Assembly (NCBI GenBank): GCA_018818835.1
Contig: JAHIRD010000094.1
Coordinates: forward strand, 1-56,951
Direction: 5' to 3'
DNA: 56,951 bases
From: Pseudomonadota bacterium
Lineage (GTDB): Bacteria > Desulfobacterota > Desulfobacteria > Desulfobacterales > Desulfolunaceae
Under the pieces are notes generated by a model. That model worked only from the letters and a program-made list of their open reading frames with translations. It did not search any database and was not told the DNA's origin. Shown one piece after another: positions 1 to 56,951 of the stretch (position 1 is the stretch's first letter; each line of letters starts with the position of its first letter). The position numbers were made by a program, and so were the translations under genes.

Positions 1-517
1 GATAACCCGATCCATGCCGTTTCCGGATGGCTGACAGAACATCACGGGCCCTATTTTTTCGGCCAATGACAACGACACTCCGATAATTATAACCGTTTTT
101 CCTTATTTTTTCGAGGATGTGATACACGGTCATCTTACTTGCAATCAAAAAAAACAAATCAAGAAACACAAAGATCATCAACATCATCCGGCTGACATTA
201 ACAATTTTGAAAAGATACATGCACATGGTCAAAATTAAAAAGCTGACACCCACGGCTTTGAAAACATCCATGATAATTTTATCCCGGCTTTGTCTCCGGA
301 AGGAGTTATAGATATCAAATGAATAAAACGTGGCGTACCAGATGATGATCACAAGAAGAAGCACTATGTAATAATTCGGTGATGTTGCCAGACCGCCTAA
401 GGTTTCGGGCAGCAGGTATTTCTTGACGAAATATGAACCAATAAACGCACCAACGGTCAAAGCCAAATCCTGCAAACGGTGGAGCTGTACCAGCAGTCTT
501 CCTTGTTCTCTCAACAT
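1..517 (-). CDS. Undecaprenyl-phosphate sugar phosphotransferase (WcaJ/PglC-like), N-terminal part
   Basis: The reading frame is open from an ATG at 517 down to base 1 and runs off the left edge, so about 172 residues are visible and the catalytic C-terminal half is missing. An AGGTG ribosome site precedes the ATG. The visible part has about four hydrophobic segments (near residues 17-35, 50-67, 95-110 and 118-135), then a Rossmann-like start (SVVVIGR) after a basic linker. This arrangement (four TM helices plus a CoA-binding-type fold) is that of the polyisoprenyl-phosphate hexose-1-phosphate transferases, which load the first sugar on the lipid carrier at the inner membrane. It follows the polymerase gene on the same strand, which suits an exopolysaccharide operon continuing leftward. 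The family call rests on the N-terminal half only. Confidence 0.8.
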   Translation of the reverse strand, partial: MLREQGRLLVQLHRLQDLALTVGAFIGSYFVKKYLLPETLGGLATSPNYYIVLLLVIIIWYATFYSFDIYNSFRRQSRDKIIMDVFKAVGVSFLILTMCMYLFKIVNVSRMMLMIFVFLDLFFLIASKMTVYHILEKIRKNGYNYRSVVVIGRKNRARDVLSAIRKRHGSGY

Positions 518-707
518 CCTGTCACCTACATGTTTCTAATTGATCGTTCGGATATTTTATTTATATATGAATGAGTTAATGCGTTACCACCTGTGAATGG
601 CAAAGTCAACCCAATATATCAAGAGACAAGAATAAAAAATAATGGCCCCTGTGAACAAAAATCCTAAGCCAATTCCGTAGGGAGCCGAATAAGCCGGCCG
701 AATACCA

Positions 708-3062
708 TTATTGATCATTTTTTTTTGCAAGAGCAGAAATGAGGCGCTGAGCCTGACGGTTACCGGGTTCAGTGGTCAGAGCTTTCCTGTATTCCTCTAT
801 TGCCCGATAAGGGATCCCCAGTCTTTCATACATTTTCCCCGCCTGAATCCTCAATTGGGTATTGTCGGGAAGATAGGTAAGACCCAGGTTAATCATATCA
901 AGGGCACCCTGATTATCGTTTTGTTCGATCTTTTTTTTGTAGATCCGTGAGAACATCCAGGCAAAAACCTTTTCTTCATGACCAATATAGGCCAGTGCAT
1001 CATTTTCAATTTTACTGGCCCGGACAAGATCACCTTTTTTCAACAGGTAATCAGCAAGCGCATAGCGGGGTTTCAACCGTTCAGGCAGCCCAGTGATCAT
1101 GTCATCGGGCGAAAGGCCACTGTCCACCATGATAGCAATGCAGTCATTGATGTTTTTGGAATCGCCGTTGATTTCAAGGGCGCGTTTCAAGGTGGCCTGT
1201 CCTTTTTTTATGTCCCCGCTGTGCAGGAGAACAGCTCCGAAATGTTTATAATACTCAACATCGCTTTTTCCGAGAAGGAGGCCGGCCTCCATGAGCCGGG
1301 CCGCTGTTTCCAGTTCCCCTTTATAAAAAAATGAACGCCCCACCCTCTGGACAATGTCGCCTTGGGCAGGGGCCAGGGCCAGTGCCTTCCCATAGGAATC
1401 CATGGCGTCCTTATCACGACCGCTGTAATCATAGGCAAGTGCGCAGGCCATATGGTAACGGGCCTCAAGGGGATCTGCACCCACCGCTGAAAGGGCAGCG
1501 GCCAGAATGTACCGGAGATCCTCCTCGGGCATTCGCCCTGTCAGCTCCCTGTTTTCAACATCCATAAAACGGTAAGCACCCAGAAGCCCACCCCCATTAA
1601 ACCAGAGACTTCCTGAAAAAAGCACCAATAAAGCCGGAATCATTAAGCACATGGCCCTTTTTCCGACAGGATCAAGCCGGGTTGTCCCCTTTAGGTGAAA
1701 GCGTGTGTTTACAGCAGAAACAAGCAGTCCTGCCATGAAAAAGACGTACAGGGCATTGGCACCGCTGTAAAAATTAAAGTCGGACACGCTGTGCAGGAGG
1801 ATGGCCAGAATGCCTGAAAATGCCCCCCAGAAAAGATAAATCGCATAGACATCTTTTCTTTTTCCCAGAGCCTTAAATACATGCACAAACAAAGCGATCC
1901 AGAACCATAACACAAGAGCAATACCAATCACTCCACCAGTGACCGCAAGTTCCACATAATCATTATGGGCATGGTCAACGATACTGTCTCCGGGAAAGGT
2001 TCTGAAAGCAGGATAAATTGATCCAAAGGTGCCGAACCCACTTCCAAAAAGTGGGAAATCACGGATGATATTCAGGCTATCATTCCAGAAAATCATGCGT
2101 CCATTCAGATTGATGGTGTCCTGGGACAGGACCTCTCCAAATCGGGATACAAGAGCATCCCAGCCAAACCAGCTGACGGATAAAAGTAAAAGAAAAACAA
2201 AAAAAAGGGCTGACACGCCGTTATGATTCATTTTTTTCCCTTGCCTGATCATCAGGACAAAAACCATGGATGACAGACTCAGGCAGACCACGCCGCCCCG
2301 TGAAAGGCTTATAAACTGGGATGTCCCAAGAATAAGGGCTGAAAAGCCAAGAAGTATATGCCTGTTGGCCTTGGGCAAGGTGAACACCTCAATCACGCTC
2401 TCCTTGAAAGAGTTATAACTAAACATGGGCTTATAGTAGAAAAAAAGCGCCAGAACCAATGGGAAAATCATCTCCACAAATCCGGCGTAATGATTCTTAT
2501 ACACATAGGGTCCAATGTGGGTATTCCCCTCGGGAATCGTGAACAACCAGTAAATTTTCCCATTTGAGAAAAACCGTTCAATCAAGGCATAAACCCCTAT
2601 ACCCGCCCCAAGAAAGGCCAGAACCAGGAGTGTTTTCTTCAAACGCCGTCCGGACGCGAGAATCTGGATCGTGAGAATGTAAAGACATATACATGCCGAG
2701 AAACGGAACAATTCCCTGACCGTGGATTTAATATCAATGCTCAGTGGCATGAAATCAAGTGAACCCACCACCCCAGCGCTTTGGTTGTAGATATCATATG
2801 CAGCGGGAGATATCACCCGGACCAGATCTCCGGGAAGGGGTATGACCTGAAAAATAATATAACTCTGAAGGCATAAAAGAGCAGGCCAGCCAGGGACGTG
2901 ATAGAAGGTTTGACGGTTTTTAATCCCTGTCACACACAAAGAAAAAACGCCCATAAAGCACAACGCTTCCATCAGTCCCAGAGAGAGCATACCCCGTGTA
3001 CCCAGAGCAAGGGGAGAAAAAACCAGAACCGTGAGGAAGACTCCAAAAGGGAAAGCTCTCAT
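708..3062 (-). CDS. O-antigen ligase/polymerase (Wzy_C) family membrane protein with C-terminal TPRs
   Basis: This 784-residue protein has about 12 hydrophobic segments in its first 480 residues. It contains the Wzy_C/WaaL signature: a GRMIFWNDSLNIIRDFPLFG stretch, then FGTFGSIYP and the HAHNDYVEL motif with its conserved histidines and asparagine. The last ~290 residues are soluble and carry tetratricopeptide-like helices (for example around YHMACALAYDYSGRDKDA and the final AIEEYRKALTTEPGN). Members of this family polymerise or ligate lipid-linked glycans at the periplasmic face of the inner membrane. The TPR tail probably recruits partners. It is the first visible gene of the leftward exopolysaccharide operon, divergent from the export operon starting at 3575. 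Whether it is a Wzy polymerase or a ligase cannot be decided from sequence alone. Confidence 0.85.
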   Translation of the reverse strand: MRAFPFGVFLTVLVFSPLALGTRGMLSLGLMEALCFMGVFSLCVTGIKNRQTFYHVPGWPALLCLQSYIIFQVIPLPGDLVRVISPAAYDIYNQSAGVVGSLDFMPLSIDIKSTVRELFRFSACICLYILTIQILASGRRLKKTLLVLAFLGAGIGVYALIERFFSNGKIYWLFTIPEGNTHIGPYVYKNHYAGFVEMIFPLVLALFFYYKPMFSYNSFKESVIEVFTLPKANRHILLGFSALILGTSQFISLSRGGVVCLSLSSMVFVLMIRQGKKMNHNGVSALFFVFLLLLSVSWFGWDALVSRFGEVLSQDTINLNGRMIFWNDSLNIIRDFPLFGSGFGTFGSIYPAFRTFPGDSIVDHAHNDYVELAVTGGVIGIALVLWFWIALFVHVFKALGKRKDVYAIYLFWGAFSGILAILLHSVSDFNFYSGANALYVFFMAGLLVSAVNTRFHLKGTTRLDPVGKRAMCLMIPALLVLFSGSLWFNGGGLLGAYRFMDVENRELTGRMPEEDLRYILAAALSAVGADPLEARYHMACALAYDYSGRDKDAMDSYGKALALAPAQGDIVQRVGRSFFYKGELETAARLMEAGLLLGKSDVEYYKHFGAVLLHSGDIKKGQATLKRALEINGDSKNINDCIAIMVDSGLSPDDMITGLPERLKPRYALADYLLKKGDLVRASKIENDALAYIGHEEKVFAWMFSRIYKKKIEQNDNQGALDMINLGLTYLPDNTQLRIQAGKMYERLGIPYRAIEEYRKALTTEPGNRQAQRLISALAKKNDQ

Positions 3063-3574
3063 ATGTATTTAATTCCATTCTTGATTTTGTTCACATACCC
3101 TGTCCAGAGACATAGTATTACCCTTATAGAAACAACGTTTTCATTTTACAGGACCGATCACATTCAATGCTTTTAAAGGAATAACAAAATATATTTAGAT
3201 AGTTGAACCGCAAACCATCTGAGAAAAATTCCAAGGCGTTCCCCTAAAGCGGCTCTATGGAATATTTTTGATTCAGTAATTTATTTGAAGAACTCGAGTG
3301 AGGTGTTTATAAACGTTTTTTTAAAAAAAATCAAACGGCATTTTATCCCGTCATTACTGCATCCCCGAAAAATCAGTCTGTATTTATGGAAAAAAATTGA
3401 GGCGATTCCTCATTTTTTGTCAAACTATTACTTGACCACCCCATCATTTTTTTGATACGGAACGACTTATCTTTATTTATTTATGATTTTTTCTTCATCC
3501 ATATTGTCGTGAATGGTTGATGTTTGTTACCATCAAAGGATAACCACTGTTAACTGAATATAAAGGCGAGATTC
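3063..3574. promoter_or_regulatory. Divergent intergenic region between polysaccharide synthesis and export operons
   Basis: This 512-bp, AT-rich stretch has no convincing gene. It separates two divergent operons and must hold the promoters for both. A possible sigma-70 element for the rightward operon is TTGACC at 3432-3437 with a weak TACGGA at 3456-3461 (18-bp spacer). No -24/-12 element was found here on either strand. The promoter is a weak guess; the divergent layout is seen directly. Confidence 0.4.
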
Positions 3575-4510
3575 ATGATAAAACGATCGATTCACTCTCG
3601 AATAAATGCATTCTTTTTCTTGATCTTCTTTATGTCAGTCTCCGTTGTTAACCCTGCTTTTTCCGGAGACCCCGACTGGTTCAAAGCCCTGCAAAACAGC
3701 CTCAATTCCGGGGCCAAGGGAGAAAGCGGATCCGGGCTGGAAGAGGTTGTGGGCATGGCCATCAAATCAGGTGTCCAGATTTACGTCATTCTTCAAACCG
3801 CCGTGGCCATGGACAGCAATGCCGTTGACCAGGTTCTCAAGGCAAGCACCCTGGCTACCCGTGATCCGAACAGGGTTGTCAAGGCAGCCATTATTGCCAA
3901 CATTGATCCGGCCCAGATTCTGAAATCCGTGTTATCGGTCAGCCCGGATACTGAAACGGTCATTTCCGCCTGTATCAATGCCGGGGCGGATATCAATACC
4001 GTTATCAACGGATGCCTGGCCGCCGGTTCTGATCCTGTCACCATCGTTGCAGCATCCATGGCCGCAAGTCAGAATACGTCAGGAGTCATTGAGGCTGCTG
4101 TCAAGGCCCAGATACCACCCAGTGCCATTCTCCAGGCTGCGTTTTCAAGGGATCATAAAGACCTTGGCCCTGTGGTATCTGCCAGCATCAACGCCGGAGG
4201 CGATGCATATGAAACCACCGCCTCCGCCATTAATATGGGTTCGGACTGGCGTGGCATACTCATTTCCGCCCTTGGTTCCACCAATGATTACTATCCGGTG
4301 GTCAAAGCCACTCTTGACCAGAATGTGACCGGAGATGATATCATGGCCTGTGCTGCCACAGATCCATCAGTGGACCAGGACGCTGTGGCAAATGCCATTG
4401 AAACGGCCCAAGCAGCCCTGGCCTATACTCCTGCGTCTTCCCGGAGAAGACAGCAGCGGCGTGATGCCATGCGTCACCGCCATAGAAGACATAATGTGAG
4501 TCCTTATTGA
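3575..4510 (+). CDS. Exported protein built of ~15 tandem 14-residue repeats, function unknown
   Basis: This 311-residue protein has a clear signal peptide (basic start, hydrophobic run ending NPAFSG near residue 31). From about residue 55 to 285 it consists of successive 14-15-residue units of the pattern x-[VI]-[VIL]-x-A-a-[IL]-x-A-G-x-D-P-x; for instance TVISACINAGADIN is followed directly by TVINGCLAAGSDPV. Each unit could be one short helix plus a turn, giving a compact alpha solenoid. The C-terminal ~25 residues are strongly basic (SSRRRQQRRDAMRHRHRRH). I do not recognise the family. The units recall half an ankyrin repeat but are too short. It is first in the operon with a porin, a Wza-like protein and a Wzc-like kinase, so a periplasmic or surface role in polysaccharide export is likely. 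An anionic-polymer-binding basic tail is speculation. Confidence 0.85.
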   Translation: MIKRSIHSRINAFFFLIFFMSVSVVNPAFSGDPDWFKALQNSLNSGAKGESGSGLEEVVGMAIKSGVQIYVILQTAVAMDSNAVDQVLKASTLATRDPNRVVKAAIIANIDPAQILKSVLSVSPDTETVISACINAGADINTVINGCLAAGSDPVTIVAASMAASQNTSGVIEAAVKAQIPPSAILQAAFSRDHKDLGPVVSASINAGGDAYETTASAINMGSDWRGILISALGSTNDYYPVVKATLDQNVTGDDIMACAATDPSVDQDAVANAIETAQAALAYTPASSRRRQQRRDAMRHRHRRHNVSPY

Positions 4511-4603
4511 TGGATCGCAGCACGACCACCTTCCTTCAACTATGAAATTGCGGTGGAATCGTTGTAGCCATCATGACCCTAACCCCCTGTAATGCAAAAA
4601 AAG

Positions 4604-4623
4604 AGATTGCCACAATGCAATCT
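4604..4623 (+). other. Small hairpin just before the porin start
   Basis: AGATTGC and GCAATCT form a 7-bp stem with a 6-nt loop, ending seven bases before the AAGGTG ribosome site of the porin gene. It has no T-run, so it is not a typical terminator. It could affect translation of the downstream gene or be chance. Confidence 0.3.
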
Positions 4624-4640
4624 TACAAAAGGTGACCCCA

Positions 4641-5906
4641 GTGACCCGCCCTCTAATAAACAGATTCCTTTATTCATCAGTTGTTGTTCTGTGCCTCTTG
4701 TGTCTGCCCTGTACCGTTCTGGCGAGTGATCTCGATTTCAGCAGCCTGTTCGGAGACGGAAATCATATCCATCCCTTCATCACCCTTGAGACCACCTGGT
4801 CGGATAATATTTTCAAAACCAAGGATGACACAAAAAGTGATACTGTTATTTACACTAGCCCCGGAATCTGGTTTGCCCTTCCAGGTGCCGAGACCAAAGC
4901 CATCTCCGTGGAAACCGCCAGTGAATCCCCAGGCGGTGCCAGCCTGACCCGGTTTAACGACATGGATATGATTCGCTATCAGACTTATTTTCTGTACAAT
5001 CCCGAATTCGAAACCTATCTGGACAATACGGATCAAAACGATGTGAATCATAAAGCAGAAGGCTATTTCCTCTACAATTTTGCAGGTGGGCTTTCCATAG
5101 AACTTCTGGATCAGTTTATCGCGTCACACGATGACATTGCCCTGGGCCTGGACAATGTCAATTACAACAACAATTATCTATGCGGCACCCTGTCCTATGA
5201 TGTCACGGAAAAACTCCGTCTGCGCATGGACTACACCCAGTACGACGTAAATTATGAAAGTCTGGCCAACTACAAGGATCGCGTGGACAACACTCTGTCC
5301 TCATACATTTTTTTCAAGATTCAGCCCAAAACGTCCATCTTCTTCCAGTACTACAACACCGACATCAATTATGACATGGACACGGATCCCTTGAAATCCA
5401 TTGACAGTACGGAAAACGGTTATCTTGCAGGCGTAAGGTGGAACATCACGAACAAAACATCAGGAACATTCAAGGCCGGGTATCAGACCAAGGACTTTGA
5501 CCGCGCTTCCTTTGCAGATGTGAGCACCCTGAAGTTTGAATTGAACGCCAATTACGAGATCAGCGGTCACAGTTCATTGTCCCTGACCGCAAAAGATGAA
5601 CTTTCGGAAACCGATACGGATGATGCATATTATATCCAGGCAGACAGCCTGCTTGCTGTTTATGAACAGGCCCTAACGGAAAGGTTCACAGGATTTATGA
5701 GTGCCAATTATCTCCGGGAAGACTATGGGGATATTGACCGAACAGATACAACCCTTGACGTTTCCCCTTCCCTTTCGTATGTATTCAATAATCGTTTGAC
5801 ATTCAATGCAGCATACACCTATGAACATGTGAGTTCCTCAGGTTCTGACGCTGTGGATGATTATACCAAGAACACGATTCTATTGAGTGCATCGGCATCG
5901 TTTTAA
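4641..5906 (+). CDS. Outer-membrane beta-barrel porin (BBP2-like) of a polysaccharide export operon
   Basis: There are two in-frame GTG starts, at 4632 and 4641. The second is preferred because AAGGTG lies 6 bases before it, giving 421 residues. A signal peptide is present (hydrophobic run ending VLASD). The mature protein starts with FITLETTWSDNIFKTKDD and then shows many alternating-hydrophobicity strands rich in Tyr, Asp and Asn, ending in aromatic Phe (LLSASASF), as expected for an outer-membrane barrel. The N-terminal motif matches the putative beta-barrel porin 2 (BBP2) family, common in exopolysaccharide loci. In Myxococcus, beta-barrel Wzp proteins act as exit pores together with short OPX proteins. 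The short Wza-like neighbour at 5981 fits that arrangement, so this is a candidate polysaccharide exit pore. The pore role is inferred. Confidence 0.8.
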   Translation: MTRPLINRFLYSSVVVLCLLCLPCTVLASDLDFSSLFGDGNHIHPFITLETTWSDNIFKTKDDTKSDTVIYTSPGIWFALPGAETKAISVETASESPGGASLTRFNDMDMIRYQTYFLYNPEFETYLDNTDQNDVNHKAEGYFLYNFAGGLSIELLDQFIASHDDIALGLDNVNYNNNYLCGTLSYDVTEKLRLRMDYTQYDVNYESLANYKDRVDNTLSSYIFFKIQPKTSIFFQYYNTDINYDMDTDPLKSIDSTENGYLAGVRWNITNKTSGTFKAGYQTKDFDRASFADVSTLKFELNANYEISGHSSLSLTAKDELSETDTDDAYYIQADSLLAVYEQALTERFTGFMSANYLREDYGDIDRTDTTLDVSPSLSYVFNNRLTFNAAYTYEHVSSSGSDAVDDYTKNTILLSASASF

Positions 5907-5935
5907 GTAAACGTAATAATCCATTGATTTAATAA

Positions 5936-5963
5936 GAAAGCCGGGAGCTTTATCCCGGCTTTC
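5936..5963 (+). other. Strong hairpin between porin and Wza-like gene
   Basis: A perfect 11-bp stem (GAAAGCCGGGA with TCCCGGCTTTC) encloses a 6-nt loop. It lies 29 bases after the porin stop and 18 bases before the next start. No T-run follows, so it is more likely an mRNA processing or stabilising element, or a partial attenuator, than a full terminator. Confidence 0.55.
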
Positions 5964-5980
5964 CAAGGTTTAAGGCAACA

Positions 5981-6517
5981 GTGAATAAAACAATCTTTAG
6001 CGTCATTCTTATTATCGTTCTTTTTATAGCAGCCCCTATCTCAGGTCAGGACTTCAAAGTTGGCAGCGGTGACCGTCTGACGATCACCGTCTATGACCAT
6101 GACGACCTGTCCATGACCGTCAGAATCAGTGAAGAAGGAACCATAAAAGTCCCCTTCCTGGGTAATGTTTCGGTTGCCGGTCTAACCACAGCTGAGATCG
6201 CCAAAAAACTGACCATGGAATTTGTCACGCAGGAATACCTGGTCAACCCACAGATCACCGTATATATTGACGAATATAAAAGCCGTAAAGCAAGTATTTT
6301 AGGTGAGGTCAACAGACCGGGCCGGTATGAGCTTGAAGAGGATACCACCATCATGATTCTTGTGACCATGGCCTCGGGTTTTTCCCCCAAAGCATCCAAA
6401 AAATGCGCCAACATTATACGGAAAGTCGATGGAAAGAAAGTGATCTTTGAAAAAGTTGCCATGGATGAACTCGTTCTCCCCGGAGACATTGTGGTTATAC
6501 CTGAGAGTTTTTTCTGA
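5981..6517 (+). CDS. Short polysaccharide export protein (OPX/Wza-like)
   Basis: GTG start with AAGG five bases upstream; 178 residues. The signal peptide has no lipobox cysteine (ends APISGQDF). After it comes the polysaccharide-export (PES) domain, with the typical start FKVGSGDRLTITVYDHDDLS and YLVNPQITVYI. One SLBB-type domain follows (ASILGEVNRPGRYEL) and ends with PGDIVVIPESFF. E. coli Wza (about 379 residues) has further domains and a C-terminal helix crossing the outer membrane. These are absent here, so this protein is a periplasmic short OPX and needs another outer-membrane exit, probably the barrel encoded just upstream. The kinase gene follows after 33 bases. Confidence 0.88.
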   Translation: MNKTIFSVILIIVLFIAAPISGQDFKVGSGDRLTITVYDHDDLSMTVRISEEGTIKVPFLGNVSVAGLTTAEIAKKLTMEFVTQEYLVNPQITVYIDEYKSRKASILGEVNRPGRYELEEDTTIMILVTMASGFSPKASKKCANIIRKVDGKKVIFEKVAMDELVLPGDIVVIPESFF

Positions 6518-6550
6518 TCCATATAAACCAAATCTGATTCTGGATATGTT

Positions 6551-8734
6551 ATGCAAGAAAAAGAAATACATCTAAGAGATTATATCAGGGTGCTTCGCAA
6601 ACGGAAGCAAACTGTTTTCACCTTTTTCATCATCACCGTGACACTGGTCCTAATCGGGGTACTGACAACGTCCCAGGAGCCCATGTACCAGGCATCCACC
6701 CGGGTTCTGGTGGAGAAAAGCGACCCAAGTTCCCTTATTGAAGGCAGCTCATCTTATTACCGGTCATGGGACCCCGAATTCCTTGAAACCCAGGCCCAGA
6801 TCATCACAAGCTCATCCGTCGCACTGAAAGTGGTCAAGACCCTGTCCCTGGATACCACCTACAAACATTTATTCTTTGAGGATGAAGAAGAGGGACATAA
6901 CTCTTTTTCCATGGTCTCCACGGTCATAAACTGGGTCCGGTCTCTGACCCGTCCTGATCCGCCCGAAGAAACCGACTCGGCCGCCCCCATGTTTGAAAAA
7001 AATCAGGAAACAAGCCCGGCTGAAATCATTGCCCAAATGATCAGTCAAGGTATTGAGCTGACACCGGTCCGAGACACCCGCATCCTGGACATCTCGTTTC
7101 AATTCAAAAATCCTGTCATTGCCGAAATGATCGTCAATACCCTGGTCAAGGCCTACATTGAAGAGCTTCTGGACATGCGGATGCAGTCCTCCACCTACGC
7201 CATTCAATGGATGAGCCAGAAAGCCGATGAAGAACGGATCAAACTTGAAAAAGCGGAAAGTGAACTCTCCGCTTACATGCGTGCAAAGGACATCATTACC
7301 ATTGAAGACAAAATAACCATTGTCCCTCAAAAAATAACGGCCTTGAGTGATGAGCTCACCAAAGCGGAGACACGACGGAAAGAACTTGAAGCCATCATCG
7401 AGCAGCTGCGACGAGTATCCGTGGATGAAGCCGAAACCATTCCCGAAATATCCCAGCGGAAAACCCTCCAGGATATGAGAAAGGATTTGATCAAAGCGGA
7501 GCAGACCGTCACGGAATATTCAAAGAAATACGGTCGAAGGCATCCCCTGATGATCCGATCACTAAATGCCCTGAAAGTCATCCAGGAAAACCGTGTGCAG
7601 GAGCTCAAACGCCTGACCAAGGAGATTGCAAACGACTACGATCTGGCAAAGACCCGTGAAACCGATCTGACCCATCTGTTAAGCCAGGCCAAGGCCGAAG
7701 CCATCAACCTCAATGAAAAATACATCCAATATAAAATCCTGAAACGGGATGTGGAGACCAACCGGAGCCTGTACAATGCCCTGATATCAAAAATCAAGGA
7801 ACAGGCCGTATCCGAAAAGGTTCAAACCGTCAATGTGTGGACCATCGAAGCTGCCAAAACACCTGATATCCCCGTGAGCAGCCACAAAAAACGCAAACTC
7901 CTCCTGGGCCTTATTCTTGGGCTATTCGGCGGCATTGGCCTGGCTTTCTTTATCGAGTATCTGGACAATACCATCAAATCCGTGGAAGAAACGGAACAGC
8001 GCTTAGGCACTCCGGTTCTGGGTGTCATCTCCCTGCTTAAGGGAAATACCGATCAAATCGAACATGTGGTTACAAACGAACCCCTTTCCGCCATTTCTGA
8101 AAACTACAAAGCCATTCGGACATCCATACTCCTGTCCTCGGCCGATCGTCCCCCAGCCTGCCTGCTTGTGACCAGCATGGCCCCCAGAGAGGGTAAAACC
8201 ACAACCGTTTCAAATCTGGCCTCGGCCCTGGCCCAGTCCGGAAAAAAAGTCGTGATTATTGATGGTGACCTGAGACGTCCCCGGATTCACAAGGTGTTTA
8301 ACATTGCCAACACATCGGGTCTGAGCACACATCTTGCCGGAAGTGACAGCCCCATCATTGTGGGAAAAAATCTCCCGGACGGTATCCTTGTTATCCCCTC
8401 GGGCCCCATTCCGCCGGACCCCTCGGAGCTCCTGGGATCGGCCCGTCTTAACACCCTGATCTCGAATCTCAAAAAGAACGTGGATATCATCCTCATTGAT
8501 TCACCGCCTCTTTTATCCGTATCCGACGGCTTGATCCTGAGTACCCAGACCGACGGTGTCCTGATCGTTACAAGGGCCGGAATGACCACCTATGAAATAG
8601 CCGGAAAAGGCCTCAAACAACTCAAGGATGTCAACGCCCACATCACCGGCCTTATCATCAATGGGGCAAACATCACGAAAAACAGCTATGATTATTATGG
8701 CTACGGCTACTATGCCTATGACACCAAGGAATAA
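6551..8734 (+). CDS. Polysaccharide co-polymerase with bacterial tyrosine kinase domain (Wzc/EpsB-like)
   Basis: This 727-residue inner-membrane protein has TM1 near residues 20-42, a long periplasmic Wzz-type region with coiled-coil segments (about 200-430) and TM2 near 447-467. A cytoplasmic BY-kinase domain follows: Walker A APREGKTTT with Lys549, Walker A' IIDGD with Asp571, and Walker B ILIDSPP with Asp650. The tail holds seven tyrosines (YDYYGYGYYAYDTKE), the usual autophosphorylation cluster. Such proteins control chain length and couple synthesis to export by cycles of phosphorylation. It is last in the export operon and is followed by a terminator at 8764-8799. No cognate tyrosine phosphatase gene is seen in the window. 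Confidence 0.95.
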   Translation: MQEKEIHLRDYIRVLRKRKQTVFTFFIITVTLVLIGVLTTSQEPMYQASTRVLVEKSDPSSLIEGSSSYYRSWDPEFLETQAQIITSSSVALKVVKTLSLDTTYKHLFFEDEEEGHNSFSMVSTVINWVRSLTRPDPPEETDSAAPMFEKNQETSPAEIIAQMISQGIELTPVRDTRILDISFQFKNPVIAEMIVNTLVKAYIEELLDMRMQSSTYAIQWMSQKADEERIKLEKAESELSAYMRAKDIITIEDKITIVPQKITALSDELTKAETRRKELEAIIEQLRRVSVDEAETIPEISQRKTLQDMRKDLIKAEQTVTEYSKKYGRRHPLMIRSLNALKVIQENRVQELKRLTKEIANDYDLAKTRETDLTHLLSQAKAEAINLNEKYIQYKILKRDVETNRSLYNALISKIKEQAVSEKVQTVNVWTIEAAKTPDIPVSSHKKRKLLLGLILGLFGGIGLAFFIEYLDNTIKSVEETEQRLGTPVLGVISLLKGNTDQIEHVVTNEPLSAISENYKAIRTSILLSSADRPPACLLVTSMAPREGKTTTVSNLASALAQSGKKVVIIDGDLRRPRIHKVFNIANTSGLSTHLAGSDSPIIVGKNLPDGILVIPSGPIPPDPSELLGSARLNTLISNLKKNVDIILIDSPPLLSVSDGLILSTQTDGVLIVTRAGMTTYEIAGKGLKQLKDVNAHITGLIINGANITKNSYDYYGYGYYAYDTKE

Positions 8735-8763
8735 TCACTTTCCTTCACAGAGTAAATCATACA

Positions 8764-8799
8764 TGTTTCCCAGGCTGTAGCCTGGGAACATCGTTTTTT
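8764..8799 (+). terminator. Rho-independent terminator of the export operon
   Basis: TTCCCAGGCT and AGCCTGGGAA form a near-perfect inverted repeat about 30 bases after the kinase stop. TCGTTTTTTA follows at once. This is a convincing intrinsic terminator for rightward transcription. Confidence 0.85.
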
Positions 8800-8800
8800 A

Positions 8801-8854
8801 TTAACCACCCGCTCCCGGTGGGCGCTGAAGCACACCAAAAGCACAGCGCGGCAA
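8801..8854 (+). repeat. Dispersed TTAACCACCC repeat, copy 1
   Basis: It begins TTAACCACCCGCTCCC and continues into a GCTGAAG...CAC...AGCAC tail. Related copies start at 27580 and 56757, and an inverted one ends at 27890. The 56757 copy shares even the preceding TTTTTTAT. It lies just after the terminator in a 300-bp non-coding stretch (8735-9034) that also holds the 9-bp tandem repeat. Confidence 0.65.
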
Positions 8855-8871
8855 AGCCACAACCACAATAC

Positions 8872-8905
8872 CATGGGACTTATGGGACTAATGAGACTTA
8901 TGGGG
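8872..8905 (+). repeat. 9-bp tandem repeat, site 1
   Basis: Units CATGGGACT, TATGGGACT, AATGAGACT and TATGGGG follow one another with a 9-bp period. The same motif (on one strand or the other) recurs at 19396-19449 and 25751-25786. The rest of this intergenic region up to 9034 shows nothing else. Confidence 0.7.
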
Positions 8906-9034
8906 ATATATATATTTTGCTAAATGAACTCAAAACATGAAACAATAGCAACGAATACAAAACATATTTGACTGTCCCGTCATAGCCTTGCAGCTGTTAG
9001 ATCTTTATATTTAGCGACACAGTGCTCTTCATGG

Positions 9035-10063
9035 TTAAACCCCGGCCCCGTTTTCATCCTGATAAACAACATACCGGTTTCGTCCTTGGTTTTTGGCTTG
9101 GTACAAGGCCTTGTCGGCATTGGCAATAAGAAATTCAACGGTGGTCTCCTTAGCTGGGATAAGACAGGAAACCCCCATGCTGAAGGTAATCCGTGAATCA
9201 ACTTTGGAGCCGGAATGCTTAATTTTCATTTCATTAACCATATAATGCATGCGCTGGGCAATGATTTCAGCCCCCTTTTGATCCGTATTCGGAAGAAGAA
9301 CAATAAATTCTTCGCCCCCGTATCGCGCAATAACATCGGCAGGACGGTTTAAACTGTTTTTCAATGCCGTTGCAAACATCTTAAGGCATTTATCCCCGCG
9401 CTGGTGCCCGTAAATATCATTGAATGATTTAAAATAATCAATATCTGCTAAAAGAATTGCAATACTGGCCTTGTTCCGCAGTGAAACTTTAAATTCCCTA
9501 CGAATATGCATTTGAAAATACCGCCTGTTTGCGACACCGGTAAGGCTATCAATGGTTGCCAATTCTTTCAAAAGCCTGTTCGCACCTTGAAGTTTACTGT
9601 TTGACGACTCAAGCAGGGTCGTCATTTTCTTCAGATCTTTTTCACGGGCTTTTCTGACCTCCATCTCTTTTTTCAGATTAAGGGCAGAATTCACCCGGGG
9701 AATCAGTTCAATTTTATTATCAAGGGGTTTACTGATATAGTCAGATACACCGACTTCAAAGGCAATCAGCATACTTTCCATGCTTAAGGTGTCAGCCACA
9801 GCAATCAGAGGGATATCCTTAAGGTGAGAAACGGATTTTATTTTTTCACAGGCGAGAAGGCCATTCCCTCCCTCCATAAATATATCTATAATAATGAGGT
9901 CATAGGATTGACTAACCATATCCTTTCTCATATCAATACCCAACAGCTTGAAGGCTTTTGATATGGAATCAACACTAAACAGCTCAAAATGTCCACCAAG
10001 ATTGAGGAGAAACTTAAGTTGCTCCCGATCCTCTGGTGAGTCATCAATAATCAGGATATTCAT
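9035..10063 (-). CDS. Diguanylate cyclase with N-terminal receiver domain (REC-GGDEF)
   Basis: This 342-residue soluble response regulator has a receiver domain over about residues 1-130 (ILIIDDSPED; phospho-acceptor Asp in LIIIDIFMEGG; DYISKPL with the conserved Lys). A short coiled linker follows, then a GGDEF domain with the intact active site G249-G-E-E-F253. The product-inhibition site RxxD (RPAD, residues 240-243) lies five residues ahead of it. It should make c-di-GMP from GTP when phosphorylated. No cognate kinase is adjacent. Placed beside an exopolysaccharide locus and a sigma-54 regulator, it may set the c-di-GMP level that controls matrix production, but that link is inferred only from proximity. 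Confidence 0.93.
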   Translation of the reverse strand: MNILIIDDSPEDREQLKFLLNLGGHFELFSVDSISKAFKLLGIDMRKDMVSQSYDLIIIDIFMEGGNGLLACEKIKSVSHLKDIPLIAVADTLSMESMLIAFEVGVSDYISKPLDNKIELIPRVNSALNLKKEMEVRKAREKDLKKMTTLLESSNSKLQGANRLLKELATIDSLTGVANRRYFQMHIRREFKVSLRNKASIAILLADIDYFKSFNDIYGHQRGDKCLKMFATALKNSLNRPADVIARYGGEEFIVLLPNTDQKGAEIIAQRMHYMVNEMKIKHSGSKVDSRITFSMGVSCLIPAKETTVEFLIANADKALYQAKNQGRNRYVVYQDENGAGV

Positions 10064-10314
10064 CTAAATTATACCTTCCATAACTGGGGGTTGCTCAAAT
10101 CACGTGCAATCATAGAATAACATAAAATAATAAATAGGGAATTTTTTTTCCCATTACGACTCCTGTAAAAAGCATTTCTGTTTTAAAAGACGTTCACACA
10201 GGAACTCCATGTTCCACTTTTCTATTGCAATTGAAACGGTTAGAGAATAAAACCTCTTTAATAAACTCATGATCCTTGAATCTCTTCCTTAAAAACTATG
10301 GATCCGGACAACCC

Positions 10315-11736
10315 ATGACAATACCTGTAAAAAAAGTTCTGATCGCCTCAATCAGCAGTGAGGACATCAAAATGGTAGTCCAGTGCCTGGACAGCCAGAT
10401 TCAGACAGATGTGGCCTACAGCTATTTGGAATGCCTGGATGCGTTTGCCCGGTGCCGCTATGATTTTTCTTTTATCGACCTGAGGCTGATCAACGGAACG
10501 GGCGAACCAGGTATTGAAAAAAACTACCAGGCCTTTCTTGAGCCTTTTTACCGGATTTTCCCTGGGGCGGATCTGATCATCATGAGTCCACAGGATCGAA
10601 TCAGAGATGCGGTTTATCTGGTCAAGGCTGGAGCCAGTGACTACCTGACCTACCCCGTGAATCCATCGGAAATCGCGTTTATCACTGAACGGGTTTATGA
10701 ACGAAACCGTGAAAAAATTGAGCTGGATTATCTGAGAAACCGCATTGCCGATGACAGTGCAGTGGTCTTGGAAAAGTCCCGGAGCCCCCTGATGCGAGAG
10801 GTTTATAATAAAATCCTTTCGGTTGCCGTGACCCAAACCACCGTCATGCTCCATGGTGAAACCGGAACCGGGAAGACCATGGTGGCTGGCCTGATCCACA
10901 ACCACAGCACACGCAAAAACCGCCAGTTCATCAATGTCCACTGCGGGGCCATGCCTGACTCCCTGATCGAAAGTGAACTTTTCGGTCATGAGAAGGGAGC
11001 TTTTACCGGTGCGGTTAAACGAAAAATGGGCAAATTTGAAATCGCGGATCAGGGAACGATTTTTCTTGATGAAATCGGAACCATCACGCCCACGGTCCAA
11101 ATCAAACTGCTCAAGGTCATGCAGGACAAGACCTTCCAGAAAGTAGGCGGAGAAATGGATATTTACAGTGATGTGCGGATCATCGCCGCCGCCAATGACG
11201 ATCTTCAAGGCATGGTCAATAAAGGTGAATTCCGAAAAGATCTCTATTACCGGTTCAATGTCTTTCCCATTGAAATACCGCCTTTACGACATCGTATCGA
11301 AGACATTCCCATCCTGTGCCGAACCTTTGTGGACAAGCTCAACGCCCAGTACCAGAAAGGAATTACCAAACTCCACCCCCTTGTCATGGATGCCTTTAGG
11401 GAGTACCTCTGGCCTGGTAACATCAGGGAACTTGAAAATCTCATCGAAAGGGCATACATCCTTGAAAACACAGAGGTCCTTCTTCCATCGAGCTTTCCTG
11501 CAGAATTATTTAATAAGCCGGGTTCAGATATGACCCATACCCCCCTGACCATTTCCATGTCTATTTCTGAGGTCAGAAAGAAGACTGTGGCCAACATGGA
11601 ACGACGATATTTAAAAGAACTGCTCACCTTTTACAAGGGGCGCATGAACATATCGGCGGAAAAGGCAGGAATCACACCCAGACAGTTGCACAAACTCATG
11701 AAAAAATATCAATTTTCCAAAAACGATTTCAAATAA
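10315..11736 (+). CDS. Sigma-54-dependent activator with degenerate receiver domain
   Basis: A TTG at 10276 would add 13 residues. The ATG at 10315 starts right at the receiver fold and gives 473 residues. Residues 1-125 look like a receiver with Asp55 (FSFIDLRL). However, the acidic pair after the first strand is missing (VLIASISSED), and the conserved lysine is a tyrosine (DYLTYPV instead of DYLTKP). Central AAA+ domain: GETGTGKT Walker A, GAFTGA sigma-54 loop at residues 228-233, FLDEIG Walker B and an RxxRxxDIP-like element. The C-terminal Fis-type HTH reads AEKAGITPRQLHKLMKKY. It should activate sigma-54 promoters; the nearest is at 12130, after its own 3' end. The receiver may not be phosphorylated normally. 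Confidence 0.9.
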   Translation: MTIPVKKVLIASISSEDIKMVVQCLDSQIQTDVAYSYLECLDAFARCRYDFSFIDLRLINGTGEPGIEKNYQAFLEPFYRIFPGADLIIMSPQDRIRDAVYLVKAGASDYLTYPVNPSEIAFITERVYERNREKIELDYLRNRIADDSAVVLEKSRSPLMREVYNKILSVAVTQTTVMLHGETGTGKTMVAGLIHNHSTRKNRQFINVHCGAMPDSLIESELFGHEKGAFTGAVKRKMGKFEIADQGTIFLDEIGTITPTVQIKLLKVMQDKTFQKVGGEMDIYSDVRIIAAANDDLQGMVNKGEFRKDLYYRFNVFPIEIPPLRHRIEDIPILCRTFVDKLNAQYQKGITKLHPLVMDAFREYLWPGNIRELENLIERAYILENTEVLLPSSFPAELFNKPGSDMTHTPLTISMSISEVRKKTVANMERRYLKELLTFYKGRMNISAEKAGITPRQLHKLMKKYQFSKNDFK

Positions 11737-11860
11737 ACCTGTTTTTAAAATTTGGACGGATCAGTTAAAACCATTGGAAGGGGCTCTCATTGGCCTGGCA
11801 TGAAACTCTCCAAGAATGAGCGGCTAATGCATCCGTTTGTTTGTATTTAGTTCCTTCGGG

Positions 11861-11878
11861 ATCGAAATCGATTTCGAT
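11861..11878. promoter_or_regulatory. Perfect 18-bp palindrome, possible enhancer site
   Basis: ATCGAAATCGATTTCGAT equals its own reverse complement and is flanked by GGG and TATCCC. It lies about 250 bp upstream of the -24/-12 promoter at 12130 and 125 bp after the sigma-54 activator gene, a normal distance for an activator-binding site. Binding is inferred. Confidence 0.4.
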
Positions 11879-12129
11879 TATCCCAACGAGAACTCAGAGT
11901 TCCTATCTAAAATAAGCGGTCATAAAAGTTCCGCTTTTCATTCTGACACATGTAACGTATAAGCATGCCCTTTTTACGGTCCTTTTAGAGATAATATGGC
12001 ATCACTTTACACGGTGAACACCTTCCTTGCATTCCTAATATCCCAATTTATATAAAATAAAGGAACATACAGTTCCGATACGTATGATTCATATCCCAGG
12101 CATGCCTGATTTTATTAACAAATATGCTC

Positions 12130-12145
12130 TGGCACATGTTTTGCT
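12130..12145 (+). promoter_or_regulatory. Sigma-54 (-24/-12) promoter
   Basis: TGGCACATGTTTTGCT matches the consensus TGGCAC-N5-TTGCW exactly, with the invariant GG and GC separated by 10 bases. The predicted transcript starts near 12156 and reads into the 94-residue secreted acidic protein at 12286. Confidence 0.8.
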
Positions 12146-12285
12146 CATAACTGGCCTAACATGAGTGCGGGTGGTATGACGTCTTGTTCGTACACCCTGT
12201 GGAGCCTGATCAAATTCGGTCAGAGCAACCGGTTAATATGATTGGATTACTAATAAAGTGAGATTTATAAAAAGGGGATGTTGCG

Positions 12286-12570
12286 ATGAAAATGTTGAAA
12301 TGGAGTCTTCTTGTGGTTGTTCTTGTGGTTGTCATGGGCCTGGTTTCCGGTTCAACCTGCAAAGCCAGCGATGCGAAAAGTCCCGATGACACCGTAATGA
12401 CCGATGATGAAGCGACTTCCGGTTCAGGTGATTATGTTGAAGATGACAGCTCTGACGAAGAGAACTATACAGGAAGCGGCGATCTTTATGAAGAAAATGA
12501 TGCCAGCCCCAATGACGACTTAAAAGAAGAAGAGTCGCCCGAGCCTGAATCAGGTGACATGAACGAATAA
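12286..12570 (+). CDS. Small secreted polyacidic, low-complexity protein
   Basis: This 94-residue protein has a basic start (MKMLKW), a strongly hydrophobic segment (LLVVVLVVVMGLVSG) and a likely signal-peptidase site near CKASDA. The cysteine context (SGSTC) is not a good lipobox. The remaining ~65 residues are nearly all Asp, Glu, Ser, Gly, Pro and Asn, with degenerate SGSGDY-VEDD / GSGDLYEEND / ESGDMNE units, so the mature protein should be disordered and very acidic. Start support: AGGGGA eight bases before the ATG. I do not recognise it. It is the only gene behind the sigma-54 promoter at 12130, just after a sigma-54 activator gene. Cation binding, matrix or surface roles are all possible. 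Confidence 0.75.
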   Translation: MKMLKWSLLVVVLVVVMGLVSGSTCKASDAKSPDDTVMTDDEATSGSGDYVEDDSSDEENYTGSGDLYEENDASPNDDLKEEESPEPESGDMNE

Positions 12571-13018
12571 CAAACGCGGACCGGATATCACCAAGGCGGT
12601 CCCGGTTATATCCGGATTTCCTTGAACGGTTTTTCCATGACAGTCAAGGACAGATTCAACAGATAAAGGCCGAACACGGTATAAGCGTGTCCGGCCTTCG
12701 CTATTTGGTGACCATCCATAAATTCCAGGTATTTATTTACGGGGGACTCTCGTCTATGACAAGACACAGAGACGTCAATGTCTCGCCCCTATCTATGTCA
12801 TTCCGGGCGCCTCTGATTTTATCCGACGTTTGCATTGTCCACGCTGGTGTGTTGCAAAAATCCCGGTGACATCGGACCATTATTTTTCCCCTGGGCTCCA
12901 CAGGTTCATGACCCGGTCATGCCAATCCAATGTATTCCAAAAGGGAAGATCAATATTTTATCTTGCCCATTCATACCTTTCCTGATAATTTTGAAAGTTT
13001 AATAGAGTGTGATTTTTT
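12571..13018. other. Non-coding stretch with hairpins
   Basis: No credible gene is seen between the acidic protein and the MITE-like element. Near the start, CCGGATAT and ATATCCGG form an inverted repeat around a ~19-base loop. A stronger hairpin lies at 12666-12698. The remainder shows nothing I can name. Confidence 0.45.
12666..12698 (+). other. 13-bp stem hairpin after the acidic protein gene
   Basis: AAGGCCGAACACG pairs with CGTGTCCGGCCTT with one mismatch, around a 7-nt loop. It is about 95 bases after the acidic protein stop and lacks a T-run. It may end or protect the sigma-54-driven transcript. Confidence 0.5.
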
Positions 13019-13170
13019 GATGATCTCGTAAAAAGTCCACAAATGGCTATGGAAAAAGGTCCATAGGCAAGGCATAGTGTTTGGCCGGGCGTGAAGGCAT
13101 ACTTGGTGCGTATGTCGAACGTCCGGCTAAACACTATAACGCCGCATATGGGACTTTTTACGACGCCATC
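13019..13170. mobile_element. MITE-like inverted-repeat element, full copy (152 bp)
   Basis: The ends GATGATCTCGTAAAAAGTCC (13019-13038) and the reverse complement of 13151-13170 agree at about 16 of 20 positions. Inner arms (TAGTGTTTGGCCGG near 13075 and its partner near 13120) also pair, so most of the element can fold on itself. Its right half recurs almost unchanged at 19319-19372 and its left arm at 27431-27464. It has no coding capacity. A frame running through it gives the false extension ERPAKHYNAAYGTFYD in front of the MoxR gene. Confidence 0.7.
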
Positions 13171-13200
13171 TTTTTTATAAACAGTTATGGGAAGGCCCCA

Positions 13201-14115
13201 ATGGATTTTAAAAGTGTTTTGGATGTGCAGGAGCGGCTCGAAGGGGTGCAGTATATCTCTTCAAAAGAAATATCAACAGTGGTTTTTCTGGCCCAGGCTA
13301 CAAAAAAGCCCATCCTGGTTGAAGGCCCTGCCGGTGTGGGTAAGACCGAGCTGGCCAAGAGTGTGGCCAAATGCCTGGACCGGGAGATGATACGCATGCA
13401 GTGCTATGAAGGGCTTGACGAATCCAAAGCGCTGTACGAATGGGAATATGCCAAACAACTTCTATACACACAGATGGTCAAAGAAAAAATCCATGATGTG
13501 ATTTCCGAAACGGCCACCTTGAAAGAAGCCGTTGACCAGATTGCAGACCATGAAGACGCTTTTTTCTCGGAACGTTTTATCCAGACCCGTCCCCTGCTCC
13601 AGGCCATTCGTTCTGAAAAACCTGTGGTTCTTCTGATCGATGAGGTGGACAAGTCCGATCCTGAATTCGAAGCTTTTCTTCTGGAACTTTTAAGTGATTT
13701 CCAGGTGTCCATCCCGGAAATCGGTACCATCAAAGCTGTCACCCATCCTTTTGTGGTTCTCACTTCCAACAATTACAGAGACATGAGTGATGCCTTGAAG
13801 CGACGGTGTATCCACCTTTATATCGATTACCCGGCCATTGAGACCGAAATGCATATTGTTAAAATGAAACTGCCCGGTATGGATGAGGCTCTTCTGGCCA
13901 GACTGGTCAGCATGGTCGCTCGGATCAGGGACCTGGACTTGAAAAAACGACCCTGTATTTCCGAAACCTTGGACTGGGCACGTTCCCTGATGGTCCTTCA
14001 GATTGACGAGCTGTCCGCTGAAAGCGTGGCCCAAACTCTGAATACCATCTGCAAGCACAAGTCCGATTATGAGATCGTGAAAAAAAACATTCTCAACGTG
14101 ATCAAACAGGGCTGA
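13201..14115 (+). CDS. MoxR-family AAA+ ATPase (CoxD-like)
   Basis: The frame is open from 13081, but the first 40 codons lie in the upstream repeat element. The ATG at 13201 has GGAAGG five bases ahead and starts the protein proper (304 residues). Motifs: Walker A GPAGVGKT (42-49), Walker B VVLLIDEVD with Asp147-Glu148, sensor 1 VLTSNN and arginine finger region DALKRRC. MoxR ATPases work as chaperones with VWA-domain partners to mature or activate specific enzymes, as CoxD/CoxE do for CO dehydrogenase and CbbQ/CbbO for Rubisco. The VWA partner gene follows after 3 bases. The client is not known; the ACAD-like protein two genes on is the obvious candidate. Confidence 0.92.
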   Translation: MDFKSVLDVQERLEGVQYISSKEISTVVFLAQATKKPILVEGPAGVGKTELAKSVAKCLDREMIRMQCYEGLDESKALYEWEYAKQLLYTQMVKEKIHDVISETATLKEAVDQIADHEDAFFSERFIQTRPLLQAIRSEKPVVLLIDEVDKSDPEFEAFLLELLSDFQVSIPEIGTIKAVTHPFVVLTSNNYRDMSDALKRRCIHLYIDYPAIETEMHIVKMKLPGMDEALLARLVSMVARIRDLDLKKRPCISETLDWARSLMVLQIDELSAESVAQTLNTICKHKSDYEIVKKNILNVIKQG

Positions 14116-14118
14116 TTT

Positions 14119-15501
14119 ATGGTTAACCTGACCTTGAAATTTGTCTCCTGCTGCAGGGCCGCCGACCTGAGGATATCCACGGCTGAGGTTCTGGACTGCG
14201 TCAGCCAGCTGTCCCTGGTCAACCCCCTGGAAGAGGATGAATTCAAACTGGTGCTTCGGTCCAATTTTGCCAAGAGTCGGCGGGAGCAAAGCCGTTTTGA
14301 TCAGATGTATCACCTGTTCTTTCATGAAATGAAATCAGATCTTTCCCAGGTGTCCCAGAGCCCTGAAACCGAACAGATCAAAAACTTCCTTGACCAGCTC
14401 ATGGAAAACGACACCCTTGATACCCTGGAAAAAGCCCTGGCGGATTTTCTTGCAGGGAAACCCATGGCCTATATCCAGGAGGTGCACAAAATTCACACCC
14501 AGGAGGAGCAAGAAGCCAGAGCCCTTAAATCCAATATGAGCCAGCTTGCCAGCAGACTCCAGGTCATGCTCAAAATCAACCAGATAAAAAGCAAGGTCTT
14601 GCGTTTTCTTGGGGATAATCACGCTGCCGTGGATGAGGCCCTTAAAAAGAAAATCACAGGGGATCTGAATGACCGACTGGATCATGCCATGGGCCTTCTG
14701 AACAACGAGCCCCGACCTGACAATTACGGGCTCAAAGAAGTGAAAAACCATGAGACCCATTACAACCATATCGGTGAAATCCCCTTTGCATCCCTGGGCC
14801 AGGAGGAAATCGAAGAAGTCCGAGATGTGATTCGAAAACTGGTCAAAAAGCTTGAAGAAATCGCCACCCTCCGATACTCGGTGAGCAGCCGAGGTGTCAT
14901 CGATATTAAAAAGACCCTGAGAAAATCCGGCAAATATCTGGGGGTCCCCATGGAGATCATCTTTAAGGACCGGCCCTTACGCAAAGGTAAAATAGTCGCC
15001 CTCTGCGATGTATCCGGTTCGGTCTGGTCCACGGCACGCTTCATGCTGAACATCCTTTATTCTCTTCAGGAATGTTTCAGCAAGGTCAAAAGTTATATTT
15101 TTGTGTCCGATCTCATGGACGTCACGGATTTTTTTAAAGACCATGACGTAAACAATGCTGTTGAGAAAATCATGAAAGATACCCATATCAACTATTATGC
15201 CCCCACGGATTACGGCATGGCCTTTCAACATTTTAAGAACAGACATATCCAGGAACTGGACAAGAAAACCACCCTGTTGATCATCGGTGATGCCCGTTCC
15301 AACCATATGAACCCCCAGGACCTTGTTCTGAAACGTATGCGCGAGCGATGCAGGCGTGTGATCTGGCTCAACCCTGAACAAGAGAAATTCTGGGGTTCCG
15401 GAGACAGTGAGATGTACACATACAAAGCCCATTGTCATGAAGTCAGGCCCTGCGGAAACCTGAACCAACTCATAGATTTTATTGAAGAGTTGATCCTTTA
15501 A
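14119..15501 (+). CDS. VWA-domain protein, CoxE-like partner of MoxR
   Basis: This 460-residue protein has a helical N-terminal part (about 1-280) without recognisable motifs. The C-terminal von Willebrand A domain has an intact metal-binding site: DVSGS from Asp297, the Thr in YAPTDYG and the Asp in IIGDARSN. The CoxE family (VWA containing CoxE-like) has this layout. It should bind the MoxR ATPase and a client protein through the MIDAS metal ion. It starts 3 bases after the moxR stop, so the two are translationally linked, and is followed 12 bases later by the ACAD-like gene. No signal peptide, so cytoplasmic. Confidence 0.88.
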   Translation: MVNLTLKFVSCCRAADLRISTAEVLDCVSQLSLVNPLEEDEFKLVLRSNFAKSRREQSRFDQMYHLFFHEMKSDLSQVSQSPETEQIKNFLDQLMENDTLDTLEKALADFLAGKPMAYIQEVHKIHTQEEQEARALKSNMSQLASRLQVMLKINQIKSKVLRFLGDNHAAVDEALKKKITGDLNDRLDHAMGLLNNEPRPDNYGLKEVKNHETHYNHIGEIPFASLGQEEIEEVRDVIRKLVKKLEEIATLRYSVSSRGVIDIKKTLRKSGKYLGVPMEIIFKDRPLRKGKIVALCDVSGSVWSTARFMLNILYSLQECFSKVKSYIFVSDLMDVTDFFKDHDVNNAVEKIMKDTHINYYAPTDYGMAFQHFKNRHIQELDKKTTLLIIGDARSNHMNPQDLVLKRMRERCRRVIWLNPEQEKFWGSGDSEMYTYKAHCHEVRPCGNLNQLIDFIEELIL

Positions 15502-15513
15502 GGAATTTTTACC

Positions 15514-16659
15514 ATGGCAACTGCACTTTCACAGGATGCTCTGATATTAGGTCGAAATGTTTCGAATTTTGCTCAAAAGAACATTGCTCCCCTTTCAACC
15601 CTTCACCGGGAAAACCGTTTTCCCATGGATATCTGGCAAGCCATGGGCCGTGAAGGCTTTCTTGGGCTGTCAATATCCAAAGCCTATGGGGGCAAAGGAA
15701 GGTCTGCCCTTGATGTTTCCATTGCTGCCCACAGCCTTGTCAAAGAAGGGCACAATCTGGGCATGGCCCTTTCATTTTTGATTCACCAGATCATCGCCCA
15801 TCATGTCGTCGAAACCTGGGCCAGTGAAAATCAGAAAAAACGTTATCTTCCCAACCTGGCATCGGGAAAAATCACTGCCTGCCTGGCCGTATCAGAGCCC
15901 AAAATCGGGGCACATCCCAAACACATCACAAGCACAGTGGTAAAGACCCAGGAAGGATACACATTAAACGGTGAAAAAAGTTATCTGACCAATGGCCCCA
16001 TTGCAGATCTGTTTGTTTTTATTGCGGTGTCAAACTCTGACTCTGTTTTAAAACGTTTTTCTGCCTTTATGGTTCCCAGAAACACACCTGGGCTTGAGGT
16101 TCTTGCACCCATGGACATCCCTTTTTTCAAACCCGCACCCCATGGCAGTATACGCCTTAGCAATTGCAAGGTTCCTGCCGAGGCCCTTCTGGGGCCGGAA
16201 GACTCGGCCTATGAGGATATTGTCCTGCCTGTACGCGCCGTGGAAGATGCTCTGATGATGGGGGCTGTGACAGGTGCCCTTGAAAAACAAGCCATTTGCC
16301 TTGCCGAGGCCTTGCAGAAAAAAGGCCAGCTTTCGGATGAGTTTCTTAAAATCGATCTGGGCAAACTCAAGTCCATGCTGGATACTGCGAAAATACTGTC
16401 CTATGAATCTGCCAGCATGGTTGACAGCGGCGTTTTTCACCCGGACCAAAACTCCCTCAACCTTTATTTCAGACACCTTGCCAGGGATTACCATATTCAG
16501 CTTGAAATTATCCTCAAAAACGCCCGTATTGATAAAACAGGACTCCTTGAAGCCATCACCAATGACCTGGCGGCGTCTGCCAGAATCGGGGGGCAACTGG
16601 CAAAAATAAGACAGATGAGACTCGGTGCCGCCTTTTTCCTAAACGGTGAAAAGGACTAA
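15514..16659 (+). CDS. Divergent acyl-CoA dehydrogenase-like protein
   Basis: This 381-residue protein has AAGGA before the ATG. The N-terminal and middle parts follow acyl-CoA dehydrogenases: GREGFLGLSISKAYGGKG, the helical region around 70-110 and YTLNGEKSYLTNGPIAD. Several standard motifs are changed or absent. The flavin-contact loop is AVSEPKIGAHPKH rather than TEPxAGSD. The C-terminal QxxGGxGY and the catalytic-Glu YEGT segment are not found. A glutamate in PVRAVEDALMMG sits where isovaleryl-CoA and long-chain dehydrogenases keep an alternative base, but that alignment is by eye. It may be a modified enzyme or a non-catalytic flavoprotein. Its position behind moxR and the VWA gene suggests it is the client of that pair. 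Confidence 0.8.
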   Translation: MATALSQDALILGRNVSNFAQKNIAPLSTLHRENRFPMDIWQAMGREGFLGLSISKAYGGKGRSALDVSIAAHSLVKEGHNLGMALSFLIHQIIAHHVVETWASENQKKRYLPNLASGKITACLAVSEPKIGAHPKHITSTVVKTQEGYTLNGEKSYLTNGPIADLFVFIAVSNSDSVLKRFSAFMVPRNTPGLEVLAPMDIPFFKPAPHGSIRLSNCKVPAEALLGPEDSAYEDIVLPVRAVEDALMMGAVTGALEKQAICLAEALQKKGQLSDEFLKIDLGKLKSMLDTAKILSYESASMVDSGVFHPDQNSLNLYFRHLARDYHIQLEIILKNARIDKTGLLEAITNDLAASARIGGQLAKIRQMRLGAAFFLNGEKD

Positions 16660-16669
16660 TTCAAAGCCC

Positions 16670-17206
16670 ATGGAATTCATCGACGTACTTTCCGTTGAGG
16701 GAGAAAAAACAGGTCGAATCGAAACCCGGGAAATGATCCACGCAAAGGGCCTCTGGCACCGGACCGTCCATATCTGGATCCTAAGCAAAAACAACGATAT
16801 CCTCCTCCAGAAAAGGGCCCAGGAAAAACAGACCCATCCGGGTTTATGGGACATGGCCTGTGCCGGCCATATCAGCTCAGGGGAAACACGTCTGGGCGCA
16901 GCCATGAAAGAAATCCATGAAGAACTGGGGATAACGCTTTCCCCGGACGAATTGAATTTTCTATTCACCGATAAAAGCGAAGTTTTTCACTGTCATGGCA
17001 CATACATCGACCGGGAGTTCCATGATATCTTTCTTGTCCGGAAATCCATCCCACTAAACGCTTTCTCCCTCCAGAAAAACGAAGTGGCAGCCCTGATGTA
17101 CCTTCCCTTCGGGGATTTTCTCCTCAAGGTCAAACAAAAAGATCCGAGCCTTGTTCCCCATTTCGAAGAATACTCTCGCATCACGGACTACATCACATCC
17201 GCATAA
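16670..17206 (+). CDS. Nudix hydrolase
   Basis: An upstream in-frame GTG (16646) overlaps the previous gene. The ATG at 16670 starts the usual MEFIDVLSVEGEKTG leader and gives 178 residues. The Nudix box is GHISSGETRLGAAMKEIHEELGI written in two parts: GHISSGE followed by KEIHEELGI, i.e. the G-x5-E-x7-REUxEExGU pattern with Arg replaced by Lys. The N-terminal LWHRTVHIWILSKNNDIL and GLWDMACAGH resemble the YfcD/IPP-isomerase-like branch, whose substrates are diphosphates. The precise substrate is unknown. It is last in the moxR operon and lies 11 bases after the ACAD-like gene; it could clean up or recycle a nucleotide or CoA derivative. Confidence 0.85.
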   Translation: MEFIDVLSVEGEKTGRIETREMIHAKGLWHRTVHIWILSKNNDILLQKRAQEKQTHPGLWDMACAGHISSGETRLGAAMKEIHEELGITLSPDELNFLFTDKSEVFHCHGTYIDREFHDIFLVRKSIPLNAFSLQKNEVAALMYLPFGDFLLKVKQKDPSLVPHFEEYSRITDYITSA

Positions 17207-17249
17207 TTGTCCCGTCCTTAAACCTCAGCCCTTTTCCCCAATAAATCAA

Positions 17250-17278
17250 TTGACAAGTCCAGGCCAAGCGGATAGAGA
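17250..17278 (+). promoter_or_regulatory. Candidate sigma-70 promoter of the ThDP enzyme gene
   Basis: TTGACA (17250-17255) and TAGAGA (17273-17278) are 17 bp apart. The resulting ~200-base leader contains a 7-bp hairpin (GACAGGA/TCCTGTC, 17368-17392) and a 10-bp palindrome GAGGCGCCTC (17417-17426). No TPP riboswitch consensus was recognised. The -10 is weak. Confidence 0.4.
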
Positions 17279-17492
17279 CATAAGAGGGGTATAGCATGCA
17301 ATGCTGCATGTGAATAAGGGATAATACATTCATTTCATAATTTGATACAGTTGGCATTCGAAGGGGTGACAGGATTTTATTATGTTCCTGTCTGATTGAC
17401 ACTTTCACAAACACCGGAGGCGCCTCTACCTGTTTTGGTAATCGCTCTTGTGACCAGCCAAAGGTATTGATTTATTTGGAGAGTTCGTGTTG

Positions 17493-19229
17493 ATGAAAGT
17501 TCGAGGGTCTGTCTCTGTTGTTAAAGCACTTGAAGATGAAGGGGTTCGATATACATTCGGAATACCCGGAAGCCACAACATCGAACTCTATGATGCCCTC
17601 GAAGACTCAAAGCAAATCCAGGCGATTCTTGTGACCGACGAACAATGCGCATCATTCATGGCCGATGCGGTTTCCCGCACATCGAGCAGCATCGGGGTAG
17701 TCAACACCGTCCCCGGCGCAGGCGTCACCCATGCCCTTTCCGGCATTGCCGAAGCATACATGGACAACATCCCCCTTCTTGTTCTGACCTGCGGAATACG
17801 TAATGATACGGGCAAGTCTTATCAACTCCATGATATTGATCAACTGGCCATCTTAAAACCTGTGTGCAAGGAAGTGTTCCATGTGGTGTCTCCCGAGGAT
17901 ATCTACCATGTGATACGAAACGCCATCCACATCGCAAACTCACGCACACCCGGACCCGTTGCGGTTGAGATTCCCATGAATCATTATCTGCACACCTGCA
18001 ACATCCCGGGATTTGAATACAACAAACCACCCTATGTACCGTCCTCCCCCACGTCCGAAGATCTTTACCGTGCCGCAGAAATGCTCAATGAAGCCAAACG
18101 GCCGGCCATCTATGCCGGTAACGGGGCCAAACACACACCGTTTCTCCTCTATGAACTGGCGGAAAAACTTTGCGCCCCCGTGGTCACCACCATCCAGGGG
18201 AAAGGGGTGTTTCCCGAATCCCATGAGCTGTTTCTCTGGAACGGATTCGGCAAATCAGCCCCGCCATTTGTCCAGAGGATTATGGACCGGTGCGATTGCC
18301 TGCTGGCCATTGGATGCCGGTTCGGAGAAGTTGCCACGGCAAGTTACGGAATCAATCCTCCTGAAAACATGATCCATGTGGACATCAACCCGGAGGTACA
18401 CAACGCCAACTACCATGCCCGCCTGCCCATTGTCTCGGATTCCGGCAGTTTTTTAAGGGCTTTGGCACCACTGACGGAACGCCATGATAAAAATCCTTTT
18501 TTAATTACCGAAATATCAACCGGCCATAAAAAAGTCATTCAACAATGGGAAAGCCAGAAAAGCAAAAAAGGGGTTTCGCCCTGGCATTTTTTCTCCACAC
18601 TTCAAAAATACACTGCCGAAGACACTATTTATACCACAGACAGCGGAAACGGCACCTTTCTGAGTATGGAAATGCTGCGGCTTGAAAAACCGGGCCTCAT
18701 GATCGGCCCCATTGATTATTCCTGCATGGGCTACTCTGTACCTGCAGCCATTGGCGCCAAAATGTGCAACCCTGACCGGGACGTAATCGCTCTAACAGGT
18801 GACGGAGCACTGCTGATGACAGGAATGGAACTTCTCACAGCCTCAAACATGAATGTGGCCCCCGTGGTTTTTGTCCTCCGGGACAGAAACCTGAGCCAGA
18901 TTTCCCAGCTTCAGAAATTCACCTATTCCAGATCAACCTGTACCATTCTGCCGGATTACAGTACACGGGCCTTTGCCAACGCGGTGAACAGCAAGTACTT
19001 TTACATCTCTTCGGATGCCTATGTGGAAAAAACCATTCCCCAGGCCCTCCAGGCAGCCAACGATGGACGCCCTGTGGTGGTGGAAGTGGCCATTGATTAC
19101 GCGTTTAAGACATGGTTTACCAAAGGCGTTTTAAAAACCAATTTCTTGCGCCTTCCATGGAGCGAACGTGTCCGAATGACCATGCGAGCCAGCAAACGAA
19201 GAATTTCCAAAGGTCAGTTCTGGGTATAA
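17493..19229 (+). CDS. Thiamine-diphosphate-dependent enzyme (acetolactate synthase large-subunit-like)
   Basis: Starts GTG 17487, TTG 17490 and ATG 17493 are in frame; GGAGAG lies upstream. ATG gives 578 residues. The fold has three domains: Pyr domain with FGIPGSHNIELYDAL and the cofactor-activating Glu50 (TDEQCASFMAD), a central domain (about 190-330), and the PP domain with GDG at 436-438 and the following RDRNLSQI. The usual NN of this motif is RN. The family includes acetolactate synthase, glyoxylate carboligase, oxalyl-CoA decarboxylase and relatives. No small regulatory subunit and no other branched-chain genes are near, so a catabolic or specialised decarboxylase/ligase role is as likely as acetolactate synthesis. 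Confidence 0.82.
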   Translation: MKVRGSVSVVKALEDEGVRYTFGIPGSHNIELYDALEDSKQIQAILVTDEQCASFMADAVSRTSSSIGVVNTVPGAGVTHALSGIAEAYMDNIPLLVLTCGIRNDTGKSYQLHDIDQLAILKPVCKEVFHVVSPEDIYHVIRNAIHIANSRTPGPVAVEIPMNHYLHTCNIPGFEYNKPPYVPSSPTSEDLYRAAEMLNEAKRPAIYAGNGAKHTPFLLYELAEKLCAPVVTTIQGKGVFPESHELFLWNGFGKSAPPFVQRIMDRCDCLLAIGCRFGEVATASYGINPPENMIHVDINPEVHNANYHARLPIVSDSGSFLRALAPLTERHDKNPFLITEISTGHKKVIQQWESQKSKKGVSPWHFFSTLQKYTAEDTIYTTDSGNGTFLSMEMLRLEKPGLMIGPIDYSCMGYSVPAAIGAKMCNPDRDVIALTGDGALLMTGMELLTASNMNVAPVVFVLRDRNLSQISQLQKFTYSRSTCTILPDYSTRAFANAVNSKYFYISSDAYVEKTIPQALQAANDGRPVVVEVAIDYAFKTWFTKGVLKTNFLRLPWSERVRMTMRASKRRISKGQFWV

Positions 19230-19318
19230 GGGTCCCGGTTAAAAATACAAACCCACAGTGTCCGAATGTTTTTGTTCAACCGATTGACCCCGGAATCCAT
19301 ATCATAAAATCCAAAAAA

Positions 19319-19372
19319 GAACGTCCGGCCAAACACTATAACGCCGCATATGGGACTTTTTACGACGTCATC
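19319..19372 (+). repeat. MITE-like element, right-half copy
   Basis: These 54 bases match 13117-13170 with two differences (52/54). They end in GGACTTTTTACGACG followed by TCATC. No left arm is present, so it is a partial or truncated copy. Confidence 0.75.
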
Positions 19373-19395
19373 ATCGTTGGATGATAAAATCTTCA

Positions 19396-19449
19396 TACGT
19401 CCTATATGTCTTATAGGTCCCATAAGACATATAGGACCCATAGAACTTA
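19396..19449. repeat. 9-bp tandem repeat, site 2, with 16-bp palindrome
   Basis: Six 9-bp units: TACGTCCTA, TATGTCTTA, TAGGTCCCA, TAAGACATA, TAGGACCCA, TAGAACTTA. Within them GTCCTATATGTCTTAT (19399-19414) and its exact reverse complement (19422-19437) form a 16-bp stem with a 7-nt loop. The array can therefore fold as a strong hairpin on either strand and may serve as a bidirectional terminator or binding site. Confidence 0.75.
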
Positions 19450-19605
19450 TGTCATTTTCTCCCGGAATTTATTTGGGTATTGATTTCAAACCGAATGTAT
19501 GAATTACTGCTATTTAACGAGAGTTAAATAACAGCCTTATTATTCCGGTATTATATCATGTCATTCCATTGATATATAGGCCAAAACACCTGTGGAGAGT
19601 TATGC

Positions 19606-20481
19606 ATGAGTCTGTTTAAAAAATTCATCCCGGCAGATCCGTCTCGAATTAGTATCACAGCCCATCTCACCGGATATTCCTGGTACGCCAGGAACATGTC
19701 CCATGAGTCCCTGGTGACACGACGGGGGAGGCTCCTCTATTATCTCTTTTTGCCCTGGATGTGGATTGGCCGAAAAGTATTCGGACTGTCTGATCTGATT
19801 TCAGGACTTGAGCAGAGGCACCTGATTATAGACTGCCTTTTAGAAAAAGCCGTTCGTGAAAATGGAGTCAGACAGATCGTGGAGCTTGCCTGCGGCTTTT
19901 CCCCCCGGGGCTACCGTTTCATGGAGAACCATCAGGACATGGGCATTACCTATATCGAAGCAGACCTTCCCAACATGGCCAATCGAAAATACAATGTCCT
20001 TAAAAAAGCAGGCCTTTTGTCCAAGGGTCATAAAATCATTCCCTGCAATATCCTGATTGATGAGGGGGAGCTTTGCCTGAAAAACCTGGCAGCCAAGTAT
20101 CTGGACCCCACTGTTCCCACCGTGGTGATCACAGAAGGCATTATCAATTATTTTGATCCGAAAACCATAAAAGGGGTATGGCGACGCATCGGTGAGATCT
20201 TCAATGAAGGATCAGGTGGGATATACCTGACGGACAACCTACCCTTACAAAAAGAGCATGCATGCTTTGTCCTTCTGGATATGTTTATAAAGATCATGGG
20301 GGTGTTGTCCCGGGGCAAGCTTTTTTATCATTTTCAGTCCGACGATGAGGCTAAGGCGACATTTAAAAGCCTTGACTTCAGCACGATCAACACCTACAGG
20401 CCCGAATATTTCTATAAAACCCTTCCCATACCCCAAAGCCGTCTCCCCGGTTTCATCCGGGTCATCGAAGCAAGCATCTGA
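19606..20481 (+). CDS. Class I SAM-dependent methyltransferase, LCMT/Ppm1-like
   Basis: This 291-residue protein has GGAGAG before its ATG. Motif I is IVELACGFSPRG (near residue 88) and the ribose-binding acidic residue lies in YIEADLP. VVITEGIINYFDP resembles the motif of the leucine carboxyl methyltransferase family, in which the bacterial members modify unknown small molecules or proteins. Part of the N-terminus is hydrophobic (LLYYLFLPWMWIGRKVFG), which may rest on the membrane. It stands alone between a repeat array and a convergent kinase gene, so context gives no substrate. Confidence 0.75.
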   Translation: MSLFKKFIPADPSRISITAHLTGYSWYARNMSHESLVTRRGRLLYYLFLPWMWIGRKVFGLSDLISGLEQRHLIIDCLLEKAVRENGVRQIVELACGFSPRGYRFMENHQDMGITYIEADLPNMANRKYNVLKKAGLLSKGHKIIPCNILIDEGELCLKNLAAKYLDPTVPTVVITEGIINYFDPKTIKGVWRRIGEIFNEGSGGIYLTDNLPLQKEHACFVLLDMFIKIMGVLSRGKLFYHFQSDDEAKATFKSLDFSTINTYRPEYFYKTLPIPQSRLPGFIRVIEASI

Positions 20482-20557
20482 CCCCTATGACCTTGGACTA
20501 TAAGCTGTCTCAAAATCAATTTGTTTTTAGATAACCGGTCATATTTTTATAGCCTAC

Positions 20558-23554
20558 CTATTTCCCGGCATCCAGTGCCGAACGGATGGCGTCTGCCAGA
20601 TCCTTTCCGGGAACCGGTTTGATCAGGATATCCACAATGCCAATGTCCCGGGTTCTCTGGTCCGGGAGATAGGTGTTGTAGCCTGTACAAAGAATCACCG
20701 GGAGATCCGGGCGGTTGGCATAAATCTGTTCGGCAAGTCGCTCGCCCGAAATATGGGGCATGGTCAGGTCAGTGACCACGATATCGAAATCCTGGGGGTT
20801 TTCAAGAAACAGCCCCAGTGCCATCTGGCCATCGTTGGCAATGCTGACCGTGTAACCCAACTCACCCAGAATTTCCTCGGCCAATTCAGTGATATCCTCA
20901 TCATCATCCACAAAAAGAATACGCTCCTTGCCCCTGGCCGAGATTATATCACGGTCATCATCAATATTTTTTACCGGGTTTTCCGCGGCAGGAAGAATAA
21001 TTTCAAAGCAGGTGCCCTTGCCCAGTGTACTTTTGACCTTGATCTTGCCCCCACAACTCAAGACAATGCCATGGACCACAGCGAGCCCCATTCCCGTGCC
21101 CTTGCCAACGTCTTTGGTCGTAAAATAAGGATCAAAGATCTTGTCCAGAATATTCTTATCCATTCCGCTACCTGAGTCTTCAACGGTCAAACGGATATAG
21201 ATGCCCGGAGGCAGGTTCATGGCTTGTGCATTGGCGAGATCCAGAGGATACCTTGAAAGACCGATTCGGCATTCCCCGCCCGTGCTTTCCATGGCATGGG
21301 CCGCATTGGAGCACAGATTGATAATCACCTGATGGATCTGGACAGGGTCTGCCATCACCGAGGGGACATTGTCTTGGAACTCGGGGATAAGGCGAATATC
21401 CGAAGGCAGGGTCACCTTCAAAAGGTTCAATGCCTCCATGATAATGGGAGCCATTTGAAGCGACAACTTGTTATAATCGTTCTGCCTGCTGAAGGCCAGA
21501 ATCTGGGCAACCATTCCCTTGGCCCTGAAACTGGCCTTTTCAATGCGTGACAGTTTTTCATGGGCCTGGGTGTTTTCCTCGGTGATATAAAGCCTGGCCA
21601 GTTGCGCATATCCCAGGATGGCCATCAGAATATTGTTAAAATCGTGGGCAATCCCTCCTGCCAGAACTCCGATGGATTCCATTTTCTGGGCCTGCATCAG
21701 TTTGGCTTCCAGATTTTTTTTCTCTATTTCGGCTTTTTTCCTCTCCGTGATATCCCTGGATACACCGATCAGACTTAAGGGGCCCTGTTCGCTGTTCAGC
21801 AGATGGGACGAGACTTCCACCCACACATGGGTGCCGTCTTTACGGATATGCTCCAGTTCCATGGTCAGGGGTGTATCCATGTTCAACAGTTGGTCATTAC
21901 CCAGAACATTGATTCTAACTTTTTTAATGAACTCAAATGATTCCTGGGTCAACAACTGCTCTACGCTCATGTGCATAATCTCCCGAACCGTGTATCCCAG
22001 AAGACCTTTTACCGATGGGCTCATATAACTGAATGTCAACTCGTTTATCCACAGCACCCAGATGGTGTCCTTGACATTATCCGCCAGTAGTTTGTATTGT
22101 TCACGGCTTTTCTTGATCGTCTCTTCAGCCTTCTTCCTCTCGGAAATCTCCTCGGACAGTTTCAGGGTTTTATCCTCCAGCAAATCCTTGAGGGCTGAAA
22201 TATCTCTGAAAACCATGGCATTGTACAAGGAGATGGAAACGATACCCGACAAGCGATCGATAAAACGGACTTCGGAATTGGTCATCAGGCGATTCAGGTA
22301 TTCATCCTTGAGGAAAGCGATACTCAAAAGCCGTTCGTGCTGGGCCAGGGGAACCAGATACTGGGCATTCTGCTGATCAAAAAGGGCTGTCAGCTCTTCT
22401 TTCATGGCATCGAACCGGGGATGGGTTTCAACCATATTGCGGTCAATCATATGATTATCGGCCAGAAGCCATGTTCCCAGAGTTAAGGACAAGGACAGGC
22501 GTTGGCCCTTTGCATTTTCAAAAGCCCCTTTATCTTCACCGGGAAGAAAAAAGTCCACATCACTGAAGGCCAGATACGTGATCATAAGACTGCGAAACTC
22601 GTCGATGAGGTCTTTGACATTTTTTAAAAAAAGAAAACTCTTGAAAAATGATGTTTCCATTTTTTTCAAATCATATCCGTCTGCATTTAGAGCCCGGCCC
22701 ACCAATGTCTGAATTTTCAGCACAAACTGAAAATTCAAAATAAACCATGCCATAAGGCCTACAAACGCCCAGGGGGTTGAAAGGACTCCCAGATGGGTTC
22801 GAATAATCACAAATAAAATAATGTTGGGCAGAATGGTCAGAATAAAAACCGTAAACCAGATAATGGCGATGTGAAACATGGACCGGATGCCCAAAATCCG
22901 GTACCGGAGTAAACCGTAACCCAGAAAACCCAAGGGAATGAAAATGAAATAGCCCGGAGGGTAAACATCATATCCCATCATGGGAAGAACGGATAACATG
23001 GTGATCACAGCCGAGGAAACATAGGCAAAACGGGTATATCTGATCTTCATTGCAAGAACCAGATTGCCCTCCTTTTTCAATCGGGAGGCCACCAGATAGA
23101 TCACATAAAAAACCGTTGCAAGTGCAAAGAGTAGAAAAACAAAAAAAAGAGGGCCGGCCTGAGCGAAATACCCCCAGTCGTATTTTTTCACTCCCGTGAT
23201 ATAGAGCCTTGAAAAAACGCTAAGTGAAAAAATGACGCTAAGAAAGACCGTGCCCAGAACCATTTTTCTTTGCTTGAGCCCGAGAACCCTGTGAAAAAAA
23301 AGTATATGGACCAGGGGTAGATACACAATAAAAAAATGGGTTATACGCTCCAGCATTAAAATCCTGCCCTCATCCTCAATGAAATGCTGGACCACATAAC
23401 TCATGGAAAGCACAGCCCATGATAAGCAGATCAAGGCCATCAAGACATTTTCCAATTTCAGACGAACCCGAAAAATACCCATGGCAGCAATATAGACCGC
23501 AGAGACGATACTTATAATCGGACAAATTAAATATATGGGTGAAAAATCATTCAT
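20558..23554 (-). CDS. Hybrid sensor histidine kinase, 7TM-GAF/PAS-HisKA-HATPase-REC
   Basis: This 998-residue protein has seven or eight hydrophobic segments within residues 1-285, resembling the histidine-kinase 7TM sensor unit. A GAF-like region follows (about 300-450), then a coiled coil and a PAS domain (about 480-610, with YMSPSVKGLLGYTVREI). The HisKA domain carries His637 in GGIAHDFNN. The HATPase domain reads NLCSNAAHAM, DSGSGMD and GKGTGMGL. A C-terminal receiver holds Asp929 in VTDLTMPH and the conserved Lys in LIKPVP. The GGIAHDFNNIL type of dimerisation box is typical of hybrid kinases in this phylum. It senses an unknown signal through the membrane unit. No response regulator or Hpt gene is adjacent, so its output must act elsewhere. 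Confidence 0.92.
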   Translation of the reverse strand: MNDFSPIYLICPIISIVSAVYIAAMGIFRVRLKLENVLMALICLSWAVLSMSYVVQHFIEDEGRILMLERITHFFIVYLPLVHILFFHRVLGLKQRKMVLGTVFLSVIFSLSVFSRLYITGVKKYDWGYFAQAGPLFFVFLLFALATVFYVIYLVASRLKKEGNLVLAMKIRYTRFAYVSSAVITMLSVLPMMGYDVYPPGYFIFIPLGFLGYGLLRYRILGIRSMFHIAIIWFTVFILTILPNIILFVIIRTHLGVLSTPWAFVGLMAWFILNFQFVLKIQTLVGRALNADGYDLKKMETSFFKSFLFLKNVKDLIDEFRSLMITYLAFSDVDFFLPGEDKGAFENAKGQRLSLSLTLGTWLLADNHMIDRNMVETHPRFDAMKEELTALFDQQNAQYLVPLAQHERLLSIAFLKDEYLNRLMTNSEVRFIDRLSGIVSISLYNAMVFRDISALKDLLEDKTLKLSEEISERKKAEETIKKSREQYKLLADNVKDTIWVLWINELTFSYMSPSVKGLLGYTVREIMHMSVEQLLTQESFEFIKKVRINVLGNDQLLNMDTPLTMELEHIRKDGTHVWVEVSSHLLNSEQGPLSLIGVSRDITERKKAEIEKKNLEAKLMQAQKMESIGVLAGGIAHDFNNILMAILGYAQLARLYITEENTQAHEKLSRIEKASFRAKGMVAQILAFSRQNDYNKLSLQMAPIIMEALNLLKVTLPSDIRLIPEFQDNVPSVMADPVQIHQVIINLCSNAAHAMESTGGECRIGLSRYPLDLANAQAMNLPPGIYIRLTVEDSGSGMDKNILDKIFDPYFTTKDVGKGTGMGLAVVHGIVLSCGGKIKVKSTLGKGTCFEIILPAAENPVKNIDDDRDIISARGKERILFVDDDEDITELAEEILGELGYTVSIANDGQMALGLFLENPQDFDIVVTDLTMPHISGERLAEQIYANRPDLPVILCTGYNTYLPDQRTRDIGIVDILIKPVPGKDLADAIRSALDAGK

Positions 23555-23719
23555 AAGGATTGTTTTCTTGTTGGGAAGGTCATTTATATTCTATTAGAAT
23601 GTCAACAATACCAGTATCATACAAGTAAATCGAACATATCTTATATGCGTCATACAAATCATACATCATATCGGTAAAACCTGCATTTTTCTTTAGAACT
23701 GCGTCCTCAGGAATTATTA

Positions 23720-24712
23720 TCAGTGCCTCAAATGGCAAGAAACAAGACATCCTGACAATGATTTAAGCTCCGGCACCTGGGATTTGCAGATGGTTTCCGC
23801 TTCCGGGCAACGTGGATGAAAAGGGCACCCCGAAGGAGGTGACATCGGCGAAGGGGTTTCACCTTTGATAACCCGTTTTTTCCCCTGTTTCCCCGGAACA
23901 GGAACCGCGTCAATCAGGGCCTGGGTATACGGGTGAAGAGGGGTATGGATGATGGCGGATACAGATCCGTATTCAACCACTTTTCCCAGATACATCACCG
24001 CAATATGATCGGCAATATGACTGACCACCGACAGATCATGGGAGATAAACAGATAGGACTGCCCATATTTCTCCTGGAGATCAATCAAAAGGTTCACCAC
24101 CTGGGCCTGGACCGACACATCCAGGGCGCTGACCGCCTCATCACAGACAATAAAGTCCGGTCTCATGGACAAGGCCCTTGCGATGCTGATCCTCTGGCAC
24201 TGCCCGCCTGAAAATTCATGGGGATAGCGGAACAGGGCGTCCCCGGACAATCCCACTTCCTTGAGAAGTGAAAGCCCTTTCTCATCGCACTCCCTGGCGT
24301 TTGAAAGCTGAAAGGCTTTCATACCCTCGGTGACGCTGTCCAGAACGGACATCCGGGGGTTCAATGAGGATAAGGGATCCTGGAACACCATCTGCATTCG
24401 ACGTCGGACATCCCTCAAGACGTTCCCCGTGAGACCATGCAGATTCGTTCCATCAAAAAAAATCTCACCGCCATGGATACGTTCAAGGCCCAGAAGGCTC
24501 CGACCCAGGGTGGTCTTACCGCAGCCGGACTCCCCTACAAGGCCCAGTGTTTCACCTTTTCCGATCACCAGGGACACTCCGTCCACGGCTTTGACATGGC
24601 CCACAGTTCTGGACAGGATCCCGCGCTTGACCGGAAACCAGGTTTCAAGGTTTCGGATATCCAGTAATTTATTTTCAACCATGGTGCTTTGTTTCCGCTG
24701 TTCAGAGGCCAT
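23720..24712 (-). CDS. Oligopeptide ABC transporter ATP-binding protein (OppF/DppF-like)
   Basis: The frame is open further upstream, but the ATG at 24712 has a strong AAGGAGG six bases ahead and gives 330 residues. It overlaps the last codons of the OppD-like gene by 11 bases. ABC motifs: GESGCGKTT Walker A, FSGGQCQRISIARAL signature, DFIVCDEAVSALD Walker B. The C-terminal oligo_HPY element has cysteines in CPFHPRCPEAETIC, as in OppD/OppF proteins whose tail may bind an Fe-S cluster. Together with the gene upstream it forms the ATPase pair of the transporter. E. coli YejF is a fusion of the two; here they are separate. Confidence 0.92.
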   Translation of the reverse strand: MASEQRKQSTMVENKLLDIRNLETWFPVKRGILSRTVGHVKAVDGVSLVIGKGETLGLVGESGCGKTTLGRSLLGLERIHGGEIFFDGTNLHGLTGNVLRDVRRRMQMVFQDPLSSLNPRMSVLDSVTEGMKAFQLSNARECDEKGLSLLKEVGLSGDALFRYPHEFSGGQCQRISIARALSMRPDFIVCDEAVSALDVSVQAQVVNLLIDLQEKYGQSYLFISHDLSVVSHIADHIAVMYLGKVVEYGSVSAIIHTPLHPYTQALIDAVPVPGKQGKKRVIKGETPSPMSPPSGCPFHPRCPEAETICKSQVPELKSLSGCLVSCHLRH

Positions 24713-25706
24713 GGGTCCCCTCCTTTTGCTCGGGTACCAGAAGAAAACAGGATGCCCGGTGGGTCTTTGAAAGATGAACCGATTCCGGAGACTCTTTTTC
24801 ACACCGGTCAAAGGCATGGGGGCAGCGATCATTAAACCGGCAACCCTTTGGATAATCAAGGGCCGAGGGAACCTGTCCCCGGATAGAAGGCAACCGCTTG
24901 CCCGTTCCTGCACCCAGGCTGGGAATGGATTTTAAAAGACCCTCGGTATAGGGATGGGCCGGATGGGAAAAAATCTCATCCTTCAGGCCCTCCTCCACCA
25001 ACTGGGAGGCATACATCACCAGGACCCTGTCACACATTTCCCAAACCACCCCCATATCATGGGTAATCAAAAGCATGGCACTGTCGTTCTTTTTCATGTC
25101 CCTGATAAGATTAAAAACCTGGGCCTGGATGGTCACATCAAGGGCTGTTGTGGGTTCGTCCGCAATCATCAGATCCGGCTCCTGAATCAGGGCCATGGCG
25201 ATCATGACCCTCTGCTGCATGCCCCCGGAAAGCTGGTGGGGATACACGAACATCCTCTCTTTGGCATCGGGGATTTTCACGTTGGCAAGCCAGGATTCTG
25301 CTGTGGCCCATGCCTCCTTGAAAGAAAGGTTCCGGTGCATCCGAAGGGCCTCCACCAGCTGATTGCCCACCCGATGAAGGGGGGAAAGGGCAGTTCCGGG
25401 ATCCTGGAAAATCACCCCGATTTCCTTGCCCCGGATCTTTCTCATGTCCCGGATATTCATTTTTAAAAGATCCCTGCCTTTGAAACGGATCTCACCGTGT
25501 TCGACCTGTGACGGTGGCGATGGAACAAGGCGGGGAATACTCATGGCTGTTACGGATTTTCCGGCCCCGGATTCACCCACAAGCCCCACGGTTTCCCCGT
25601 AATCAACCGAAAAAGACAGGTCATCCACAGCAAGGACTCGCCCATCATCCGTCTTGAAGGTCACGGTCAGATTTTTTATGTCGAGGAGCTTTTCCGTCAT
25701 AATCAT
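24702..25706 (-). CDS. Oligopeptide ABC transporter ATP-binding protein (OppD/DppD-like)
   Basis: 334 residues from the ATG at 25706; a second ATG at 25700 is equally possible and no strong ribosome site separates them. Motifs: GESGAGKS Walker A, LSGGMQQRVMIAMAL signature, DLMIADEPTTALD Walker B and the oligo_HPY tail with CRFNDRCPHAFDRC. It energises peptide import with the OppF-like protein, binding the cytoplasmic loops of the two permeases encoded upstream. A 109-base gap with the third 9-bp tandem array separates it from the permease gene. Confidence 0.92.
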   Translation of the reverse strand: MIMTEKLLDIKNLTVTFKTDDGRVLAVDDLSFSVDYGETVGLVGESGAGKSVTAMSIPRLVPSPPSQVEHGEIRFKGRDLLKMNIRDMRKIRGKEIGVIFQDPGTALSPLHRVGNQLVEALRMHRNLSFKEAWATAESWLANVKIPDAKERMFVYPHQLSGGMQQRVMIAMALIQEPDLMIADEPTTALDVTIQAQVFNLIRDMKKNDSAMLLITHDMGVVWEMCDRVLVMYASQLVEEGLKDEIFSHPAHPYTEGLLKSIPSLGAGTGKRLPSIRGQVPSALDYPKGCRFNDRCPHAFDRCEKESPESVHLSKTHRASCFLLVPEQKEGTHGL

Positions 25707-25750
25707 CGTTGCTTCATGATAAATTTGTTTTCATTTTTATGGATGTTATT

Positions 25751-25786
25751 GGAACTTATTAGTCCCATAGGTCCTATAGGTCCCAT
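25751..25786. repeat. 9-bp tandem repeat, site 3
   Basis: Units GGAACTTAT, TAGTCCCAT, AGGTCCTAT and AGGTCCCAT run with a 9-bp period between the permease and ATPase genes of the transporter. Same family as 8872 and 19396. Confidence 0.7.
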
Positions 25787-25815
25787 ATCATTTCAAGTAT
25801 TTTATATATGCCCCC

Positions 25816-27426
25816 TCATTCCAACCGAGCATACTGCTTCGGATCATAGGCATTTCTTAGCCCTTCACCGATGAACACGCCCAGAAGCATCACGATGAAC
25901 AAGGCCAGAGACGGGTAGAGAATCAACCACCAGGCCCATCGGTACTGTTGGGCCTGGGCCAGCAGCTCGCCCCAGCTGGGTGTGGGGGGCGGCAGTCCGA
26001 ACCCCAGATAATCCAGTGCAGCCAGGGACCCGATGGCACCCACCAGGGAAAAGGGAAAAAAGGTAATCACCGGCACCATGGCATTGGGCATGATGTGCTT
26101 GAAAATAATTTTCCGGGACGGGATTCCAAGACATTTGGCAGCCTCCACAAAGGATAGCTTTCTCAAACGAAAAAACTCGGCCCGAACATAGTAGGAAATG
26201 CCTATCCAGTTAAAAATTCCGTAACAGACCAGTAAAAGTCCAAAACTCCTCCCGTAAACCGAGCCCATGAGAATCATGACGTACAAAAAAGGCATGGCAT
26301 TCCAGATTTCAATCATACGCTGGGCCGAGATATCCACAAGTCCGCCGTAATAGCCCTGAATGGCCCCGGCTGAAATTCCAAGGGCCATGGAACAGATGAC
26401 CAGCACCAGCCCAAAGGTGAGGGAGATACGAAGGCCATAAATAATGCGTGCAAGGACATCACGGCCGGCCTCGTCTATGCCCAGAAAATGATCTTTGACC
26501 GGGGGAAAGGGAAATCGAATATCCATTTTTTCAAAATCCGCCCGGTAAAGGCTCTGGCCTATATCCAGCATGAGTGAATCCACCGGACGTTCATATCTCA
26601 GAGATAATTTTTCAATCAACGTTTCACGGGATTCCCGGACAAGGTTCTGCCAGATCACAGGTTCCTGGCCTTTGACATTCAGGCCCTTGTCAAAAAATAT
26701 GGTCACGGCATCCTGTTTCGGCCCCTTCTCTTCCCGGACATTCAGACGAACGGTTTTGGGAGCGGCACTCCTCGGTTCATAGGCTGGCAGGGATACCCTG
26801 ATCCGTAGGCCATCCAAAAGTGATAACTGACATTCAAACGCATCTTGTTTTGTGTTTCCAAAGCGGGAAGAAACGGCCGACTTCAAATTTTCCGGTACGG
26901 GTATCCACGTTGTTACCGGCATATCCCGAACATCGTTTTCATCACGATCCACAAATATTCCAAAAGAGGCGGAACGGGAAATCGTATAATCCTTACGGAT
27001 GTTCACCGTGGCCATTCGGGTCACAGGACTCAAGACCAGGGACACCTCCTGCCCCGAGACCAGATCCGAGGGAGTCACACTCTCGTATGGGCCGTATTTC
27101 AGCAAGGGGAAAATCATAAAATTGGATGGATTGTCCCGGAACGCAGGCAGATTTACCATGGTCTTGTAATCGGGACGGGTCAGTTTTCCGTTTCCAAGAA
27201 AGGTGTCTTCCGGGTAATACCGAAACACCGGAACATAGGATTCACCGTTAAACCGTAAGAAAAGGGGATCGCTGTTGCAGACCAGCTCAGCCCCCAGGCT
27301 GACCAGATAAAGGATACTCAGCGCCCAAAAGGAAAAACGGGCAAGACGCTGCTGCCTGAATCTCTTCAGCCTCCGTTTTGTTTCGGGATTTCCTATGGAA
27401 AATAGTTTTTTTATGCTTATATGCAT
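25816..27426 (-). CDS. YejE-like oligopeptide ABC permease with ~190-residue periplasmic insert
   Basis: The open frame begins at 27474, but its first 16 codons come from a repeat copy (27431-27464). The ATG at 27426 (MHISIKKLF) is preferred, giving 536 residues, although no ribosome site is clear. Start and first helix match YejE-type permeases (RRLKRFRQQRLARFSFWAL, then NSDPLFLRFNGESYVPVF). Instead of going straight to the permease core, the chain runs for about 190 extra residues between TM1 and HFLGIDEAGRDVLARIIYG. This stretch includes a beta-rich part (SASFGIFVDRDENDVRDM). Family members such as E. coli YejE are about 341 residues. The core has five further TM segments and the EAA loop (EAAKCLGIPSRKIIFKHIMPN). 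The insert should face the periplasm and may replace or contact a binding protein. Confidence 0.88.
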   Translation of the reverse strand: MHISIKKLFSIGNPETKRRLKRFRQQRLARFSFWALSILYLVSLGAELVCNSDPLFLRFNGESYVPVFRYYPEDTFLGNGKLTRPDYKTMVNLPAFRDNPSNFMIFPLLKYGPYESVTPSDLVSGQEVSLVLSPVTRMATVNIRKDYTISRSASFGIFVDRDENDVRDMPVTTWIPVPENLKSAVSSRFGNTKQDAFECQLSLLDGLRIRVSLPAYEPRSAAPKTVRLNVREEKGPKQDAVTIFFDKGLNVKGQEPVIWQNLVRESRETLIEKLSLRYERPVDSLMLDIGQSLYRADFEKMDIRFPFPPVKDHFLGIDEAGRDVLARIIYGLRISLTFGLVLVICSMALGISAGAIQGYYGGLVDISAQRMIEIWNAMPFLYVMILMGSVYGRSFGLLLVCYGIFNWIGISYYVRAEFFRLRKLSFVEAAKCLGIPSRKIIFKHIMPNAMVPVITFFPFSLVGAIGSLAALDYLGFGLPPPTPSWGELLAQAQQYRWAWWLILYPSLALFIVMLLGVFIGEGLRNAYDPKQYARLE

Positions 27427-27430
27427 TAGT

Positions 27431-27464
27431 GATGAACTCGTAAAAAGTCGACAGATGGCTACTG
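27431..27464 (+). repeat. MITE-like element, left-arm copy
   Basis: GATGAACTCGTAAAAAGTCG and the next 14 bases agree with 13019-13052 at 29 of 34 positions. It abuts the YejE-like gene start and creates the false N-terminus of that frame. Confidence 0.65.
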
Positions 27465-27480
27465 AAGAAAGCACCCAATC

Positions 27481-27559
27481 CGTTTGCCCAGCTTTTTAAA
27501 GCTTGTCCCCGCGAAGGCGGGGAGCTGGCCGCCGAAGGCATGTTTTTCTTCGTGCTCTT
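27481..27559 (+). repeat. 79-bp direct repeat, copy A
   Basis: It begins GTTTGCCCAGCTTTTTAAAG (from 27482), contains the stem CCCCGC-GAAG-GCGGGG and ends CTTCGTGCTCTT. Copy B is at 27776-27854, about 90% alike by eye. Confidence 0.7.
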
Positions 27560-27579
27560 GTAAACTTGTTTTTCTTTTT

Positions 27580-27638
27580 TTAACCACCCGTTCGCTGCGC
27601 TCTCTGAAGGACACGAAGAGCACGAAGAAGGGCAAAGA
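27580..27638 (+). repeat. Dispersed TTAACCACCC repeat, copy 2
   Basis: It begins TTAACCACCCGTTCGC and continues with CTGAAGGACACGAAGAGCAC, closely like the copies at 8801 and 56757. It forms an inverted pair with the copy ending at 27890. Confidence 0.65.
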
Positions 27639-27775
27639 TTAGGCCTCCGGCGGCCCGGCCGGGGGCCAAACTTTTGAAAAGTTTGACAAACAACTTTTTC
27701 TTGCCGCTAATGACGCTAATTTACGCTAATTTTTAAAATCAAATCCTGTTTTTTTACTCATCAAACACCATAACC

Positions 27776-27854
27776 CATTTGCCCAGCTTTTTAAGCTTGT
27801 CCCCCCGAAGGCGGGGAAGCTGGCCGCCGGAGGCATGCTTTTCTTCGTGCTCTT
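27776..27854 (+). repeat. 79-bp direct repeat, copy B
   Basis: Second copy of the repeat at 27481, starting CATTTGCCCAGCTTTTTAAG, with the GGCGGGG arm and the CTTCGTGCTCTT end preserved. Its 3' end overlaps the inverted dispersed repeat. Confidence 0.7.
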
Positions 27855-27890
27855 CGTGTTCTTGAGCGACCAAAGGGAGCGGGTGGTTTA
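27838..27890 (-). repeat. Dispersed TTAACCACCC repeat, copy 3 (inverted)
   Basis: Read on the minus strand it starts AAACCACCCGCTCCC and passes through CAAGAACACGAAGAGCACG, matching the other copies. With copy 2 it brackets about 200 bp. Confidence 0.65.
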
Positions 27891-28004
27891 AATCTTTAAT
27901 CGTTTTTCTTCATGACCTTCATGTACTTCATGGTAAAAATTGCTTTTTATTTTTTTCTAAAAATGCACGTCAGTATAATCTTTTAATCGCATAGACATCA
28001 CCCG

Positions 28005-29063
28005 TTAGGAATCCCGGAAATTAATCCGGGGATCAATGAGTACATAACAGAAATCCGACAGGATGTTTCCCACCAGTCCCAAAAGTGAGGTCAGGGATAA
28101 AATCCCCATGAATACGGGATAATCTCTGCCCACGATGGCTTCCAGACTTAAGCGGCCCATGCCGGGAATCTCGAATACCTGCTCAATGATCACGGATCCG
28201 GCAAACATCACGGTGAGAATGGACCCAAAGCCCGTGGCAATGGGAATCAGGGAATTTCTAAAGGCATGACCCCAGACAGCCCGTGAAAAGCTGGCACCTT
28301 TGGCCACCACACAGCGCATGTAATCTTTATTGATCTGTTCCAGAAGTGAATTTTTCATCAAGAGGGTCAACACGGCAAAACTGCCGATCATATAACAGCA
28401 TAAGGGCAGAAACATGTGCATGAAGATATCTTTGACCTTCAAGGCAAAGGGAAGTGTATCAAACATATCCGAAGTAAAGCCCGAGGACGGAAATATATCA
28501 AACAAACTTTCCACGCTACCACACAACAGCATCTTTAAAATCATACCAAAGGCAAACACCGGAATGGCATAACCCACAAACACAATGATGCTGGATGCAA
28601 AATCAAACAAGCGGTTGTGGTACAGAGCCTTGACAATACCCAGGGGAATACAGACCAGATAGCTTAAAAGAAAACCGGAAATCCCGAAAATCAGGGATAC
28701 CCGGAATCGTTCACTGATCAGCTGCCAGGCATTCTTATTGGGGAAACTGTAGGACTCCATGCGCATGCCGAGTCTTTCCGTAACCAGCCATTTGTAATAC
28801 CGTTTATGAAAGGGTTGATCAAAACCAAAATGGGCCTCGATCTCTTTACGCTGGGCATCGGAAATCGATGCGGCATTGGTCGACACTGACGCAGGGCCTG
28901 AGGACCCCACACCTTTCATCATCATAATGGCCTGCTCCACCGGCCCACCGGGAACGAACTGGATCAGGAGGAAACAGATCAGGGTAATCCCGATAAAGGT
29001 GGGAATCACAAGGAGAAACCGTCGTATGAAATAGTCGATACGTTCCATAGGCATCAAGGACAC
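28005..29063 (-). CDS. YejB-like oligopeptide ABC permease
   Basis: 352 residues from GTG 29063. ATGs at 29054 and 29048 are also in frame, and MERIDYF (29048) is the family-like start; no ribosome site decides it. The protein opens with YFIRRFLLVIPTFIGITLICFLL and VPGGPVEQA, the hallmark of YejB/OppB permeases. It has about six TM segments and an EAA-type loop (CVVAKGASFSRAVWGHAFRNSL). It pairs with the YejE-like permease to form the channel. Yej systems import oligopeptides and, in E. coli, microcin C. No periplasmic binding protein (YejA) gene is present on either side within the window. Confidence 0.92.
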   Translation of the reverse strand: MSLMPMERIDYFIRRFLLVIPTFIGITLICFLLIQFVPGGPVEQAIMMMKGVGSSGPASVSTNAASISDAQRKEIEAHFGFDQPFHKRYYKWLVTERLGMRMESYSFPNKNAWQLISERFRVSLIFGISGFLLSYLVCIPLGIVKALYHNRLFDFASSIIVFVGYAIPVFAFGMILKMLLCGSVESLFDIFPSSGFTSDMFDTLPFALKVKDIFMHMFLPLCCYMIGSFAVLTLLMKNSLLEQINKDYMRCVVAKGASFSRAVWGHAFRNSLIPIATGFGSILTVMFAGSVIIEQVFEIPGMGRLSLEAIVGRDYPVFMGILSLTSLLGLVGNILSDFCYVLIDPRINFRDS

Positions 29064-29170
29064 TTGCTAAGAAAAGGTTATGGGTTCGTTATCTCATGAA
29101 CAATAAAAGGAAAAGGTCACAGCACTATCTATAGTGCATTTAAAGCGTCAGGGCAAGCCATAAGCAGATG

Positions 29171-30391
29171 TTAGACGAGTTTGTTGATGGCATTTGCTGC
29201 GAGAAATCCCGTTGAAAATGCCGCCTGGATGTTGTACCCCCCTGTGTCTCCGTCAATATCCATAAGCTCCCCTGCAAAATAAAGCCCCTCGACCAGCCGG
29301 GATTGCATTGTTTTGGGTGACACCTCTTTCAAATGGATGCCTCCGGTGGTGGCCATGGCCACTTGAAAACTTCCGATCTTTCCGATGACAAAGGGATGAT
29401 TGCAGAACTGGTCAACAATCTGATTTCTCATCTGTTTTGTGAGGCAGGCAAGGGTAATACTCACATCCATGTTCATCCCTTCAAGCACGGCTTTAATGAG
29501 ACTTTCGGGGAGATCATATTTTTTTAGAAAATTTTTAACAGACATTTTACCGTTTTTTTCATTGGCCAGAATCAGGTTATCACGAAGTGTATCCAAAGGC
29601 AGGTCAATCATATTGATTTTCAACATGTCACCCGTTAAAAAATACCTTGAAAAATCAAGAATCCCCGGGCCTGAAAGTCCTTTGTGGGTAAACCCGATAT
29701 CGCCATGGTATTCCCGGATTTTTTTACCGTTCCGATACAGATGAATCGGCCGGTTTGTCAACGACACTCCGGAAATACCCGCAAACATATACTCTTTTAT
29801 AAAGACAGGCGAAAGTGACGGTCTTGGTTCAACAATGGCATGCCCAAAGGCTTTTACAAATTTATATCCATCCCCGGTAGACCCGGTTGCCGGATAGGAT
29901 TTTCCTCCGGTTGCTATGATCACCTGACGGGTCAGGTACGTATTTTTTTCTGTTAAAACCAAAAATCCATCATCGGTTTTTCTTATGGATAAAACCGCAG
30001 CACCTGTCTTTATAAGCACACCTCTTTTCCTACATTCAGTGATCAGGGTATCTATGATGTCCACGGCTTTTTCGCTTTTGGGAAAAACCTTTCCATTCGC
30101 GTCACAGATGGTGTCGACCCCCCGGGTATTGAAAAATGAAATCAGGTCAAGGTTTGTAAATGAAAGAAGAGCGTTTCTTAGGAAACGACCATTATCGCCG
30201 TATTTTGAAATAAAATCCATGATCGGCCCTGTGTGGGTGATATTGCATCTGCCCGAGCCTGCGATGTTCAGCTTTTCCCCGAGATTGATATTTTTCTCCA
30301 GAAGCACGATCTTTGACCCTTTGTGAAGATGACTGGCCGCAAAAAGCCCTGCAGGCCCTCCTCCGATCACCAGGGTATCGCAATGTTCCAT
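29171..30391 (-). CDS. NAD(P)/FAD-dependent oxidoreductase, HI0933/BaiN family
   Basis: This 406-residue flavoprotein has an N-terminal dinucleotide-binding motif VIGGGPAGLFAASHL with ELLEK-like LLEKN. GSGRCNITH, the family motif ATGGKSYPATGSTGDGY and the C-terminal ATTGGI...GLYFAGELMDIDGDTGGYN follow. These mark the HI0933 (BaiN/RdsA) family. A few members reduce unsaturated bile-acid intermediates; most have no known substrate. The gene stands in reverse orientation to the dcw cluster and follows the small STAS-like gene by 25 bases, so the two may be cotranscribed. Cytoplasmic. Confidence 0.9.
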   Translation of the reverse strand: MEHCDTLVIGGGPAGLFAASHLHKGSKIVLLEKNINLGEKLNIAGSGRCNITHTGPIMDFISKYGDNGRFLRNALLSFTNLDLISFFNTRGVDTICDANGKVFPKSEKAVDIIDTLITECRKRGVLIKTGAAVLSIRKTDDGFLVLTEKNTYLTRQVIIATGGKSYPATGSTGDGYKFVKAFGHAIVEPRPSLSPVFIKEYMFAGISGVSLTNRPIHLYRNGKKIREYHGDIGFTHKGLSGPGILDFSRYFLTGDMLKINMIDLPLDTLRDNLILANEKNGKMSVKNFLKKYDLPESLIKAVLEGMNMDVSITLACLTKQMRNQIVDQFCNHPFVIGKIGSFQVAMATTGGIHLKEVSPKTMQSRLVEGLYFAGELMDIDGDTGGYNIQAAFSTGFLAANAINKLV

Positions 30392-30416
30392 GGCTCGTTC
30401 TCCAAAAATTTTATAG

Positions 30417-30800
30417 TTACAGGGATGTTTTTTTTATAAGAAAGTCCATGGCCTCATCACGATTCCGGAACACGGATATGTTCAATCCCCGGTTCCTGCA
30501 TACCGTCTCGAAGAACTGGACCTCTTCCTTGGCTTTGGGAGAGGTGGGGAGGATCACAGCCACTTTGAGTCTACTGTCAATGTTCAGATCTGCATACCGC
30601 TGGGGCATGTCATAAATATCACGTATTCCAACAGTCCGTTCCAGCTTGGAATCATCCACGAGAACAAGAGTCGTGTCCTTTTCTCTGGCTAAATCAAAGG
30701 TTGTGACAGCCGCTTTGATCAAATCATCGACCCTAAGGAAGCCCATGGCCTTGCACTCGACAAATCGATGATCCGAATGATATTCCACAGTCCATGACAT
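30417..30800 (-). CDS. Small SpoIIAA/STAS-like protein
   Basis: This 127-residue protein has no signal peptide or membrane segment. Its alternating strands and helices (VEYHSDHRFVECKAMGFLRVDDLIKA, TLVLVDDSKLERTVG, KVAVILPT, NISVFRNRDEAMDFL) resemble the SpoIIAA-like/STAS-SEC14 fold of small proteins of unknown role in environmental Proteobacteria. ATG at 30800 has GGAGG nearby (GAGGATAAATCC on the coding strand). It precedes the flavoprotein gene on the same strand with a 25-base gap. Function unknown; a protein-protein switch is only a suggestion from the fold. Confidence 0.7.
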   Translation of the reverse strand: MSWTVEYHSDHRFVECKAMGFLRVDDLIKAAVTTFDLAREKDTTLVLVDDSKLERTVGIRDIYDMPQRYADLNIDSRLKVAVILPTSPKAKEEVQFFETVCRNRGLNISVFRNRDEAMDFLIKKTSL

Positions 30801-31180
30801 GGATTTATCCTCCTTAAAATCCGATAACCGGGGTGCAAACGTATCGTTGAATTCTTGGAATTATGCCCCATTAATTTTTGATTTGCAAGACCTGTCACGA
30901 GGTGGTTACCGTCAATGAACACATGACCAGATCCATTCCGTTGATTTATTCCTTGACGGGGTCAAAGGGATTGTGAATCACTCCAATATCATCCACTTTG
31001 AACCTTTCGGTCCTTTTTTTTCGAAATATGATCAGATAAACCGCAAAAAACTATGTGAGGCAGAAGGTTTTTCCACCACGTTTTCCATGCTCTGCCCCTT
31101 GGAAATTCAATATCTTCCACTTTGCATCCACTTTAGTTAACACCAATAAATCATTAAAAAAAATAACACTGTCTGTATTT

Positions 31181-31218
31181 TTGACTTGACTCTTTTTGAG
31201 AATTCTGTAGTTTAGTAT
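31181..31218 (+). promoter_or_regulatory. Candidate mraZ (dcw) promoter
   Basis: Two overlapping TTGACT boxes (31181-31186 and 31186-31191) are followed by TAGTTT (31208-31213, 16 bp from the second box) and TAGTAT (31213-31218). Which pair is used cannot be told, but all lie just upstream of the MraZ repeats. Confidence 0.5.
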
Positions 31219-31226
31219 CAATAGAG

Positions 31227-31251
31227 TGGAGTAATGTGGGGCAATAGGGAG
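31227..31251 (+). promoter_or_regulatory. MraZ operator: three TGGGN-type repeats at 10-bp spacing
   Basis: TGGAG, TGGGG and GGGAG occur at 31227, 31237 and 31247, each separated by five bases. MraZ of E. coli binds direct TGGGN repeats with 5-nt spacers in front of its own gene, so this is a clear autoregulatory site. The ribosome site AAGGA follows, then the mraZ ATG at 31267. Confidence 0.8.
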
Positions 31252-31266
31252 TAAGGAACCATTTTT

Positions 31267-31710
31267 ATGTTTCGTGGAAGTTCATCCCATACATGTGACC
31301 CGAAAGGAAGGCTGATCGTGCCTTCTCGCTTTCGTGATGTCATCAGAGCCAGTGGTGGTGACGGCATGATCATCACCACGGGGATGACCCATTCCTTGTC
31401 TGCCTACACATACGATGGGTGGAAGGTTGTGGAAGAACGGATTCTTGCATCAAGAAGCCCAAACAACAGCTCCATCCGGCGTTTTTTCCTCGGCAATGCC
31501 CAGGATTGTGCCTGCGACAAGCAGGGACGAATCCTGATCCCAAAGAATCTGAGGACATACGGCGGGCTTGATAAAGACATCATCCTGGTGGGTCTTGTGG
31601 ACCACTTCGAAATATGGGCTCTTGATCGCTGGGAATCTGAAAATCAGCAGACCATTTCCGCCCTCCAGTCCGGCGAGTTCAAAAACGAACTGGCCGACCT
31701 GGGACTCTAA
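31267..31710 (+). CDS. mraZ: Transcriptional regulator MraZ
   Basis: 147 residues with two MraZ/AbrB-like halves, each with its DxxxR DNA-contact motif: DPKGR at 11-15 and DKQGR at 84-88. It forms ring-like oligomers that bind repeated TGGGN boxes and regulate the division and cell-wall (dcw) cluster. Three such boxes lie just upstream. First gene of the cluster; rsmH begins 3 bases after its stop. AAGGA precedes the ATG. Confidence 0.97.
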   Translation: MFRGSSSHTCDPKGRLIVPSRFRDVIRASGGDGMIITTGMTHSLSAYTYDGWKVVEERILASRSPNNSSIRRFFLGNAQDCACDKQGRILIPKNLRTYGGLDKDIILVGLVDHFEIWALDRWESENQQTISALQSGEFKNELADLGL

Positions 31711-31713
31711 GGC

Positions 31714-32646
31714 ATGGCCTTCAAGCACATCTCTGCCATGCCAGGAGAAGTCCTGTCTTTTCTGGATCCCCAGAAAGACGGAATCTATGTGGACGGAACA
31801 CTGGGCGGTGCAGGTCATGCACGCGCCATCATGGATAGGGTCGGCTCGGATGGCATGGTCATTGGAATCGACCAGGATATGGACGCCATCCGGCATGCAC
31901 GGGAAACATTAGGCGCGGATAATATCAGGCTCGTTCACGGCAATTTTGCCGATCTTCCCCAAATCCTGCAGGAACTGGGGATTGATGCTGTCAACGGCAT
32001 CCTGATCGATATCGGCCTTTCCCAGAACCAACTTGAACAAAGTGGCCGGGGCTTCAGCTTCATGAAGGACGAACCCCTGGACATGCGCATGGATACCGAG
32101 TCCGGAACACGGGCAGAGGACCTGATCAACGGATTAGATGAGAAAGAACTGGCTGATCTTTTTTTCACCTTGGGGGAAGAAAGATTCTCACGGCCCATTG
32201 CACGGTCCATTGTTCGAGAACGGCAGCAGGCTCCCATCACAACCAGCTTAAGGCTGGCAAACATTGTGAGCCGGGCCGTACCGAGAAAAGCCTCCGCAGG
32301 CCAGAAAATTCACCCGGCGACCCGTGTTTTTCAAGCCTTACGGATTTCAGTAAACAATGAACTCGGACGGCTGCAGGAATTTCTTGATCATTTTGTGGAT
32401 TGTTTAAAACCCGGCGGAAGACTCTGTGTGTTGTCCTTCCATTCACTGGAAGATCGTCTGGTCAAGGAAAAGATCAGGGAACTTGAAGGCACCTGCACAT
32501 GCCCAAAAGATTTCCCGGTCTGTGTTTGCGGTAAAACAAGGAGGGTAAAATCTCTGACCCGGAAAGTGGTCAGACCCTCTGAGCAGGAAACAATGATAAA
32601 TCCCATGGCCCGGAGCACACGACTCAGGGCCTGCGAAAAAATATGA
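31714..32646 (+). CDS. rsmH: 16S rRNA m4C1402 methyltransferase RsmH (MraW)
   Basis: 310 residues. SAM-binding motif YVDGTLGGAGHARAIM near residue 22, then IDIGLSQNQLEQSGRGFSF and DEPLDMRMD, all diagnostic of RsmH. The C-terminal RLCVLSFHSLEDRLVK is also typical. It methylates N4 of cytidine 1402 in the ribosomal decoding centre. A Cys cluster (CTCPKDFPVCVCG) near residue 265 is common in the family. Its stop overlaps the ftsL start by 4 bases (ATGA). Confidence 0.97.
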   Translation: MAFKHISAMPGEVLSFLDPQKDGIYVDGTLGGAGHARAIMDRVGSDGMVIGIDQDMDAIRHARETLGADNIRLVHGNFADLPQILQELGIDAVNGILIDIGLSQNQLEQSGRGFSFMKDEPLDMRMDTESGTRAEDLINGLDEKELADLFFTLGEERFSRPIARSIVRERQQAPITTSLRLANIVSRAVPRKASAGQKIHPATRVFQALRISVNNELGRLQEFLDHFVDCLKPGGRLCVLSFHSLEDRLVKEKIRELEGTCTCPKDFPVCVCGKTRRVKSLTRKVVRPSEQETMINPMARSTRLRACEKI

Positions 32647-32933
32647 AAACAAACTCAAAACAAACTCAACGTGGCAGCACCCTTGTCTGGGTGTTCTTCC
32701 TGGTGGTTTTAACGGCTGAGTTGTTTGTGTTCACATGGAGCAGGGTCCAGTGTACGGCCACAGGCTATGCGCTGACACACCAGCAGGACGAGCACAAGCG
32801 TTTGCTTTCATTGGAAAAAAAGTTACGAATCGAACGGGCGCATTTGATGTCCCCGGATCGGATCGCGGCTTTTGCTGCCCAAAAAATCGGGCTGCAAATG
32901 CCAGAACAAAACCAGATTCTTACAATCAGGTAG
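32643..32933 (+). CDS. ftsL: Cell division protein FtsL
   Basis: 96 residues with one TM segment (TLVWVFFLVVLTAELFVFTW) after a short polar cytoplasmic start. A heptad-patterned periplasmic part follows (LTHQQDEHKRLLSLEKKLRIE), which would coil with FtsB/DivIC. Sequence similarity in this family is low; position between rsmH and ftsI, size and topology make the call. Overlaps rsmH by 4 bases and is followed 3 bases later by ftsI. Confidence 0.9.
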   Translation: MKTNSKQTQRGSTLVWVFFLVVLTAELFVFTWSRVQCTATGYALTHQQDEHKRLLSLEKKLRIERAHLMSPDRIAAFAAQKIGLQMPEQNQILTIR

Positions 32934-32936
32934 GGC

Positions 32937-34679
32937 ATGATGACAAAGGGAACCAAGACAATAAAAAACAAAGAACTGTTTGTAGGGCTCGTATTCAGCC
33001 TGATTTTCCTTGTTATTGCCGGTCGAGCCGTTCAACTCCATGTCATTCAAACCAAATGGCTCACGGCAAAGGCTGAATCCCAGTATAACAAATATCTGGT
33101 GACCTGCGGAAAACGGGGGACCATTTATGATGCCAATCTAAAGGAACTGGCTGTGAGTCTTGAGGTCATGTCCATCGGCGCATTCCCTGGCCGCATGGAA
33201 GACATCTCACAAAACGGGAAAAAGATGGCCAAAATCCTTGGCCTTAATTCCAAAAAACTGACAAAAACGCTAAAAAGCGGAAAATCCTTTGTCTGGGTCA
33301 AACGGAAAGTCGCTCCCAACGATGTGGAAAAAATCAAAAATCTGGACGTAAAGGGCCTGGAATTCATTCCGGAACACAACCGGTTCTATCCGAATATGGG
33401 CTTGGCTGCCCAGGTGATCGGTTTTACAGGAACCGATGAAAAGGGCCTGGAGGGCCTGGAATTTCAATACAACAGAGAGCTGGAAGCCGCATCCGACAAA
33501 TTCATCGTAACCAAAGATGCTCTGGGCCGACGATTCAACAGCAGCGGCAGCAGTGTTACCGGATTCAGCGGCAACGATCTGGTTCTGACCATTGACAAAC
33601 GTATTCAGTTCATTGCCGAGAACGCTTTGAAAGAAGCTTCAGAAGAATTCCAGGCTGTAAGTGGAACCGCTGTGGTCATGCAGCCCGATACCGGAGCACT
33701 TCTTGCGGTGGCCCATTTCCCGGAATTCAACCCCAACATCTTCAAACAGTATGATCGGAATGTGTGGCGAAACCGTGCGGTCACCGACCCCTTTGAACCC
33801 GGGTCCACCCTGAAGGTTTTCCTGGCAGCGGCTGCCATTGAGTCCAATGTCTGCACCCCCAATTCCATTTTTTTCTGTGAAAACGGAACATACAGAATCG
33901 GGAGAAACAAGGTCAACGACACCCACCCCTATCAGTGGCTGTCGCTTCAGCAGATTGTAAAATTTTCCAGTAACATCGGTGCAGTCAAAGTTTCGGAGAT
34001 CACAGGGAAAAAACTTCTTTACAAGACCCTCACCAATTTCGGATTCGGCAAACAGACCGGCATTGACTGCCCGGGTGAGACCTCAGGTATCCTGTCCAAT
34101 TACAACACCTGGTCATCCATTGACACCGGAGCCATCTCCTTTGGTCAGGGCATTTCCGTTTCGGCTGTCCAGCTGCTCGCCGGCGTGTCAGCCATCGCCA
34201 ATGGCGGGAAACTTGTCAAACCATACATTGTCAAATCCATCATCTCCCCGGATGGCACCATCGTCCGGGAATGCGGAAAAACAAAAGGCCGACAAGTGAT
34301 CAGCCCTGAGACCGCTGAAAAAATCAAAGTAATTATGTCCACCGTTGTCACAGACGGAGGCACCGGTGTGAATGCAGCCCTTTCCCGCTACACAGTCTGC
34401 GGAAAAACCGGAACCGCCCAGAAAATAGACAAGGGTGGCAGCTATTCAAACGATCAGTTCACGGCATCCTTTGTGGGATTTGCCCCTCAACAGCACCCCG
34501 CAGTGGCCGTGCTGGTGATTCTGGACGATCCCAAAGTCAACCATTACGGCGGAGTCGTTGCTGCTCCGGCGTTCAAGCAGATTGTCCACGAGACCCTGAA
34601 TTATCTCAATGTGGAACCGGAAACAGACAGTAACGACGAAACCATTCTCCTTGCGCAACGAATCGAGGCAAAACGGTGA
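32937..34679 (+). CDS. ftsI: Septal peptidoglycan transpeptidase FtsI (PBP3)
   Basis: 580 residues; ATG at 32937 or 32940. Topology: a short cytoplasmic stretch, one TM helix (LFVGLVFSLIFLVIAGRAV), then the class B PBP dimerisation domain and the transpeptidase domain. The catalytic motifs are STLK with nucleophile Ser290, SSN at 344-346 and KTG at 490-492. It cross-links septal peptidoglycan in complex with FtsW. No PASTA domain is present. The C-terminus ends soon after the catalytic domain. murE overlaps its last 4 bases. Confidence 0.97.
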   Translation: MMTKGTKTIKNKELFVGLVFSLIFLVIAGRAVQLHVIQTKWLTAKAESQYNKYLVTCGKRGTIYDANLKELAVSLEVMSIGAFPGRMEDISQNGKKMAKILGLNSKKLTKTLKSGKSFVWVKRKVAPNDVEKIKNLDVKGLEFIPEHNRFYPNMGLAAQVIGFTGTDEKGLEGLEFQYNRELEAASDKFIVTKDALGRRFNSSGSSVTGFSGNDLVLTIDKRIQFIAENALKEASEEFQAVSGTAVVMQPDTGALLAVAHFPEFNPNIFKQYDRNVWRNRAVTDPFEPGSTLKVFLAAAAIESNVCTPNSIFFCENGTYRIGRNKVNDTHPYQWLSLQQIVKFSSNIGAVKVSEITGKKLLYKTLTNFGFGKQTGIDCPGETSGILSNYNTWSSIDTGAISFGQGISVSAVQLLAGVSAIANGGKLVKPYIVKSIISPDGTIVRECGKTKGRQVISPETAEKIKVIMSTVVTDGGTGVNAALSRYTVCGKTGTAQKIDKGGSYSNDQFTASFVGFAPQQHPAVAVLVILDDPKVNHYGGVVAAPAFKQIVHETLNYLNVEPETDSNDETILLAQRIEAKR

Positions 34680-36163
34680 AACTATCAACACTTCTCCAGA
34701 GCATACAGGCCCTGATAAGGCCGGAAGGGATGCAACATCCCCAGGGAGAGGATCGGTCTATCACCTCCATCCACTACGATTCAAGACAGGTTAAACCCGG
34801 AGGTCTTTTTGTCGCCATCAAGGGCTTGAAGGTTGACGGCCACGATTTTATTTCCCATGCCCTGGACCAAGGCGCAGCAGCACTGGTCATGGAAAAACCC
34901 ATGACGGCCCCCTGCACTGTTCCTGTTATCCGGGTCAATCAACCACGCAAGGCCCTGGCCCTTTTGGGTGCGTCATTTTATGACAATCCCTCTTCCAAGC
35001 TTCATCTCACAGGCATTACAGGCACCAATGGTAAAACCAGCACCAGTTATCTTCTGGAAGCCATTTTTAATGAGGCAGGACATGCCACAGGCGTCATCGG
35101 GACCATCAACTACAGATACGGCAACAAGGTTTTTGCAAATCCCATGACCACTCCGGAATCACTGGATATTCAACAAATTCTCGCAGATATGGTCAAAGAG
35201 GGAATCACCCATGTGATCATGGAAATATCCTCCCATGCCGTTGATCTTGACCGGATTTTCGGCCTTTGTTTTGATACCGGTGTTTTCACCAACCTCAGTC
35301 AGGACCATCTGGATTACCACCAGACCATGGACCATTATTTTGACTGTAAAAAACGTTTTTTCACCGAAGGTCTTGAGCACGGACAATCCCAAGGCAAAAC
35401 GGTCCGGGCCGTGATCAACGGAAACGACGATAAAGGTCTTGAAATAAAGAGCCTTTTAACCATTCCATTTTACACCACCGGAAGTGAGACAGCCCATATT
35501 CGTCTTAGGAATGCCTCTCTGGATATTCTTGGCATCCAGGGAACCCTGATCTGCCCTGACGGTCAGATAGACATACGGTCCGATGCCATCGGAGCCCACA
35601 ACCTTGAAAATATTCTCAATGCCGCAGGGGCTGCCCTGTGTGCAGGTGTTTCCCTTACTGCGATCAAAAAAGGGGTTGAAGCGTTCACGGTTCCGGGCCG
35701 ATTAGAGCGTGTGCCCACGGATCTGGGTTTTTATGTGTTTGTGGATTACGCACACACGCCGGATGGTCTTTTGAACGTTCTTCAAACCCTGAAGCCCCTT
35801 ACCCCGGGCCGCCTGATCACCGTGTTCGGATGCGGTGGAGACCGTGACAAAGGCAAACGTCCGAAGATGGGACAGATTGCCGAAACATTTTCAGATCTGT
35901 GCATTGTGACCTCGGACAACCCCAGGAGTGAAGAACCGGATCAAATCATTGACCAGATACGTGAGGGAATGAAAAACAAACACCATTGTGTGGAACCCGA
36001 CCGGCGTAAAGCCATTGGCCAGGCCATTGACTGCGCAAAAAAAGGAGATTGCATCCTGATTGCCGGGAAAGGCCATGAAACCTATCAGATTCTCAAAACC
36101 CGGACCATTGATTTCGATGACCGGACGGAGGCTCGAAAAGCCCTTGAAACCCATGGACTCTGA
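34676..36163 (+). CDS. murE: UDP-MurNAc-tripeptide synthetase MurE (meso-DAP adding)
   Basis: 495 residues. Mur-ligase layout: N-terminal UDP-binding domain, ATP-binding TGTNGKTSTSY near residue 113, central HDH-type residues (MEISSHAVDLDR), and a C-terminal domain with the DNPR motif at 414-417 (DNPRSEEP). DNPR is the marker for meso-diaminopimelate as added amino acid, so the cell wall is of the Gram-negative DAP type. Translationally coupled to ftsI (ATG start overlapping by 4 bases) and to murF (11-base overlap). Confidence 0.97.
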   Translation: MKLSTLLQSIQALIRPEGMQHPQGEDRSITSIHYDSRQVKPGGLFVAIKGLKVDGHDFISHALDQGAAALVMEKPMTAPCTVPVIRVNQPRKALALLGASFYDNPSSKLHLTGITGTNGKTSTSYLLEAIFNEAGHATGVIGTINYRYGNKVFANPMTTPESLDIQQILADMVKEGITHVIMEISSHAVDLDRIFGLCFDTGVFTNLSQDHLDYHQTMDHYFDCKKRFFTEGLEHGQSQGKTVRAVINGNDDKGLEIKSLLTIPFYTTGSETAHIRLRNASLDILGIQGTLICPDGQIDIRSDAIGAHNLENILNAAGAALCAGVSLTAIKKGVEAFTVPGRLERVPTDLGFYVFVDYAHTPDGLLNVLQTLKPLTPGRLITVFGCGGDRDKGKRPKMGQIAETFSDLCIVTSDNPRSEEPDQIIDQIREGMKNKHHCVEPDRRKAIGQAIDCAKKGDCILIAGKGHETYQILKTRTIDFDDRTEARKALETHGL

Positions 36164-37571
36164 CATCAGGCCCATTTCCTGGACCCTTGAACGATTGCTG
36201 ACCGCCACAGGCGGCATCTGCATGTCCGGGTCAGAGGGACAGGTGTTTGAAGGGGTGTCCATTGACTCCAGAAGCATCAAAAAAACCGATCTTTTTGTGG
36301 CCATCACGGGGCAGAACCATGATGGCCATGGTTTTGTCGAACATGTTCTGAGCCTGGGCGTCCGGGGGTTTGTGTTGAACAGCAAGAACGTTGATGCCAT
36401 CGCCTGTGTGACAAATAAAGGATGTGTCTGCGTGGCTGTGGAGGACACCACACGGGCCTTGGGTGCCATGGCGTCCTTACAACGAAAAGAATCAGGGGTT
36501 AAACTTGTGGCTATCACCGGCTCCAACGGGAAAACCTCCACCCGCGCCATGACAGCGGCCATCCTTGAAAAACGATTCACCACCTTGTCCACCCAGGGAA
36601 ATTTCAACAATGAGATCGGCTTGCCCCTCACCCTTCTCCGTCTTTCAACAGAACATCAATGGGCCGTGGTGGAAATGGGTATGAACGCACCGGGTGAAAT
36701 CTCCCGGCTTGCAGGAATCGCAAAACCCGATCTGGGCATTATCACCAATGTGGCCCCTGCCCATCTGGAAGGATTGGGTTCCATTGAAAACGTGGCCCGG
36801 GCCAAAGCCGAACTTCTGGATGCCCTGGATCCTGACAAACGGGCTCTTCTGAACATGGGTTCCCCTTTGTTTGAGGCACTTGCAACCCATTGCAGATGCA
36901 AACTCTTCACCTTCGGATTATCGGATAATGCACAAATCCGAGCCAGTGACATTCGGTCAGAAACGAGAAACGTCGTATTTAACCTGCACGCACTGGGGAA
37001 AAGCATTCCGGTGGTCTTGAACACGCCTGGCCGGTTTATGGTGGAAAACGCCCTTGCCGCAGCCGGTGTGGGCATTCTGGCCGGAATGGACCTTGAAACA
37101 ATCAAACGGGGTCTTGGGGCCTTTAAACCTGTTCATGGCCGGATGCAGATACATAAAAGTTCCCGGGGTTTTTTTGTAATTGATGACACATACAACGCCA
37201 ACCCCCATTCCATGATGGCAGCCATTGATGTTCTCTGTGATCTCAAAGGGGATGCCAAGGGGATTCTGGTGGCAGGCGACATGGGTGAGCTGGGAACATC
37301 CACCGACGAGCTGCATCGAAGCGTGGGTAAATTCGCCGTACGAAAAAGGGTGGATGAAATTTACCTTGTCGGTGAAAAGGCACGGCTGATTGGTAACGCT
37401 GCCATAAGTGACGGTTTTAACAAAAATTCGGTCTTTACGGGTTCAAAAAAAGAGATTATAGGAACGCTTTCCAAAAATCTGGAGCATGGGAACTGGGTTC
37501 TGGTCAAAGGTTCCCGATTTATGGCCATGGAAGATATTGTCAATGACATTATGGTTTTGAACGGAGATTAG
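36153..37571 (+). CDS. murF: UDP-MurNAc-tripeptide--D-alanyl-D-alanine ligase MurF
   Basis: The frame is open back to 36060 inside murE. The ATG at 36153 ([16 protein letters not shown]) matches the family start and gives 472 residues with an 11-base overlap of murE. Motifs: [13 protein letters not shown] (ATP loop), [26 protein letters not shown] and the C-terminal [13 protein letters not shown]. It adds D-Ala-D-Ala to complete the pentapeptide precursor. No ddl gene for D-Ala-D-Ala is in the cluster, although many dcw clusters carry one between murC/B and ftsQ. mraY begins 8 bases downstream. Confidence 0.96.
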
Positions 37572-37579
37572 ATAATCAC

Positions 37580-38659
37580 ATGTTTTACCATTTATTGTAT
37601 TCACTTCATACGGAAATATCATTCTTCAATGTATTCCGTTACATCACCTTCAGAACCATCTATGCCACGGTCACGGCCTTTTTGATCTGCTTTATCCTGG
37701 GTCCCTGGGTAATCCGGACCCTTCAGAAAAAGCAGATCGGACAATACATCAGAAAAGAAGGGCCCCAGAGTCATTTTGACAAAGCCGGAACCCCCACCAT
37801 GGGCGGCGTGATGATCATATCATCCATCATGATTTCCACACTCCTGTGGGCAGATCTTTCCAACCGATATATTTGGATTGCGCTGTTATCCACCTTTGGC
37901 TTTACACTGATCGGCTTTACCGATGATTACCTGATGCAAATCAAAAAACGAAGCAAAGGCCTGGGCGCACGATCAAAAATTCTGCTGCAGATCCTGTTGG
38001 GCCTGATCATCGGATGGTTGACCTACACCACCCCGAATTTTTCCACCCAGATCACCATACCGTTTTTAAAGAGCGTGTCCCCGGATCTTGGTTTTGGATA
38101 TATTTTCTTTGCAGCATTCGTCATCGTGGGCACCTCCAACGCCGTGAATCTCACGGATGGCCTTGACGGCCTGGCCATCGGGCCGGTGATTATCAGTGCG
38201 GTCACCTACATGCTCTTTGCCTATGTCACCGGCCATGTCAAGCTCGCCGAGTACCTCCAGATCTCTTATGTTCCCAACGGGGGCGAGATCACCGTGATCT
38301 GTGGCGTCATTGCCGGTGCCGGTGTGGGCTTTCTCTGGTTTAACGCCTATCCTGCCCAGGTCTTTATGGGAGATACCGGTTCCCTTCCCCTGGGAGGCAT
38401 TCTGGGCACCATCGCCGTGATCACCAAGCAGGAAATCCTTCTTGTCATCGTGGGAGGCCTGTTTGTGATTGAAGCCATGTCGGTGATCCTCCAGGTCAGT
38501 TATTTCAAGATCACCAAGGGGCAGCGGATTTTCCGCATGGCACCCCTGCACCACCATTTTGAACTCAAAGGATGGCCGGAACCCAAAGTCATCGTAAGGT
38601 TCTGGATTGTATCCATCATGCTCGCCCTTCTTGCGGTGAGTACTCTCAAAATAAGGTAA
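37580..38659 (+). CDS. mraY: Phospho-MurNAc-pentapeptide transferase MraY
   Basis: 359 residues, about ten TM segments. Family motifs: [29 protein letters not shown] with the catalytic Asp pair, [10 protein letters not shown], and the [14 protein letters not shown] histidine motif. It makes lipid I from UDP-MurNAc-pentapeptide and undecaprenyl phosphate in the inner membrane. It starts 8 bases after murF and ends 6 bases before murD. Confidence 0.98.
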
Positions 38660-38665
38660 GGCACA

Positions 38666-40033
38666 ATGATGATGAAATTAAGCGGGAAACGTATCCTTGT
38701 TGTGGGTCTTGCACGGTCCGGTGCTGCCATCGCCCGTTTTCTCAATGCGCGGGGGGCACAGGTCACAGTGACGGACAAAGCCCAGGCTTTGGATCTGGGC
38801 CAGCGGCCCATGGAGATGGAGGCGCTGGGCATTGCCACCGAACTGGGTGTTCATAATCCGGATAGTTTCTTAAAAACGGATCTCATCGTCCTGAGCCCTG
38901 GCGTACCGCACACCCTGCCCCAGATCAAGCAGGCCATGGATTTTTCAGTCCCTGTCATGGGAGAGATCGAGCTTGCATCCATGTTTATCAAGGAGCCCAT
39001 CATCGCTGTCACAGGGACCAATGGCAAAACCACGACCACCACGTTGATCTCCTTGATGCTTGAAGAATCGGGGTTCAAGGTCTTTACCGGCGGCAATATC
39101 GGCAACCCCTTGACCGAATATATTGAATTGGAAACACCCTCGGACCTGGTGGTGGTGGAATTGAGCAGTTTCCAGCTTGACACCATCAAACGGTTCAGGC
39201 CGAAAATTGCCGTTCTACTGAACATCACCGAAGATCATCTGGACCGATACGCCAGCTTCGAGGCCTATACCCGCTCCAAGGGCCGGATCTTTGAAAACCA
39301 GGAAATGGATGATATTGCCATCATTAATGGTGATGATCCCACCTCCCTTTCCATGGGGAAAATTCTTCAGAACAGAAAGTACACCTTCGGTGCGGGTGGA
39401 TCGGGCTACAGCGCAGTGATCAGCCGTAAAAAAATCACCCTGAACCTGCCGGGCTGCGACACCATGGTTCTGGATCTTTCCCAGGCCAAACTCATGGGCA
39501 ACCATAACCGTGAAAATATCGCAGCAGCTGCATTGGCAACCCTTTCGGCCGGAGGAAAACTTGAAAGCATCCAAACCGTTGTGGACACCTTTGAAGGCCT
39601 GCCCCACCGTATCCAGCATATCGGAACCATCCGTGGCATCGACTGGTACAATGATTCCAAGGCCACCAACATGGATGCGGTTGTACGCGCCCTTGACGCC
39701 TTTGACTCACCCCTGATCCTGATTCTTGGAGGACGAAACAAAGGCGGTTCCTTTCTTGCGTTAAAAGACGGGATTCTCAAATCAACCCGAACCGTGGTGG
39801 CCATGGGAGAATCAGCCAAGGAAATCAAAAACACATTGAGCCCCTTTATCAAGGTCATCGAAGCACAAAACATGGAGGAGGCTGTGGCCCTTTCCTATGG
39901 GGAAGCCAAAGAAGGAGACAAGGTTCTGTTCTCCCCGGCCTGTTCCAGTTTTGACATGTTCACAAATTACGAACACCGTGGTCATGTGTTTGCCGACGCC
40001 GTCAAACAACTAAAGGAGGACATCCATGCCTGA
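38666..40033 (+). CDS. murD: UDP-MurNAc-L-alanine--D-glutamate ligase MurD
   Basis: 455 residues. N-terminal Rossmann-like start RILVVGLARSGAAIARFL, ATP loop AVTGTNGKTTTTTLI, central LLNITEDHLDRY and C-terminal WYNDSKATNMDA plus LILGGRNKGGSF. It adds D-glutamate to UDP-MurNAc-L-Ala in the cytoplasm. Its last bases hold the AAGGAGG ribosome site of the small gene starting at 40026, which overlaps it by 8 bases. Confidence 0.97.
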   Translation: MMMKLSGKRILVVGLARSGAAIARFLNARGAQVTVTDKAQALDLGQRPMEMEALGIATELGVHNPDSFLKTDLIVLSPGVPHTLPQIKQAMDFSVPVMGEIELASMFIKEPIIAVTGTNGKTTTTTLISLMLEESGFKVFTGGNIGNPLTEYIELETPSDLVVVELSSFQLDTIKRFRPKIAVLLNITEDHLDRYASFEAYTRSKGRIFENQEMDDIAIINGDDPTSLSMGKILQNRKYTFGAGGSGYSAVISRKKITLNLPGCDTMVLDLSQAKLMGNHNRENIAAAALATLSAGGKLESIQTVVDTFEGLPHRIQHIGTIRGIDWYNDSKATNMDAVVRALDAFDSPLILILGGRNKGGSFLALKDGILKSTRTVVAMGESAKEIKNTLSPFIKVIEAQNMEEAVALSYGEAKEGDKVLFSPACSSFDMFTNYEHRGHVFADAVKQLKEDIHA

Positions 40034-40256
40034 TTGCAATCAAAGCGCCTTTTCCCAGGACACATCCCACGCCAAACTTCTCATGTGTGCCCTCCTGATC
40101 AGCGGGGCCGATCGTGAGATCAAGGACAACCTGGTGCATTCAAAAGGGATATCCTCTGAAAAACCCGTGGAAGACGCTGTACTCCGGGCATACCATACTC
40201 TGACACAGTCTTCCATGGAAACAAAAACAGCACGATTCAGGATAACAAGGACGTAA
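40026..40256 (+). CDS. Small protein of unknown function between murD and ftsW
   Basis: 76 residues. Support for a real gene: a perfect AAGGAGG seven bases before the ATG, 8-base overlap with murD, a 7-base gap to ftsW, and codon use like the neighbours (G or C in most third positions). The product is soluble, with no signal peptide or TM helix. Two helical stretches are plausible (SHAKLLMCALLISGADREIKD and PVEDAVLRAYHTLTQ), and the tail is basic (TKTARFRITRT). I do not recognise the family, and no gene is normally found at this place in well-known dcw clusters. It could be a lineage-specific division or wall regulator, or simply a spacer gene coupling murD to ftsW. Confidence 0.72.
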   Translation: MPDCNQSAFSQDTSHAKLLMCALLISGADREIKDNLVHSKGISSEKPVEDAVLRAYHTLTQSSMETKTARFRITRT

Positions 40257-40263
40257 AATTATC

Positions 40264-41391
40264 ATGGCACAGGCACGACAAACAACTGATGTCATCACAG
40301 GATTCGACACCCCCCTTCTCCTGTCCGTTCTCTTTCTGACCGGTGTGGGAATCGTGATGATATACAGTGCCAGCTCGGCCATTGCCAACAACACCTATGG
40401 CAACGGATATTTTTTCCTGAGAAAACAAACGATTTTTTCGGTTATAGGTGGCTTGGTCCTTTTTCTGTCGTCCATGATCCCTTACCGAATGTACAGGGCT
40501 TTTGCCTATATTCTACTGGCTGTGTCAGCCCTGCTTCTGGTATTCACCCAGATCCCCGGGTATGGCCATGCGGCAGGTGGGGCAGCCAGATGGATCCGCA
40601 TCGGAGGCTTTACCTTTCAGCCCTCGGAATTCGCCCGACTGTCCATGATCATTTATCTGGCCTATTCTCTGTCCAAGAAGCAGGAGCGGATCCGTGAATT
40701 TTCCATCGGTTTTCTTCCCCATGTGATCGTCATGATGCTCCTGGCCATTTTGATCATGATTCAGCCTGATTTTGGATCCGTGGTGATCCTGGGAATTCTC
40801 TGCTGGATCATGATGTTTATGGGGGGCGTTCCCATAAAATACCTGGGTGGAGCACTTCTGGGTCTTCTGCCCCTGGCTGGCCTTGTTATGATGAGCGCCA
40901 GTTACCGGGTTGAACGCCTGATGAGTTTCCTGGACCCCTGGAAGCACCAGACCGATGAAGGTTACCAGATCGTCCATTCCCTCATGGCCTTCGGCTCCGG
41001 TGGATTCTGGGGCAAGGGCCTTGGCAACGGTCACCAGAAACTCTTTTATCTTCCCGAGCCCCATACGGATTTCATCTTTTCCGTGATCGGTGAAGAACTG
41101 GGGCTATGGGGTGTTTTATTAATTCTGACACTTTTTTTTGTGGTCATCTGGCGGGGTATCATCATTGCCATGCGCACAGAGGATCTTTTTGGTTCGCTTC
41201 TGGCCGCAGGGCTTACCATAGGGATCAGTCTTCAGACATGCGTCAATATGGGTGTGGCCATGGGCCTTCTACCCACCAAAGGGTTAACCCTTCCCTTTTT
41301 AAGTTATGGAGGCAGCTCCCTTTTGATTAACATGGTGGCTGTGGGTATTATCATCAACATCGGAAAAACGAGGCCCCATGGACGAACCTAA
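40264..41391 (+). CDS. ftsW: Septal peptidoglycan glycosyltransferase FtsW
   Basis: 375 residues, about ten TM segments. SEDS-family motifs: IYSASSAIA early, GGAARWIRIGGFTFQPSEFARL in the middle (split here: GGAARWIRIG then QPSEFA), and the C-terminal KGLTLPFLSYGGSS. It polymerises glycan strands at the septum with FtsI. AAGGACG lies about 12 bases before the ATG, within the end of the small upstream gene. Its end overlaps murG by 14 bases. Confidence 0.97.
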   Translation: MAQARQTTDVITGFDTPLLLSVLFLTGVGIVMIYSASSAIANNTYGNGYFFLRKQTIFSVIGGLVLFLSSMIPYRMYRAFAYILLAVSALLLVFTQIPGYGHAAGGAARWIRIGGFTFQPSEFARLSMIIYLAYSLSKKQERIREFSIGFLPHVIVMMLLAILIMIQPDFGSVVILGILCWIMMFMGGVPIKYLGGALLGLLPLAGLVMMSASYRVERLMSFLDPWKHQTDEGYQIVHSLMAFGSGGFWGKGLGNGHQKLFYLPEPHTDFIFSVIGEELGLWGVLLILTLFFVVIWRGIIIAMRTEDLFGSLLAAGLTIGISLQTCVNMGVAMGLLPTKGLTLPFLSYGGSSLLINMVAVGIIINIGKTRPHGRT

Positions 41392-42502
41392 GGTCAACAT
41401 ACTTATCGCCGGAGGAGGAACAGGGGGCCATCTGTTCCCCGGAATAGCCATTGCACGGGCCTTTCTTGAAAAGAACCCGGAAAACCGTATTCTCTTTGTG
41501 GGCACCGACCGCCCCTTTGAAAAAAACATCCTGGCCGAAGAGGGTTTTGATCATCTGGCCATTCGTGCATCGGGCATCAAGGGCCTTGGACTTTTCCGAA
41601 AACTCAAGGCCACGTTCAAAATACCCGGAGCCCTTGTCCAGTCGTCAAAAATCATCAAGGACTTCAATCCCGATCTGATCATCGGCGTGGGTGGATACTC
41701 GTCCGGCCCTGTGGCCCTTGTGGGCTATCTCAAAGGGATAACCGTGGTACTCCAGGAGCAGAACATCATTCCGGGTGTCACCAACCGGATTCTCAGCCGT
41801 TTTGCCACACGAATCCATGTCTCCTTTGGTGAGAGCCTGGATTATTTCAAAATCAACAAAACCTTGCTAACCGGAAACCCGGTCCGTCAGAGTATCCTTC
41901 TGGCAAAGGAAAGACGCGACCTGACCATGGAAAATGCATCGGAAAAATTCACGGTCATGGTGGCTGGCGGAAGCCAGGGAGCCCATAACATCAACATGGC
42001 CCTGATTCATGCCGTTGAACATCTGAACGAAAAAGGCACCTGGCACTTTATCCATCAAACCGGTGTTGCAGATGAAGCCATGGTCAAAAACGCCTATGAG
42101 AGAAATGGGATATCCGCACAGGTACAGGCCTTTTACAATGACATGGACCGCTGCTACGAAAAAGCGGATCTGATCGTTTGCCGTGCCGGAGCCACCAGCA
42201 TCTCGGAAATCACCGTGATGGGGCTTGCCCCCATCCTGATTCCCTTTCCCTTTGCCACAGACGATCATCAGGTGAAAAATGCCATAAGTCTTGTCAAAAA
42301 AGGCGCAGCGGAAATGATTACCGAAGATAGCTTAAACGGAAGCATGCTGGCCCAGCGGATGGAATTTTACAGGGAAAACAAGGATGAACGTTTAATGATG
42401 GCCGAAAACTCAGAAGTATACGGCAAGCCCCGGGCAGCATGGAACATCGTCGACGATTGTTATGAACTCATAAAGGGTCAGAATGAAAGGCCCATAGGAT
42501 AG
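41378..42502 (+). CDS. murG: UDP-GlcNAc transferase MurG (lipid II synthesis)
   Basis: 374 residues, GT-B fold. The N-terminal glycine loop is IAGGGTGGHLFPGIAIA. A second loop GVGGYSSGPV, QEQNIIPGVTNR and a C-terminal donor site with VMVAGGSQGAHNIN and CRAGATSISEI all match MurG. It adds GlcNAc to lipid I at the inner face of the membrane. Overlaps ftsW by 14 bases; murC begins 3 bases after its stop. Confidence 0.97.
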   Translation: MDEPKVNILIAGGGTGGHLFPGIAIARAFLEKNPENRILFVGTDRPFEKNILAEEGFDHLAIRASGIKGLGLFRKLKATFKIPGALVQSSKIIKDFNPDLIIGVGGYSSGPVALVGYLKGITVVLQEQNIIPGVTNRILSRFATRIHVSFGESLDYFKINKTLLTGNPVRQSILLAKERRDLTMENASEKFTVMVAGGSQGAHNINMALIHAVEHLNEKGTWHFIHQTGVADEAMVKNAYERNGISAQVQAFYNDMDRCYEKADLIVCRAGATSISEITVMGLAPILIPFPFATDDHQVKNAISLVKKGAAEMITEDSLNGSMLAQRMEFYRENKDERLMMAENSEVYGKPRAAWNIVDDCYELIKGQNERPIG

Positions 42503-42505
42503 CGA

Positions 42506-43897
42506 ATGTATCAAAAGGAATACCATATCTTTTTTGTGGGAATCGGAGGAATCGGCATGAGCGGAATTGCAGAAATCCTTCTCAAGCTGGGGTACCGGGT
42601 TTCCGGATCGGATCTGAAGGCCACAGACATCACCCGCCGCCTGGAAAGCCTGGGCTGCACTGTATATGAAGGCCACCTTGCCGAACAGATACGGGATGCC
42701 AATGTCATCGTCACATCCACTGCCGTCAAAAAGGACAATCCCGAAGTGGTGGCTGCCCGAAAGGCAGGTATTCCAATCATTCCCAGGGCGGAAATGCTGG
42801 CCGAACTGATGCGCCTCAAATACAGCATTGCCGTGGCCGGTGCCCATGGGAAAACATCCACCACCTCTATCACGGCGGCAGTTCTTGAAAAAGCCGGCCT
42901 TGATCCCACGGTGGTCATCGGTGGCGTCCTTAAGAGTGTGGGTTCAAACGCCATGCACGGCATGGGGGATTTCATCGTGGCAGAAGCCGATGAAAGCGAC
43001 GGTTCTTTTTTGAAATTTTCCCCGTCCATGGCCATTGTGACCAATATTGACCGGGAACATCTGGATTATTACGACAGCCTGAACGCCATCAAAAAAGCCT
43101 TTGTGAATTTCATTGCCAGGGTTCCCTTTTACGGCTTGTCAATCCTTTGCCTGGACAGTGAATCCGTTCAGGACATCCTCCCGGAAATCAAAGGGCGATA
43201 TACAACCTATGGCCTGAACACACGGGCAGACGTCCAGGCGCGGAACATCAGCTTTGAAGGCAGCAAAAGCCATTTCACTGTTTTCCATCTGGATGAAAAG
43301 CTGGGAGACATCACCTTGAATCTTCCGGGTGTACACAATGTCACCAACTGCCTGGCCAGCATTTCCGTTGGCCTGGAGCTGGACATTCCTTTCAAAACCA
43401 TCAAATGCGCCCTTGAAACCATTGAGGGTGTTAAGCGGCGACTGGAGCTCAAAGGCGAGGTGGGCGGGGTCACGGTCATTGATGATTATGGTCATCACCC
43501 CACGGAAATCAAGGCCACCTTGCTGGCGGTTCGTGAGAGCTGGCCTGACAAGCGTATTGTGGCTGTTTTCCAGCCCCATCGCTACACACGGACAAAAGCC
43601 CTGTTCGACGAATTCACACGGGCCTTTTACAATGCCGACGACCTTCTGATCCTGCCCATTTATGCAGCTGGAGAAAGTCCCATAGAAGGCGTGGACAGCA
43701 TGAGTCTCTGCGATAAAATCGTTGAGCGGGGCCATGAGAACACCCGTTATGTGGACAGCCTGGAGACGGCGGTGAATCTTTTAATTGAAGAACTTGGCCA
43801 GGATGATCTTTTGCTGACACTGGGGGCGGGAAACGTACTCACTGTTGGCGAGGACTTTCTACTCCAAAAAACACCCGGCAAAAAGAAAAAGGGATAA
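42506..43897 (+). CDS. murC: UDP-MurNAc--L-alanine ligase MurC
   Basis: 463 residues. It opens with IFFVGIGGIGMSGIAEIL, the UDP-binding loop of MurC. The ATP loop is VAGAHGKTSTTSIT, with DESDGSFLKF and the C-terminal VIDDYGHHPTEIKATL and FQPHRYTRT. It catalyses the first amino-acid addition to UDP-MurNAc. murB begins 2 bases after the stop. Confidence 0.98.
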   Translation: MYQKEYHIFFVGIGGIGMSGIAEILLKLGYRVSGSDLKATDITRRLESLGCTVYEGHLAEQIRDANVIVTSTAVKKDNPEVVAARKAGIPIIPRAEMLAELMRLKYSIAVAGAHGKTSTTSITAAVLEKAGLDPTVVIGGVLKSVGSNAMHGMGDFIVAEADESDGSFLKFSPSMAIVTNIDREHLDYYDSLNAIKKAFVNFIARVPFYGLSILCLDSESVQDILPEIKGRYTTYGLNTRADVQARNISFEGSKSHFTVFHLDEKLGDITLNLPGVHNVTNCLASISVGLELDIPFKTIKCALETIEGVKRRLELKGEVGGVTVIDDYGHHPTEIKATLLAVRESWPDKRIVAVFQPHRYTRTKALFDEFTRAFYNADDLLILPIYAAGESPIEGVDSMSLCDKIVERGHENTRYVDSLETAVNLLIEELGQDDLLLTLGAGNVLTVGEDFLLQKTPGKKKKG

Positions 43898-43899
43898 CC

Positions 43900-44838
43900 A
43901 TGCCGTTGACCGAGGACCTCAAAAACATCTTCGGCCGTCAGTTCAAGGACCGTGTGTCCTTTGACGAGCCCATGAGCCGCCACACCTCCTTCAAGGTGGG
44001 TGGACCGGCCCAGGTGTTTGCACGTCCCCGGAGCATGGAAGAAGCCGTTTCTCTGATTCAATTTTCCAGATCTGAGAGTCTGCCCTTGTTGGTCGTTGGA
44101 GACGGGACAAACCTTATTGTCAGGGACGGGGGCATCCAGGGCATGGTTCTTTCACTCTCGGGCATGGCCCAGGACATCCGCTGGGACGAACAAGACGACG
44201 AAACCATTCGGGTTCATGCCCATGCCGGCATAAAAACAAAAGACCTTTGCAAACAGGCCTGGAAAAAAGGATATGCCGGTTTAAATTTCGCCCTTGGAAT
44301 TCCCGGAACACTTGGTGGAAACATCGCCATGAATGCCGGCACCCAGATGGGAGCCATGGACCAGGTGCTTTTGAACCTTGGGGTTCTGAACGGCAGCGGC
44401 CGCATGAAAACCATCGGCCGCAGCGATTTGCATTTTTCCTATCGGCATCTTGGTTGGCCCCAGGGCATGGATGAGCCTGTGATCCTTTCGGCCACCCTCT
44501 GCCTCTCAAAAGGCGACCCCGAGGCACTGGCGCAGGAAGCCCGAAGGATTCTTAAAGCACGGACAAAAAATCAACCGGTGTCCTTGCCCAATGCCGGATG
44601 CATATTCAAGAACCCGGAGAATCACGAACCAGCAGGGAAACTAATCGACATGGCTGGACTCAAGGGTTTTTCCATGGGTGGTGCACGGATATCGGAAAAG
44701 CACGCCAACTTCATCGTCAATGAAAACAAGGCCAGGGCCACGGACATCCTTGCCCTGGTAAAAAAAATAAAGGACACGGTCTTCGCCCGCTGGGGCGTGG
44801 ATCTTGAAACCGAGGTGACCATTGTCGGCAAAGACTAA
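43900..44838 (+). CDS. murB: UDP-N-acetylenolpyruvoylglucosamine reductase MurB
   Basis: 312 residues. FAD-binding motif LLVVGDGTNLIVRDGGI, then GLNFALGIPGTLGGNIAMNAG. The active-site loop reads PNAGCIFKNPE, placing Cys234 where E. coli MurB has its proton-donating serine. The C-terminal glutamate region (ISEKHANFIVNE) is present, and it lacks the extra domain of type I enzymes, so it is type II-like. It reduces enolpyruvyl-UDP-GlcNAc with NADPH in the cytoplasm. ftsQ starts inside its last 17 bases. Confidence 0.96.
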   Translation: MPLTEDLKNIFGRQFKDRVSFDEPMSRHTSFKVGGPAQVFARPRSMEEAVSLIQFSRSESLPLLVVGDGTNLIVRDGGIQGMVLSLSGMAQDIRWDEQDDETIRVHAHAGIKTKDLCKQAWKKGYAGLNFALGIPGTLGGNIAMNAGTQMGAMDQVLLNLGVLNGSGRMKTIGRSDLHFSYRHLGWPQGMDEPVILSATLCLSKGDPEALAQEARRILKARTKNQPVSLPNAGCIFKNPENHEPAGKLIDMAGLKGFSMGGARISEKHANFIVNENKARATDILALVKKIKDTVFARWGVDLETEVTIVGKD

Positions 44839-45670
44839 ACCTATACGGAAAAACACGTATAAGGTCAAAAAAAACCGGAAAAAAAACAGAAGGCCATGGA
44901 GAATCAAGACCTTTTTGAATGTATCAGGCCTGATTCTGACCTTGGGGATTTTGTCTTTCTCTCTGGTGATCTCCTACAGTGCCCTGATGCGTACAAAGAT
45001 CTTCAGTGCAAAACGCATCGGAGTAACCGGCCAACTAAGACTCAGTGAGACAGAGATTCTCAGACAAGCCGGCCTGCATAAGGGAGACAACATCTTTGCA
45101 GTCAATCTCAATGTGGCACGGCAACGTCTCATGGCCCACCCATGGATCAGCAAGGCCGAAGTGATCCGGGAGATGCCCGACGGAATCCTGATCAGGATCA
45201 AAGAACATAAAGCCCTTGCCATTGTCGAATTAGGCAAACGTTATCTTATGAATACCGAGGGAGACATCTTTAAACATTTTTCAGGGGAAACCGAACCCTT
45301 TCCGGAAATCACCGGACTTTCCCCCGAAGACATCCATGTTGCTGGGAGGCATCCGATGAAGCATGAAACCAATCCTCACAAAGCGGTCATGAACATTATC
45401 AAACTTGCACAGGAACCTGATAGCCGTATCCCTTTGAGCCAGATTAAAGAAATTCTGGTGGACAGGGAAATCGGCTTGACCCTGCTTGCAAACGGCCCGT
45501 TTAAGCACATCAAACTCGGTTATGGTGACTATGATAAAAAAATCAACCGTCTCATCGAAGTGTCAACGTACTTGAAAAAAAAGGCCGACCTGGTGGATTT
45601 GGACAGCATCGACCTTCATCAGATCAATCGTATTGTTGTTAAACCCACGGCCCAAGAGGCTAGCGTTTAA
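44822..45670 (+). CDS. ftsQ: Cell division protein FtsQ
   Basis: 282 residues from a TTG at 44822. No ATG or GTG start occurs before the TM helix, and GAGGTGA lies five bases ahead, so TTG is credible. It has a very basic cytoplasmic stretch (KVKKNRKKNRRPWRIK), one TM helix (VSGLILTLGILSFSLVISYS) and a POTRA domain (FSAKRIGVTGQLRLSETEIL, HPWISKAEVIREMPDGI). The C-terminal FtsQ domain follows. It scaffolds the divisome with FtsL and FtsB. Overlaps murB by 17 bases. Confidence 0.94.
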   Translation: MSAKTKPIRKNTYKVKKNRKKNRRPWRIKTFLNVSGLILTLGILSFSLVISYSALMRTKIFSAKRIGVTGQLRLSETEILRQAGLHKGDNIFAVNLNVARQRLMAHPWISKAEVIREMPDGILIRIKEHKALAIVELGKRYLMNTEGDIFKHFSGETEPFPEITGLSPEDIHVAGRHPMKHETNPHKAVMNIIKLAQEPDSRIPLSQIKEILVDREIGLTLLANGPFKHIKLGYGDYDKKINRLIEVSTYLKKKADLVDLDSIDLHQINRIVVKPTAQEASV

Positions 45671-45697
45671 TATTTCCTGAGAGGAAAAGGAGGGTTC

Positions 45698-46924
45698 ATG
45701 CAGTCCCAAGAAGACATCATCGTCGGGCTTGATATCGGCACAACCAAAATATGCGCGGTGGTTGGTGAACGATCAGGAAATAAAATCAACATCATCGGTA
45801 CAGGCACCCACCCTTCCATCGGCCTCAAAAAAGGGGTGGTTATCGACATCGAATCCACGGTGGATTCCATCAAGAAAGCCATCGAGGAAGCCGAACTTAT
45901 GGCCGGATGTGAGATTTCAACTGTGTATGCAGGCATTGCCGGAGGTCATATTACCGGGTTCAACAGCCATGGCATCATCGCCATCAAAGGCAAAGAAGTG
46001 GCCCAGAGCGATGTGGACCGGGTCATTGAAGCAGCCCGTGCCGTGGCCATCCCCATGGACCGTGAAGTGATCCATGTTCTTCCACAGGAATTCATCGTGG
46101 ATGATCAGCGTGGTATCCAGAATCCCGTGGGTATGGCCGGGGTCCGCCTGGAGGCCAACATCCACATTGTCACCGGTGCCGTGGCCTCGGCCCACAACAT
46201 CATCAAATGTGCCAACAAAGCCGGTCTTGATGTGGCGGACGTGGTTCTTGAATCATTGGCCAGCGGTGAAGCGGTTCTTTCCGCTGAAGAAAAAGAACTG
46301 GGCACCGCCCTCATTGACATTGGCGGCGGCACCACGGATCTGGCCATCTTTGCGGCCAACAACATCCGTCACACCTTTGTGCTGGCCATTGGCGGTCATC
46401 AGCTGACCAACGATGTCTCCGTGGGACTCCGTGCCACCAAACTTGATGCGGAAAAAATCAAAATCAAATACGGAAGCTGCCTGTCCGAAGGCATTTCACC
46501 CAACGAGACCATTGAAATTCCGGGTATGGGCGGCCGGGAACCCCGAACCATGCCACGGCAGGTGCTGGGTGAAATTCTGGAACCCCGGGTGGAAGAAATC
46601 TTCACCCTGATCAAACGGGAAATCTTTAAAATCGGACTGGAAAATTCCATCAGCGCCGGTGTGGTGGTCACAGGGGGCTCTTCCCTTCTTCATGGACTCA
46701 CCGATGTGGCCGAATCCGTATTCAACCTGCCCACACGATTGGGCAAGCCCCAGAACATCGGCGGACTGGTGGATGTGGTAAACAATCCCATGTATGCCAC
46801 CGGTGTGGGCCTGGTTCTTTTCGGAGCAAAAAATCAGTCTGAAAACAAATTCAGAATCAGGGATGAAAATATCTTCAACCGGGTGATCAAACGGATGAAG
46901 AAATGGTTCAGCGATGTGATTTAA
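45698..46924 (+). CDS. ftsA: Cell division protein FtsA
   Basis: 408 residues, actin-fold ATPase. Phosphate 1 loop VGLDIGTTKICAVVGE, subdomain 1C with VYAGIAGGHITGFNSHG, phosphate 2 loop LIDIGGGTTDLAIF and adenosine motif VVTGGSSLLHG. The last residues, NRVIKRMKKWFSDVI, form the amphipathic helix that tethers the protein to the membrane. It anchors FtsZ filaments. AAGGAGG lies just before the ATG. A 133-base gap with two hairpins separates it from ftsZ. Confidence 0.98.
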   Translation: MQSQEDIIVGLDIGTTKICAVVGERSGNKINIIGTGTHPSIGLKKGVVIDIESTVDSIKKAIEEAELMAGCEISTVYAGIAGGHITGFNSHGIIAIKGKEVAQSDVDRVIEAARAVAIPMDREVIHVLPQEFIVDDQRGIQNPVGMAGVRLEANIHIVTGAVASAHNIIKCANKAGLDVADVVLESLASGEAVLSAEEKELGTALIDIGGGTTDLAIFAANNIRHTFVLAIGGHQLTNDVSVGLRATKLDAEKIKIKYGSCLSEGISPNETIEIPGMGGREPRTMPRQVLGEILEPRVEEIFTLIKREIFKIGLENSISAGVVVTGGSSLLHGLTDVAESVFNLPTRLGKPQNIGGLVDVVNNPMYATGVGLVLFGAKNQSENKFRIRDENIFNRVIKRMKKWFSDVI

Positions 46925-46925
46925 C

Positions 46926-46953
46926 ACCCCGGGTCCGTTGATGGAACCCGGGT
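46926..46953 (+). other. Hairpin 1 between ftsA and ftsZ
   Basis: ACCCCGGGTCC and GGAACCCGGGT pair with one base bulged on each side, directly after the ftsA stop (TAA at 46922-46924). No T-run follows. Likely an RNA-processing or stability element controlling the ftsA:ftsZ ratio. Confidence 0.55.
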
Positions 46954-46975
46954 AGCCATAAAAAAGAGTAGAGAG

Positions 46976-46996
46976 CCATCCAAGGCGTTGGATGGT
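46976..46996 (+). other. Hairpin 2 between ftsA and ftsZ
   Basis: CCATCCAA and TTGGATGG form a perfect 8-bp stem with a GGCG tetraloop, followed by TTTATTG. The short T-stretch makes it a possible weak terminator or attenuator about 60 bases before ftsZ. Confidence 0.5.
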
Positions 46997-47057
46997 TTAT
47001 TGACGAACATCTTGTTTTTTGAGGCGTTCACAAATCAATTCAATTCGGAGGTGGGAA

Positions 47058-48242
47058 ATGAGTTTTTCGTTCGTGGAAGCTGAAAAATCAGCAAAAATAA
47101 AAGTGATCGGTATTGGCGGAGCAGGTGGAAACGCAGTCAACAACATGATCGCCGCCAACTTGGTCGGAGTCAAATTCATCGCAGCCAACACAGATGCCCA
47201 GGCCCTTGAACATTCAAGGGCTGAAACCAAAATTCAGATCGGATGCAAGATCACCGAAGGACTGGGAGCAGGAGCCGACCCTTCCGTGGGTAAAGATGCG
47301 GCCCTTGAAAACATCCAGGCCATCAGGGATGCCCTGGAAGGCTGCCACATGGTGTTTATCACGGCCGGACTGGGGGGCGGAACCGGAACCGGTGCGGCCC
47401 CTGTGGTGGCTGAAGTCTGCAAGGAAATGGGTATCCTCACTGTGGCCGTGGTGTCCAAACCCTTCTCATTTGAAGGGAAAAAACGTATGGCCCAGGCAGA
47501 ACAAGGACTCAATGCCCTCAGAGCCCATACTGACACCGTGATCACCATCCCCAACGATCGTCTCCGGAGCCTGGCCCAGAAAAAAGCAACCATGATCGAC
47601 ATGTTCCGCAAAGCCGATGAAATTCTTCACCACTCTGTCAAGGGCATCACCGATCTGATCATGCGGCCCGGCCTGGTCAACCTGGACTTTGCAGACGTTC
47701 GCACCACCATGTCCAAAGCCGGCATGGCCATCATGGGTATCGGTATTGCCACCGGTGAAAACCGTGCCAAGGAAGCGGCTGAAAAAGCCATTTCCCATCC
47801 CCTTCTGGAGGATATCTCCATTGCCGGAGCCAAGGGCGTTCTCATGAACATCACCAGCGGCAGCGATCTGACCCTGGAAGAAATGACCGAGGCCTCGGAT
47901 CTGATTTACCAGGAAGTGGGTGATGACGCGGAAATCATCTGGGGTCAAGCCATTGACGACACCATCGGTGATGAAATGCGTGTCACGGTCATTGCCACAG
48001 GCATTGGTGAAAAACTTAAAGCTAAAACCCTTCACAGCATGAATGACCGTTCCATTCGTGGTGTTGTCAGGGATCTGACCCTTGCTGAAATCAATTCCGG
48101 AGCCATGGACGAACCGACATACATCCGGCGGAACATTGCCGTAGGGGAAATGGGGGGCACCACACACAGGGGTATCAAAGGCATCACGCTCCATGAAGAT
48201 GACCTGGAAATCCCAACATTTTTAAGAAAAAAAGCCGATTAG
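47058..48242 (+). CDS. ftsZ: Cell division GTPase FtsZ
   Basis: An in-frame ATG at 47019 adds 13 unrelated residues. The ATG at 47058 has GGAGG about six bases ahead and gives the family start (MSFSFVEAEKSAKIKVIGIG), 394 residues. Tubulin signature GGGTGTG at 106-112, T3/T5/T7 loops in order (including NLDFADV), and a conserved C-terminal peptide LEIPTFLRKKAD that binds FtsA. The variable linker before it is short. It forms the Z ring. Last gene of the dcw cluster. Confidence 0.98.
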   Translation: MSFSFVEAEKSAKIKVIGIGGAGGNAVNNMIAANLVGVKFIAANTDAQALEHSRAETKIQIGCKITEGLGAGADPSVGKDAALENIQAIRDALEGCHMVFITAGLGGGTGTGAAPVVAEVCKEMGILTVAVVSKPFSFEGKKRMAQAEQGLNALRAHTDTVITIPNDRLRSLAQKKATMIDMFRKADEILHHSVKGITDLIMRPGLVNLDFADVRTTMSKAGMAIMGIGIATGENRAKEAAEKAISHPLLEDISIAGAKGVLMNITSGSDLTLEEMTEASDLIYQEVGDDAEIIWGQAIDDTIGDEMRVTVIATGIGEKLKAKTLHSMNDRSIRGVVRDLTLAEINSGAMDEPTYIRRNIAVGEMGGTTHRGIKGITLHEDDLEIPTFLRKKAD

Positions 48243-48244
48243 TC

Positions 48245-48301
48245 GTATCACGTAATCTTTCCGGAACGCGTGTGAGAAGCCACCGGCCGGATTAGTGATA
48301 C
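48245..48301 (+). other. Long imperfect hairpin after ftsZ
   Basis: GTATCAC (48245) pairs with GTGATAC (48295), TAATC with GATTA, and CCGG with CCGG, separated by a bulge and a 2x2 internal loop, around an 18-base loop. It lies 3 bases after the ftsZ stop. There is no T-run; it may shield the dcw transcript end or separate it from the next gene. Confidence 0.5.
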
Positions 48302-48323
48302 CTGATTTGCTTGAACGGTTGAT

Positions 48324-50057
48324 ATGAGCCAACATTCGGGCGCAGAGTCATTTGACTCTGAAATAGGAGCCATCCGGAAGCAATGGACCGGACGGGTCAG
48401 TATTGCCCTGGTCTACCCGAACCGCTATGCCGTGGGCATGGCCAATCTGGGTTTCCAGAGCGTGTACCGCCTGTTGAATGAATATGATGGGCTGGTCTGT
48501 GAACGCGTCTTTCTTCCTGAGCCGGGAAAACGCGGGCAAGCAGATCGGACGCCCCGGATTCAGAGCGTGGAATCCGGCCGTCCCTTAAAGGATTTTCAGG
48601 TTGTCGCCTTTTCAATATCCTTTGAAAACGATTTTGCCCATGTCCTGAGCCTCATTGACCATGCGGGCCTCCCCCTGCGATCAAACGCCAGAGGAGATTC
48701 CCACCCCCTCATGATCGCGGGGGGGGTCGCCTGCCTGTTGAATCCGGAGCCCCTCGCCCCCATCATCGATTGTTTTCTGATTGGTGAGGGCGAGGCTCTG
48801 TTTTCAGCCTTTGCTCCCCTTCTGTGTCAAAACCTAGACAAAAAAGACCTTCTTCCCCGTCTGGCCCGGGACGTTCCCGGAGCCTATGTCCCTTCTTTTT
48901 ACACGGCACACTATCATCCGGACGGAACCATGGCATCCTTTGGTCCGAACCGGGACAATGTCCCCGAAACCATCAAACGAACCTATCTGCCGGATCTGTC
49001 CGAGACACCGTCCTCCACAGCCATTGTCTCCCCGGCTTCGGCCTTTGATGCCTCTTTTCTCACCGAGGTGAGCCGGGGTTGCGCCCATGGATGCCGTTTC
49101 TGCAGCGCGGGCTACATTTACCGGCCACCCCGGTTCAGGTCCCCTGACTGTCTGAAAACTGAATTTGATAAAGGTGCCGCCCTAACGGACCGGATCGGCC
49201 TTGTGGGAACGGCCATCTCCGACTACAAAGGCATCGGAAAGCTCTGTGCTTCACCTGAATATGCATCCATTCGTTTTTCCTATTCGTCCCTGAGGGCCGA
49301 TGCCATCACAGCCGATCATCTGAATGTCCTTACCCAGAGCGGTACAAAAACCGCCACCATCGCCCCGGACGGCGGCTCCGAACGTCTTCGCCGGGTGATC
49401 AACAAAGGCATTACCGAAGAGCACATCCTTTCCGCCACACGGTCCCTGATAAAGGCAGGTATCCCCAACATCAAAGCCTATTTTATGATTGGTCTTCCCG
49501 GAGAAACCCCGGACGATATGGACGAAACCATTGCCCTTTGTAAAAAGATCAAGGAGGTGTTTCTTGATGCCAGCCGTGAAAAAGGGCGCATGGGCCAGAT
49601 CACGGTGGGGGTTAGCAGCTTCGTTCCAAAAGCCTTTACACCCTTTCAATGGGCAGCCATGGACACAGTGGCCATGCTCAAAAAGAAAATCCAGGCCTTA
49701 AAAAACGGCCTCAACCGCATCCCCAATCTCACGGTCAATGCCGACAGCCCCCGGGGTGCCATTATCCAGGCCCTCTTGTCCCGTGGTGACAGAAAGGTGG
49801 GTGAACTGCTTCTTTCCGTTCACCAGAACCAGGGTAACTGGGTCCAAAGCATCAAAGAATCCGCTCTTGATCCCGCCACTTATATCCACCGTGAACGGGG
49901 CAAAGACGAACTCTTCCCCTGGGATTTCATTGACCACGGCATCTCCAAATCTTTTTTAAGAAAAGAATACGAGCTTGCCCTGTCCGCCAAAACCTCCCCC
50001 CCCTGCCCCATGGTCAACTGCAATCGCTGCGGGGTTTGCACGATTCAAGGTAAGTAA
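48324..50057 (+). CDS. B12-binding-domain radical SAM protein (TIGR03960-like)
   Basis: 577 residues. The N-terminal third resembles a cobalamin-binding Rossmann domain (VSIALVYPNRYAVGMANLGFQS, LMIAGGVACLLNPEPLAPIID, FLIGEGE). The radical SAM core has the CX3CX2C cluster: Cys253, Cys257 and Cys260 (SRGCAHGCRFCSAG), followed by GLVGTAISDY and MIGLPGETPDD. Four clustered cysteines near the end (CPMVNCNRCGVC) may hold a second site. Such proteins are usually encoded beside a DUF2344 radical-SAM-linked protein and RNase G/E. Here the next genes are instead a reverse-strand nucleotidyltransferase/XRE pair. The reaction is not known. Confidence 0.88.
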   Translation: MSQHSGAESFDSEIGAIRKQWTGRVSIALVYPNRYAVGMANLGFQSVYRLLNEYDGLVCERVFLPEPGKRGQADRTPRIQSVESGRPLKDFQVVAFSISFENDFAHVLSLIDHAGLPLRSNARGDSHPLMIAGGVACLLNPEPLAPIIDCFLIGEGEALFSAFAPLLCQNLDKKDLLPRLARDVPGAYVPSFYTAHYHPDGTMASFGPNRDNVPETIKRTYLPDLSETPSSTAIVSPASAFDASFLTEVSRGCAHGCRFCSAGYIYRPPRFRSPDCLKTEFDKGAALTDRIGLVGTAISDYKGIGKLCASPEYASIRFSYSSLRADAITADHLNVLTQSGTKTATIAPDGGSERLRRVINKGITEEHILSATRSLIKAGIPNIKAYFMIGLPGETPDDMDETIALCKKIKEVFLDASREKGRMGQITVGVSSFVPKAFTPFQWAAMDTVAMLKKKIQALKNGLNRIPNLTVNADSPRGAIIQALLSRGDRKVGELLLSVHQNQGNWVQSIKESALDPATYIHRERGKDELFPWDFIDHGISKSFLRKEYELALSAKTSPPCPMVNCNRCGVCTIQGK

Positions 50058-50120
50058 AAAACAGTTTTAACCATGAAAGCAATGATCATCTTGGGTGATT
50101 CCCATTTTGGCAAGGTTTTG

Positions 50121-50681
50121 TCAAACAAAATGGAGGTCCAAATCCTTACCCAAGGCATCCGCTGCTTTTTGTAGAGTTTGGAGGGTAACCGACTGGGCTG
50201 GATCAAGCAAGCGATCAAGGGATGCTCGGCTGGTATTCATTTTTTTTGCCAAGGAAGTTTTGGTGAGATTCTGTTGCCTCATGAGGTCTTGCAACTGGAC
50301 AATGACGCGTCGTTTAATGGCTAAACCAGAAGTGTCCTGTGAGGCTGCCTTTTTTATTGAACGTAAATCATAGATGACCTTTAAATAATCTGCCAGCGGG
50401 TAAGGAGTTTTACGGGCAAATTCAAAATAATCGGGTTGTTTTTCTTTGTCCATGGCATGGGCTAAAACATTGTAAAACTCCTCATCCTCTTGGGTTTCCA
50501 GAATCGCATTATCAAGAAAATAGTGACCGACCGAAAGGGCCTCCGTATATCGGGGATGGTCCTTATCGTTCTGGATGATAAGAAGAAACGGAAAAAAACG
50601 TTCCCTTCGGTTTTTATCGTGATAACGAGTTAACCGGTTTAGTTTAGTCAGGTATTTTTGTTTGATGTTTTTGGTATGCAT
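50121..50681 (-). CDS. XRE-family regulator with unknown N-terminal domain (possible antitoxin)
   Basis: 186 residues. The C-terminal part (127-181) is a helix-turn-helix of the XRE/Cro type (LTKTSLAKKMNTSRASLDRLL, then TLQTLQKAADALGKDL). The first ~115 residues match nothing I recognise; they are charged and helical. Its ATG lies 38 bases inside the upstream nucleotidyltransferase gene, so the two are translationally coupled. A nucleotidyltransferase paired with a small HTH protein is the usual form of MNT/HEPN and AbiE-type toxin-antitoxin systems. The antitoxin role is inferred from this context. Confidence 0.72.
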   Translation of the reverse strand: MHTKNIKQKYLTKLNRLTRYHDKNRRERFFPFLLIIQNDKDHPRYTEALSVGHYFLDNAILETQEDEEFYNVLAHAMDKEKQPDYFEFARKTPYPLADYLKVIYDLRSIKKAASQDTSGLAIKRRVIVQLQDLMRQQNLTKTSLAKKMNTSRASLDRLLDPAQSVTLQTLQKAADALGKDLDLHFV

Positions 50682-51189
50682 CTTTAAATAAATCCCAGTT
50701 CAATTTATACTGTTCCGGATTACCGATCCAGTATGAAGAGGCTTCAGCATACAACTGTTCCAGAATATCCAGGCTTTGATCTTCAAGCACATCTGACAAT
50801 ACAATATCATCGATATCCCGAGCCAGGCCCCGACTTATCTTACTAATTGAAAGGTCATATGGCCCAAGACATAGAACGCTCACATTGCCTTTTTGTGTTA
50901 TATGCTCAACCCGCTCAAGATAGTCCGGATGCAAATTGACGATGGCATCGGAAACCACATGATAACCGAGTTGGCTCAATAAAGAGCCAAGTCCGCCAAT
51001 CCGGTTGATGGATAAACCAATATCCATAATATCGATATCACGGGTTGCACGCTTTAAATTATATCTGACGATCAAAGAAGCCGCCCCAATAAGAATCAGG
51101 TAGATCCTTTGACCTATATTCTTTTTTTGTAACGCCTCATTTAAAACGTCGACTGCTTTATCGATTTCTTTTCTTGAAAACTTTTTCAT
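50644..51189 (-). CDS. Nucleotidyltransferase-fold protein (DUF6036-like), possible toxin of a two-gene module
   Basis: 181 residues. LILIGAASLIVRYNLKRATR followed by DIDIMD shows the minimal nucleotidyltransferase pattern: a GxxS-type loop (residues 35-38) and the metal-binding D51-x-D53. This matches the DUF6036/AbiEii-like branch found in mobile defence modules. The C-terminus is helical. The downstream XRE gene overlaps it by 38 bases. Possible promoter: minus-strand TTGATA and TACATA with 17-bp spacing just above the ATG at 51189 (weak). A metal-dependent NMP or nucleotide transfer to RNA or protein is plausible but unproven. Confidence 0.72.
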   Translation of the reverse strand: MKKFSRKEIDKAVDVLNEALQKKNIGQRIYLILIGAASLIVRYNLKRATRDIDIMDIGLSINRIGGLGSLLSQLGYHVVSDAIVNLHPDYLERVEHITQKGNVSVLCLGPYDLSISKISRGLARDIDDIVLSDVLEDQSLDILEQLYAEASSYWIGNPEQYKLNWDLFKDAYQKHQTKIPD

Positions 51190-51207
51190 GGTTAATATGT
51201 ATCATTT

Positions 51208-51236
51208 TTGGTACTGGTTATCAATATTTATATAAC
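51208..51236 (+). promoter_or_regulatory. Candidate plus-strand promoter in front of the hairpins
   Basis: TTGGTA (51208-51213) and TATAAC (51231-51236) are 17 bp apart. A transcript from about 51243 would pass through both hairpins and could end at the T-run near 51474. Confidence 0.35.
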
Positions 51237-51368
51237 GTTCATAAAAAATAGCATCATTCCAATACTGAACAATTGTTGTAGTATGATTTCAATAATTCGA
51301 GGGTACGTGCTGATGCATTAATTGGAGCCTCGGCAGTCATAAAGCAATTACCGTACATATTTAAAAAG

Positions 51369-51420
51369 GGAGCAGAGGCGCCCTTAAACATCGAGCCCTC
51401 CCCAGGTTTGCCTCTGCTCC
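51369..51420 (-). terminator. Hairpin with T-run for the acyl-CoA ligase operon
   Basis: GGAGCAGAGGC and GCCTCTGCTCC form a perfect 11-bp stem with a ~30-base loop. On the minus strand CTTTTTAAA follows directly, so it can terminate transcription coming from the ligase gene. The large loop is unusual. Confidence 0.55.
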
Positions 51421-51440
51421 ATAATTCATGCGATGAATCT

Positions 51441-51475
51441 AAGCCCAGGCGATCATAGTGCCCCGGGCTTTTTTC
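51441..51475 (+). terminator. Terminator-like hairpin in plus orientation
   Basis: AAGCCC pairs with GGGCTT (extended by GG/CC after a mismatch), followed on the plus strand by TTTTC. No plus-strand gene precedes it, which suggests an unannotated transcript or defence against read-through. Confidence 0.55.
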
Positions 51476-51487
51476 AAATCAGGCATC

Positions 51488-53050
51488 TCAGAGAGATTCA
51501 GCCTTTAATTCTTTTTTAAGGATTTTGCCCGTGGCTGTCATGGGTAAAGAATCCCGGATTTCAACGATTCGCGGATACTTGTAGTTGGCCATTTGTTTTT
51601 TTGACCAGTCGAGGATCTCCTGTTCGGAAATTGTTTGACCTGGCTTGGGAACGATAAATGCCTTGATTTCATCTCCATGCTTCTCACTGGGCACTCCGAT
51701 GACCGAGGCAAGTGACACGGCCGGATGGGTCAAAAGAACTTCCTCGATTTCCCTGGGATAGACATTGAATCCCCCCCGGATGATCATATCCTTGACCCGG
51801 TCAATGATATAAAGATATCCCTCGTCATCTTTTTTCCCAAGATCCCCGGTGTGAAACCAGGATGTGGATTGAAAGGCTTCTGCCGTGGCTTCGGGTTTTT
51901 TATAATACCCTTTCATGACATTGTGTCCCTGGATAACGATTTCACCCACCTCACCCTGGGGCACTTCCTTGTTTTCCTTGTCAAAAAGCTTTATGGAGAT
52001 ACCCCATATGGGTGTTCCCACCGACCCTGGTTTTCTCTTTTTGTTAACATGGTTGAATGCCGCAACAGGACAGGTCTCTGAAAGACCATATCCCTCTACA
52101 ATGGGGATATTGTATTTTTTCTCAATGCCCTTGATGATCTCGATGGGCAGCGATGAAGCGCCTGATACGCCAATACGAAGATTTTTGGAAATAAGGTCCA
52201 GATCAAACTCGTTTTCCTTGTCTTCATAGTTTAACAAGGCCCAGTACATGGTTGGGACGCCTGCAAAAACAGTGACTTTTTCTTTTTGCATGGCTCTAAG
52301 AACAAGGCCCGGTTCAAATCGTGGGATCAGCACCAGGGTGCCACCGGACATAAATCCGGCATTCATCTGACAGGTCTGACCAAAGGAATGGAACAAAGGC
52401 AAGGTCACCAAATGGATATCCTCATCTGTCTGCCCGATGATTTCTTTAGACCCCACAGCATTCATGATCATGTTGGAGTGGGAAAGCTCGGCCCCCTTGG
52501 GGAAACCGGTCGTTCCGGATGTATAGAGAATGACAGCCGTATCTTCAGGGTTTGTCTGGATGGTATCAAACGTAGCAGACTGTTTTCCCATCATCTGTCC
52601 CAGGGTCATGGTTCCCTCTATGGGCGATGGGGCAGAGGGATCCGGTGTGATGATATAGAAATTTTCGCAGGTGGCCGTGTCATTAAATCCGACAAATCCT
52701 TCCTGGGCCATGGGAAGATCCGGCGTTCCCTGAAAACAAAAATAGGCCTTGGCCTCACTGTCTTTCAGGTGATAGGCGATCTCCCGACCCTTGAGCAGGA
52801 CATTCACAGGCACAACAACGGCCCCTGCTTTCAGGATTCCATAATATATAACAGGAAAATAAGGCAAATTGGGACAACTCAAAGCCACCTTGTCACCCGG
52901 GGTGATACCTGCATGTTTTAATCCATTGGCAACCTGGTTTGATAAGGCATTGACCTGGCCATAGCTGAATGTTTTATCGCCAAATACAATGGCTGTTTTT
53001 TCTGGAATCGATTGGGCGCTGTATTCTAAAACCGACACTAAATTTAACAT
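51488..53050 (-). CDS. Acyl-CoA ligase (long/medium-chain fatty acid--CoA ligase type)
   Basis: 520 residues, adenylate-forming enzyme. Motifs: AMP-binding loop YTSGTTGFPKGAELSHS, GYGLSETCP, WFHTGDLGKKDDEG and the C-terminal catalytic lysine in ATGKILKKEL. It activates a carboxylic acid to its CoA thioester with ATP. The chain length is not readable from sequence. It lies 24 bases after the GMC-type flavoprotein gene on the same strand, so both should come from the sigma-54 promoter at 54709-54725. A route in which the flavoprotein oxidises an alcohol or sterol-like substrate and the ligase activates the resulting acid would make sense, but is inference. Confidence 0.93.
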   Translation of the reverse strand: MLNLVSVLEYSAQSIPEKTAIVFGDKTFSYGQVNALSNQVANGLKHAGITPGDKVALSCPNLPYFPVIYYGILKAGAVVVPVNVLLKGREIAYHLKDSEAKAYFCFQGTPDLPMAQEGFVGFNDTATCENFYIITPDPSAPSPIEGTMTLGQMMGKQSATFDTIQTNPEDTAVILYTSGTTGFPKGAELSHSNMIMNAVGSKEIIGQTDEDIHLVTLPLFHSFGQTCQMNAGFMSGGTLVLIPRFEPGLVLRAMQKEKVTVFAGVPTMYWALLNYEDKENEFDLDLISKNLRIGVSGASSLPIEIIKGIEKKYNIPIVEGYGLSETCPVAAFNHVNKKRKPGSVGTPIWGISIKLFDKENKEVPQGEVGEIVIQGHNVMKGYYKKPEATAEAFQSTSWFHTGDLGKKDDEGYLYIIDRVKDMIIRGGFNVYPREIEEVLLTHPAVSLASVIGVPSEKHGDEIKAFIVPKPGQTISEQEILDWSKKQMANYKYPRIVEIRDSLPMTATGKILKKELKAESL

Positions 53051-53074
53051 GCTTTTTCCTTAATAATTTAAAAA

Positions 53075-54658
53075 TTAATTTTTTTCAGGCATCTGGGACA
53101 TGATATATTCGGATAATGCTGTAATCGTCAGACTGGGATTGACACCCAGATTAGCCGGAACCACAGACCCGTCTGCAACAAACAGGTTTGGATACCCGAA
53201 CAATTCACCGTTTTTCCCCACAACACCTTTGTCAGGAGAGTCTCCCATGCAGCAACCGCCCAGGATATGGGCTGTGGACCCAGTATTTATGGTGGCTTCA
53301 GGCAAAAAACTTAAGGGAATGCCATCCATTTTTTTGGACAGTCTCTCGGTCACATCGTTTGCAATGGGAATATAGGCTTTCATGCCTTTCTCACCTTCAG
53401 GTATCACCGAATTCATGCTGTACCCGCCAAGGCGCCACCATCGCGGCTTGTATTCGAGCTTAAGATAATTGTCATCTGTCTGCATGACCAGGACAACGGT
53501 GGTGGAGGATGCCATACCAAAGGGCCACAGCAATTGGACAAACCGCACAGGATGCCTGAGAACAGTGCCCATAAATCTGAAAATACGGGGAACATGACCG
53601 CCGCCGCCGGTCATCAGGGTAAACAGGTTAAGCAGAACATCAGACCCCTTGTTATAGCGGACCATTTCAACATGGGTGGTCTCATCAGGATAAATGCCCG
53701 AGGTAATGGCAATCTGATCATTCCAGTCGGTGGTTTTATCACGGGACTTTACACCCAAAAGGGCTTCGGAATTCGTACGGACCAGGTTTCCCAGTTGCCC
53801 GGATAATTTTGGCAAAAGACCCTGCTGTTTGCATTTCATCAACAGCTTAACAGATCCCAGAACACCGCCACTGAAAACCGCCCCCTTGGTTCTGTATGTT
53901 TTTTTGGATTTTAAAAGCCCTGTGGACTTTCTGGTAAAGATGTCATATCCGCCATTGGCCGGGGTCACACCAAGGACTTCCGTTTCCGGGATAATATCCA
54001 CACCCAGTTTTTCCGCAAGATACAGATAATTTTTATCCAGGGTATTTTTGGCTCCGCTGGGACAACCCACCATACAGGATCCGCAAAAATCACAGCCCAC
54101 CCGATCCGGACCTTGACCGTCAAAATAGGGGTCCGGCACCGATTCTTTCGGAGTGCCAAAGAAGATACCCACATCGTTTTTATGGAAGGTATCCTTCCCC
54201 CTGATATCCTTTCCCACCTCCTGAAGGCATTTATCGGCTGCTCCGATGGAGGGACTGGGATTGGCTCCCAGCATTTTTTTGGCCTCCGCATAGTGGGGCA
54301 TCATTTTTTCCTTACAGTTTTCTATTCCCCATTCCGGCTTTTCAAACACCTCGTCAGGGGGAACCAACAACTGATTTGCATACACAAGGCTGCCTCCGCC
54401 CACACCACCCCCGTGAAAAATCAGGACATGCTTCAACTGGGTCAGCATCTGGAAACCGTAACAGCCCAGTTGGGGCAGCCACATGTATTTTCTCGTGTTC
54501 CAGTTCGTTTTGGGGAAATCCTTATTTTCCCATCGTTTTCCTTTTTCAAGAACCGCGACCTTATATCCTTTCTGAGCAAGTCTGAGGGCGGAGACACTGC
54601 CGCCAAAACCCGAGCCGATAACGATGAAATCATAATCAAACGCCTTTCCATGCCCCAT
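53075..54658 (-). CDS. GMC-type FAD oxidoreductase with a four-cysteine ferredoxin-like motif
   Basis: The frame opens at 54748, but that start lies upstream of the sigma-54 promoter. The ATG at 54658 has AAAGGAG nine bases ahead and gives 527 residues. It has an N-terminal FAD motif VIGSGFGGSVSALRLA and GGGVGGGSLVYAN. Cys189-x2-Cys192-x2-Cys195-x3-Cys199 (CDFCGSCMVGC) look able to hold an Fe-S cluster. The C-terminal GMC-like end is HILGGCCMGD and LFVADGSVVPANLGVNPSLT. It is close to the cholesterol-oxidase branch of GMC proteins. It probably oxidises an alcohol and passes electrons on, rather than using oxygen, if the host is an anaerobe. First gene of a two-gene sigma-54 operon. Confidence 0.88.
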   Translation of the reverse strand: MGHGKAFDYDFIVIGSGFGGSVSALRLAQKGYKVAVLEKGKRWENKDFPKTNWNTRKYMWLPQLGCYGFQMLTQLKHVLIFHGGGVGGGSLVYANQLLVPPDEVFEKPEWGIENCKEKMMPHYAEAKKMLGANPSPSIGAADKCLQEVGKDIRGKDTFHKNDVGIFFGTPKESVPDPYFDGQGPDRVGCDFCGSCMVGCPSGAKNTLDKNYLYLAEKLGVDIIPETEVLGVTPANGGYDIFTRKSTGLLKSKKTYRTKGAVFSGGVLGSVKLLMKCKQQGLLPKLSGQLGNLVRTNSEALLGVKSRDKTTDWNDQIAITSGIYPDETTHVEMVRYNKGSDVLLNLFTLMTGGGGHVPRIFRFMGTVLRHPVRFVQLLWPFGMASSTTVVLVMQTDDNYLKLEYKPRWWRLGGYSMNSVIPEGEKGMKAYIPIANDVTERLSKKMDGIPLSFLPEATINTGSTAHILGGCCMGDSPDKGVVGKNGELFGYPNLFVADGSVVPANLGVNPSLTITALSEYIMSQMPEKN

Positions 54659-54708
54659 AGCCTGTTCTCCTTTTTGAAGTGATCGAACGGATTGATATAA
54701 AAGTATTG

Positions 54709-54725
54709 AGCAACAGTCATGCCAA
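54709..54725 (-). promoter_or_regulatory. Sigma-54 (-24/-12) promoter of the GMC/acyl-CoA ligase operon
   Basis: On the minus strand TTGGCATGACTGTTGCT matches TGGCAC-N5-TTGCW with one change (C to T in TGGCAC) and exact GG-N10-GC spacing. The transcript should start near 54697, about 39 bases before the ATG at 54658. Confidence 0.82.
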
Positions 54726-54810
54726 GCCTGGAAAAGGTCGTGGTCCATGGATTGACCGGGTTATTTTAATATCATGGGGTTTATCAGATGTGAAAATGGG
54801 ATACAAATAA

Positions 54811-54823
54811 TGCCATTATGGCA
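54811..54823. promoter_or_regulatory. Enhancer-like palindrome 1
   Basis: TGCCATTATGGCA is an inverted repeat TGCCA-N3-TGGCA. It lies about 100 bp upstream of the sigma-54 promoter and 70 bp (centre to centre) from a second such site, a normal place for the binding of the adjacent activator. Confidence 0.65.
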
Positions 54824-54880
54824 CTATCAATCAGAAAACAAACAAAAAGCCTTTAAAACAGTGCGAGCATAGGAGAATAG

Positions 54881-54893
54881 CGCCAAAGTGGCA
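54881..54893. promoter_or_regulatory. Enhancer-like palindrome 2
   Basis: CGCCAAAGTGGCA, the second TGCCA-N3-TGGCA-type site with one change, directly abuts the stop codon of the activator gene. It is about 170 bp upstream of the sigma-54 promoter. Confidence 0.6.
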
Positions 54894-56708
54894 CTAATCC
54901 TGCCGAATCAAACCATATTTTTTTATTTTTCTGAAAAAGGTCCGCCTGGGGATACCCAGCTGCATTAATGCCTTTTCCCGATGCCACTGTGTTTTTTCAA
55001 GGGCGCGGGTGATCAGATGCCTTTCATAGGTGTCCATGGCGTCCTGAAACCCGTTGATTTCGTCGGCAGGAAACGATGTTTCCTGTGTATCGGCCTTTGA
55101 ATGAACCTGCCCCGGACCGCCGGAAATATCAATTTTCTTGAGGGTCAAATACCGGTGGAGCACGTTCTGAAGCTCTCTGACATTGCCGGGCCAATTGTAT
55201 TTGAGCAGTGCTTCGATCATTTTCCCGTCAATGGGGTCCGTGATGGCCCCGTCTCTATATAGTGTGAGAAAATGCTCAATTAAAAGCGGAATATCCTCCT
55301 TGCGCTCCCTCAAGGGCGGCAGGTGGATAGGAATGACATGGATCCGATAATAAAAGTCCTCCCGGATCAGTCCTTTTCTGACATATTCCTGCAGGTTCCG
55401 GTTGGTTGCAGCGATAATGCGTATATTTGATTTTTTTATTTCTTTCCCGCCCACAGGGACATAGCCGTTTCCCTCGATCACCCTCAAAAGTTTAACCTGC
55501 AAATTAAGGCTTATTTCGCCGAGTTCATCCAAAAAAAGAGTCCCGCCCTCGGCCACATCCAAATATCCGGCTGTATCCGTGTGGGCACCGGTAAATGCCC
55601 CTTTTTTATAGCCAAAAAATTCACTTTCCAAAAGGTTTTCCGGGATGGCGCCGCAGTTGACCGGGACAAATCGCTTTTTCCTTCGGTCGCTCTGGTCATG
55701 GATCGCCCGTGCCACAATCTCCTTGCCCGTGCCTGACTCCCCGTAAATGATGGTGGTGGCCGTGGTCACCGATGCCCTCAGAATCAATTCATACACTTCC
55801 TGCATGGGTGCACTTTTACCAATGATTCCGGCAAATTTATAACGGTCTCTGATCCCTGTCCGAAGACGGATATTCTCTTCTTTCAGGGCTTCGGTGGCCT
55901 CCTTTTGCTCGGTAATATCCGAAAAAATTCCTTCGAACAGACGAAGCTTACCCCTGGAATCGTAAACGGCCCGGGCGTAGAGAGCCACCCATATCCGTGT
56001 TTTATCCTTTCTGTAAAATTCAAGTTCAAACCCCGAGACCACTTTTTTTCCCTCGATTGAGGCAATAAAGGCTCTTCCTTTTCCCTTTGAAACATATAAC
56101 TGGGTTTCAATATCGGTCAGGCTTTTAATCAGGTCTTCGGGAGAAGCATAACCAAGAATCCGTGCCGCAGCCGGGTTGGTACTGACAAACTGCCCCTGGG
56201 GTGTGATCTGGAAAATACCCTCGGCAGAATTTTCAAAAAGCCCCCTGTATTTTTCTTCGCTTCTGTAAAGGGCTTCTTCAACCTTTTTTATCTGGGTAAG
56301 ATCAATTCCCACCCCCATCATATAGGGCTTATCATCGATGGTCATGGAAACGCCCGTAAAATAATAAGGAATCTTTTCCCCATTTTTAATGATGAGACTG
56401 GCTTCGATATCGCCTCTTCCCTTTTCGTATACAGTTTCAACTGTTTGCTTTATCCGTTGTTTGTCCTCCCCCTCAAACCATTCGAGTATATTTCTTTGGG
56501 GTAGTTCGTCAGCGTCAAAGCCCGTCAGATCCTCATGGTTTTTATTCCAGCGGATAATGGTTCCCTGGCTGTCATACAAATAGAATATTCCGGGAAGGCT
56601 CTTTAATACAGTCTCGGAAAAGAGTTTTTCTTTTTTCAGGTCCTGGACAATCCTGTTGATCTCGATGTTCTTCTTTTCAAGCTCTTTATAATTGAGTTTT
56701 CGAGGCAT
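54894..56708 (-). CDS. Sigma-54-dependent activator with two PAS domains
   Basis: An ATG at 56738 adds 10 residues. The ATG at 56708 (MPRKLNYKELE) has GGAG eight to ten bases ahead and gives 604 residues. It starts with a coiled segment, then PAS1 (about 40-150, LPGIFYLYDSQGTIIRWN) and PAS2 (about 165-285, GLFENSAEGIFQITPQGQFV) ending in a PAC motif. The AAA+ domain has GESGTGKE Walker A, GAFTGA at 370-375 and GGTLFLDELGE Walker B. The C-terminal Fis HTH reads KALMQLGIPRRTFFRKIKKYG. It senses a small ligand or redox state through PAS and should act on the promoter at 54709 through the palindromes at 54811 and 54881. No receiver, so no phosphorelay is needed. Confidence 0.93.
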   Translation of the reverse strand: MPRKLNYKELEKKNIEINRIVQDLKKEKLFSETVLKSLPGIFYLYDSQGTIIRWNKNHEDLTGFDADELPQRNILEWFEGEDKQRIKQTVETVYEKGRGDIEASLIIKNGEKIPYYFTGVSMTIDDKPYMMGVGIDLTQIKKVEEALYRSEEKYRGLFENSAEGIFQITPQGQFVSTNPAAARILGYASPEDLIKSLTDIETQLYVSKGKGRAFIASIEGKKVVSGFELEFYRKDKTRIWVALYARAVYDSRGKLRLFEGIFSDITEQKEATEALKEENIRLRTGIRDRYKFAGIIGKSAPMQEVYELILRASVTTATTIIYGESGTGKEIVARAIHDQSDRRKKRFVPVNCGAIPENLLESEFFGYKKGAFTGAHTDTAGYLDVAEGGTLFLDELGEISLNLQVKLLRVIEGNGYVPVGGKEIKKSNIRIIAATNRNLQEYVRKGLIREDFYYRIHVIPIHLPPLRERKEDIPLLIEHFLTLYRDGAITDPIDGKMIEALLKYNWPGNVRELQNVLHRYLTLKKIDISGGPGQVHSKADTQETSFPADEINGFQDAMDTYERHLITRALEKTQWHREKALMQLGIPRRTFFRKIKKYGLIRQD

Positions 56709-56756
56709 GATAAAGGCTCCGGTTTGGTATACGTTCACAGGGTAAATAGTTTTTTA

Positions 56757-56810
56757 TTAACCACCCGCTCCCAGTGGTCCCTGAAGAACACGAAGAGCAC
56801 AGTGCGGCAT
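56757..56810 (+). repeat. Dispersed TTAACCACCC repeat, copy 4
   Basis: It begins TTAACCACCCGCTCCC like the copy at 8801, preceded by the same TTTTTTAT, and goes on with CTGAAGAACACGAAGAGCAC as at 27600. Confidence 0.65.
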
Positions 56811-56817
56811 ACAGTGT

Positions 56818-56910
56818 TCCAATGTCCGTGGCAGTCCGTGGTCGTCTGTGTTCGTCCACGAAAGAAATAGCCTGGACAAACACGGACTGTCACAGACAAA
56901 CACGGACATG
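56818..56910. repeat. GTCCGTG-rich imperfect inverted repeat
   Basis: The left side holds AATGTCCGTGGC, AGTCCGTGG and GTCTGTGTTCGTCCA. The right side carries the complements (TGGACAAACACGGACTG, CAGACAAACACGGACATG). The arms are about 37-39 bases with several mismatches, enough to form a cruciform or a strong RNA hairpin. Confidence 0.6.
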
Positions 56911-56951
56911 TTCCGCAGACGGTGTTGCAAGGTTAAACTGCTTTTTTTCAA

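Follow-up and report, generated by a model that had tools for sequence, protein, structure and literature searches.

A secreted protein of 14-residue repeats, predicted to fold as an alpha-solenoid, is encoded directly before the BBP2 barrel of a polysaccharide export locus

The window (the whole stretch of DNA analysed, 56,951 nucleotides) encodes an exported repeat protein, followed on the same strand by a BBP2-type outer-membrane beta-barrel, a short OPX protein and a co-polymerase with a BY-kinase domain, with a Wzy_C gene as the divergent neighbour. The features of this locus are as follows:

708..3062, minus strand: Wzy_C (O-antigen ligase/polymerase) protein with C-terminal TPRs, divergent neighbour (PF04932, 8e-20; TPR models)
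3575..4510, plus strand: coding sequence of the repeat protein, 311 codons for 311 aa (open reading frame list; orthologues; single copy in the genome)
3575..3664, plus strand: signal peptide, approximately residues 1-30, without Cys (read by eye from the sequence)
3674..3859, plus strand: N-terminal helices of irregular spacing, including the conserved Trp35 (AlphaFold2 model; Trp conserved in ≥90% of the 12 members aligned)
3860..4366, plus strand: 12 short-helix units, mostly of 14 residues (self-comparison, AlphaFold2 model)
4376..4423, plus strand: C-terminal helix closing the solenoid, then an A-L-A-Y-T-P junction (AlphaFold2 model)
4424..4492, plus strand: basic linker of low confidence, its charge unconserved in relatives (block pLDDT falling from 65 to 49)
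4493..4507, plus strand: C-terminal motif NVSPY, near-terminal S-P conserved (alignment, end counts)
4632..5906, plus strand: BBP2_2 outer-membrane beta-barrel, EpsL-related, putative partner (Pfam PF10082, E 3.3e-20)
5981..6517, plus strand: short OPX protein, 178 aa (Poly_export, PF02563, 1.7e-21; SLBB, PF10531, 2.5e-9)
6551..8734, plus strand: Wzz/GNVR co-polymerase with BY-kinase domain (PF13807, PF02706; TIGR01007 above cut-off)

A composite OPX/beta-barrel translocon, consisting of a barrel and a periplasmic OPX protein, was proposed in 2022 by Schwabe et al., the available sections of which give an OPX size of at most 280 aa (PMC9601211), and Class 3 OPX/porin pairs are described in the available sections of PMC9603273. 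In the window, the 178-aa OPX protein is encoded directly after the PF10082 barrel, within the limits of an OPX protein of at most 280 aa and a barrel gene no more than five genes away; judged by its genes, the locus is the gene set of both the composite translocon and the Class 3 pairs. The first-pass annotation had placed the repeat protein in a polysaccharide export operon, and the BBP2, short OPX and Wzc/BY-kinase genes bear this out. The barrel is the sole BBP2_2 match in its genome and scores 67.2 bits against EpsL (TIGR03014), for which the curated cut-off is 275, making it a relative rather than an equivalog. The OPX sequence ends in VVIPESFF soon after the SLBB match, as read from the sequence only; VPESFF-like C-termini were seen in many of the short OPX proteins examined and perhaps form a second terminal contact of the translocon. 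Elsewhere, the 57-kb window carries, among other genes, a sigma-54 regulator, a cluster of division and cell-wall genes and, at 12286-12570, a gene for a small, very acidic protein of 94 aa, rich in Ser/Asp/Glu, whose start resembles a signal peptide and which matches no Pfam family.

The repeat protein, present in one copy in its genome, fills an exact open reading frame of 311 aa and begins with a signal peptide recognisable by eye, as expected of the exported protein described at first reading; cleavage is putatively placed, also by eye, between AFS and GDP, and residues 1-60 contain no Cys. Its self-comparison gave a best lag of 14 (mean BLOSUM62 z 8.7), followed by lags of 28 (z 5.8) and 42 (z 5.2), and the hydropathy periodogram peaked at 14.0, in line with the 14-residue period read originally. 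The best z was matched by none of 2000 shuffles, which, together with a confident predicted fold, rules out low complexity or chance as the source of the repeat. In-register units include RDPNRVVKAAIIAN, IDPAQILKSVLSVS, PDTETVISACINAG, ADINTVINGCLAAG and SDPVTIVAASMAAS, and the loose unit can be written x-D-[PT]-x-x-[VI]-[VIL]-x-[AS]-[AC]-[IL]-x-A-[GNS], with D in 8 of 11 units. Four orthologues showed a best lag of 28 or 29, lag 14 ranking within their top three. The Y/F-T junction that follows the solenoid recurs, by eye, in the proteins of relatives. The basic tail noted earlier is real (net +8 across 28 residues), but no role for it is supported, since its charge is unconserved: across 42 proteins with a Ser-Pro (SP) tail, the last 30 residues carry net charges from -10 to +8, the basic tail being private to the window genome. 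This range also rules out polymer binding by a basic tail as a family trait. An NVSPY-type SP end occurs in one of 43 window open reading frames, namely the repeat protein; the first-pass annotation had missed this conserved C-terminal Ser-Pro, which is common to other domains in the same slot. PEP-CTERM/exosortase sorting was considered and rejected, as the last 28 residues carry a net charge of +8 with no hydrophobic helix and the protein has no NCBIfam match.

AlphaFold2, given four sequences only (the window protein and three Desulfoluna relatives), predicted a tight alpha-solenoid for the window protein, with roughly one helix of 10 residues for every 14 (mean pLDDT 85.9, pTM 0.75), as anticipated for repeats of one helix and turn each. 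The model contains 12 helices with starts 13-16 residues apart, 9 of the 11 intervals being exactly 14, preceded by one N-terminal helix and three less regular helices; the original count of about fifteen repeats is fair if the irregular helices are added to the 12 regular ones. Approximately the last 30 residues are of low confidence, including a helix drawn in the basic linker. The model of the Desulfoluna limicola protein (mean pLDDT 85.4, likewise from four sequences) comprises 11 helices exactly 14 apart, with pLDDT blocks of 93-97 from residues 61 to 220. The regular 14-residue spacing in both models indicates that one repeat corresponds to a helix and a turn, and a hairpin to two repeats.

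Foldseek comparison with solved structures returned no match at E ≤0.001 and 449 at E up to 10. The best VIA-align matches were Z 8.8 (7mwr_B, 3.2 Å over 132) and Z 8.6 (5cwb, 2.7 Å over 114) for the window model and Z 10.5 (8cws_A, 4.3 Å over 203) for the D. limicola model, values that fall where, by the tool's own description, helical repeats commonly score. Natural solenoids in these lists were unremarkable, with clathrin at Z 6.7 (5.6 Å over 204) and TOG, PPR and TPR proteins at about Z 5-6; AlgK, PgaA and BcsC were absent among the best 50 matches of either model, an absence that excludes nothing. The window sequence gave no match to PDB sequences at E up to 10, and a profile of the five orthologues matched the designed toroids dTor_12x31L (E 1.6e-10) and dTor_9x31L (3e-8), in scores summed over repeats with no single stretch passing, and otherwise two unrelated chains weakly (E 0.013 and 0.3). 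The closest solved structures are mostly designed helical repeats (DHR4, 8cws/8cwy and the dTor toroids), whose sequences are designed and whose units are longer (31 residues by name in dTor) than the 14 of the window protein. This likeness describes what the solenoid resembles and is no proof of a new fold.

No Pfam family, including the known alpha-solenoid repeat families, matched the window protein at E up to 1 in what is a sequence test, nor did any NCBIfam model, consistent with the earlier remark that no repeat family with this unit is known in export loci. The five orthologues had no Pfam match above cut-off and none of TPR type, so that a TPR or other Pfam repeat is excluded by sequence for the window protein and its orthologues. 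Seven distant members likewise had no match above cut-off in Pfam or NCBIfam, and a search of a collection of genome contigs with the window protein returned no relative. In the literature searched, no account was found of a 14-residue alpha-solenoid repeat protein, and nothing was found that joins BBP2 with OPX in polysaccharide export, or FecR with an outer-membrane barrel, exopolysaccharide and tetratricopeptide.

Matches to the repeat protein at E up to 0.01 were obtained in 6 of 96 genomes, its own included; one of these, a weak match in G023 (E 0.009), was dropped because of three stops in frame. Identity to the window protein was 49% for the orthologue of G001 and 22-25% for those of Desulfoluna butyratoxydans, D. 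limicola and D. spongiiphila (G003, G004 and G005; Thermodesulfobacteriota, Desulfobacterales, Desulfolunaceae at NCBI). The loci of G001, G004 and G005, examined over their full length, follow the order repeat protein, BBP2, OPX and Wzc (neighbours by eye), with Wzy_C-like genes close by in all three (by eye); in G003 the repeat-protein gene is followed by BBP2. The C-termini of the window protein, of G001 and of the Desulfoluna group read NVSPY, NVSVY, DASPN, DVSPN and DVSPN, the Pro having been lost in G001. Neither repeat protein nor barrel was matched in G002 and G006, which also belong to the Desulfolunaceae, and in G007 the barrel was matched and the repeat protein was not. Within the class, the five-orthologue profile matched 4 of 291 genomes, the fourth being G205.

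When the window BBP2 barrel itself was the query, 22 of the 96 relatives had a match, as did 54 of 389 genomes across the order and 20 of 395 across the phylum. In many families, the product of the gene directly upstream of BBP2 is secreted and has a Trp close to the start of the mature chain, short segments that look helical, a [YF]-T junction, a linker that is Pro/Gly-rich, acidic or basic, and a near-terminal Ser-Pro. Examples of these ends are IASPS, VASPTKP, IVSPIRP, IISPSRP, VISPKRP, SSPSAS, ASPSTF, SVSPSKVQ, ILSPSL and VASPPF. In an alignment of 12 such proteins, chosen by their position upstream of BBP2, conservation of 90% or more was confined to Met1, the Trp, and the S and P of the tail. 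The BBP2-first survey covered 79 places, of which 9 had no upstream DNA and 70 were counted. An SP within the last 8 residues was found in 42 of the 70 upstream proteins when the nearest open reading frame of at least 120 aa was taken (rule B) and in 41 when the longest was taken (rule A), and 19 of 29 families had the SP end in at least one locus. The same end was seen in 15 of 695 control open reading frames and in 1 of 116 signal-peptide-like controls; the controls were drawn from two genomes only (G004 and G203), each sampled in 20-kb stretches that number 40 in all, and possibly include spurious frames, and the signal-peptide filter was a crude hydropathy rule that passed only 41 of the 70 rule-A proteins. 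The corresponding Fisher values of 2e-36 (rule A) and 1e-37 (rule B) overstate the case, as the tail was first spotted by eye in part of the set and the loci are non-independent. Within the upstream proteins, SP occurred 45 times in 476 terminal positions against 39 times in 15841 others, and the tail Ser was most commonly the fifth residue from the end, itself counted (19 of 43). The script recorded SP as missing in 28 of the 70, three of which are misassignments with a tail visible by eye (L067, L008 and L095); two further genomes left out of the 70, G338 (ending GIASPS) and G245 (an end without SP), bring the count to 43 of 72. Start codons and gene calls were mechanical throughout. The Ser was retained in some ends that have lost SP (NVSVY, SVSAP and YTSQSRF). 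An OPX-like motif followed the barrel in 38 of 45 loci with the tail and in 21 of 25 without, using a crude motif that missed OPX genes in three loci; being equally frequent in both groups, it does not discriminate the partner of the tail.

The relation of these upstream proteins to the window protein was assessed with a 42-column profile built from the window and D. limicola repeats only. It matched upstream proteins of three other families at E <1e-4 (G205, G088 and G417) and none of 695 controls; with E relaxed to 1, its matches were 9 of the 62 non-family upstream proteins and 2 of the 695 controls, most upstream proteins going unrecognised. After three rounds of iteration, the counts were 13 of 62 against 0 of 695 at E ≤0.01 and 17 against 2 at 0.1, figures favoured by design, the profile having been extended with upstream proteins only. 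With hhalign, the five orthologues aligned to the upstream families f35 (E 4.7e-5, probability 68), f165 (5.4e-5, 67), f59 (3.2e-4, 39) and f149 (0.0028, 11), and f35 aligned to f59 (1.7e-27), f149 (3.7e-9) and f165 (3.6e-6). As far as sequence comparison goes, the window family has a weak to moderate link to the short upstream proteins, and it is plausible, not proven, that the shortest members share ancestry with it. The profile comparisons show a divergent set with the window protein as its long and regular extreme.

The reverse approach, in which a profile of seven repeat proteins was searched against 395 phylum genomes at E up to 0.001, matched 9 genomes, in all of which a BBP2 barrel is the next gene, and the proposed co-occurrence with BBP2 thus held up in a profile search. 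Four were already known (the window genome itself, G417, G721 and G749); the other five (G495, G595, G700, G711 and G728) had gone unmatched in the window-BBP2 search at E up to 1e-10. The SP tail is present in 7 of the 9 and missing in G700 and G721. The five new genomes provide the fairer test: their next gene is a BBP2_2 barrel above the Pfam cut-off in 5 of 5, and the tail is present in 4 of 5 (VSPAR, VASPAR, VASPSS and VASPAM), the protein of G700 ending TASRSR. Conversely, the repeat profile matched only 4 of the 20 phylum genomes with a BBP2 match. In G595 (L155, 4102-9895, reverse), the solenoid and BBP2 genes are followed by two open reading frames without, by eye, any resemblance to OPX, and a solenoid-barrel pair may exist there without an adjacent OPX gene.

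The slot upstream of BBP2 is also occupied by proteins of other folds. FecR-domain proteins are found there in G119 (L069, 156-1049; PF04773, 8.5e-13; end ISPYSPATE) and G399 (L093, 2-1198; FecR, 1.8e-7; end SVSPYKTCP), and in G544 (L097, 2-844; end ASPSS) FecR falls just below cut-off, as do two cupin models. These proteins share with the solenoid protein both the slot before BBP2 and the C-terminal SP, the FecR domain replacing the helical solenoid, which indicates that the tail is tied to the slot rather than to a single fold. In some phylum loci, the slot holds unrelated genes or short Cys-rich proteins instead; short secreted Cys-containing proteins directly precede BBP2 at L048 673-1044 and L056 967-1272 (reverse orientation), and at L039 2800-3126 and L026 3026-3487. 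PEP-CTERM-looking proteins were noted by eye two genes upstream of BBP2 (L025 207-938 and L026 3426-4190), which suggests that some BBP2 loci are exosortase-linked. The barrels themselves vary at the N-terminus: those of f59 carry extensions of about 200 residues or more (L074 1184-3148; L077 3774-6149 and L071 1130-2998, both reverse), two of the three with repeated NTGNx[SP]LTGI-like segments, and in those of f35 (L046, L049, L050 and L053) the barrel is preceded by low-complexity, often repeated P-x-G-Q-S segments. A search for the window barrel on plasmids gave 6 records, of which 3 were examined (Vibrio, Pseudoalteromonas and Indioceanicola). The BBP2 loci of the gammaproteobacteria Vibrio and Pseudoalteromonas lack the repeat-protein gene and have a glycosyl phosphotransferase directly upstream (in Vibrio by eye from the translation), and that of Indioceanicola has no repeat-protein-like gene in the stretch examined. 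The barrel and OPX protein can therefore work without the repeat protein, which is a lineage feature and no universal part.

In synthase-dependent export, a TPR solenoid, either AlgK or a domain of PgaA itself, serves the porin and binds polymer and partner enzymes, according to the portions available of PMC9734138 and PMC9384988, the former of which also reports that AlgK affects porin localisation. A composite EpsX/EpsY translocon has been described with a barrel and an OPX protein, and the schemes of composite translocons in the available sections of that account show no TPR module on that side (PMC9601211); a further secreted component is not named for the composite translocon in those sections, nor in those of PMC9603273. 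As far as the genes go, the window locus resembles AlgK-AlgE and PgaA in coupling a helical-repeat protein or domain to a polysaccharide-exporting barrel, here the BBP2_2 protein encoded by the next gene. Unlike in those systems, the window protein has no TPR/Sel1 match, consists of 14-residue single-helix units, lacks a lipobox and bears a Ser-Pro tail, and its locus includes OPX and Wzc. With EpsX/EpsY (WzpX/WzaX) of Myxococcus xanthus and VpsM/VpsN of Vibrio, it shares the BBP2-type barrel, the short OPX protein and the BY-kinase co-polymerase, and differs in the additional secreted protein that precedes the barrel, which the Vibrio and Pseudoalteromonas loci lack. A helical-repeat partner of a polysaccharide porin is a known type, and what appears to be new, going by the databases searched, is the repeat itself, unlisted in Pfam and NCBIfam, together with its setting in an export class for which the available sections of PMC9601211 and PMC9603273 mention no such partner.

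Taken together, the repeat protein is probably an overlooked part of the polysaccharide export machine. The reading preferred here, to which a probability of about 45% is given, is that it is a third, unlisted component of the composite OPX/beta-barrel translocon, acting as a tail-tethered helical adaptor or scaffold in the periplasm. The protein would be exported by Sec and fold in the periplasm into a tight alpha-solenoid of 14-residue single-helix repeats, which a flexible linker and the terminal Ser-Pro tail would hold at the translocon, likeliest at the periplasmic face of the BBP2 barrel that the next gene encodes. The solenoid would there connect the OPX/Wzc assembly to the barrel, and might guide the polymer as well, a role that would correspond to that of the TPR solenoids AlgK and PgaA in synthase-dependent export; lining or capping of the export path, or polymer binding, as first envisaged, may also be among its functions. 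A linker of varying charge with a conserved end is as expected of a tether, and a secreted solenoid encoded before the barrel, with a flexible linker and a conserved end, fits the role of a TPR solenoid. The periplasmic location, the docking of the tail, its partner and the scaffold function are all inferred, and adjacency alone is no proof that the tail is bound by BBP2 and not by OPX or Wzy_C.

In a rival reading, the tail is a glycan acceptor. Disordered C-termini rich in Ser-Pro/Ala typically serve as O-linked acceptors, and TfpO modifies a C-terminal Ser of pilin. By analogy, a Wzy_C/WaaL/PglL/TfpO-type ligase could join a polysaccharide or glycan to the C-terminal Ser of the repeat protein, making it a polymer carrier or anchor. 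The divergent Wzy_C gene, the similar genes near three orthologous loci and the Ser kept in ends without SP are all in keeping with this; yet Wzy_C is needed as a polymerase anyway, so that finding it tells little, the Ser is not terminal but most often stands fifth from the end, and the neighbours of f35 are, by eye, different genes. Such an acceptor role is considered unlikely. A location outside the cell, where a matrix or surface protein encoded with the exporter would bind the exported polysaccharide, would suit a Cys-less signal peptide, acidic Ala/Gly-rich repeats in variable number and the lack of any family or enzyme match. It is given a low probability, as the kept position before the barrel and the short end conserved after an unconserved linker suggest docking, and FecR-domain proteins with the same end take the place of the repeat protein in some loci.

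The position directly before the barrel gene in all 9 repeat-first genomes, and a linker and tail that could reach a partner, would equally be accounted for if the protein were a gate, a plug or a folding/stability factor of BBP2, with the tail entering or capping the barrel whenever no polymer is in transit; for AlgK, the available sections of PMC9734138 describe a contribution to the localisation of AlgE. A repeat number varying widely, from a few to about 12-15 by eye, would however be needless for a folding factor, and a plug is without structural support, making this reading, too, improbable. A bolder version of the adaptor reading, held tentatively and with some doubt, takes the C-terminal [A/I/V/S]-S-P-x-x-(P/F) end to be a portable docking code of composite polysaccharide translocons, which would plug varied periplasmic adaptors into the same barrel/OPX machinery, the 14-residue solenoid being a new scaffold class that replaces the TPR module missing from this third type of export system. 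If this were true, 14-residue solenoids, other helical domains and FecR domains would all be adaptors sharing one terminal peptide.

The repeat protein and its relatives form a family built on a very short natural solenoid unit; both the family and the unit are missing from Pfam and NCBIfam. Synthase-dependent exporters use a helical scaffold, and the window locus offers a candidate scaffold for the composite translocon, in which the short terminal peptide makes the link from OPX to barrel and the feeding of the polymer directly testable.
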